DNA of 35,047 nt from Methanothrix sp. GTDB lineage: Archaea; Halobacteriota; Methanosarcinia; Methanotrichales; Methanotrichaceae. Within the stretch, counting starts at the first letter, position 1. Each line of letters begins with the position of its first letter. Shown here piece after piece: positions 1 to 35,047 of the stretch. The stretch is from the NCBI GenBank assembly GCA_026394555.1, contig JAPKXZ010000030.1, positions 1 through 35,047 of the forward strand. Direction: 5' to 3'. The notes under the pieces are model-generated. The model had not been told where the DNA came from, made no database searches, and saw nothing but the letters and a program-made list of their open reading frames with translations. The translations under genes were made by a program, and so were the position numbers.

Positions 1-110
1 AGATGATCGGGCACTTCTTCGGCGAGTTTTCGCTCACGCGCGGTCGCGTGCAGCACGGTGCTGCGGGCGTTGGCGCTACCAGATCAAGCAAATATGTGCC
101 GCTGAAGTGA
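1..110 (+). CDS. rps19: Ribosomal protein uS19 (S19), C-terminal part
   Basis: The window opens inside this gene. The visible C-terminal 35 residues, read from position 3 to the TGA at 108-110, include the stretches GHFFGEF and TRGRVQHG and end in SSKYVPLK. This matches the conserved tail of archaeal S19, a small-subunit head protein. The next gene, rpl22, follows after 9 nt, as expected in the S10/spc-type ribosomal operon. The N-terminus lies outside the window. Confidence 0.93.
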
Positions 111-119
111 GGTGTGAGA

Positions 120-581
120 TTGGGCAGATTGAATTATTCGCTTACGCCTGCAGGACGCTCTTCAAGGGCCATGGGGATGGAGCTTCACATCTCACCTAAG
201 CACGCCCACGAGATCTGCAGGACGCTAAAAGGCATGAGGGCTAACCTCGCCCGTGCCTATCTGGAAGATGTAATAGCTCTTAAGAGGGCTATTCCCTTCA
301 AGCGCTACAGAGGAAATGTGGCCCACAGGCACGGCCTGGTGGGATGGGATGCAGGCAGATATCCGGAAAAGGCCGCCAAGGCAGTCTTGATCGTCCTGGA
401 TAATGCACTTGCCAACGCCGAGTACAAGGGGATGGAGTCCGAGAAGATGAGGATCTTCCATGCTGGTACAAAGAAGGGCAGGACCATCCAGGGATGGATG
501 CCTCGCGCCATGGGAAGAGCCACCCCCAAGAACACAGAGACCGTCTCCGTGGAGATGGTCCTCACCGAGGTGAAGAGCTGA
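120..581 (+). CDS. rpl22: Ribosomal protein uL22 (L22)
   Basis: A 153-residue large-subunit protein that lines the nascent-peptide exit tunnel. The N-terminus MGRLNYS fits the archaeal L22 opening MARxNYS, followed by [18 protein letters not shown] and a basic tail. I chose TTG at 120 rather than GTG at 114: it gives the family N-terminus, and GAGGTG at 109-114 then sits 5 nt upstream as a Shine-Dalgarno (SD) site. The stop TGA shares a base with the rps3 start (TGATG), indicating translational coupling. The alternative GTG start would add two residues. Identity is secure; only the start is open. Confidence 0.95.
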
Positions 582-1399
582 TGTCCGTAGAAAAGAAGTT
601 CGTAGCAGAGGGCCTCTCCAAAGCTCTCGTCAATGAGTATCTGGCGGAAGAGCTGGAACGTGCAGGATACGGCGGCATGGTCATGAACCGCACACCCATG
701 GGCACTCAGATAACTGTCTATGCGGAAAAGCCGGGCATGGTCATCGGAAAAGGCGGCAAATTGATCCGGAAGATCACCCGCGACCTGGATCGCAAATTCC
801 ATCTGGACAATCCCCAGATTGATGTGCAGGATGTGGGCCGCGGCGACCTGAACGGCAGAGTTGTGGCCAATCGTCTCGCCTCCTCTCTGGAACGCGGCTG
901 GTACTTCCGAAAGGCAGGCCAGTCCATGATGAGAAGAGTGATGGATGCGGGCGCTTTAGGCTGCGAGATTGTGATCAGCGGCAAATTGACAGGTCCGCGC
1001 TCAAGAACCGAGAAATTCATCTCCGGATACATCAAGCACTCCGGCAAGCCGGCTATTGATCTCGTGGATAAAGGCTACTCCGTAGCCGTGAAGAAGCTGG
1101 GCGTAATTGGCTGCCAGGTCAGGATCATCCCGCCCGACGTGCGACTTCCCGATGACTTCCGGATTGAAAAACCGCCGGTCGTTGTGCCTGTCGTGGAAAC
1201 AAAGCCCGCGGCTAAGCCGTCGGTGCCCGTGGCAACGCCCGCTCCCGAGATAAAGAGCGATCTGGATCAGCTCTTAGAGTCTGAGCCTGTGGCTGCGCCT
1301 GCCCCCCTGGATGAGCCGGCAAGAGCCGAAGGCGTGACCGAGGATGCGCCTCTCCTCGAAGAGAACGCAGATAGTGAGCTTTCTGCCAAGGAAGAGTGA
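581..1399 (+). CDS. rps3: Ribosomal protein uS3 (S3) with acidic/proline-rich C-terminal tail
   Basis: A 272-residue small-subunit protein at the mRNA entry site. It has a type II KH domain with the conserved loop [10 protein letters not shown] (around residues 54-63), followed by the S3 C-terminal domain with [13 protein letters not shown]. The ATG at 581 overlaps the rpl22 stop. About the last 70 residues are Ala/Pro/Glu-rich (repeated PAP and PVA stretches, acidic end) and are probably disordered. Tails of this kind occur in some archaeal S3 proteins but vary in length. The KH core makes the assignment secure. Confidence 0.96.
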
Positions 1400-1405
1400 T
1401 CCAAT

Positions 1406-1633
1406 ATGGCGATCTTTAAGATTGATGAGATCAGAAACATGAACGCGGAGGAGATTACAGAGGAGCTGAGAAAGCTTCAAACTGAGCTCATCCGAGAGAG
1501 AGGCATCGTTACTGCAGGTGGCGCCCCGGAAAAGCCGGGGAGAATCAGAGACCTACGCAGAACGGTCGCCAGGATCAAGACGGTCCAAACGGAGCGAAGG
1601 GGATCAAGGCGATCCAAACGGAGCGAAGTCTAG
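1406..1633 (+). CDS. rpl29: Ribosomal protein uL29 (L29)
   Basis: A 75-residue helical-hairpin protein near the exit tunnel. It shows the L29 pattern: an N-terminal helix with EITEELRKLQTELIRERG, a turn (GGAPEKPGRIRDLRR), then a second helix. The C-terminus RRGSRRSKRSEV is unusually basic and is read across a 29-bp tandem duplication (1573-1601 and 1602-1628), with the second copy in another frame. The stop TAG shares its last base with the GTG start of rnp1. The initiation-factor gene eIF1/SUI1, which I recall next to L29 in other archaea, is absent here. Confidence 0.94.
   Translation: MAIFKIDEIRNMNAEEITEELRKLQTELIRERGIVTAGGAPEKPGRIRDLRRTVARIKTVQTERRGSRRSKRSEV
1573..1628 (+). repeat. 29-bp tandem duplication in the 3' end of rpl29
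   Basis: Two 27-nt copies (1573-1599 and 1602-1628) with 25 identical positions and a 29-nt period. The invariant core TCCAAACGGAGCGAAG lies at 1584-1599 and 1613-1628. Because 29 is not a multiple of three, the second copy is translated in a different frame. It supplies the last residues of L29 and its stop codon. Confidence 0.9.
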
Positions 1634-1926
1634 TGGACCTAAATCCTGAAAGCCTGGCAAGGCACGAGCTGATCGGCCTCGATGTGTTGGTTGAAAACAG
1701 CAGCAACTCGAGCCAGATCGGGCTTAAGGCCCAGGTTGTGGACGAGACCAGGAATACGTTCCTTTTGGAGACGAAAGCCAAGGTTTTGCGCCTTGCCAAA
1801 AGGAATACGAGCCTTATCTTCGCATTGCCCGATGGGCAAAACGTGAGGGTCAACGGCTCAATCTTGATCTCACAGCCCGAGAACAGAATAAGCAAGAGAA
1901 TGCAGAGAACGAGGTGGAAGTTATGA
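1633..1926 (+). CDS. rnp1: RNase P protein component 1 (Rnp1, Pop4/Rpp29 family)
   Basis: A 97-residue subunit of archaeal RNase P, which trims the 5' leader of pre-tRNA. It carries the Rpp29 Sm-like barrel features: [17 protein letters not shown] (9-25), [18 protein letters not shown], and the C-terminal [16 protein letters not shown]. Its place between rpl29 and rps17 is classic for archaea and supports the call. The GTG start at 1633 overlaps the rpl29 stop by one base, and the TGA stop overlaps the rps17 ATG (ATGA). Length is normal for the family. Confidence 0.93.
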
Positions 1927-2243
1927 GGGATATCGGACTGGACGTTAGCGCGCCGGAAAAGGAGTGCAATGATCCAAAGTGTCCCTTCCATGGTACTCTC
2001 CCTGTGCGCGGCCAGGTCTTCAGTTGCACCGTGGTCAGCGACAAGATGGACAGTACCGTGGTAGTCATGCGTAAGTTCGAGAAGAAAGCAACGAAGTATG
2101 AACGATTCGAGAAGAGGCAGTCCAAAATCCATGCGCACAACCCCCCTTGCATTGATGCCAAGTCAGGGGATCGTGTCAAGATAGCGGAGTGTAGGCCCCT
2201 TTCCAGGACCAAATCCTACGTAGTAGTGGAGGTCTTGAAATGA
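1923..2243 (+). CDS. rps17: Ribosomal protein uS17 (S17)
   Basis: A 106-residue small-subunit OB-fold protein. The archaeal N-terminal extension with [10 protein letters not shown] is followed by the S17 barrel ([20 protein letters not shown], then [19 protein letters not shown] and [22 protein letters not shown]). I chose ATG at 1923, which overlaps the rnp1 stop as ATGA, over GTG at 1914, which would add MEV. The gene ends in another ATGA junction with rpl14. Confidence 0.96.
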
Positions 2244-2638
2244 AAGGACAAAAGGCCAAGATCCCAAGGGCGATCAACACTGGCGCATACCTGGATTGTG
2301 TAGACAATACAGGTGCGCGGACGCTACACGTCATCGCAGTCAAGAATTATCGAGGCGTGAAAAATAGACAGCCCTGCGCAGGGATTGGGGACGTAGTCGT
2401 AGTATCTGTGAAAAAGGGAAGTCCGGAGATGAGAAAGCAGATCTTTAAAGCTGTCATCATCCGGCAGAGAAAAGAGTTTCGAAGGCCTGACGGCCTCAGG
2501 GTTAAATTCGAGGATAATGCCGCCGTTATAGTAGATGACGAGGGCGTTCCCAAGGGTTCTGAGGTTAAGGGACCAGTGGCCCGCGAGGTAGCGGAAAGAT
2601 TTAGCAAGATCGCTTCCGCGGCATCCATGATTGTGTGA
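2240..2638 (+). CDS. rpl14: Ribosomal protein uL14 (L14)
   Basis: A 132-residue large-subunit protein at the inter-subunit bridge and translation-factor surface. Conserved blocks are [16 protein letters not shown] (19-34), [33 protein letters not shown], and [29 protein letters not shown] with the L14 C-terminus. It is coupled to rps17 upstream by ATGA and to rpl24 downstream by TGATG. Length is typical for archaea. Confidence 0.97.
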
Positions 2639-3003
2639 TGATTATGATTACAAAACAGCCAAGGAAGCAGCGGAAAGCGAGGTATACCGCACCGCTGCAT
2701 AGGCGTCAAAAGTACATGCACGCACCCTTGAGCAAAGCTTTGCGTGAGGAGCTGAAGAGGCGCAATGCACAGCTTCGCAAGGGCGACACCGTCAAGGTTA
2801 TGCGTGGCGATCATGCCGGCACCGAAGGAGAGGTCGAAGATGTGGATCTTAAGAGGTGCACCATCAAAGTAGCAGGCGTGAGCAACTACCGGGCTGACGG
2901 AACTGAAGTGCCGAGAACTATCCATCCCTCCAACGTCATGATAATCAAGCTCATTCTTGAAGACGCAGAGAGGGAAAAGATCTTCGCGAGGCGATCAGAA
3001 TGA
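2638..3003 (+). CDS. rpl24: Ribosomal protein uL24 (L24)
   Basis: A 121-residue KOW-domain protein and early assembly factor of the large subunit. The archaeal signature [20 protein letters not shown] begins near residue 5, and the KOW motif is [22 protein letters not shown]. Start choice is open among GTG 2635, ATG 2638 and ATG 2644. I prefer ATG 2638 because its TGATG overlap with the rpl14 stop mirrors the rpl22/rps3 junction, while ATG 2644 best matches the family N-terminus. The 3' end overlaps rps4e by ATGA. Confidence 0.94.
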
Positions 3004-3701
3004 GCAGACATCAAAAGAGAGTAACGGTTCCCGTAAGCTGGCCCATTGCAAGAAAGACCCACGCATGGGTTGCCAAGACCAGTCCCGGGCCTCATTCCGC
3101 TGGTGATAGCATGCCTCTCGTGATGGTAATCCGAGATATGCTTAAGCTGGTAGATAATGCCCGCGAGGCAAAGAGGGCTCTGTACGAGGGCAAGGTACTG
3201 TTGGATGGAAAAATCCAGAAGGATTACAAGCTGCCTGTAGGCATATTCGATGTCATATCCGTTCCCTCGAGCAACCAGCAATTTAGAATGCTCAAAGATG
3301 AGAAGGGAATGTTCTATCTTCGTCCTATTGAGACGGACGACGTGAAAAAGCTGGCTCGAATTGAGAATAAAACCATAATCTCAGGCAAAAAGCAGCAGCT
3401 CAACCTCTCCGACGGCTCAAATAAGCTGGCAGAAGGCGAGTTTAAGGTTGGCGATTCTCTGCTCCTCTCATTGCCGGACAAGAATATTGAAGAGCGGATC
3501 GGCTTCGAGATAGGCAATCTGGCCATGGTCGTAGGCGGAAAGCATACCGGCCAAACGGGGAAGATCAAAGAGATCATAACCGTGAAGAGCTCCCAGCATA
3601 ATCGCATCATCATATCGGGCGACAAGGAGTTTGAGACCATCAAGGATTACGTTTACATGATCGGAAAAGATCAGCCTGTCATCAAGCTGGGGGCAGTTTA
3701 G
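3000..3701 (+). CDS. rps4e: Ribosomal protein eS4 (S4e)
   Basis: A 233-residue archaeal/eukaryotic small-subunit protein. The N-terminal S4e segment ([30 protein letters not shown]) is followed by an S4-type RNA-binding region with [30 protein letters not shown] (about 58-88), a central domain, and a C-terminal KOW motif ([21 protein letters not shown]). Length is normal for the archaeal family. It overlaps rpl24 by ATGA and abuts rpl5 with no gap. Confidence 0.96.
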
Positions 3702-4217
3702 ATGAATGTAAATCTAATTCCCCGCGTCAACAAGGTTGTCGTGCATGTGGGCGTAGGAGAGAGCGGGCAGCGGCTGGTAAATGCTGAAACCATCATGAAG
3801 GCCATTACCAAGCAGCAGCCCGTTCGTTCTATTGCCAAGAAGACTCTACCTACCTTCGGGATCAAAAAGAATGAGCCTATCGGTGCAAAGCTTACCTTGC
3901 GAGGAAAAGCGGCGGAAGATTTCCTGGTCATAGCCCTAAAGGCGGCAGGAAATAGCTTGAAAAGGAGCCAGTTCGACATGCAAGGCAACTTCTCTTTCGG
4001 CATTGAGGAGCACACCGACTTTCCAGGCATGCGATACGATCCGGATATAGGAATTTTCGGCATGGACGTATCTGTAGCCTTGAAGAGAGCCGGCTATCGG
4101 ATCGCAATGCGGCGCGTGGCGCAAAAGAAACTTCCCAGCCGGCAGAGGCTGAATAAAGACGATACTATCGATTTCGTCTCAAAGAAGTTTGGCATTGAGA
4201 TCTTGGAGGCAGCATGA
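3702..4217 (+). CDS. rpl5: Ribosomal protein uL5 (L5)
   Basis: A 171-residue 5S-rRNA-binding protein of the central protuberance. Conserved features include INKVVVH-type [17 protein letters not shown] (10-26), [34 protein letters not shown], and [27 protein letters not shown], the L5 C-terminal signature. The ATG follows the rps4e TAG directly. The TGA overlaps the rps14 ATG as ATGA. Length and context are typical of archaea. Confidence 0.96.
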
Positions 4218-4366
4218 AGAAAGGAAAAAAGATCTTCGGAAGAGGTGCAAACCCGTGCAAGCGCTGTGGAAATAAAAACGGCCTGATAAGAAAGTACGGG
4301 ATATACATTTGCCGGCAGTGCTTCCGAGAGATCGCCCCTGAGATGGGTTTTGAAAAATATTCGTAG
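4214..4366 (+). CDS. rps14: Ribosomal protein uS14 (S14), zinc-binding type
   Basis: A 50-residue small gene between rpl5 and rps8. The translation opens [19 protein letters not shown] and contains the two zinc-ligand pairs CKRC (residues 15-18) and CRQC (33-36), followed by the S14 signature [11 protein letters not shown]. This is the short, zinc-carrying form used in archaea; it binds the head of the small subunit. The ATG overlaps the rpl5 stop as ATGA, which fixes the start. Confidence 0.96.
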
Positions 4367-4375
4367 GTGGTTGCA

Positions 4376-4765
4376 TTGTTATTGGATCCACTGGCCGATG
4401 CCCTATCCGTAATAAAGAATGCGGAGAGCGTAGGCAAGCCTGAATGTACCATTCATCCCGCCTCCAAGCTCATAGGAAGAGCTCTGAAGGTTATGGCGGA
4501 TAGAGGATACATAGGCGAGTTTGAATTTGTTGACGACGGAAAGTCGGGAATGTTCCGAGTGAAGCTCCTGGGAAGGATCAACCGATGTGGCGTAATTAAG
4601 CCCCGGTTTTCAACCAAGGTGACCGAGATGGAGAAATGGGAGAAGCGATTCCTCCCCGCCAGGAACTTCGGTGTTCTTATATTGAGCACCAGTAAGGGAG
4701 TCATGGCCCATTCTGATGCCAGGAACCAATTCCTGGGCGGGCAGCTTCTGGCTTACGTATACTAG
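4376..4765 (+). CDS. rps8: Ribosomal protein uS8 (S8)
   Basis: A 129-residue small-subunit assembly protein that binds the 16S rRNA central domain. Family blocks are [20 protein letters not shown] near the N-terminus, [22 protein letters not shown], and a C-terminus [18 protein letters not shown]...[10 protein letters not shown] prefer TTG at 4376: AGGTG at 4366-4370 then stands 5 nt upstream, and the 15-nt junction almost duplicates the rps8/rpl6 junction at 4763-4777. GTG at 4367 is the alternative; it adds three residues and has no visible ribosome-binding site. Confidence 0.94.
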
Positions 4766-4774
4766 GTGGTCGCA

Positions 4775-5305
4775 ATGGTCAAAGAGATTGCACGAACGGT
4801 AGAGATCCCAGAAGGAGTTGCCGTAACCGTAGACGGGAATACCGTCACGGTTAAGGGGCCGAAAGGTGAGGTCAGCAGGCAGCTTAGCTATCCTGAGATA
4901 GAGATCAAGAAAGAGGAATCTCAACTGATCGTGAATTCCAGGCTCGATAGAAAGCAGCACCGGGCGATGGTGGGGACACTGGCCGCGCACATCAGCAATA
5001 TGATTGCAGGCGTAAGCCGAGGTTATGAGTACAAGATGAAGGTCGTGTACTCTCACTTCCCCATACAGCTCAAGGAAGCTTCCAACGAGCTCATTATAAA
5101 CAATTTCCTGGGCGAAAGGAAGTCTCGATCCGCCAAGATCCTACCGGGTGCGAAGGTCGAGATCGGCAAAGATGAAGTAACGATCACAGGCATCGACAAG
5201 GAGCAAGTTGGCCAGACGATGGCCAATATTGAGCAGGCTACCAGGGTGCGTGGTTTCGATATCAGGATATTCCAAGACGGGATATACCTGGTGGACAAGA
5301 GGTGA
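4775..5305 (+). CDS. rpl6: Ribosomal protein uL6 (L6)
   Basis: A 176-residue large-subunit protein near the factor-binding site, built of two related domains. It starts MVKEIARTVEIPEGVAVTVD and has the first-domain motif VTVKGPKGEVSRQL and the second-domain block NFLGERKSRSAKILPGAKVEI. I chose ATG at 4775, with AGGTGG at 4765-4770 as the ribosome-binding site, over the GTG at 4766. Length matches archaeal L6. Confidence 0.96.
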   Translation: MVKEIARTVEIPEGVAVTVDGNTVTVKGPKGEVSRQLSYPEIEIKKEESQLIVNSRLDRKQHRAMVGTLAAHISNMIAGVSRGYEYKMKVVYSHFPIQLKEASNELIINNFLGERKSRSAKILPGAKVEIGKDEVTITGIDKEQVGQTMANIEQATRVRGFDIRIFQDGIYLVDKR

Positions 5306-5310
5306 CAAGG

Positions 5311-5685
5311 ATGGCAGAGAGGTTGCTGAGAGTAAGAACCCGGCAGAAATCAAAGAAGCCTGAGTTCAACCTTCATGCTTCACATAAAAAGAAGCGGCTT
5401 GCCACCAGCTGGCGAAAGCCTCGCGGCCTGCACAACAAGCTCCGGCAGCAGATTGCTGCTAAAGGCAAGCTGGTTAGAGTCGGCTATGGAAGCCCCAAGG
5501 CAGTTAAGGGATTTCATCCCTGCGGCCTTCCTGAGGTACTGGTTAATAACGTGGCCGAGGTACTGAAGGCGCAGGGCTTTGTTGTACGCATAGCATCGGG
5601 CGTTGGCATGAAGAAGCGCCTGGAGATGCAGGCAAAAGCGGCTGAGACAGGCCTTAGGGTGCTCAATCCCAAGGGTGGTGCCTAG
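5311..5685 (+). CDS. rpl32e: Ribosomal protein eL32 (L32e)
   Basis: A 124-residue archaeal/eukaryotic large-subunit protein. The signature is RLLRVRTRQKSKKPEFNLH followed by KKRLATSWRKPRGLHNKLRQQ, then KAVKGFHPCGLPEVLVNNVAEVL. I prefer ATG at 5311 because AGGTGA at 5299-5304 lies just upstream. GTG at 5302 would place the start inside the rpl6 stop. The family is absent from bacteria, which supports the archaeal origin of the window. Confidence 0.95.
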   Translation: MAERLLRVRTRQKSKKPEFNLHASHKKKRLATSWRKPRGLHNKLRQQIAAKGKLVRVGYGSPKAVKGFHPCGLPEVLVNNVAEVLKAQGFVVRIASGVGMKKRLEMQAKAAETGLRVLNPKGGA

Positions 5686-5687
5686 AA

Positions 5688-6149
5688 ATGCCGGGCTTAA
5701 CAACGCAGCGGCGCCTGGCCGCAGCCGAGCTTAAAATTGGCGAGAGCCGGGTCTGGATCAATCCCGATCCAGAAGTGGCAAGCGAGCTTTCCGATGCCAT
5801 TACCCGAGAGGACATTCGTTCCCAGGTAGAGGCCGGAAATATCAAGGCCAAGCCCAAGAAGGGCAACAGCCGAGGCAGAATTAGGGCCAGAGCAGCAAAG
5901 CGTGCCTATGGTCACTGCAAAGGCGCGGGACACAGAAGAGGCGCCAAAGGTGCCCGATCCCCCAGAAAAAGACAGTGGATGACCAAAATCCGGGCTCTGC
6001 GAAAGAAGCTTTGCGAGCTTCGTGAAGGCGGCCAGATAGATCGCCATGCCTACCGCTTGCTTTATCGCAAATCCAAGGGCGGCGAGTACAGGAGTTTGGC
6101 GCACATGAACTCATTCATCAAGGCTAAGGGCCTTGCCAGGAGTGAATAA
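5688..6149 (+). CDS. rpl19e: Ribosomal protein eL19 (L19e)
   Basis: A 153-residue archaeal/eukaryotic large-subunit protein. It shows TQRRLAAAELKIGESRVWINPD at the N-terminus, the very basic middle GRIRARAAKRAYGHCKGAGHRRGAKGAR, and KTQWMTKIRALRKKL-like KRQWMTKIRALRKKLCELR, ending with the helical YRLLYRKSKGGEYRSLAHM segment. ATG 5688 is two nt after the rpl32e stop. Length is typical. Confidence 0.96.
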   Translation: MPGLTTQRRLAAAELKIGESRVWINPDPEVASELSDAITREDIRSQVEAGNIKAKPKKGNSRGRIRARAAKRAYGHCKGAGHRRGAKGARSPRKRQWMTKIRALRKKLCELREGGQIDRHAYRLLYRKSKGGEYRSLAHMNSFIKAKGLARSE

Positions 6150-6150
6150 C

Positions 6151-6660
6151 TTGGCTACAGGACCGAGATATAGAGTCCCCTTCCGAAGAAGAAGAGAGGG
6201 CAAAACCAACTATCACGTTAGATATAAGCTAATACTATCGAAGAAACCCCGCGTTGTTATCAGGAAGAGCAATGCCAACACATTGCTGCAATTGGTGGTG
6301 GCGGAGCAGAAAGGCGATAAAACACTCCTGACGGTTAATTCCCGAGAGCTGTTGAACTTTGGATATACCTTTAGCAGGAGCAATCTACCTGCGGCCTATC
6401 TTACCGGCCTTATCTTCGGCAAGAAGATGCTGGCCCTGGGCATTGATGAGGGTATCGCAGATATTGGTCTGCATGCCTCCACTAAAGGCAACAGAATCTA
6501 TGCTGCCATTAAAGGCATCGTAGATGCTGGTGTAAATGTGCCTCATGGCGCTGAGATCTTCCCAGATGAGAAGAGAATTAGCGGCGAGCACATAAAGAAA
6601 CACACGGGAGTAGATATCGTGGCCCAATTCGAGCAGGTTCGAGAGAAGATACTGGGGTGA
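6151..6660 (+). CDS. rpl18: Ribosomal protein uL18 (L18)
   Basis: A 169-residue 5S-rRNA-binding protein. It begins [40 protein letters not shown], the standard archaeal L18 start, and ends [18 protein letters not shown] chose TTG at 6151 because a strong SD site GGAGTGA (6139-6145) precedes it by 5 nt. A longer reading from TTG 6133 would overlap rpl19e and add a non-conserved stretch. Confidence 0.95.
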
Positions 6661-6664
6661 ACTT

Positions 6665-7288
6665 ATGGATCGGAAAAAGAAGCGTGATTTTTACCAGGAA
6701 GAGTGGATCCCCAAGACAAGGCTGGGCAAGCTCGTCTTTGAGGGCCAAGTAACCTCCTTCGATGAGGCAATTGCCTCAGGTCTGCCTATTAAGGAGGCCG
6801 GCCTGATAGATGTGCTGATACCGGGACTTGAGGATGAAGTTCTGGATATCAACATGGTTCAGAGGATGACAGACTCCGGAAGGAGAGTCAAATTCAGAAC
6901 CACGGTAATTGTGGGAAACAGAGACGGCTACATTGGACTTGGCGAAGGAAAGGATGTCCAGGTGGGCAAAGCCATAAAGAAGGGCATCGATAGTGCCAAG
7001 CGGAATATCATGAAGGTGAAGCGGGGTTGCGGTAGCTGGGAATGCGGCTGCGGCCAGGCGCACACGGTGCCTTATCAGGTAATTGGCGAGTCGGGAAGCG
7101 TCAGAGTCGTACTTATTCCGGCGCCCCGAGGGTTAGGCATTGCTGCAGGCGACACATCCAAGAAGGTCATGGACATGGCCGGCATCAAGGATGTGTGGAC
7201 AAGAACGGCAGGTTCGACCAGGACTACGATCAATTTCGCCAAGGCGACCTACAATGCACTCATCAATACTGTAACTGTGAGGGCTTGA
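6665..7288 (+). CDS. rps5: Ribosomal protein uS5 (S5)
   Basis: A 207-residue small-subunit protein at the mRNA entry channel, involved in decoding accuracy. The N-terminal archaeal extension ([20 protein letters not shown]) leads into the dsRNA-binding-like domain with [22 protein letters not shown]. Then come a Cys-rich insert ([14 protein letters not shown]) typical of archaeal S5, and the C-terminal [25 protein letters not shown] at 6654-6660 is the ribosome-binding site. Confidence 0.97.
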
Positions 7289-7290
7289 AG

Positions 7291-7746
7291 ATGTTTGCCA
7301 TAGTGAGATTGAGGGGCGAGTTGAACGTTCGGCCAGGTATCAAGTCAACTTTAGCGATGCTGCATATCCACAGAGTCAACCATTGCATCGTCGTCAAAGA
7401 AGATGAGCACTACCAGGGCATGATCCAGAAGGTAAAAGACTATGTTGCCTGGGGCAAGATAGACGATGACACTCTGGCCATGCTTTTGGAGAAGCGGGGA
7501 CGACTGAGTGCAAACAGGCGGCTGACAGAGCAGTTCTTGAAAGAGAATACATCCTATGGCTCCTTCCAAGAATTGGCCCGGGCCATCACCTCTGGGGCAA
7601 CAAGCCTGAAGGATCTGGAAATCAAGCCCATATTCCGGCTCCATCCGGCCCGCAAGGGTTTAAAGACCATCAAGAAGACCGCGCAACAGGGCGGAGATCT
7701 GGGCTTTCGCACGGATTTGGCGGATCTTATCAAGAGGATGAGGTAG
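7291..7746 (+). CDS. rpl30: Ribosomal protein uL30 (L30)
   Basis: A 151-residue archaeal-length L30. It opens MFAIVRLRGELNVRPGIKSTLAMLHIHRVNHCIVV and includes VKDYVAWGKIDDDTLAMLLEKRGR and RLHPARKGLKTIKKTAQQGGDLGFR, all family features. ATG 7291 follows the rps5 stop by two nt. The same frame is open upstream to 7042, but that stretch lies over rps5 and looks nothing like L30, so the start is clear. Confidence 0.95.
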   Translation: MFAIVRLRGELNVRPGIKSTLAMLHIHRVNHCIVVKEDEHYQGMIQKVKDYVAWGKIDDDTLAMLLEKRGRLSANRRLTEQFLKENTSYGSFQELARAITSGATSLKDLEIKPIFRLHPARKGLKTIKKTAQQGGDLGFRTDLADLIKRMR

Positions 7747-7750
7747 AACC

Positions 7751-8128
7751 ATGGTTAGACCAAAGACGAAGGAAAAAAGAGGGCACAGAACCTACCACGG
7801 CAAGCATAAGAATGCGCGCGGAGGCGGGTCTCGCGGCGGTCGCGGCGATTCAGGGAAGTGCAAACATCACTTCATGCGCTCTATGCTTCTCGGAACTCAG
7901 ATGGGCAAGCATGGATTCGTCAAGCTGCCTCTTGCCGAGGAACTTGAAGTGGTCAACGTGGACGTGCTAGACCAGATGGCAGGCCCGGATGGCAAAATTG
8001 AGCTTTCCGAGATGAAGGTGCTGGGTCGCGGCAAGGTAACCAGAACGCTTAACGTTAGCGCGGCTGGATTCACTGCGACGGCGAAGAGCAAAATTGAGGC
8101 TGCTGGTGGTCAGGCAGTAGTAGTATGA
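7751..8128 (+). CDS. rpl15: Ribosomal protein uL15 (L15)
   Basis: A 125-residue large-subunit assembly protein. The N-terminus carries the glycine/basic signature RGHRTYHGKHKNARGGGSRGGRGDSGKCKHHF, and the C-terminal half has GRGKVTRTLNVSAAGFTATAKSKIEAAGG. It looks a little shorter than many archaeal L15 proteins (about 140-150 residues by memory), with a compact middle. A GAGGT site at 7739-7743 precedes ATG 7751. The TGA overlaps the secY ATG. Confidence 0.95.
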   Translation: MVRPKTKEKRGHRTYHGKHKNARGGGSRGGRGDSGKCKHHFMRSMLLGTQMGKHGFVKLPLAEELEVVNVDVLDQMAGPDGKIELSEMKVLGRGKVTRTLNVSAAGFTATAKSKIEAAGGQAVVV

Positions 8129-9735
8129 ACCAGCAGAGTTTCTTTTATGCGATAGAGCCCTTTGTGCGCCGGCTCCCCTCCGTGGAGCGGCCCACTGGGC
8201 ACGTCCATTTTAAGAGAAAGCTAAGCTGGACTTTAGCCATACTCATTCTCTACTTCGTCCTGGGAAACATACCCCTCTTTGGGCTTTCGGCAGCATCCAT
8301 AGATATTTTCAGTGCTTATCGTGCCTTCTTTGCCGGATCCTTCGGCTCGATGATGCTCCTTGGCATCGGTCCAATTGTTACTGCATCCATCGTATTGCAG
8401 CTTCTCGTGGGCGCCCAGATCATCAAGCTCAATCTGAGCGAACCACGCGATCAGGCCATTTATCAGGGCACACAAAAAGCGCTGGTATTCGTTATGGTCG
8501 CAGTTGAGGCCCTGCCACAGGTATTAGGTGGATATCTGATGCCTGATGCCGGTTTAGCTGGGACTCTCGGCGTTTCCCTGGGCATGATATCATTATTGAT
8601 CTTTATTCAGGTCTTCGTAGGCGGATCACTCATCGTTTACATGGATGAGGTCGTCTCAAAATGGGGCGTCGGTTCAGGTGTGGGGCTCTTTATCGTAGCT
8701 GGAATAAGCCAGCAGCTGGTCACGGGCATCATCAATCCGGCGAGCGGCGATGCTGGGCTTCCTGTGGGCATCATACCCAAATGGATCGATATCATCAGGC
8801 TACAGCTCATCGGCTTTGATACCCTCTTTACCTCGGAAGGGCTGAGATTCATTCTGGTCACGGGCGGAATTTTAGCGCTCATATCTACCATAATGATCAT
8901 TCTGCTGGTAGTCTTGGTGGAGTCCACCAGAATTGAGATACCACTAGCCCACAGCCGTGTGCGGGGCGCACGGGGACGGTTCCCGGTAAAGCTGGTTTAT
9001 GCCTCAGTTCTTCCCATGATCCTGGTGCGGGCCATTCAGGCCAACATCGAGATGATTGGAGCATTGCTGGCAGCCAAGATCGGCACAATAACCTCGGCCA
9101 CGGTAACCGGCCAGGGCGTAACCACGATTTATACCGGCTACTCTAGCATTCTGGGAACTTTCGTCTCAGCAGCTAAAGTTAATTCAGCTACGGGAGCGGC
9201 CATGAGCGGCTCTTCGCCTCAGCCGGTATCGGGCTTGATGTACTATCTATCTGCCTTAAGAGGTCCCAGCGACTGGATGCCGGGAATGGTACAGAACCAT
9301 CCAGGCATGACGGAATTGGGATTCGCGGCTCTGGCCGGCTGGCAGATATTTCTGCATGTGATCGTCGACGCTTCATTCCTGATCATTGGCGGCATTATCT
9401 TCGCCATCTTCTGGATTGAGACCACGGGCATGGGCCCCAAGAGCGTGGCCGCCAAGATTCACAACTCCGGCCTACAGGTTCCGGGCTACAGAAGAAACCC
9501 GGCCTCCATTGAGAAGCTGATGGAGAGGTATATCCCCAAGGTGACTGTGATTGGCGGCGTGATCATTGGCGTTTTAACCTTGATCGCCAGCCTTCTGGGC
9601 ACACTGGGGGGCGCGGGCGGCACGGGGCTGCTCTTGGCTGTGAGCATTGTCTATCGGCTCTATGAGCAGGTAGCCAGCGAGCAGATTCAGGAGATGTACC
9701 CCATGATGCAGAAGTTCTTCGGAGCGTCGGCATGA
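8125..9735 (+). CDS. secY: Preprotein translocase subunit SecY
   Basis: The central channel protein of the Sec translocon, 536 residues, with about ten hydrophobic segments visible along its length. Recognisable parts are the N-terminal RRLPSVERPTGHVHFKRKLSWTLAILILYFVLGNIPLFG, the second segment LGIGPIVTASIVLQLLVGAQII, and the C-terminal SLLGTLGGAGGTGLLLAVSIVYRLYEQVASEQ. It is coupled to rpl15 and to the next gene by ATGA overlaps. It is somewhat longer than many archaeal SecY proteins; the extra length appears to be in extracellular loops, where Ser/Pro/Gly-rich segments occur. Being last in the ribosomal cluster is a conserved arrangement. Confidence 0.97.
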   Translation: MNQQSFFYAIEPFVRRLPSVERPTGHVHFKRKLSWTLAILILYFVLGNIPLFGLSAASIDIFSAYRAFFAGSFGSMMLLGIGPIVTASIVLQLLVGAQIIKLNLSEPRDQAIYQGTQKALVFVMVAVEALPQVLGGYLMPDAGLAGTLGVSLGMISLLIFIQVFVGGSLIVYMDEVVSKWGVGSGVGLFIVAGISQQLVTGIINPASGDAGLPVGIIPKWIDIIRLQLIGFDTLFTSEGLRFILVTGGILALISTIMIILLVVLVESTRIEIPLAHSRVRGARGRFPVKLVYASVLPMILVRAIQANIEMIGALLAAKIGTITSATVTGQGVTTIYTGYSSILGTFVSAAKVNSATGAAMSGSSPQPVSGLMYYLSALRGPSDWMPGMVQNHPGMTELGFAALAGWQIFLHVIVDASFLIIGGIIFAIFWIETTGMGPKSVAAKIHNSGLQVPGYRRNPASIEKLMERYIPKVTVIGGVIIGVLTLIASLLGTLGGAGGTGLLLAVSIVYRLYEQVASEQIQEMYPMMQKFFGASA

Positions 9736-10340
9736 ATGAGAAGCTAACCAAGTCCCTGGACAAAGCCGCCATGGCGGTAGGCTTTGTCCTCTTTTTTGGG
9801 GTAATGATCAGTACAGAGCTGAGAACGGGCCTGGGTTTAGCTACCGGTCATTTGCTGGGATGGCTTCCCGAGATTCTGCCTTTCCACGTGGTGCTTTTCA
9901 TTATGGCTGCCATCACGGGCCTATACGCCAGCCTGATTCAGAAGTACACCATGGACTGGGAGTACCTAAGAAATTCTCAGGAGAAGATGAAGACGCTGCA
10001 AAGAAATATGAAAGAAGCGCAGCTATCTGGAGATCAGTCTAGAATTCAAGCCATGCAAAACGAGCAGATGAAGGCGGTAGCCGATCAGGGCAAGATGATG
10101 CAGATGCAGTTTAAGCCCATGCTCTATATCGGCATCGTCTCCATACCACTCTTCATGTGGGCTTATAGTTTCATACACGCTAACCCAAGTATGACAATGA
10201 CCTTTCCCTTCTGGGGGACGCATCCCATCAATACCACTGTCTTGGGGCCGATCCTTTACTGGTTCTACTGGTACTTTATCTGCTCATTGCCTGTATCGCA
10301 GATCATCCGAAAGGCTCTGGACATTGGGAGCATGAGCTAG
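9732..10340 (+). CDS. DUF106 / EMC3-TMCO1 family membrane protein (archaeal YidC/Oxa1-like insertase)
   Basis: A 202-residue membrane protein of the DUF106 family, which belongs with EMC3, TMCO1 and Oxa1/YidC and is thought to assist membrane-protein insertion. Visible are an N-terminal hydrophobic segment (AVGFVLFFGVMIS), a second one (VVLFIMAAITGLYASLIQKY), a charged coiled-coil with many Met/Gln (about 75-125), and two C-terminal segments including the aromatic WFYWYFICSLPVSQIIRK. It starts inside the secY stop (ATGA), so translocon and insertase are co-translated. I recall adenylate kinase between these genes in some relatives; it is missing here. Confidence 0.88.
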   Translation: MNEKLTKSLDKAAMAVGFVLFFGVMISTELRTGLGLATGHLLGWLPEILPFHVVLFIMAAITGLYASLIQKYTMDWEYLRNSQEKMKTLQRNMKEAQLSGDQSRIQAMQNEQMKAVADQGKMMQMQFKPMLYIGIVSIPLFMWAYSFIHANPSMTMTFPFWGTHPINTTVLGPILYWFYWYFICSLPVSQIIRKALDIGSMS

Positions 10341-10342
10341 AG

Positions 10343-10867
10343 ATGATAGTAACCATCAGCGGTGCACCGGGAACGGGCACCTCAACTCTTGCTCGTTCTC
10401 TCTCCTTGGAGCTCAAACTACGCTGGATCAACTCTGGGGATCTCTTTCGCAAGATCGCCGACGAGAAGGATATCTCCGTTCGGGAGATGAACCGTCTGGC
10501 CGAGAAGGGACCAGAGATCGACTATCTCATTGATGATGCTCAGAAGGTCCTGGCCAAGGAGGGGGGCGGTATCTTTGAGGGCCGGCTGTCCGGGCATCTG
10601 CTGCCGGCTGATTTGAAGGTTCTTTTAAAGGCAGAATTACGCACAAGAGCTGAGCGCATCGCCAAACGCGAAGCAAAGCTTACTGAGGATGCCATGCAGG
10701 AGACACGCCATCGCGAAGAGAGCGAGGGGCGACGGTACAAAATGTACTACAACATAGATATCAGCGACTTTTCCCCTTATGATCTGATCGTGGATAGCGG
10801 CAAGTTCGATGAGGCAGCCACGCTGGCAATTGTGCTGGCAGCAGTGAGGGGTCGCCCGTGTCCGTGA
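10343..10867 (+). CDS. cmk: Cytidylate kinase (archaeal type)
   Basis: A 174-residue NMP kinase that phosphorylates CMP/dCMP. The P-loop GAPGTGTST (7-15) lacks the usual lysine, as in other archaeal CMP kinases (GxPGTGTTT from memory). Later motifs are INSGDLFRK (29-37), IFEGRLSGHLL, and the lid-region arginines of RHREESEGRRYKMYYNID. The position between the DUF106 gene and cbf5 is conserved in archaea. The end overlaps the cbf5 start by 10 nt. Confidence 0.94.
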   Translation: MIVTISGAPGTGTSTLARSLSLELKLRWINSGDLFRKIADEKDISVREMNRLAEKGPEIDYLIDDAQKVLAKEGGGIFEGRLSGHLLPADLKVLLKAELRTRAERIAKREAKLTEDAMQETRHREESEGRRYKMYYNIDISDFSPYDLIVDSGKFDEAATLAIVLAAVRGRPCP

Positions 10868-12084
10868 TTCATCGTGCTGAGAGGGCAACGATCGCTGAGA
10901 AAAGACCTGATCGCGGATCAGCGCGCTCTTCCCCTAGCTCTCCCGCTCCTTCGCCCTTGGTTTCACCCGCGGCTTCGTCCTCGTCTGCTTCGTCTTCATC
11001 TACCCCCTCACCTACCTCTTCACCTACATCCCCGTCAGTTTCCAAATATCCGCAAATTCTTCCCTCTGACAGGGTTCGGTCCGTGCTGATAAAGCGAAGC
11101 GGCAAGACCAATTCTGCTTATGGCGTCCCGCCCGAGAAGCGCAGCCTAGAGATGCACATGTCTTTGGGGGCCATCAATCTGGACAAGACCTCCGGACCGA
11201 CCAGCCATGAGGTGGCCGCCTGGGTGAAACGCATTTTGGAGGTAGAGAAGGCGGGGCACAGCGGCACTCTCGACCCCAAGGTGACGGGAATTTTGCCCGT
11301 TCTCCTGGGAGACGCGACGAGGATTATGGATACTCTTCTCCTGGCAGGAAAGGAGTACATCTGCCTCATGCGTGTACATAAGCCCCAGCCCAAGAAACGC
11401 CTCTTCGACGTTTGCCTAGAGTTCATGGGCCCCATTTACCAGAAGCCCCCCCTGAAGAGCTCGGTGGTAAAGGAGCTACGCATTCGTACCATTTACTATC
11501 TGGATGTTCTGGAGATTGAGGAGCAGCGCGTACTCATGCGCGTGGGCTGCCAGGCGGGCACCTACATCCGCAAGCTTTGCTTTGATATTGGTCTCGCTTT
11601 AGGTACGGGCGCAAATATGGAGGAGCTACGCAGAACGCGTGCCGGGCCCTTCCGGGAGGATGAGACGCTGGTCACGATGCACCAGCTCATTGATGCCTAC
11701 GCGACCTGGAAAGAGACGGGCGATGAGACGGATCTGCGGCGCGTCATTTTGCCCGTGGAGGCGGCTTTGCGGCATCTGCCCCGGTTGGTCATTGCTGACA
11801 ATGCCGTGGATGCCATCTGTCACGGCGCGCCCCTGGCCCTGCCCGGGCTGCTTCGCCTGGAGACAGATATAAGTAAGGGAGACATTGTTGCCCTCTTTAC
11901 CCTGAAAGGAGAAGCTGTAGGCATTGGTCGGGCCGATATGAACAGCCGGCAGATGCTCGACGGCAAGACGGGCATTGCCGTTCTGACCGAAAGGGTAATA
12001 ATGGAGCCGGGCACGTATCCCAAGGCGTGGAAGCTGGCCGAGAGGGACGCTTCCCAGGCAGCGAAGATAGCTGCCAAGCGCTAA
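10858..12084 (+). CDS. cbf5: tRNA/rRNA pseudouridine synthase Cbf5 (TruB/dyskerin family) with Ser/Pro-rich N-terminal extension
   Basis: Catalytic subunit of the H/ACA RNP, also able to modify U55 of tRNA. Core motifs are INLDKTSGPTSHEVAAWVK, the catalytic GHSGTLDPKVTG with its aspartate, GKEYICLMRVH, RVGCQAGTYIRKLC and RRTRAGPF. A C-terminal PUA domain covers roughly the last 80 residues. At 408 residues it exceeds the roughly 330 usual in archaea. The excess is residues ~22-62, a Ser/Pro run with almost no other residues. The GTG start at 10858 is backed by GAGGGGT at 10846-10852, so the extension appears genuinely translated. The core begins around KYPQILPSD. Confidence 0.94.
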   Translation: MSVIHRAERATIAEKRPDRGSARSSPSSPAPSPLVSPAASSSSASSSSTPSPTSSPTSPSVSKYPQILPSDRVRSVLIKRSGKTNSAYGVPPEKRSLEMHMSLGAINLDKTSGPTSHEVAAWVKRILEVEKAGHSGTLDPKVTGILPVLLGDATRIMDTLLLAGKEYICLMRVHKPQPKKRLFDVCLEFMGPIYQKPPLKSSVVKELRIRTIYYLDVLEIEEQRVLMRVGCQAGTYIRKLCFDIGLALGTGANMEELRRTRAGPFREDETLVTMHQLIDAYATWKETGDETDLRRVILPVEAALRHLPRLVIADNAVDAICHGAPLALPGLLRLETDISKGDIVALFTLKGEAVGIGRADMNSRQMLDGKTGIAVLTERVIMEPGTYPKAWKLAERDASQAAKIAAKR

Positions 12085-12104
12085 AACCTTAAATCTAAAT
12101 ATGT

Positions 12105-12201
12105 GCCGAGGTCGTCTAGCGGTATGGCGCGAGCCTGGAATGAAATCCCTGAAAGCTCGTGGTTCGAAAGGGCCCCGTGAGTTCGAATCTCACCCTCGGC
12201 G
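12105..12201 (+). tRNA. tRNA-Ser (anticodon GGA) with 13-nt intron
   Basis: A class II tRNA. The acceptor stem GCCGAGG (12105-12111) pairs with CCTCGGC (12194-12200), and the discriminator is G at 12201. The anticodon stem CGAGC (12130-12134) pairs with GCTCG (12155-12159). The T-arm is GTGAG-TTCGAAT-CTCAC (12177-12193). The long variable arm GGTTC-GAAA-GGGCC (12161-12174) is typical of serine. The anticodon loop is 20 nt; removing 12141-12153 leaves a normal 7-nt loop with anticodon GGA at 12137-12139. The intron sits at the canonical 37/38 site, and its UCC can pair with the anticodon. Confidence 0.9.
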
Positions 12202-12210
12202 CTTTTCTTA
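12202..12210 (+). terminator. Short T-rich tract after tRNA-Ser
   Basis: CTTTTCTTA directly follows the discriminator base. Archaeal RNA polymerase often stops in oligo-T, so this may end the tRNA transcript; no hairpin is involved. Confidence 0.4.
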
Positions 12211-12266
12211 CGGATAATCACTTTGGCTTAACTGCCCGTTCCATTAGATTATCGACTCAAATCTCC

Positions 12267-12320
12267 TTTTTATAGGATTAAGTCACCATTGCTTTGATGA
12301 TAAAGTGAGGCACAAAAGGC
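12267..12320 (+). promoter_or_regulatory. Probable TATA box and leader of arcS
   Basis: TTTTTATA at 12267-12274 is a plausible archaeal TATA element. A start of transcription about 26 nt later (near 12297) would leave a leader of roughly 24 nt containing GTGAGG (12305-12310) upstream of the ATG at 12321. Inferred from spacing only. Confidence 0.4.
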
Positions 12321-14063
12321 ATGACCAAGTACTTCGAGGTAGTCCGGCGCGATGGACCGGCCCGCATGGGAAAGCTGCTTACAGAGCCGCAGATCAGCAC
12401 CCCCGCCCTGATCACCAAGGACGATTACGTCTCGGCGGGCAGCGTCTACAGCTACGCATCTCTTCAGGATGCCATAAAGGCCGCCGAGGCTTTGCGGGAT
12501 CAAAAGAAGCTGGCCATACTACCATACGTGCCCGCTGCTTTACGCTCCGAGCCGGCTCTGGAGCTGCCGCCCCAGGAGTTGGCGGGCCCCAAGGGCGTAA
12601 TGGTCCATCCCTTTAGCGCAACGGAGCCGGAGAAAGCCGATGTCTATGTGCTGGGCAGCAGCGGAGCGTTGAAAAATCCCAGAGATCTGGTGGCGGCCAT
12701 TGTAAGCGTGCGAGAGAAGATCGCCCCGGACACAGCTCTTTACGCCCCAGCCCTGGCCACACCTGCCAACCTGGCCTTGCTGGTCTACCTGGGGCTGGAT
12801 CTGCTGGACGGAACGCGCGTCGTAGCGGACGGCCTGCTGGGCCGCTACCACACCCGGGATGGCGTTTGGAAGGCGGCGGAGCTGGTGGAGCTTCCCTGCC
12901 GCTGCGAAAATTGCCGGGAGATGGTAACGAAAGGAAGAAAGGCAGAGCTACTTATTGCCCACAATCTGCATAAGCTGGAAGAAGAGTTGCTCGCCGTTCG
13001 TGAGGCTATTCGCTCCGAGACCATACGCGAATACATCGAGCGACAGGTGCGGGTGACGCCGGAGCAGACGGCGGCCCTGCGCCTCCTGGATCAGGAGCAC
13101 CAGTACCTGGAGAAGAGGACGCCCCAGAGCCGACGCAGCACATTTTATGCCAATTGCGCCGAATCCTTGCAGCGGGTGGAGGTCACTCGCTTTGCCGAGA
13201 GGGTGATCAACCGCTACAAGGCACCACAAAGCGATGTCTTGTTGCTCTTGCCCTGCTCGGCAAAGAAACCCTACTCCTTATCCCGATCGCATCGGCTCTT
13301 CGCAGAGTCCATCGGCTCTTCGCGCCGCTATCTGCATGAGCTGATATTAACCTCGCCCCTGGCTCTTGTGCCACGCGAACTGGAGGAGGCCTATCCCGCC
13401 GCCAGCTACGACGTTCCTGTTACCGGCCACTGGGATAGAGAGGAGAGAGCATGGCTGACGGACTGTTTGCAGGCCTATCTCAAGAAGAACAAGTACGCCA
13501 GGATCGTGGCCCATCTCGATGGTGAGCTGGTGCAGGCGGTAAAAGAGAGCGGGATTGATGCCACATTTACCGGGGGCGGCACGAAGGGCCCGGCTCTGGA
13601 CCGGCTCAGCGCTGCTGTATCGGAAGCCTGCCATGGAGCGGCGCGCCTGCCCGATCTGCGCCTCCTCCGCTACCGGGCTCATGCTGACTACTACTTCGGA
13701 CAGGGAGCTGGCGATCTTCTTCTGGAAGGAAAGATCATAGTAAAGGGACGGGAGATTCAGGACGAGAAGAAAAGGTCCCTGGCGGCGACCACGCCCAGCG
13801 GCATGATCGCCCTCTCCCTGGCTGGCGCAGCCCGGCTGGAGCCGCTGGGACGCTATGTTGTCAAGATCGGCGATTTCCTGCCCAAGGGCTCCTTGCTGGC
13901 GCCGGGCGTTGTGGACGCAGACGAGCAGATTCGGCCGGGAGACGAGGTAATAGTCGTAGGAGAGAAGGCCTTCGGCGTGGGGAAGGCGAAGATGTCCGGC
14001 TGGGAGATGAAGGCATCCCGCCGAGGCGTGGCCGTGGAGATAAGGCACATCAAAGGAAAGTAG
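12321..14063 (+). CDS. arcS: Archaeosine synthase ArcS (TgtA2)
   Basis: A 580-residue paralogue of archaeal tRNA-guanine transglycosylase that acts on preQ0 already placed at G15 of tRNA, in archaeosine formation. The ArcS-specific motif PCSAKKPYS is at 311-319, a Cys cluster CRCENC at 193-198, and a C-terminal PUA domain covers about residues 505-580 (LGRYVVKIGDFLPKGS to VGKAKMSGWEM). The N-terminal TIM-barrel-like part begins MTKYFEVVRRDGPARMGKL. It follows the tRNA gene and cbf5, so tRNA-modification functions cluster here. Length is normal for the family. Confidence 0.92.
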   Translation: MTKYFEVVRRDGPARMGKLLTEPQISTPALITKDDYVSAGSVYSYASLQDAIKAAEALRDQKKLAILPYVPAALRSEPALELPPQELAGPKGVMVHPFSATEPEKADVYVLGSSGALKNPRDLVAAIVSVREKIAPDTALYAPALATPANLALLVYLGLDLLDGTRVVADGLLGRYHTRDGVWKAAELVELPCRCENCREMVTKGRKAELLIAHNLHKLEEELLAVREAIRSETIREYIERQVRVTPEQTAALRLLDQEHQYLEKRTPQSRRSTFYANCAESLQRVEVTRFAERVINRYKAPQSDVLLLLPCSAKKPYSLSRSHRLFAESIGSSRRYLHELILTSPLALVPRELEEAYPAASYDVPVTGHWDREERAWLTDCLQAYLKKNKYARIVAHLDGELVQAVKESGIDATFTGGGTKGPALDRLSAAVSEACHGAARLPDLRLLRYRAHADYYFGQGAGDLLLEGKIIVKGREIQDEKKRSLAATTPSGMIALSLAGAARLEPLGRYVVKIGDFLPKGSLLAPGVVDADEQIRPGDEVIVVGEKAFGVGKAKMSGWEMKASRRGVAVEIRHIKGK

Positions 14064-14081
14064 AGGCATCAGTTTCCCTCC

Positions 14082-14105
14082 ATGAGTTGACATTGCTCAA
14101 CTCAT
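14082..14105. terminator. Inverted repeat between convergent genes
   Basis: ATGAGTTGA (14082-14090) and TCAACTCAT (14097-14105) form a perfect 9-bp stem with a 6-nt loop, between the ends of arcS and the opposite-strand acylphosphatase-like gene. An outer CCCTC/GAGGG pair could extend it. There is no long T-run, so a termination role is only likely from its place. Confidence 0.5.
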
Positions 14106-14130
14106 TGTCCACTCAGAGGGATTCACTCCA

Positions 14131-14625
14131 TCACTGCATGCCTAAGCGTTCTTTTATTGCTCGGACATCGGATTGAACCTGCCGGAAATGCATCCCATAT
14201 CCTGGTTGAATGTCTTCCCTCATGCCTTTGATTTCATCCAAGATTTGAGGGGTAACAGCGGTATTTTTCCGCACCACTTTCATGTCATCTCTTATATTCA
14301 GAAGTAGCGGTATAGCCTTATCCAGTTGAACGAATGCGCAAAGCATGGCTACTTCGCTGGTTCGCCCAACATCGCCATCGTAGGGCTCAGAGGTTACCTT
14401 TGAGACTTCGGCCAGATCCGGCTTATTCTTCTCAATAGTCTGTAAGAATGACGCGATTCTGGCCTGATCTCCTTCCACCAGGGCGATTACCTCTTGCTGA
14501 CCGCTTTCTTCCCAGTTGTAGGTAGACAATCCTGGCAAGGCGAGGTTCATGGCATTTTTGAGCAGGAACACACGGTAGCCTACGTCATGCACATTGGGAC
14601 CGGTAATCTTGATTTTCAGCTTCAT
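14131..14625 (-). CDS. Acylphosphatase-like protein with C-terminal helical extension
   Basis: A 164-residue protein. Residues ~1-90 resemble acylphosphatase: MKLKIKITG, then VHDVGYRVFLL with the arginine expected to bind phosphate, GLSTYNWEESGQQEVIALVEGD, and ARIASFLQTIEK. The remaining ~75 residues are helical (NIRDDMKVVRKNTAVTPQILDEIKGMREDI) and not part of the enzyme fold. The canonical QGVGFR loop is altered to HDVGYR and the catalytic Asn position is uncertain, so activity is not assured. I prefer ATG 14625 over TTG 14670 because it matches the family start. It lies downstream of rqcH on the same strand after a 228-nt gap. Confidence 0.7.
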   Translation of the reverse strand: MKLKIKITGPNVHDVGYRVFLLKNAMNLALPGLSTYNWEESGQQEVIALVEGDQARIASFLQTIEKNKPDLAEVSKVTSEPYDGDVGRTSEVAMLCAFVQLDKAIPLLLNIRDDMKVVRKNTAVTPQILDEIKGMREDIQPGYGMHFRQVQSDVRAIKERLGMQ

Positions 14626-14853
14626 GTCACCCTTGATATGTATCCGCAAGCTATTTGGTTGTTTCCTCAAGTTCGCCCCTTATTCTTCAGCTTCTTGATA
14701 TTTTTTCCATGTTGTAGCCTTCGGGTAGCCTATCTTTTTGGCGATCTTCGCGCGGTTATGTTATCCTGCCTGCCACAGCTCCGCTCCTATTTTAAATACC
14801 CCGCAGCTCTGTTGCAGGGTGCCCCGCCGTCGTTTCGCTCAATCCTTAAGAGT

Positions 14854-16788
14854 TTAGAAGTTACTCTCTTTTATCCGCGATCCGCCCGGAGGCAGGAACT
14901 GCACCATCTGATCTACAGAGGCGACTGACTTCAGGAATGCTCGGTCCTCCACTTTATCGGAAAACTGTCTGTAAATCTTCTTGGCCAGATCTTCGGCATT
15001 CAGCTCTCCCGGCTCGATCTCCACCACCGGATCGGCTTTTGGCTTTACCGCTGATAAAGGCCCGCCCACAAGGACGCCGTCGGCTATGCCTAGGGCCAGG
15101 CCCAGAGGCGTATCTTTAAAGTAAGTACGCTCCCCGCGAATGACAAAAGCACCCTTCTTTAAGAATTCACCCGATTCCGGAGTCTTGCTGACCTGATCGC
15201 CCGTGATCATGTAGCAATCGGCAGCCACAAGTCCGCCCTTCCAGACTGAGGAGTAGCTCACCGCAAACTGGGCCGCTTCCAGAAGAGTGCTCTCAGGAAC
15301 GGGTTCGCCCTCAGTCTTGATCACCGTAAGAGGTGCGCCGGGAGCGTCCGTATGAAGAGCGAGGTCGCGCCGTTCCATATATTTGGTGTATATCTCCTCG
15401 TTGCCGTCCGCATCCCTTCCCCCCAGCACCATAAATCCATCGGAGGAGAAAAACCAGCGGAACCTCTCATACCACTTGGATTTCCTCCTCCGATAGAAGG
15501 AAATCGCTCGAGGCTTCTTGGTGGCGACCTTTCCTGCCCGAAGCTGCTTCGTGATGATCAGGGCTTCTTTTGCGCCGCTCCCTTTTCTGGCCATCTCCTT
15601 GGCCTTCTCGTAGTACCTTTGCGCATTCTGGGGAACGGTGAGACCGGCATGTAGCTCCAGCTCCACCCCCTCCAGCAGGACGCGCATCTCGCCCTGCCCG
15701 TCCAAAGAGAGAATGGTCTTGGCCTGAGGCAGGCCCGAGCCGCTGATCTTCTCCCAGATCTGATTGTAAGAAAAACCCTTGGCTTTGGCCTGCTCCACCA
15801 CCTGCAAAATCTGCTCCACGCTGCCGTAAATCTGGTAGACCAGCTCCCCTTTGCCGATGAAAGACTTCTCCTGGGCCTCGAAATCCTCAATCGCTCTTTG
15901 CTGCACATCGATCCTGCGATCCAGAGGGTTTTTCTTCTCCGCTTCATCCCCCTCTTTTTCTACGAAGAAGGCGTCCAAGGCCTCGCTGAAAGTAGCAAAG
16001 CGCTTTTTCTCCAGGCCCTCGTAGATCTTGAGAGGCCGGGAGAGTACATCCACCGGCTCGCCCTTATCGAGAACTATGTGCGGATCGAGAGTTTGATCCA
16101 GGAAGACCTCTCGCAGAGCCTGATGAACTTTTTCAATCTCACCAGGGTCCAGATCCGCGGCGGGCTTATTCTTATCCACTCCCGCCACCAGGCAAACCTC
16201 CTCGCCGTAGGTTCCGCCCATGTTCAGTCCCCGCACGATGGATCGGACCAGGTCCTGACCGGCGCTGGCCAGCCAGGCTGAAAGCTCTTCCCGAGAAATG
16301 CTTCTGGGGTCGAGCTGGCCGGGATGGTAGAGGTATGTCTCACCGGCGGCCATTCTGCTCCCCCGGTAGACCATCTTTTTGAGCATGGAGAGGATCTGCC
16401 GGTTCTCATCGAGCAGAATCATGCTGCCTTTGGGAAACAGCTCAATAACCAGGTAGTGGCGAGAGCCGCTGCGCTCTACGGCGATCTCCAGAACCCGGTC
16501 CAGGTCGTGCTGCAAAATCTCGACAATCCTGCCACCGGTTATACGGTTGCGAAGCATGGTAGGAAATTGGGGAGGGGTTTTGGAGGCAGGCCGCTCGGCT
16601 TTGGTGATATTGACTCTCTTGCCGGCTACGAGGAGCAGATCCAGCCTGCCTTCCGCCGGAGACTGGATAGACAGCCAGATCTTGTCCGAGGACTGCTGGT
16701 AGGCCTTGCCCATAAAGCCGCCCAGGATCCTGTCGGATAGCTCCGCAGCCATGGCGGCGACGTCCACATTGCTCATCGCCTTCTTCAT
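14854..16788 (-). CDS. rqcH: Ribosome quality-control factor RqcH/NEMF (NFACT family)
   Basis: A 644-residue homologue of bacterial RqcH, yeast Rqc2 and human NEMF, which bind stalled large subunits and recruit tRNA for C-terminal tailing. It has an N-terminal NFACT-N domain (KKAMSNVDVAAMAAELSDRILGG), with D97 and R98 in HDLDR aligning to the aminoacyl-tRNA-binding pair of RqcH. A central helical/coiled-coil part follows (ERRIDVQQRAIEDFEAQE-like, and YYEKAKEMARK), then the C-terminal NFACT-R domain (KSKWYERFRWFFSSDGFMVLGGRDADGNE). ATG 16788 gives the family N-terminus; an upstream start would overlap the divergent gene. Confidence 0.92.
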   Translation of the reverse strand: MKKAMSNVDVAAMAAELSDRILGGFMGKAYQQSSDKIWLSIQSPAEGRLDLLLVAGKRVNITKAERPASKTPPQFPTMLRNRITGGRIVEILQHDLDRVLEIAVERSGSRHYLVIELFPKGSMILLDENRQILSMLKKMVYRGSRMAAGETYLYHPGQLDPRSISREELSAWLASAGQDLVRSIVRGLNMGGTYGEEVCLVAGVDKNKPAADLDPGEIEKVHQALREVFLDQTLDPHIVLDKGEPVDVLSRPLKIYEGLEKKRFATFSEALDAFFVEKEGDEAEKKNPLDRRIDVQQRAIEDFEAQEKSFIGKGELVYQIYGSVEQILQVVEQAKAKGFSYNQIWEKISGSGLPQAKTILSLDGQGEMRVLLEGVELELHAGLTVPQNAQRYYEKAKEMARKGSGAKEALIITKQLRAGKVATKKPRAISFYRRRKSKWYERFRWFFSSDGFMVLGGRDADGNEEIYTKYMERRDLALHTDAPGAPLTVIKTEGEPVPESTLLEAAQFAVSYSSVWKGGLVAADCYMITGDQVSKTPESGEFLKKGAFVIRGERTYFKDTPLGLALGIADGVLVGGPLSAVKPKADPVVEIEPGELNAEDLAKKIYRQFSDKVEDRAFLKSVASVDQMVQFLPPGGSRIKESNF

Positions 16789-16844
16789 GGGAGAGGTGTC
16801 CGAGATCAATCGATAAATAGTTGCGGATGCCTGGGAGAGATGGG

Positions 16845-17336
16845 GTGCCAAGTGTGTCTGAGGACAAAGGTGAGGATGCCGGGCAGCGCTTTTTGGTGGA
16901 TCTGATGCTCATGCGCCTGGGCAGGTGGCTGCGGCTTTTGGGGCAGGATGTCGCCCCCCCGAAGGGAAAGAGCGACGCAGAGCTTCTGCTCCAGGCAAAG
17001 GAAGAGTGCAGAACGATTATCACGCGAGACAAGGGGCTTTTCCTGGCTGCCCCCGGCACGGGCGCATCGTGCCTGCTCATCCGGTCCTCAAAAATCTCGG
17101 ATCAGCTCTCCGAGATGGCAGAAGCAGGCGTAGCCCTGCGACTTGATCCCCGGAGGTGCACGCTGTGCAACGGTCGTCTGGAAGAGATGAAAACGTCCGG
17201 GACGAAGAGGTGGCAATGCAGCACCTGCAAGAAGCTCTACTGGGAGGGCGCCCACTGGAAGAAGATGGATAGTATGCTGCAAGCTGTCCGCTCCCTAAGA
17301 GAGAAGAATGCCTTGCCTTCTGACAGCGAAAGGTAG
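16845..17336 (+). CDS. Mut7-C RNase domain protein with zinc ribbon
   Basis: A 163-residue protein of the Mut7-C (formerly DUF82) family, a PIN-like nuclease fold. It shows FLVDLMLMRLGRWLRLLGQDV near the start, DAELLLQAKEECRTIITRDKGLF with acidic residues for metal binding, then a zinc ribbon with CTLC and CSTC. I chose GTG 16845, which has GGGAGAG (16833-16839) upstream; ATG 16827 and TTG 16821 are alternatives. It diverges from rqcH across about 56 nt, so the two may share a control region. The exact RNA target is unknown. Confidence 0.85.
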   Translation: MPSVSEDKGEDAGQRFLVDLMLMRLGRWLRLLGQDVAPPKGKSDAELLLQAKEECRTIITRDKGLFLAAPGTGASCLLIRSSKISDQLSEMAEAGVALRLDPRRCTLCNGRLEEMKTSGTKRWQCSTCKKLYWEGAHWKKMDSMLQAVRSLREKNALPSDSER

Positions 17337-17391
17337 AGCGAGACTGCTATGAGGGGATTTCTAAAGGGCATACTACGCCCAGAGTTCAAGC

Positions 17392-18087
17392 TCAGAAAAG
17401 CCTCTTTTTGGAGGACTTCTGCCTCACCTGGACCTTGCCCCTCGTTTTCAGGTATTCGGCCATCTGCGAATTTGCCGCCCCCATCGACCAGAGGTGAGAA
17501 CCGTTCAGGCAGAATTGAGGCTGGTAATTATATTCATTTCCAGGCACTGTAAACGGATCAGCCGGCGTAAGCTGGGAGGGGACGGCATCCAGGGTGGACT
17601 CCAGCAGGCACCAGCGGCCGGACTCATTCTGGTAGACCACCCAGGCATGGCCAAAGGATCCGTCCGGTGTGGTGACCGTGCCCAAAACCACGCGCACGCA
17701 GTGCTCGGAGATGCCGCTGGCCAGAAGAAGAGTGGCCAGCAGGAAGGAGGAATCCTCGCAGTCGCCCTTGTGCAAGACGAGCGTCTCCTCAGGAAAGAGC
17801 CAGAAGTCCTCCAGGCCGAAGGAGCTTTTGTCAGTGACATATTGCACTGAAGTTGCCACATAATCCCAGATCTTCCAGGCCCGCGGGTCAAAGGTGCCGG
17901 CCTCGCGAACCGAGGGAAGACCGATATCCTGCAAAGCCCTCAGGATTACCTCGCTATTCGTAGAGGAGAGCCAGGCCCGAATGTCGGTGGGAATGTAGAG
18001 GCCCAGGTTGCCGATGACCGCTCTTTTGTCCCACATAACCGTATCTCTGAGAATTGCGTTCCCCGCCCAGTTGAAGCCTGTAGCCAT
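17392..18087 (-). CDS. Transglutaminase-like cysteine protease domain protein
   Basis: A 231-residue protein with a transglutaminase-like core. The candidate triad is C110 in KGDCEDSSFLLATLL, H147 in FGHAWVVY, and an acidic residue at E163 in CLLEST. No signal peptide or membrane segment is evident, so it is probably cytoplasmic. The C-terminus is basic (KVQVRQKSSKKRLF). The start ATG has a good SD, GGGGTG, 8 nt upstream, and an AT-rich promoter region lies beyond. Substrate is unknown; it could be a protease or an amidase-type hydrolase. Confidence 0.8.
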   Translation of the reverse strand: MATGFNWAGNAILRDTVMWDKRAVIGNLGLYIPTDIRAWLSSTNSEVILRALQDIGLPSVREAGTFDPRAWKIWDYVATSVQYVTDKSSFGLEDFWLFPEETLVLHKGDCEDSSFLLATLLLASGISEHCVRVVLGTVTTPDGSFGHAWVVYQNESGRWCLLESTLDAVPSQLTPADPFTVPGNEYNYQPQFCLNGSHLWSMGAANSQMAEYLKTRGKVQVRQKSSKKRLF

Positions 18088-18325
18088 CTAGTATACACCC
18101 CAAATCTTGTATAATAATTTTAGCTAGTAATATTTAAAATTATGCATCCCGAGGTTGCAATGATGCAATTTAAAGCGACATAAAACATTTTTTACTTAAA
18201 ATATTTTGTTTTAATTAAATTAGAAATTGCTCAGGCCCAATCTTAAGAATAGCTCAGTCGATAGATAGGAATCTACAACTGCCGTGTGGTTAACGCTATA
18301 TTATTGCAGAGCGCTTTTAGGCAAT
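18088..18325. promoter_or_regulatory. AT-rich divergent promoter region
   Basis: This stretch between two divergent genes is strongly AT-rich against its neighbours. On the minus strand TTATTATAC and TTTTAAATAT lie upstream of GGGGTG and the ATG at 18087. On the plus strand AAAATATTTT and TTAATTAAATT (about 18196-18222) precede the small gene at 18326. These are candidate TATA elements; start sites cannot be fixed from sequence alone. Confidence 0.45.
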
Positions 18326-18673
18326 ATGGCCCGAGATCTGAATGAGAGGGACCTGCAGATTTTAATAAAGCTGGTCCCAGAGCTGGAAGTGCTGCAAAAG
18401 AAGGGAATTGAGATTGAGTACCTGAACATTCTGCCCCCGGTGGCCAATCACCACTCCCGCAGCGTGCAGGAGTTCGAGCAGCGCCTGAAAAAACTGTCCG
18501 TCGAGGATATGCGCTATCTGGCCGACCTGGTAATAGAAGGAACGGAGAGTACCGGCTGCCTTCATCCCGATTTTGCCGAGGTCTTCTTCACCGTGGCCGG
18601 ACAGATGCTTTCGGAGAGCGTGGCCGATCAGCTCCGGGAGGCGTACGAGTCCGGCGGGGAGTGCGGGGGATGA
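18326..18673 (+). CDS. Small protein of unknown function
   Basis: A 115-residue, mostly helical, acidic protein; I do not recognise the family. It begins MARDLNERDLQILIKLVPEL, has a charged middle (EQRLKKLSVEDMRYLADLVIEG) and ends SGGECGG. No membrane segment, signal or metal motif is visible. ATG 18326 has no clear ribosome-binding site; a TTG or GTG upstream (frame open from 18284) would add MWLTLYYCRALLGN, which is unlike the rest. It is followed by about 150 nt of GC-rich, hairpin-forming sequence before the fic gene. It may be lineage-specific. Confidence 0.6.
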   Translation: MARDLNERDLQILIKLVPELEVLQKKGIEIEYLNILPPVANHHSRSVQEFEQRLKKLSVEDMRYLADLVIEGTESTGCLHPDFAEVFFTVAGQMLSESVADQLREAYESGGECGG

Positions 18674-18723
18674 AAAACATCTCCTGAAAATACAATGGGA
18701 GCGTCCGGCAAGCTCTTGTGAGG

Positions 18724-18797
18724 GGGCGCCCGCGGGCACGTGCGTGCGCTCGTGCTGGGCGAAGCAGCGTGGAATAAGCTCAGGTGACGACCTTTTT
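18724..18797 (+). terminator. GC-rich hairpin followed by T6
   Basis: GCACG at 18736-18740 pairs with CGTGC, and flanking GCCC with GGGC, giving a strong imperfect hairpin between 18728 and 18760. A run of six T follows at 18791-18796. The separation of about 30 nt makes a classical hairpin-T terminator uncertain, but the T-run alone could stop archaeal polymerase before fic. Confidence 0.4.
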
Positions 18798-18822
18798 TAG
18801 GAAAAATAGATAAAGGTATAAA

Positions 18823-19884
18823 TTGAAGAGATTCTCTGTGCTACAAAGCAATTATCGCCTGGAAAGACGGGCCACCAAAGAATGCGCAGAGAAATATTAC
18901 CTGGTAAAAGATATTAAAGTAGGCAAGAAAAACGCCAAGGTCAGAAAGTATATTGGTAGCTTTGCCCCCTCGCCAGGAGAATTGAAAAGCCTGAGTGAAA
19001 GGCTGGCACTGGAGATCGAGACCCAGGCAGTGGAGAAGGCCTCTCGCCTGAGCCATGCCAGGTACTCCTCCAGATACCTTCGCAAAGATATGTCCGAGCG
19101 TCTGGAACTGTTGCGCTACACCTACAAGGTCTTTAATGAGATTTTAACCTCAGATGAAAAGAGAAAGTACGAAGAGGAATTCGAGATAAACTACGTGCAG
19201 GGCACAACAGCCATCGAAGGCAACACCCTAACTTTGGGAGACACCCGTGACCTTCTTTATGGCGGCCTCTTGCCCGTGAAAAAGAACCTGCGAGAGATCA
19301 ACGAGGTCCAGAACTTTCGAAGGGTTATAGACTACAGGAACAGATATCCTGGTAGGATAAGTCTTCGCTACATCAAAGACTTGCACGCCTTGATCATGAA
19401 CAACATCGACTACGAATCGGCCGGCACCTTCCGCCGCACCGATCTTATCGGCATAAGCGGCTGTGACCAGGCTCTCACGCCATCGTTTGAGATCGAGGAA
19501 GAGCTGGAAAAAATAACCAACTCTTATTATAATAATATGCAGGCCGGAGCCCACCCTTTTGAGGAGGCGGTGCTATTTCACTACTATTTCGAGATGATTC
19601 ATCCCTTCACTGATGGCAATGGACGGGTAGGCAGGGAACTGTTCAACTATCTGCTCATGAGAAGCAAGCCGCCTTACCCAAAACTGCTATTCTTGGGCAA
19701 GGACCGACCCGAGTATCTCCTGGCTCTTCGTCATGGCAACGAGGAGAGATATGCGGAAATGGCAGCAATCTTTGCCGAACTGATCATCAGGCAGAGGCAA
19801 AGAGTCCTGGAGGAGAACTTCAAGAGGATCATGGAATCTGGACCGAGAGGACAGATGAGACTGTCGGACTATGTCGAGGTTTAG
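18823..19884 (+). CDS. Fic family protein (probable AMP transferase) with N-terminal inhibitory motif
   Basis: A 353-residue Fic protein. The catalytic motif HPFTDGNGRVGR is at 260-271 with H260, complete and consistent with transfer of AMP or another nucleotide to protein hydroxyls. The self-inhibitory helix motif TTAIEG (128-133, glutamate 132) is upstream of the Fic core, which places it in the class whose inhibitor is N-terminal in the same chain. Residues 1-80 form a separate basic domain (KDIKVGKKNAKVRKYIG). TTG 18823 has AAAGGTAT upstream. The target is unknown; neighbours are toxin-antitoxin genes. Confidence 0.9.
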   Translation: MKRFSVLQSNYRLERRATKECAEKYYLVKDIKVGKKNAKVRKYIGSFAPSPGELKSLSERLALEIETQAVEKASRLSHARYSSRYLRKDMSERLELLRYTYKVFNEILTSDEKRKYEEEFEINYVQGTTAIEGNTLTLGDTRDLLYGGLLPVKKNLREINEVQNFRRVIDYRNRYPGRISLRYIKDLHALIMNNIDYESAGTFRRTDLIGISGCDQALTPSFEIEEELEKITNSYYNNMQAGAHPFEEAVLFHYYFEMIHPFTDGNGRVGRELFNYLLMRSKPPYPKLLFLGKDRPEYLLALRHGNEERYAEMAAIFAELIIRQRQRVLEENFKRIMESGPRGQMRLSDYVEV

Positions 19885-19966
19885 ATGATCTTGATCTTTC
19901 AACCGATAAATCGGCTAACTCTCCCAGGCACAGGCGGGCCCGCTCGCATACGCGCGCGTGGGCGGT

Positions 19967-20002
19967 GGCCAGCCCTGGGCTAACCGGGGTTCAAGCAGAG
20001 GC
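19967..20002 (+). repeat. GC-rich repeat element, copy A
   Basis: Two blocks, GGCCAGCCCTGGGC (19967-19980) and CCGGGGTTCAAGCAGAGGC (19984-20002), recur with small changes in copy B. A strong hairpin (GCCCGCTCGC pairing with GCGCGTGGGC) lies just upstream at about 19939-19962. The element sits between fic and hicA, with no gene in 19885-20092. Confidence 0.6.
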
Positions 20003-20092
20003 CTATCGTTCCGACATCATCGCCACCATCACAAGAGGATACGGTCCTGCGGAGCCCTGCCACCATCGACAAACTATGCAGCTTTAGAAATC

Positions 20093-20320
20093 TCAGGTCG
20101 CTTGGAGCCAATCCATTCTTCCGATCCCGGCCTCTTTCAGAACCTGAGTGAGAAGCCTAACCCCAATTTCCTTCCCTTGATGTGTATTAGGGATTGTAAC
20201 TCTAATGTCGCCCTTAACCATAAAATCGTGGCCAGAACCGGCACAGGGTCCATGAAATCCCAGATCCCCTAATCTCCGGATGAGTTCGCGTCTGGAGACG
20301 GGTACAAGTTTATTCGACAA
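20093..20320 (-). CDS. hicA: HicA family mRNA interferase toxin
   Basis: A 75-residue toxin of the HicA family, a small dsRBD-like RNase that cleaves mRNA. Features are PVSRRELIRRLGDLGF, the catalytic-histidine region GSGHDFMV (H31), VTIPNTHQGKEIGVRLLTQVLKEAGI. The TTG start lies within the end of hicB (11-nt overlap), so the two are translated together. Antitoxin-first order is common in hicBA loci. The usual GSHH context is GSGH here, so activity should not be taken for granted. Confidence 0.87.
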   Translation of the reverse strand: MSNKLVPVSRRELIRRLGDLGFHGPCAGSGHDFMVKGDIRVTIPNTHQGKEIGVRLLTQVLKEAGIGRMDWLQAT

Positions 20321-20564
20321 CCGGCACCGGCTCCAATGAAACGTTTATGGTGTGACCGTCAATAGATGGTATGGTGTGTCCAAGGCGCAGACCCAATGCC
20401 ACCCAGCCTTCGATAACGCCTATGAGGTCATCTCTGCATTCTTCAATTGTGTCTCCAACCGCAATGACGCCCCGGAAGCCTTCTACGGTTGCCATATAGG
20501 TATCGTCTTCCAGGACCTCATATTTGGCGTGCCTCAAAGCCGCTTGAACGTACTCTGCGAACAT
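20310..20564 (-). CDS. hicB: HicB family antitoxin (short form)
   Basis: An 84-residue partially degraded RNase H-like protein that neutralises HicA. It shows the HicB pattern: ALRHAKYEVLEDDTYMATVEGFRGVIAVGDTIEECRDDLIGVIEGWVALGLRLG. Length covers only this domain; there is no C-terminal ribbon-helix-helix or HTH for DNA binding, so auto-repression would need another factor. AAGGTCA upstream of ATG 20564 may serve as the ribosome-binding site. Confidence 0.87.
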   Translation of the reverse strand: MFAEYVQAALRHAKYEVLEDDTYMATVEGFRGVIAVGDTIEECRDDLIGVIEGWVALGLRLGHTIPSIDGHTINVSLEPVPVVE

Positions 20565-20982
20565 AGCAATGACCTTATGTGCGCTGAAAGGATTTAACTC
20601 TTATTTCGGATCGCAACAAGTTGCCGACAAATGCATTGGCCGGCCCTGGGCACCTTCCCGGCATGCGGCCCCAGGCCCGCAGGCTTGGGAGCACTTGGGC
20701 CCGCCGGGGTTCAGGCAGGGGCGATCTTGATTTCCCGCTGGTGTCAGCAGCATTGCTGGTCGTCCATTTCCACAACGGTCACGATTTGCCTCATGCACAA
20801 AACTGGGCGCACGAGAGTGGGGCCGAGTGAGGAATGGCGGACGGTAACGGCATGAGCCTTCTGGACGGACATCTGCTATTTGCTAGCAAACATGGCACGT
20901 TACCCAGGATGATGCAACGATTTTCAGATGATTTACAGAACCATCCCTGGCAGACAAATTACCGTCAATTTTTGCAGATCCA
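20565..20982. other. Gene-poor interval upstream of hicB and downstream of the CHAT gene
   Basis: About 420 nt without a convincing gene. It holds repeat copy B (20638-20722) and, further on, unremarkable sequence. Short open frames here overlap the GC-rich repeat and have no recognisable product. A 16-codon frame on the minus strand (starting MRQIVTVVEMDD) could be a remnant, but I cannot support it. hicB is transcribed leftward, so its promoter must lie at about 20575-20640. Confidence 0.5.
20638..20722 (+). repeat. GC-rich repeat element, copy B
   Basis: GGCCGGCCCTGGGC (20638-20651) and CCGGGGTTCAGGCAGGGGC (20704-20722) match copy A in 13 of 14 and 17 of 19 positions. Here the blocks are 52 nt apart rather than 3. 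The inserted part folds: GGCC-TGGG (20642-20650, one bulged C) pairs with CCCAGGCC near 20670. Copies A and B bracket hicBA in direct orientation. Confidence 0.6.
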
Positions 20983-23900
20983 TCAATCGAATTGAGATAG
21001 CAAATCCTTGTCCGGTTCTTGCTCCGCCATTTGGCAGGCTTCGATGTAGTCTCGCCGCAAAGCATGGGCCAGGCCGCTGAAAGCTTGGGGCAGGTCCCTG
21101 TGGAAGGAGACCAGGTGCTGCAAACCCTCGGCGAAGGCACTGGCGGCTTCACAGTGGCACTCCAGGGCCAGCAGCACGTTGCCGTAGGCAACAAGGCTCA
21201 TCGCCAGGTCGGGTAGAAATGACTGCGCATTGGAAGCGGCCAGCTTGCGATAGACGTCTACAGCCTCCTGCGACGCTTGCAGCGCAGGCTCACGTTGCCC
21301 CAGATCGGAAAGCATGACGGCCAGGTTGTTGAGGCTCGCCGCCAGGTTGGGCAGGAATGCCTGCGCATTGGAAGCGGCCAGCTGGCGATAGACGTCTACA
21401 GCCTCCTGCGACGCTTGCAGCGCCTTCTCCCGTTGCCACAGATCAGAAAGCATGGCGCCCTGGTTGTTGAGGCTAGCCGCCAGGTCGGGCAGGAATGCCT
21501 GAGGATTGGCATTCGCCAGCTTGCGATAGACGTCTATAGCCTCCTGCGACGCTTGCAGCGCCTTCTCCCGTTGCCCAAGAGCGGAAAGCCTGAGCCCCAG
21601 GTTGTTGAGGCTAGCCGCCAGGTCGGGCAGGAATGCCTGCGCATTGGCATTCGCCAGCTTGCGACGGATGTTCACAGCCTCCTGCGTAGCTTGCAGCGCC
21701 TTCCCCCGTTGCCCCAGGGCGGAAAGCCTGTTGCCCAGGTTGTTGAGGCTCATCGCCAGGTCGGGCAGGAATGCCTGCGCATTGGCATTCGCCAGCTTGC
21801 GATAGACGTCTATAGCCTCCTGCGACGCTTGCAGTGCCTTCTCCCGTTGCCCCAGAGCGGAAAGCATGGCGCCCAGGTTGTTGAGGCTCATCGCCAGGTT
21901 GGGCAGGAAGGCCTGCGCATTGGAAACGGCCAACTTGCGAAGAAGGTTCACAGCCTCCTGCGACGCTTGCAGCGCCTTCTCCCGCCGCCCCAGGGCGGAA
22001 AGCGCTACTCCCAGGTTGTTTAGCAATCGTGCTCGCCCGGCTTTATCGTCAGCCGGAAGCACATGCAGTTTCGCTTCTAACACCTTTGCTGCCAGCTCTC
22101 TCAAAGTCAAAGTGCGCTCTGGCGAGGGCAGACGTGCATCAAGTTCCTCCAGGAAAAACCAGGCTTCCTGGTATGAGGCAGAGGAGCAGACTTCTAGGAG
22201 GGTATCCAGGTTGAAACGGGATGCCTCCAGCCTGGAGAGCGTCAGCTCCTTCCCGGCTGGCTGACGCTTTAGCCACTCGGTCCAGGGCGGAAGGAGTGCA
22301 ATCATCCGGGAGCGCCGCTCCTCCGGAGAGTGCGGCCAGCGGCTGCGAGCGTATTCGGCAACCGTGGCGTGCCAGTGCCATAGTTGTTCAGAAGGGTCAA
22401 AGTCGGCAAGAGCTGCCTCCCGCAATTTCTGCAGTCCTTCTTTCCCGGCTGCTGCTCGCAAAACGCTCTCTGGAGCGCATCCGGCAGGGAAGAGAAGCAG
22501 AGAGGCCCAGGCGGCCAGCCCAGCCCCGTCCAGACGGGCTGCGCTCCAGGAATAGACCGTCTCTATCAGGGATGCAAAATCGCCCTCCTTTTTGGCCACC
22601 ATCTCCAGCAGCTCGTCCAGGTCCCGTCGCCTGGCCTGAGCCACTAATTTCTCCACAAGCAGGGGATGTCCGTCCACAGCCCTGGCAATGAATAGGGCTC
22701 GCTCCCATGTCAGGGAGATCCTCCGCTGATTGGCCAGAGCTAGAGCATAGCGGGCCGCTTCCTCAACCAAGAGGCCGCGGTGCAGAGGCAAAGGCCTGGC
22801 GGAGGGCAGCTCCTCCAAAGCCTCGCAAGAGGGGCGCAGGGCGACAATGGCCGCGCTCTCCCCGCCCAATTGCCGCAGAAAATCCCGCAGGCGAGCCATT
22901 TCCTCCGTAGCAAGCGACTCCAGGTTGTCCAGGAGTAGTAGCGTTGGTTTTGCAGCAGTGTACAAAAGCAGGTCCTCTGTCCTTTCCAGCCCCAGGGCGC
23001 CGGCCAGGACGGTCAGCATCTCGGCTGCGGTCGTGGTACGGGCATCCTCAGGTCGTGGTCCCGCGGCATAGGCCACTCCGCCCGGAAACCGCCAGCTATT
23101 GCGTTGCGCCGCCTCCAGAACCAGGCTGCTCTTGCCTATGCCCGGCGGCCCGGAGAGCACAACCACCGCAGGTGGATGAGCCAGGTCACGGCTGATCTGC
23201 ACCAATTCCCGGCCACGCCCCAGGAAGAGGCCGCTTTGTAGGGGCAGGTTGCCACGCGGGCGGCGCTCATCCACTACCGGCTCCCCGCCGCTCAGGTTTT
23301 CAAAACGCAGTTCTTCATCGCCCAGGAGGATAACGTCATGGGTGGTGACCTCCTTTCTGGCGCGGGCCACTGCCTCCCCCAGAGTGAATCCGCCGGGCAG
23401 CTCGGCGTAGAGGCGAGCGGCAAAGGCCACCGCCTCGGCGTCCAGGACGGGACGCTCGTGGCCGACTACAGAGCGGGCCAGGCCGCCATCCAGCAGAGCT
23501 TGGGCCACGGATTGAGCGTCGGTGGCGCTCTCGCAGCCGTTGAGCACCACCAAATTTAGGGGATGGGGCAGCCCCTTCAGAGCATTCAGGATTTCGGCGG
23601 TGGTGGCGGCGTGCATCTGGCCCAGTTCATCCTCCAGAAGCAGCCCCTCCCGCCAGGCGTGGCCGCTGAAGTGCAGGACATGGGGAAAGGCACTTTGCTC
23701 CATTGCCCGTGGAGAGAGAGCGTAGCGCAGCGCATCCAACGTGGGCAAGGTGAGACGTGCCAGGAGAATGGGAGCGCCGCTCCGGCGCACCCCATCAGCC
23801 AGGACGTGCCACTCCTGTCGCAGGTCCAGAGGGCTTGGCGACACATCCGGAGAGCGAGGATTGTACACAGGGGCAGCCAGCAGGGCCAGCACACGCAGCA

Positions 23901-24054
23901 TGCGGACAGGGTCGCGCTTCGACAGGGCTGCCTGCTCTGCCGCCTGAAGCATCACCTTCTCCGCCTGGATGATGACGTTTTGCGAGCCGGTCACAAGCAA
24001 GCTGTCATCGGCCTTGCTGCCGATCTGAATGTCTTTGCGGGAGTCGTCGTTCAT
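20983..24054 (-). CDS. CHAT protease - STAND NTPase - TPR repeat protein
   Basis: A 1023-residue multidomain protein. An N-terminal segment (1-45) precedes a CHAT caspase-like protease with H132 in HFSGHAWREG and C174 in VVLNGCESA. Next is a STAND/NB-ARC-like NTPase with Walker A GPPGIGKSS (302-310), Walker B LLLLDN (372-377) and a DGHPLLVE motif (461-468). A helical linker is followed by six 46-residue TPR units (about 678-953) and a short TPR-like tail. STAND proteins with a protease at one end and repeats at the other act as ligand-triggered switches, often in antiviral or cell-death responses. That role here is inference; the ligand and protease target are unknown. Confidence 0.92.
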   Translation of the reverse strand: MNDDSRKDIQIGSKADDSLLVTGSQNVIIQAEKVMLQAAEQAALSKRDPVRMLRVLALLAAPVYNPRSPDVSPSPLDLRQEWHVLADGVRRSGAPILLARLTLPTLDALRYALSPRAMEQSAFPHVLHFSGHAWREGLLLEDELGQMHAATTAEILNALKGLPHPLNLVVLNGCESATDAQSVAQALLDGGLARSVVGHERPVLDAEAVAFAARLYAELPGGFTLGEAVARARKEVTTHDVILLGDEELRFENLSGGEPVVDERRPRGNLPLQSGLFLGRGRELVQISRDLAHPPAVVVLSGPPGIGKSSLVLEAAQRNSWRFPGGVAYAAGPRPEDARTTTAAEMLTVLAGALGLERTEDLLLYTAAKPTLLLLDNLESLATEEMARLRDFLRQLGGESAAIVALRPSCEALEELPSARPLPLHRGLLVEEAARYALALANQRRISLTWERALFIARAVDGHPLLVEKLVAQARRRDLDELLEMVAKKEGDFASLIETVYSWSAARLDGAGLAAWASLLLFPAGCAPESVLRAAAGKEGLQKLREAALADFDPSEQLWHWHATVAEYARSRWPHSPEERRSRMIALLPPWTEWLKRQPAGKELTLSRLEASRFNLDTLLEVCSSASYQEAWFFLEELDARLPSPERTLTLRELAAKVLEAKLHVLPADDKAGRARLLNNLGVALSALGRREKALQASQEAVNLLRKLAVSNAQAFLPNLAMSLNNLGAMLSALGQREKALQASQEAIDVYRKLANANAQAFLPDLAMSLNNLGNRLSALGQRGKALQATQEAVNIRRKLANANAQAFLPDLAASLNNLGLRLSALGQREKALQASQEAIDVYRKLANANPQAFLPDLAASLNNQGAMLSDLWQREKALQASQEAVDVYRQLAASNAQAFLPNLAASLNNLAVMLSDLGQREPALQASQEAVDVYRKLAASNAQSFLPDLAMSLVAYGNVLLALECHCEAASAFAEGLQHLVSFHRDLPQAFSGLAHALRRDYIEACQMAEQEPDKDLLSQFD
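21196..22023 (-). repeat. Six 138-bp tandem repeats encoding TPR units
   Basis: Six in-frame units of 138 bp (46 residues) encode LNNLG..LSALGQREKALQASQ-type TPR motifs. The marker AGGTTGTTGA-like sequence recurs at 21323, 21461 and every 138 bp to 22013. Units are highly alike at DNA level, differing mainly at a few residues (for example ANANAQ versus AASNAQ), which suggests recent expansion or gene conversion. Confidence 0.9.
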
Positions 24055-24345
24055 TCGGTTGTTTCTCCAAAGGTCAGCTCGGTTTATTTTCGTCTGACAC
24101 CTTTAATCTGACGGCCTGCACCTGTCCGAAAAATGTTCGCAAAATAGCCCTTTTCCAGGATAGCAAAGATCGTCTCATCAAGGCCTCCAGTCGATCTGAA
24201 AAGATCTAATGCGAGATTGCAGCATGCTGCAAACGCCGGCATTAAAAATGATGGAAAAACAAGAAGGCAATAATTAGGGAAAAAGTGGCGAGGGAAACTG
24301 CCGCCTTCCCCCGCCCTCCCGTTTGCACAAAAGTATCCGCAGCTT
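24055..24345. promoter_or_regulatory. Interval upstream of the CHAT gene, with two inverted repeats
   Basis: This 291-nt stretch has no gene. It contains a perfect 16-bp palindrome TTGCAGCATGCTGCAA (24217-24232) and a small hairpin GATCT-GAAA-AGATC (24193-24206). On the minus strand T-rich tracts (for example T5 at 24280-24284) could end the mat transcript. The palindrome lies about 160 nt before the CHAT start and could be an operator. Confidence 0.45.
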
Positions 24346-25536
24346 TCAGTAGGTGCTGAGCTCTCCCCTGAACAGCATCTGCTGCAGCTTGGGAATATTG
24401 GCCAGCCAGTCGTCCAAGATCTCCGTGGCCCCCGCTTCCAGGTTCTTCATATCCACGCCTTCTTTGGGCACAATCTGCACGCTGGCGATATGCGGCTCGT
24501 CGATAGGCTTGCCGATCTGCGAGAGCATTTTGATGTAGACCTCTTCAATGCCCTGCACCTCGGCAGCTATCTGCCGGGCCGCCTCCGTGGAGAGAAGGTT
24601 GTAGATCTTGCCCACGTGGTTGATGGGATTCTTGCCGCAGGTGGCTTCCAGGCTCATGGGCCGATTAGGTGTGATCATGCCGTTAGCCCGGTTGCCCCGG
24701 CCTACGGCTCCATCGTCTCCCATCTCCGCAGATGTGCCGGTGACAGTGATGTAGACCGAGCCCTGCTCGATGTTGTCGGCCACATTCATCTGGGCATTTA
24801 CTTTCCGCGCTGTGAACTCTTTGGCGTACTCAACAATGTGCTCCACAATGGCGCTCTTCGTGTCCACATACTCCTTGAGGTTGGCTACATGCTTATCGAC
24901 CATGGCACAGGCGATGGTCAGATTGATGACATCTCCCTGGCGCATGCCCATGACCTTGATATCTTCACCTATGGCCGGAACGCTCTTCTTGAGCCTCATC
25001 AATTCACGCTCGGTATTGAAGACGATGTTCTCCGTCTCGGAAAGAGGCGCATATCCCACGCCAAAAGATGTGTCGTTGGCGGAAGGGACCTTACGGCCGA
25101 AGACGTCCCGCAGATCGGATGAGCCCATGCCGATCTTGGCATCAAGGATGACGTGATTGTTGACGTCCAGGTTGGAGAGCGACTCGCTCAAGAGCTTTCT
25201 CCCGGCCTTGATGGCGATGGTGTCCACCGGAATCTCCACTTCCTTGAAGACCCGGGTGGCGCGGCCCGTGAGAAGAATGTAAAGAGGGCAGATGACCTCG
25301 CCGCCTCCAAAAGCGGGCTTGGACCGACCGGCTACGATCTGCGTCTTGTCGGTGTTGTGATGCAGCACCGCTCCAAATCTATCAAGGTATTCCTGGCAAA
25401 GGGCCCGGCTGATGGACTCAGCCAGGCCGTCCGCCACGCTGTCCGGGTGTCCAATGCCCTTGCGCTCTACCAACTCGATTTCTTGCTGCTCCAACGGTCT
25501 TTGATTGAGGCGTTCAACCTTGATATTTCTCTTCAT
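24346..25536 (-). CDS. mat: S-adenosylmethionine synthetase, archaeal type
   Basis: A 396-residue enzyme joining ATP and methionine into S-adenosylmethionine. It belongs to the archaeal family, distinct in sequence from bacterial MetK. Motifs are [17 protein letters not shown] (24-40), [24 protein letters not shown], and the C-terminal [21 protein letters not shown] chose ATG 25536 ([18 protein letters not shown]), preceded by GAGGACT, over the frame-open start at 25638. Length is normal. It follows the ABC permease by 77 nt on the same strand, so it may share the transporter transcript. Confidence 0.96.
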
Positions 25537-25613
25537 GACCAGTCCTCTAAATGATAGTATTACGAATCTCTGAAGCCTTAATGATTTCCAATATCTTATT
25601 AAGGCTTTGCACT

Positions 25614-26405
25614 TTACTGCGTGAGTCCCACGCGCCACTTCAGCATCCGATCCTCCACTACATAGCGGAAGGTGCGATCGATGGCCAGGCCCAGCAGACC
25701 CAGCACAATCATGTACATGAATACCTCATCCATGCGGTAATGGCCGTAAGAGTCCCAGATCTTGAATCCTAGACCATTCTTGCTCACCCCGAACATCTCG
25801 GCGGCCACAAGACACATCCAGGCAATTCCCATGGCAATCCTTATGCCGGCAGCGATGGAAGGCAAAGCGTAAGGCAGAGCGATATATCTTATCAGATCGA
25901 AATCCTTAGTTGCACCCAAAACTTTTGCGGATTCGACATATACCCGGGGCAGGCTCTTAAAACCCAAATAGGTGTTGATCAAGATGGGAAAGACTGCCCC
26001 AATAAAGATAATAAAACCTGCGGCGATGTTGGTTATGCCAAACCAGATGATAGCAAATGGAATCCAGGCCAATGGTGGTATGGGACGCAAGATCTCGACA
26101 ATGGGATCCAAAATATTGTCAAAAAGCTTAAACCATCCCATGATCATTCCTACTGGCAAAGCAATTATTAGACCGCCCGCCATGCCGATGGCAAAATGAA
26201 GAGAGCTTACCGGCAGGTCCTCGGTGAGAATAGACCACCAGTTATCCAGAAAAGCGGCTATTACCTGGAAGAAACTGGGCAATGTCAATTGGTCGTTGAC
26301 CAGAAAGGCAGCAGTCTGCCAGATTGCTATCAATCCAAAAATAGAAAGGACGGAAATGCCCTGATTTCTCAGGACATTCAAGGTCCTACTGACTTTTCTC
26401 TGCAC
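25614..26405 (-). CDS. ABC transporter permease, sulfonate/taurine/nitrate (SsuC/TauC) type
   Basis: A 263-residue inner-membrane permease of the SsuC/TauC/NrtB group. It has six hydrophobic segments (for example ISVLSIFGLIAIWQTAAFL, AIGMAGGLIIALPVGMIMGW, AAGFIIFIGAVFPILINTYLG) and the ATPase-contact loop VESAKVLGATKDFDLIRYIALPYALP. It overlaps the 3' end of the binding-protein gene by 20 nt if GTG 26405 is used; TTG 26381 is an alternative. The ATP-hydrolysing subunit is not adjacent in this window, so it must be supplied from elsewhere. Confidence 0.92.
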   Translation of the reverse strand: MQRKVSRTLNVLRNQGISVLSIFGLIAIWQTAAFLVNDQLTLPSFFQVIAAFLDNWWSILTEDLPVSSLHFAIGMAGGLIIALPVGMIMGWFKLFDNILDPIVEILRPIPPLAWIPFAIIWFGITNIAAGFIIFIGAVFPILINTYLGFKSLPRVYVESAKVLGATKDFDLIRYIALPYALPSIAAGIRIAMGIAWMCLVAAEMFGVSKNGLGFKIWDSYGHYRMDEVFMYMIVLGLLGLAIDRTFRYVVEDRMLKWRVGLTQ

Positions 26406-27414
26406 CTAACACCTTCTCGTAGAGACTGGTATCAAATAGATCCTTCTCGGTCAGCAACCTCTTAGTATACTTCATCTCGTAGTCGACCTTTGCGTACTCG
26501 AGGGTCGAGGGCACCTGAACGCGCGGATCGCTGACCCACTTGCCATCCCAGTTCTTTACGGAATACTGTATTTCCGTGATGTTAGCTTTGGTCTTCTTGG
26601 CGTATATCTGTGCGGCCTCCTCGGGATTGGCATTGATGTAGTCGGTCGCTTTGATATGGGTCTTTATGATCTGCTCTACCAATTCCGGCTGCTCTTTGAT
26701 GAGCTTGTCCGTTACTACCAGGCTGCAGCAGGCGTGGTTCGGCCACATCTCACCCGAGGCTACTGCTTGTTTGCCCTTGCCTTTCAGCACAATTATTGCC
26801 GGCGCTGGATGCGGCAGGAAGACACCATCTATTTGGCCGGCAGACAGAGCACTCATGGCCGGTCCCGGGTCCATGGCTTTGATATCGACCTGTGAGACAT
26901 CCACCCCATTTTCCATAAGCCATTTTTTCATGACTGTGTCCTGAATAGATCCGGGCGGGAATGTACCTATAGTTAGGCCGGCTAGCGAAGCGGGTCCATT
27001 GTAGACCAGATCCGGTCTCAGGACCAAATCCGAGCCGTTGATATTGACGGCAGCCACGATCTTGGCGGGCAATCCCGCGGATATGGCAGAGATGGGCGGC
27101 GCGGTTCCCACATAAGCCATGTCCAGTTCTCCGGCGACCATAGCTTGCATCTCCGGAACTCCTGTGGGGAACTCAAACTCCTTGATATTGGTTATGCCGA
27201 AGGGCTTTAGATCTTCAGCCCACCAGCCCTTTTCAGAAGCGACCATCTCTGCGATCTGATGGGTACTGGGCTGGTACCCTATGCGCAGGGTAGAAATCTT
27301 GCCGGACATATTTTCTTTTGCGGAGACATTCTCCTTCTTCTCCGGAGCAGAGATGCAGCCCAGCGACATCACTACCACAGCCGCCAGAATGGCCATAATT
27401 ATGAATTTCTTCAA
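26386..27414 (-). CDS. ABC transporter substrate-binding lipoprotein (SsuA/TauA/NMT1-like)
   Basis: A 342-residue extracytoplasmic binding protein. The N-terminus is a lipoprotein signal (KKFIIMAILAAVVVMSLGC) with the lipidated Cys at 20. The mature part has the periplasmic-binding fold of the SsuA/TauA family: TLRIGYQPSTHQIAEMVASEKGWW, GVPEMQAMVAGELDMAYVGTAPPISA, AIIVLKGKGKQAVASGEMW. The start is TTG 27414 with a near-perfect ribosome-binding site AGGTGATC. Likely ligands are sulfonates; specificity is inferred from family and from the adjacent coenzyme M genes. Confidence 0.9.
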   Translation of the reverse strand: MKKFIIMAILAAVVVMSLGCISAPEKKENVSAKENMSGKISTLRIGYQPSTHQIAEMVASEKGWWAEDLKPFGITNIKEFEFPTGVPEMQAMVAGELDMAYVGTAPPISAISAGLPAKIVAAVNINGSDLVLRPDLVYNGPASLAGLTIGTFPPGSIQDTVMKKWLMENGVDVSQVDIKAMDPGPAMSALSAGQIDGVFLPHPAPAIIVLKGKGKQAVASGEMWPNHACCSLVVTDKLIKEQPELVEQIIKTHIKATDYINANPEEAAQIYAKKTKANITEIQYSVKNWDGKWVSDPRVQVPSTLEYAKVDYEMKYTKRLLTEKDLFDTSLYEKVLGAEKSQ

Positions 27415-27595
27415 ATGCGATCACCTGAGTTATCGACTTTGCCAGACCCCAGAGAAAGATCGGTATAAAGCTGTTTCCAGCCACAAGGCATTATCTTCAC
27501 AGAATGGATAATAAGCAGAGATAATCCCACAATAGTATTAATAGGAGCGGACCTCGGGCGAAAAGCGTTTCTAGAAATAGATCAATGTCAATCCA
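27415..27595. promoter_or_regulatory. Divergent promoter region between transporter and DUF39-ferredoxin gene
   Basis: A 181-nt gap separates two diverging units, so both promoters must lie here. The minus strand carries the SD AGGTGATC next to the binding-protein start. On the plus strand AATAGTATTAATAGG (about 27530-27544) is the best TATA-like stretch; the gene at 27596 has no clear SD. No repeat or operator stands out. Confidence 0.4.
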
Positions 27596-28879
27596 ATGGT
27601 TGGGTCTTATTCGGATATATTGAAAAAGGTTATGCAGGGCGTGGCTGTCGTTATCACGGCAGAGGAAGTAGCCGAGCTGGTAGAATCGGGCGAATCGTCC
27701 CGGCTCTCCGAGGTCGATGTTGTCACTACTGCCACCCGAGCCGTGATGAGCGGCACCTACGCCGTCCTCTCCTTTCCCGTGGCCAAGCCGGCATCGTTCC
27801 TTCGGGCCAGGAGAGTCTGGATTAACGGCATAGCCGCACAGGTCGGGCCCTGTCCCAACGAGAACCTGGGCGTATTGGATTTGATCGTCCTGGGAACGGC
27901 CCACAGCCAGGATCGGCAAAATTACGGGGGAGGCCACCTCTTTCGCGATCTGGTGGAGAGAAAGAAAGTTCACGTCGATGTGGAGACGGATGATGGACGC
28001 CGCCTGCAGGCCGAAATCGGACTGGATGAGATGCCCTATGCCCGGCTCTTTGCATCACGTCACGCCTTCAAGAACTACTCAGCCTTCGTTAATGCGGGAG
28101 CGGAGCCGGTTGGCACCATCTTTCACTCCCGCGGCTTTGCGCCGCATTGCCGGGAGGCGACATTCTCCGGCTGCGGCCAGATAAACCCTCTAAAAAATGA
28201 TCCTCTTTTGGAGAGCATCGGCATGGGAACCCGCATTCTCATGAACGGAGCCGAGGGCTTCGTTATGGGCACTGGTACTCGCAGCAGCAAAGAGCGGCCC
28301 AATCTGTCCGGCTTTGCCGATATGCATAAAATGGTGCCGGAGTTGATGGGCGGCTTTGTCACCTCTGCCGGTCCGGAATGCATCTGCTCCTGGGCCGTTC
28401 CCATACCCGTTATCAGCAAGACGATTCTGGAGGAGATTGCCCGACCGGACAGAGACATTGCTCTGCCTGTGAACGATGTTTGCAGCAGGACGGTCATCGG
28501 CCAGGCCGACTACGGTGATGTCTGGACGGATGTGGATCTGGAAGTAGAGTTTGAACCAGAGAACTGCTCGGGCTGCAACCCTTGCCTGGTGGAAGAAGCA
28601 TGCCCCATGAGGGCGGTAAAGAGCGAAGGGGGCAAAATCTGCCGGGATGAGGCTTTGTGTTTTCATTGCGGCCTGTGCACCAGCGTGTGCCCCTCGGCGG
28701 TCTTCTCCTGTCGCCTGGGGGCCATCCGGCTGGAGAGGGATGGGGCAGTCGTTCGAAGCATCCCAGTGGTGCTGCGTCAATCGGACCGGCTGCGGGCAGA
28801 AAGGCTGGCGGAGGATCTGAAGAGCAGGATCATAAATGGTTCATTCCGAATGGCGGAGCCGGTCGAGCGCATCTCATGA
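27596..28879 (+). CDS. DUF39 sulfurtransferase fused to a C-terminal 2[4Fe-4S] ferredoxin domain
   Basis: A 427-residue fusion. Residues ~1-315 are a DUF39 domain, the family that includes the methanogen enzyme converting aspartate semialdehyde to homocysteine with sulfide. Recognised stretches are VVTTATRAVMSGTY, YGGGHLFRDLV, HAFKNYSAFVNAGAEPVGTI, SGCGQINPLKNDP and IGMGTRILMNGAEGFV. Cysteines in this part are C86, C185, C193, C262, C264 and C296. Residues ~316-427 carry two clusters, C324-C327-C330-C336 (last spacing five instead of three) and C355-C358-C361-C365. In other methanogens I recall the ferredoxin as a separate gene. The 3' end runs 50 nt into comE on the other strand. The close partner genes suggest a role in coenzyme M synthesis rather than homocysteine. 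Confidence 0.88.
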   Translation: MVGSYSDILKKVMQGVAVVITAEEVAELVESGESSRLSEVDVVTTATRAVMSGTYAVLSFPVAKPASFLRARRVWINGIAAQVGPCPNENLGVLDLIVLGTAHSQDRQNYGGGHLFRDLVERKKVHVDVETDDGRRLQAEIGLDEMPYARLFASRHAFKNYSAFVNAGAEPVGTIFHSRGFAPHCREATFSGCGQINPLKNDPLLESIGMGTRILMNGAEGFVMGTGTRSSKERPNLSGFADMHKMVPELMGGFVTSAGPECICSWAVPIPVISKTILEEIARPDRDIALPVNDVCSRTVIGQADYGDVWTDVDLEVEFEPENCSGCNPCLVEEACPMRAVKSEGGKICRDEALCFHCGLCTSVCPSAVFSCRLGAIRLERDGAVVRSIPVVLRQSDRLRAERLAEDLKSRIINGSFRMAEPVERIS

Positions 28880-29405
28880 AACGCTCGATAATCTCTTTTG
28901 GAGAGAGGCTGATGATGGGCACATTGGCATTGCCAGCATCTACGTTTACGATTACTACTCCTGGGCCCAAGAGTGCTTCAGCCAAGTCCTCGGCCCGCTC
29001 GACCAGGCTCACCTTCTTGACCCCGGCCGCTTTCGCCAGGGCGAAAAGGTCCGTGCCTAGATGAGTGCAGGTGGGCTGCGAACCGGTGGAGCCGTAGCAA
29101 CAGTTGTCCAGGATCACCAGCAGATAATTCTCGGGCGCATAATGGGCAATGGTGGCCAGCGTCCCCAGATTCATGAGCACCGAGCCGTCTCCGTCCAGGA
29201 CCATTACCTTTCTCTCGGGAAGCGCTAGGGCCAGGCCCAGGCCAATGGAGGAAGCGAGACCCATGGAGCCAAGCATGTAGAAGTTTTCCGGGCGATCTTT
29301 AACCGAGAAAAGCTCCCGGCTGGGAAAGCCGATGTTGCTGACCAGCAACGCATCCTGGGCCGCTGCCGCCTCTGCGGCCAGGGCAATGGCCTCAATGCGC
29401 TTCAT
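28830..29405 (-). CDS. comE: Sulfopyruvate decarboxylase, beta subunit (ComE)
   Basis: A 191-residue thiamine-diphosphate-binding subunit. It has the GDGS motif at 72-75 (LDGDGSVLMNLGTLATIAHY) and the distal NCCYGSTGSQPT, where N101 completes the cofactor/magnesium site, plus the segment FYMLGSMGLASSIGLGLALALP. With ComD it decarboxylates sulfopyruvate to sulfoacetaldehyde, the step before thiol addition in coenzyme M synthesis. ATG 29405 overlaps the comD stop (ATGA) and has GGAGG upstream. The 3' 50 nt overlap the convergent DUF39 gene. Confidence 0.93.
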   Translation of the reverse strand: MKRIEAIALAAEAAAAQDALLVSNIGFPSRELFSVKDRPENFYMLGSMGLASSIGLGLALALPERKVMVLDGDGSVLMNLGTLATIAHYAPENYLLVILDNCCYGSTGSQPTCTHLGTDLFALAKAAGVKKVSLVERAEDLAEALLGPGVVIVNVDAGNANVPIISLSPKEIIERFMRCARPAPPFGMNHL

Positions 29406-29899
29406 CTTCCCCTCCAAAACTCTAAATCCAGCAGCACAGCCACGGGGCAGCAGCCCGCCGCCGCCTGGCTCCAGGCCTGTGCCACCGTCTCCTCCGCCTC
29501 TGCCGGGCTGGGCTCAAAATGAGGAATGGCCATGGCTTCGAGCAGGGGCACGGTGAGCCGGCCCATGGGCACCTGACCGATAACCGGCTCGCCCATGCCG
29601 CCCCGGTGGCTGATGATCATGAGCAGAGGAATGCCGTAGAGCAAATCCAGCGACGCCAGGGCGTTGATGCTGTTTCCCAGGCCAGAGTTTTGCATTAGCA
29701 GCGCGGGCCTGTGGCCCCCTATCCAGGCCCCGGCGCACAGGCCCACCCCCTCCTCCTCGCGGGTGACGGGCACGTGGATGATCTCCGGGTCGTCGCTAAC
29801 CAGAGCGAGCAGCTCTTGCAGATTGACGCAGGGCACCGAGGTCGCGAAGTTGATGCCGGCACGCAACATGCCTTGATAGACGGCGAGGCTGGGATTCAT
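29402..29899 (-). CDS. comD: Sulfopyruvate decarboxylase, alpha subunit (ComD)
   Basis: A 165-residue subunit supplying the pyrimidine-binding half of the thiamine-dependent decarboxylase. Features are FATSVPCVNLQELL, VPVTREEEGVGLCAGAWIGG with the glutamates (48-50) expected to activate the cofactor, and ALLMQNSGLGNSINALASL, with YGIPLLMIISHRGGMGEP. ComD and ComE are separate chains here; in some methanogens they are fused. AAGGGAAG precedes ATG 29899. The pair forms a two-gene unit with a 4-nt overlap. Confidence 0.93.
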   Translation of the reverse strand: MNPSLAVYQGMLRAGINFATSVPCVNLQELLALVSDDPEIIHVPVTREEEGVGLCAGAWIGGHRPALLMQNSGLGNSINALASLDLLYGIPLLMIISHRGGMGEPVIGQVPMGRLTVPLLEAMAIPHFEPSPAEAEETVAQAWSQAAAGCCPVAVLLDLEFWRGR

Positions 29900-30006
29900 T
29901 TGTCTTCCCTTAATCCTGCCAGGCCAAAAATGCCTCGCTGGCCGTGCGAAGGATTTTATTGAGATAATCCCCCCTCTGTGTTTGGAAATTGATTAGGGGG
30001 CGAGAG

Positions 30007-30267
30007 ATGAAAAGAGATATTCAAAGCCTGAAGAGATGGCTGGGTATAGCCCTAGTCGTTGCCTCCTTTGCCTTTTACGGATGCCTCCTGCTCGTGCCGC
30101 TCACCTCTTTCTCCGCGGAAAGAAAGATAGCACTGTCTACCTTGCTGGTCATTTTGGGAGAGGGGTCTTTCTGGCTGGCGGTCATCATCCTGGGGCGAGA
30201 GGCGATAGCCAAATATCGAAGCTTCGATTGGCGAACTCGGCTTTCCGGATGGCTGAAAAAACCTTAA
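30007..30267 (+). CDS. Two-helix membrane protein (transporter-suffix-like domain)
   Basis: An 86-residue protein with two hydrophobic helices (GIALVVASFAFYGCLLLVPL and ILGEGSFWLAVIILGREAIA) and a short basic tail KYRSFDWRTRLSGWL. The pattern of a YGxLLLVP first helix and a GExxFWLxVxxLGxExxxKYR second helix is that of the small family called transporter suffix domain proteins, of unknown role. ATG 30007 follows AGGGGGCGAG (29995-30004). CCCCCC at 29969-29974 could pair with the GGGGG of this ribosome-binding site and mask it. Confidence 0.7.
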   Translation: MKRDIQSLKRWLGIALVVASFAFYGCLLLVPLTSFSAERKIALSTLLVILGEGSFWLAVIILGREAIAKYRSFDWRTRLSGWLKKP

Positions 30268-30334
30268 ACCCTGGAATTTACGACAATGGGTCCGGCCCAA
30301 AATGGTTATATCTATATTTCCCTTCTTTTTGATT

Positions 30335-30877
30335 ATGAATAAGATCTCAAAATTCGTGGCGCTTCTTGGCATCTTCTTATTGCTGGCCTTCGTTGCAGAC
30401 GCTCAGATGAACCGGGACAGCCCCTTATTGGGAAGCAAGCTTCCCAGGACCGATGATCAGAACATGATGGGCCAAGGCCGGCTGTCCGCGTCCCCGATCA
30501 TGCTCTCTGAGCCCTTCAATAATCAAGCCGTCTCCGACCTGTCGATATCCGCAGATCAGAACAATACCAACTGCAATCAAGTCTCATTCCTGCTGACATT
30601 GACTGCATCCCCCAGCGGCTCCACCGGATATCAGCCGGTAAAAGTAAGAGTACTGGAAAACCGCCAGGGCACGCCCACCGCGGTTGCTGAACTGATTCTT
30701 CTCATGCCGGTCACGGGCGGCTCGCTGCATGAGACTATCGGCTTTTCCAGCACAACTTCCAAGATCGGTGGCAGCCGTACAAACGAGATCACTGTGACGG
30801 CAGATCCGGATAATCAAATCCCGGAGACCAATGAGAGAAATAATGGCCTGACGATTAGCGGAACCTGCCAGAGTTAG
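30335..30877 (+). CDS. Secreted protein with CARDB-like adhesion domain
   Basis: A 180-residue protein with a signal peptide (NKISKFVALLGIFLLLAFVADA, cleavage likely after ADA) and one beta-rich domain from about residue 75. It ends ITVTADPDNQIPETNERNNGLTI, the D...N.I.ETNE.NN pattern typical of CARDB domains. The function is probably extracellular binding. I chose ATG 30335 at the start of the signal peptide; an upstream ATG at 30302 would add MVISIFPFFLI. No ribosome-binding site is evident, so a leaderless transcript is possible. Confidence 0.65.
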   Translation: MNKISKFVALLGIFLLLAFVADAQMNRDSPLLGSKLPRTDDQNMMGQGRLSASPIMLSEPFNNQAVSDLSISADQNNTNCNQVSFLLTLTASPSGSTGYQPVKVRVLENRQGTPTAVAELILLMPVTGGSLHETIGFSSTTSKIGGSRTNEITVTADPDNQIPETNERNNGLTISGTCQS

Positions 30878-30888
30878 GTGCATAGACA

Positions 30889-30920
30889 AGGATGGAACAA
30901 GCCATCCTGCCTTTCTTTCG
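30889..30920 (+). terminator. Hairpin and pyrimidine tract after the secreted-protein gene
   Basis: AGGATGG (30889-30895) pairs with CCATCCT (30902-30908) across a 6-nt loop, followed by GCCTTTCTTTC. It lies 12 nt after the stop codon. The rest of the gap to 31150 shows no gene. Confidence 0.6.
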
Positions 30921-31150
30921 GGAGGAAATAGCGGAAAAAATCAATAAAATGAACCGGCTCGATAGTGTTCCTTCATCCGCCCGCGATTGATGAAAATGAC
31001 AGGAACGATATGTTGGACTTGGAGCTGAACCGTCTCACTTTCCAGACCCCGTGCCCTGCCCCTCTGCAGGACAAGACTCTTTAAGAACAGATGATTTATT
31101 TTCAGAGAGAAGGGGCAGGTTAATAAGTAGTGCCTGCTTAAGATTAATGG

Positions 31151-31399
31151 ATGGAAATGTCTGAAGAAGAAAAGTCCACTACAAGACAATCATTGCCGCA
31201 ATTTATTCCCAAATTCAAAGGCAAGAAAGTCGTGATTCGTCTGCTCTCTGGAGGCCAGCCGGTCACTGGAACTATTGACTCGTTCAACTCTTATGAGATT
31301 CTTCTCTTGACCGCGAAGGGCGAGATATTGGTCTTCAAGCACGCCATTGCCACGATCGAGATCGTGGATGAGCCGCGAGGATATAAGCCAGGCCTTTAA
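31151..31399 (+). CDS. Hfq-like Sm-fold RNA-binding protein
   Basis: An 82-residue Sm-fold protein. The core GKKVVIRLLSGGQPVTG is followed by TIDSFNSYEILLLTAKGEI and the Sm2 motif VFKHAIATIEIV, which resembles bacterial Hfq (YKHAIST) more than the RGxNV motif of ordinary archaeal Sm proteins. Such proteins form hexamer or heptamer rings that bind small RNAs. The charged N-terminus has two Met codons (31151, 31157). No SD is visible, and TTAATAAGTAG about 30 nt upstream could be a TATA-like element, so it may be leaderless. Confidence 0.75.
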   Translation: MEMSEEEKSTTRQSLPQFIPKFKGKKVVIRLLSGGQPVTGTIDSFNSYEILLLTAKGEILVFKHAIATIEIVDEPRGYKPGL

Positions 31400-31526
31400 T
31401 TTTTTTATGATAATATGAGGACGTCCTTTAGCTTTAACCCCAAAATTGGGGAAAAGCCAACGGATCTAAATTTTTCATTGCTGAGATGAATATCATTATT
31501 TACTATTGGCTGCCAATAAGAGCTAC

Positions 31527-32270
31527 ATGAGCCTGAAGGTCACAATGCTAGGAACGGGCGTGGGAGTCCCCCAGCCCGGTCGCTCCCAGGCGGCGGTATT
31601 AGTGGAGAACGATCAGACTCTGCTCCTGGACTGCGGGGCGGGCACTCTCCTGCGTCTGGACGAGGTGGGAGTCGATCTGGAGGCGCTGGACACGGTGGTG
31701 CTCACGCACCTTCATTTGGACCACGTCTCCGATCTGCTGGCCCTGGCCAATGCCCGTTATCTAGCAGATATGCCCGGCCTGCAAATCTTCGGGCCGCAGG
31801 GCACAGAGGTCTATTTTAGGATCGCCAAGAGCGTCTACCCCAACCTGGAGAAGATGAGTGTGGCGGTGCAGGAGCTTAAACCCATGGATTCTTTCACCCT
31901 GAAGGGTTTTGACATCTTTGCCGAGGAGGCGCGCCACAGCGTGACGGCTCTCGCCTACCGCCTGGAGGCAGAGGAAAAGGTAGTGGTCTACTCCGGAGAC
32001 ACTGAGCCCTGCCCGCGTGTGGCTGCTCTGGCGAAGGAGGCTGACCTGCTCATTCACGAGTGCTCATTTCCTGAGCCCTTTGATGTCACCAACCACACCA
32101 CGCCCAAAAAACTGGGCAGCATGATCAAGAACCTGGGCGTTAAGCGCGTGGTGCTCACTCACCTCTACCCACAGGCACAGGGATGCGAGGACGAGATGGC
32201 TGAACAGGTGATTGAGCTGTCCGGAGCGCCGACCATTGTGGGCTGGGATATGATGAGCGTGGTGGTTTGA
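31527..32270 (+). CDS. Metallo-beta-lactamase-fold hydrolase (RNase Z/ElaC-like)
   Basis: A 247-residue MBL-fold enzyme. It has the zinc motif THLHLDH (H61, H63, D65, H66), an acidic ligand in YSGDTEP, and a late histidine in VVLTHLYP. The overall layout (MSLKVTMLGTGVGVPQPGRS start, LLDCGAGTLLRLDE, SGDT) is that of the RNase Z/arylsulfatase-type branch. The missing long arm of true RNase Z and its modest length leave the substrate open. ATG 31527 is preferred to TTG 31506. A decayed paralogue, sharing 54 identical nt, lies at 34519-34797. Confidence 0.85.
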   Translation: MSLKVTMLGTGVGVPQPGRSQAAVLVENDQTLLLDCGAGTLLRLDEVGVDLEALDTVVLTHLHLDHVSDLLALANARYLADMPGLQIFGPQGTEVYFRIAKSVYPNLEKMSVAVQELKPMDSFTLKGFDIFAEEARHSVTALAYRLEAEEKVVVYSGDTEPCPRVAALAKEADLLIHECSFPEPFDVTNHTTPKKLGSMIKNLGVKRVVLTHLYPQAQGCEDEMAEQVIELSGAPTIVGWDMMSVVV

Positions 32271-32377
32271 CCTCTTCGATCGATTTGAGGTTCATCTCGT
32301 TGCTTCCCTCTTCCCTCCTCATGCCCGGACTGAGCCCAGGTCCAGGGCACTTTTGTGCTAATAACAAGTGTTATCGA

Positions 32378-33226
32378 TCAATGATTGCTTAAGCCTTCCT
32401 TTTCGAGATTCAGCTCCCGTGCCCTCTCATAGCTTTCGTTAGCTTCATTGTATCTGCCCAATTTTTGCAGGGCATAAGCTCTCTCCTCCCAGGCCCGGAC
32501 GTTGGATTGATTGCGCGAGATGATGTCATCGTATGATTCGACGGCCTTGTCCCATCTTCCCATACTGCCTGCTATACCCGCGTTGTTAAAATCGTCCTGA
32601 TCTCGGCCTGTGTCCCCCTTAAGAGAATCCTCCGCACCCAAGAATAGAAGGCCGGTAAACATGAGGATAATAGTCAGCAGAGCTATTCCCACAAAAATCG
32701 CGCTTACAAATAGTGCCTGATCGATAGATTTCCTATTAGCATTATCTACAGCCGCGTAGCCCTGACCGAGCAGGGCCCTGAGCCGCTCCGGAGTGATCCA
32801 GGCCAGGAGACCGGCGACTGTGAGCAGCACACCCGGAGGAATCCACAGGACCCATCCCAGAAAGCCCAGGAAAGGAAGCCAGGCAAGGTACCCCACGGGA
32901 AAGCCCAAGAGCCCGCTGCCGAGGAGAAGCCACGCGGCTCTCTTCTTGTTTCTGGTGTAAAGAAATGCGCCAGCAATCCCAGCCAGCCCCAGCAGCAGGA
33001 ATACAATGCCCCCGGACTGGCCCAACTCGCTCCAGCCGGAGGGGATGTGGGATGACGAGAGCCCGATTAGCGAGGCTATGAGATCAAAAGCCGCGATGAG
33101 TAATCCAGCCAGCCCTCCCAGGAAGGCCAGGGTTTGGATGGCAAGCCTGCCCAGTCGGTCGCTATCTTTCTGCGGTCCCTCTGTTGCCATGGCTTTCAAT
33201 TTCTGCTCGGCTTCTTGCTTGACCAT
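32378..33226 (-). CDS. Multi-pass membrane protein with C-terminal TPR
   Basis: A 282-residue protein: a charged N-terminus (1-30), about five hydrophobic segments (near 30-57, 72-90, 95-112, 117-143, 171-195), then a soluble C-terminal region with two TPR-like motifs (NAGIAGSMGRWDKAVESYDDII, WEERAYALQKLGRYNEANESYERARELN). Such architecture is common in archaea and suggests a scaffold at the membrane. The ATG has a good GGAGGGAA site upstream. I cannot name a specific function. Confidence 0.7.
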   Translation of the reverse strand: MVKQEAEQKLKAMATEGPQKDSDRLGRLAIQTLAFLGGLAGLLIAAFDLIASLIGLSSSHIPSGWSELGQSGGIVFLLLGLAGIAGAFLYTRNKKRAAWLLLGSGLLGFPVGYLAWLPFLGFLGWVLWIPPGVLLTVAGLLAWITPERLRALLGQGYAAVDNANRKSIDQALFVSAIFVGIALLTIILMFTGLLFLGAEDSLKGDTGRDQDDFNNAGIAGSMGRWDKAVESYDDIISRNQSNVRAWEERAYALQKLGRYNEANESYERARELNLEKEGLSNH

Positions 33227-33446
33227 TTTCTTCCCTCCGAAGGCTAAATATGAGGTTGGCTTGTCCTTCTCGTTACCTACATTCCAAGATCTTTCTATCC
33301 ACTTAATATTATCGTTTGCAGCTATTTCGGAAGGATTGGTGGGGGATCTAGCTTAGGATCATTTGATTTTGCGAGTAATGCCTTTACGATACACTTTTGA
33401 TGCCATTAGGCAGATAGTGTTCATTCTTAATGATGAATAAAAAAGG

Positions 33447-34118
33447 TCAAGTCATCCCAATGTCTTTGAGATATTGAAGGACATAAGGACCCAGCATTTG
33501 GTCGTAAATATTCTTTAAAAAAGCATTGATAAATCCCGATGCAATAAAAATGATCACGACTGCCGCAAAGCTTCTCCTTGGGTGCAGCGAGAGTTGTCTA
33601 TTTAGCAGCTCTATCATTTTATCTTTGGTCGATGAGTTCACTTCCCTAACTGCAGAAAGCGCCAACGCTTGTTCGCTCTCTAGATTGGAGTCTTCGATCT
33701 TGATCCAATCGATTTTGTCTAGCAGGCCCTCTCCAATGGCTATCGCGTCCTCATAAGCCTTAATTGCAGCTTTGCAGGATGCATCCGATTTCATTTCCGC
33801 TAGCTTTTTGGCTTCGTTTCCGGCTGCTTTGAATCGAGCATACTCTTTCTTGAAGTCACTGTAATTCATGTTGATGCAGAATCTCGCCTTTCGCGGATCA
33901 TCGCAGACGGCTGAAATCTCCGAGCCGATGGAGATTACTACGATCTGATAGCACAGGTAGGTAGTTTCGATCAGAGCATCAAGGGCGAGTGATATGCGAG
34001 CTTGGTCTTCCTGCTCAGAGCCGGAGTCGTAGCTATGGGATAAATGAGTGAATGAATCGGTTATGCCGTCAGCTATAGGTTGAGGAAGCGGCTTTCCATC
34101 CCGTAACGTATCCTTCAT
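33447..34118 (-). CDS. Predicted membrane-anchored protein of unknown function
   Basis: A 223-residue protein I do not recognise. It is mostly helical and charged, with a central segment FKAAGNEAKKLAEMKSDASCKAAIKAYEDAIAIGEGL that has a TPR-like look. A hydrophobic helix near residues 184-204 (FAAVVIIFIASGFINAF) follows a basic patch, suggesting a C-terminal anchor. ATG 34118 is preferred over TTG 34136; neither has a clear ribosome-binding site. It stands alone, with the TPR membrane protein downstream after 220 nt. Confidence 0.55.
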   Translation of the reverse strand: MKDTLRDGKPLPQPIADGITDSFTHLSHSYDSGSEQEDQARISLALDALIETTYLCYQIVVISIGSEISAVCDDPRKARFCINMNYSDFKKEYARFKAAGNEAKKLAEMKSDASCKAAIKAYEDAIAIGEGLLDKIDWIKIEDSNLESEQALALSAVREVNSSTKDKMIELLNRQLSLHPRRSFAAVVIIFIASGFINAFLKNIYDQMLGPYVLQYLKDIGMT

Positions 34119-34182
34119 GCGAAGGTAGGAAGGCAAGAATCGCTTTTGTTAAAAGGAAAAGAACGAGCCGCAGGATGTCATT

Positions 34183-34422
34183 TTAATCGGGAGAGGTGCT
34201 CAATATCTCATCAAACTTTTTATGTATCCCTTCTTTTCCCTTATCGAGAGGGACCATATATCCCCGGCGAGTAACAATCCAGCCGCCTTTGCAGATATCT
34301 CTTGCAAGGTCGATAGCCTCAGCTTTTGTATCGCAATGCATCGATGCCCTCTCAGCATGAGGCTTTTTCACATCCCAGCCGCCTTGTGGATTGGATACAT
34401 CATGCCGCTCTTTGCGTGCCAT
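34183..34422 (-). CDS. DUF2188-type small protein
   Basis: A 79-residue protein with the DUF2188 pattern: ERHDVSNPQGGWDVKKPHAERASMHCDTKAEAIDLARDICKG, then GWIVTRRGYMVPLDKGKEG. The family's function is unknown. I chose ATG 34422: a TATA-like TTTATATAG at about 34447-34455 on the same strand would start transcription near 34425, so the upstream ATG at 34440 would lie outside the mRNA. The transcript would be almost leaderless. Confidence 0.75.
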   Translation of the reverse strand: MARKERHDVSNPQGGWDVKKPHAERASMHCDTKAEAIDLARDICKGGWIVTRRGYMVPLDKGKEGIHKKFDEILSTSPD

Positions 34423-34518
34423 TAGCATACATAGAGTCATTTAATGCTATATAAATGAGGGCCTGACATATTCGCTCATGCGACTGATGGGAATATCAGC
34501 CTTATTGCTGCCTGTTTC

Positions 34519-34797
34519 TAGCTGAAGAAAATGTGGTGGTCTACTCCGGAGAAATCGAAACCCTGCCCACGCGCGGGCGCTCTGGCAAAGGTGGCCTACC
34601 TGCTCATTCACGAGTGCTCATTTCCTGAGCCCTTTGATGTCACCAACCACAGAGCTTCCTGCAATCTGATGGAGCAACTCTTGGCCCGGAGGCTAACGGA
34701 TGGGTTTCTGCTCCTGCACCAGCGAGGCAAGAAGGATTTAGACGATATGGGCAAAGATATATTACCAGCGATCAAATCGCATGGGAGACAAGCTTAA
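34519..34797 (+). pseudogene. Decayed MBL-fold hydrolase fragment
   Basis: The segment is related to the middle and end of the MBL hydrolase at 31527-32270. The opening AEENVVVYSGE matches AEEKVVVYSGD in one frame, then a one-base insertion near 34552-34570 shifts the rest. After this, LLIHECSFPEPFDVTNH is identical, and 34598-34651 equals 32044-32097 base for base. The remainder (SCNLMEQLLARR to HGRQA) only loosely fits an MBL C-terminus. The zinc motif HxHxDH and the whole N-terminal half are missing. It cannot make a working enzyme. Confidence 0.8.
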
Positions 34798-34978
34798 GGT
34801 CTTCAAATGGATCAAAATTAAATGCAGATAGTTTAATAAAGAATTAAATCAATGAATCGATTTAAGATAACGGGTGGACGGCATGTATTTTACTAATACT
34901 TCGGATCCTTAACTCCCATCGAGTGGGGAATACAAAATATTAATATCAATCCAACTACATCGTCTTTAAACAATAAAA

Positions 34979-34985
34979 TTATATA
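34979..34985 (+). promoter_or_regulatory. TATA box of the gene leaving the window
   Basis: TTATATA at 34979-34985, in an AT-rich stretch, lies about 27 nt before the ATG at 35010. This spacing predicts transcription starting at or next to that ATG. The AT-rich interval from 34798 to here shows no gene. Confidence 0.5.
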
Positions 34986-35009
34986 GATATAGTTTCCCTA
35001 CATAGGGGT

Positions 35010-35047
35010 ATGGAGCAATGGGCAAGGGATTGGCTGGAAGGGGAGCG
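35010..35047 (+). CDS. Start of a gene leaving the window, identity unknown
   Basis: Only about 12 codons are visible. ATG 35010 (MEQWARDWLEGE) fits a leaderless transcript from the TATA box upstream. ATG 35018, in another frame (MGKGLAGRGA), has AGGGGT 8 nt before it as a possible ribosome-binding site. The sequence is too short to choose or to name the product. Confidence 0.3.
   Translation, partial: MEQWARDWLEGE

Follow-up and report, generated by a model that had tools for sequence, protein, structure and literature searches.

Coenzyme M (CoM) is the methyl carrier in all methanogenesis. The locus described here raises two questions: whether a DUF39 protein with its own ferredoxin, encoded opposite comDE in a Methanothrix genome, forms the thiol of this cofactor, and whether the sulfonate-type transporter genes on its other side serve CoM uptake. 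The window, i.e. the whole stretch of 35,047 nucleotides analysed, is contig C69 of a 2.53-Mb genome (G000, completeness 96%), and the named records most similar to it belong to Methanothrix sp., with isolate GL140_5 in first place (92% identity in the DUF39 protein). We interpret the locus as one of CoM synthesis and uptake, with a probability of about 0.93 for the part formed by ComF and ComDE.

The comF-comDE locus and its distribution

Translations of the ORFs gave the chromosome order metK (-), ssuC (-), ssuA (-), comF (+), comE (-) and comD (-) (Table 1). comF and comE are convergent with a tail-to-tail overlap of 50 nt (28830-28879), comD and comE overlap by 16 nt at the start of comE, ssuA and ssuC overlap by 20 nt, and the divergent ssuA and comF are separated by 181 nt. 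Since this gene order is kept in many named Methanothrix genomes and the E-values of ComD, ComE and the DUF39 protein range from 1e-59 to 1e-159, the locus is not a chance reading. The metK gene is also found downstream of ssuC at other loci (L039, L043, L048, L087, L090, L092, L093 and others), and the CoM claim is independent of it.

Table 1. Features of the CoM locus in the window
Feature	Position	Strand	Evidence
comF / MMP16, DUF39 (COG1900d, HcyBio) sulfurtransferase with inserted 2x[4Fe-4S] ferredoxin; proposed coenzyme M synthase	27596..28879	+	TIGR03287, PF01837, tree, invariant Cys
comE, sulfopyruvate decarboxylase beta subunit, ThDP-binding GDGS...N	28830..29417	-	TIGR03846 and motif
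comD, sulfopyruvate decarboxylase alpha subunit, REEE	29402..29899	-	TIGR03845 and motif
ssuA-type sulfonate substrate-binding lipoprotein	26386..27414	-	TIGR01728; ortholog of ssuA in Methanosarcinaceae ssuACB operons
ssuC-type permease	25614..26405	-	PF00528; identity to ssuC of ssuACB operons
ssuA/comF divergent intergenic region, two conserved blocks	27415..27595	.	14 aligned Methanothrix-type intergenic regions
Archaeal S-adenosylmethionine synthetase (metK)	24346..25533	-	NF003364, 628.1 bits

Both subunits of sulfopyruvate decarboxylase scored above the curated cut-offs (ComE, 237.9 bits against TIGR03846, cut-off 221.5; ComD, 199.5 bits against TIGR03845, cut-off 147.95). The two motifs by which the first-pass annotation had recognised comDE are also present in the translations, the thiamine motif in ComE as VLDGDGSVLMNLGTLATIAHYAPENYLLVILDN and REEE in ComD as VTREEEGVGL, and the pair shows no notable difference from known ComDE. 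In M. acetivorans, ComDE is encoded by one gene, whereas the window has two separate genes. As the genome also contains a cysteate synthase (567.8 bits; 31976-33148 on C31, a contig other than that of comDE), sulfopyruvate would be made by the cysteate-synthase route of Methanosarcinales and then decarboxylated by ComDE to sulfoacetaldehyde.

The DUF39 protein matched TIGR03287, "methanogenesis marker 16 metalloprotein" (MMP16), over model positions 1-391 of 391 with 529.6 bits (cut-off 363.95); this is a hypoth_equivalog model, and the function of MMP16 comes from the literature and not from the model. PF01837 (HcyBio) covers residues 17-419 (350 bits, cut-off 26.2). These matches and the ORF positions bear out the earlier description of a DUF39 protein that carries a ferredoxin and is convergent with comDE; the ferredoxin is located at residues of about 316-372, within the DUF39 domain and not as a C-terminal fusion. 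The AlphaFold model of ComF is confident (pLDDT 92.4, pTM 0.91). With Foldseek, no solved structure related to the DUF39 fold was found at E <= 0.001, the better-probability matches covering the ferredoxin part only, and a sequence search for related solved structures likewise returned ferredoxin matches only. MMP16/ComF proteins of Methanosarcina acetivorans (MA3299) and Methanocaldococcus jannaschii (MJ1681) have the same domain plan of DUF39 plus inserted ferredoxin, and the window protein is, like them, above the cut-off, encoded beside comDE and conserved at C86 and C193.

The distribution of MMP16 was examined at two levels. In the own order of the organism (50 genomes of one family), the cut-off is exceeded by MMP16 in 45 genomes, by ComE in 42 and by cysteate synthase in 47. 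Over the phylum (247 genomes, counted from genome lists typed from two search tables), 105 genomes have both MMP16 and ComE, seven have MMP16 only, 27 have ComE only and 108 have neither. MMP16 is therefore not equally common in organisms without comDE: ComE is present in 105 of the 112 genomes with MMP16 (odds ratio 60; Fisher p = 1.7e-34, a value that is too small because the genomes are related). Several of the 27 genomes without MMP16, among 132 bearing ComE, are incomplete or have a low-scoring ComE. Of the 92 genomes in which both genes could be located, 69 have ComE no more than 6 kb from MMP16, and 31 of these 69 pairs are convergent. Some Methanothrix genomes have a second, unlinked MMP16, an example of this type being encoded at 397830-399017 on contig C1 of G016, and two genomes (G001 and G047) have the second type only and retain comDE.

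These observations are in line with published work. According to the account of White (2019) given in PMC12068725, the protein was proposed as ComF, and E. coli carrying MJ1681 can convert sulfoacetaldehyde to CoM. When CoM is withheld, an M. acetivorans strain deleted for MMP16 grows more slowly, and in the absence of sulfide it is a CoM auxotroph (Chadwick et al. 2025, PMC12068725); the transcriptional response of the mutant is that of CoM-starved cells, with induction of ssuA, ssuC, cs and comDE, and MMP16 co-occurs and clusters with sulfoacetaldehyde genes over many orders (PMC12068725). MMP16 is not strictly essential, since published M. maripaludis mutants that lack it need no added CoM for growth and sulfide sustains growth of the M. 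acetivorans mutant (PMC12068725). The proposal of the first-pass annotation that the fusion is the thiol-forming enzyme of CoM synthesis agrees with the tree described below, with co-occurrence and with the published ortholog genetics; it is very probably right and had already been published in 2019 and 2025. The window enzyme is thus a member of a known, recently characterised family whose role in vivo is published for orthologs and from which we infer its own activity, and the transporter rearrangement and residue conservation reported here are modest additions to that knowledge.

The transporter genes beside comF

SsuA scored 168.5 bits against TIGR01728 (cut-off 163.5) and has a TTG start and a lipobox-like LGC. 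The permease matched BPD_transp_1 (PF00528) with 88.3 bits, while its matches to SaoP, NtrB, TauC and SsuC were below cut-off; it is the sole family call without an equivalog above cut-off among the genes of the locus. The best NCBIfam names (SaoX, SaoP and SaoA) pointed to a "Sao" system, which was rejected because all of these matches were below cut-off. The earlier description of a sulfonate/taurine-type permease and a lipoprotein diverging from the fusion holds, except that the permease lies mostly outside the span then assigned to the locus, with its far end at 25614. Alignment of 14 Methanothrix-type intergenic regions between ssuA and comF revealed a BRE/TATA-like block on the minus strand, putatively serving ssuA, GGAAACTG(N)TTTATA, and a second block on the plus side towards comF, ACAATAGT. 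The two blocks resemble separate, putative promoters, and a shared operator was rejected on this resemblance.

No ATPase gene was found in the window or beside ssuAC at eight other loci (L039, L043, L048-L051, L167 and L169), and the reading of the locus as a complete ABC transporter was rejected on the absence of an ATPase from the window and from the surroundings of these relocated ssuAC pairs. The best NitT/TauT-type ATPase of the genome is an orphan candidate at 58862-59545 on contig C24 (254.7 bits against TIGR01184; next best 149). An intact ssuA-ssuC-ssuB operon is present in nine genomes outside the family (L213-L221), eight of which belong to the Methanosarcinaceae-like family f2. Identity to the operon proteins is 50-59% for SsuA, 54-58% for SsuC and 59-64% for the orphan ATPase compared with SsuB. 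At the Methanosarcinaceae loci inspected, no SsuA was found within the flanks (up to 7 kb) of MMP16. SsuA and SsuC of the window are orthologous to the Methanosarcinaceae operon pair. The window locus lacks the ATPase gene, and ssuAC appears to have moved next to comF in the Methanothrix lineage, with ssuB left behind. Within the genus of the organism, ssuA and comF are divergent neighbours in 17 of the 22 genomes, most of the remainder ending at contig edges, and the same arrangement occurs in genera g3, g4, g5 and g7. As ssuAC is not beside comF in two other genera of the same family (0/7 in g8 and 0/6 in g9), the link between transporter and comF is lineage-specific; compared with the MA3299 and MJ1681 systems, ssuAC adjoins comF only in Methanothrix and near genera.

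In general, binding proteins of the SsuA/TauA type accept many sulfonates, and ssuAC could accordingly be a chance neighbour unrelated to CoM that imports another sulfonate such as taurine, isethionate or sulfolactate. The absence of the neighbourhood from g8 and g9 would fit such a role, as would the fact that metK, which has no role in CoM metabolism, is likewise close and often conserved. We nevertheless consider it unlikely. A single SsuA and a single SsuC of this type are encoded in the genome of the window, the adjacency recurs in the genus and in four further genera, and SsuA is orthologous to the one close match that each Methanosarcina-type genome searched contains. Moreover, ssuA and ssuC of M. 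acetivorans, the former presumably the same ortholog, have been described as a transporter specific for CoM and are induced when cells are starved of it (PMC12068725), and according to a review ssuABC is present for CoM in almost all methanogens (PMC10658910). CoM is therefore probably the ligand of ssuAC by analogy with these systems. The first-pass suggestion that the transporter may bring in CoM is plausible and gains support from the ssuACB orthology; the divergent ssuAC, together with an ATPase encoded elsewhere, would take up CoM or another sulfonate very similar to it.

Relatives and alternative roles of the DUF39 protein

Methanothrix MMP16 might also be a broader thiol former, acting for example in coenzyme B synthesis as well, in which case adjacency to comDE would reflect only one of its substrates. 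Double deletion of MMP16 and the homocysteine-forming aspartate-semialdehyde sulfurtransferase (L-ASST) in M. acetivorans was unobtainable even with CoM, for which the authors considered a possible role in coenzyme B synthesis (PMC12068725), and the second, unlinked MMP16 would suit such a role. However, CoM alone repairs the published single mutant, and the retention of comDE in the two genomes that have the second type only fits a second type acting as ComF, so that we regard a broader role as quite improbable. We would give long odds to a further idea, that the CoM economy of Methanothrix and neighbouring genera was rebuilt around comF, with ssuAC taken out of ssuACB, the ATPase orphaned and the second, unlinked MMP16 clade of some of these genomes making another thiol, e.g. 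a coenzyme B precursor; if so, the genes for CoM import and for the final synthetic step would face each other.

The position of the window protein as an MMP16 was examined with a tree of 67 rows (55 MMP16 and 12 L-ASST), built on the DUF39 part that they have in common. The split between MMP16 and L-ASST received 100% SH-aLRT, each group having a stem of 1.4 changes per site, and the window protein groups among comDE-linked Methanothrix MMP16 proteins, outside the homocysteine-forming clade. A second DUF39 protein of the same genome (contig C66, 507 aa) has CBS-type domains and matches the MMP16 model only partially (149 bits, positions 1-289), and a 128-aa ferredoxin protein is encoded directly after it; since CBS-type domains and a separate ferredoxin fit the plan described for the homocysteine enzyme, this pair is assigned as L-ASST. 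Searches of the window DUF39 protein with curated family and Pfam profiles gave no CBS match. L-ASST (COG1900a; MA1821-MA1822) shares with ComF the DUF39 domain and an analogous aldehyde-to-thiol chemistry, and differs from the window protein in its CBS domains, its separate NIL-ferredoxin subunit, its other conserved cysteines and an identity of about 31%. That the window protein is itself an L-ASST lying beside comDE by chance is thus rejected as extremely unlikely on tree and architecture (no CBS domains, an inserted ferredoxin, 100% placement on the MMP16 side and a complete L-ASST pair elsewhere in the genome), even though both belong to PF01837 and L-ASST may partly substitute for MMP16 in M. 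acetivorans.

Conserved cysteines and a proposed mechanism

With the window protein taken as ComF, the published model would have sulfur from sulfide or a persulfide replace the aldehyde oxygen of sulfoacetaldehyde to give 2-mercaptoethanesulfonate, and the inserted 2x[4Fe-4S] ferredoxin would deliver the required two or four electrons. The ferredoxin cysteines (C324, 327, 330, 336, 355, 358, 361 and 365) are present in all 114 MMP16 sequences, barring gaps in one shortened sequence. C86 is a cysteine in 114 of 114 distinct sequences; this count is biased for loci found with a pattern containing GPCPNE, and the unbiased loci from HMM searches agree with it. A constant offset of 9, derived from motif spacing, relates C86, S191 and C193 of the window protein to M. 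acetivorans Cys95, Cys200 and Cys202, respectively. The Cys200 position, Ser191 in the window protein, is mostly serine among the 114 sequences, and three of them have serine at the Cys202 position (L081, L082 and Methanolobus profundi L134, the last with comDE close by). These natural serines agree with the published finding that both Cys200 and Cys202 are dispensable in M. acetivorans mutants (PMC12068725). Cys95 is not among the mutated residues named in the main text and figure legends of that paper. This pattern of conservation favours Cys86 (Cys95 in M. acetivorans) as the candidate for a thiol with a catalytic or cluster-related role.

Thiol installation had been the last open step of the archaeal CoM pathway; it is now answered at the level of the gene (MMP16 = ComF) and not at that of mechanism. 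The Methanothrix locus provides a compact comparative case for ComF, and the comparison singles out the invariant Cys86 as the next residue of interest. In addition, ssuAC and the orphan ATPase constitute a testable, putative CoM importer in a dominant acetate-using methanogen.

MMP16 proteins outside the comDE linkage

A second clade of MMP16, the DUF39-ferredoxin family to which ComF belongs, is not linked to comDE and comprises loci L038, L040, L042, L052 and L054 (genomes G016, G005, G039, G001 and G047). It was recovered with 96% support, and its members share 62-76% identity with each other, compared to 55-58% with the comDE-linked type. In G001 and G047, this clade provides the sole MMP16 type, and their comDE-ssuAC locus has no comF between ssuA and comE. 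One genome of the phylum sample (G268, 99% complete) has MMP16 above the cut-off and no ComE above background, and is an exception to MMP16-ComE co-occurrence. In L134 (Methanolobus profundi), L081 and L082, the DUF39 domain naturally has Ser at the position of its core Cys (Cys202, M. acetivorans numbering).

Gene overlap, duplication and decay

Lying on opposite strands, comF and comE share 50 nt at their 3' ends; the two genes likewise overlap end to end at several loci of Methanothrix, Methanococcoides and Methanohalophilus, among them L088, L115 and L146. Elsewhere in the window, an 88-aa ORF, 81% identical to part of a metallo-beta-lactamase protein, is a putative partial duplication of that gene.

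Features of the window and of compared loci
Feature	Sequence	Position	Strand
Fic/DOC family protein, ~1 kb from next entry	window	18823-19884	+
CHAT-AAA-TPR protein, near-identical repeats	window	20983-24054	-
comF/comE overlap	window	28830-28879	
Metallo-beta-lactamase gene	window	31506-32270	
88-aa ORF	window	34531-34797	
Fragmented SsuA gene adjoining comDE (G047)	L053	5087-5901	
Decayed ComE remnants after MMP16 (genus g11)	L055; L057	4378-4593; 6371-6590	
Full-length ComE (genus g11)	L056	84-1133	

Apparent relocations and a probably misbinned block

The entire Methanothrix-type block metK-ssuC-ssuA-comF-comE-comD was also found in Candidatus Methanosuratincola MAG-2 (L100, contig JACIVP010000022.1), with 64-97% identity. 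It is probably a misbinned Methanothrix contig; otherwise, the block would represent a transfer. An intact SsuA copy of G047 lies on a separate contig, C122. In genus g11, full-length ComE adjoins cysteate synthase on a separate contig, and comDE has apparently been relocated or replaced.
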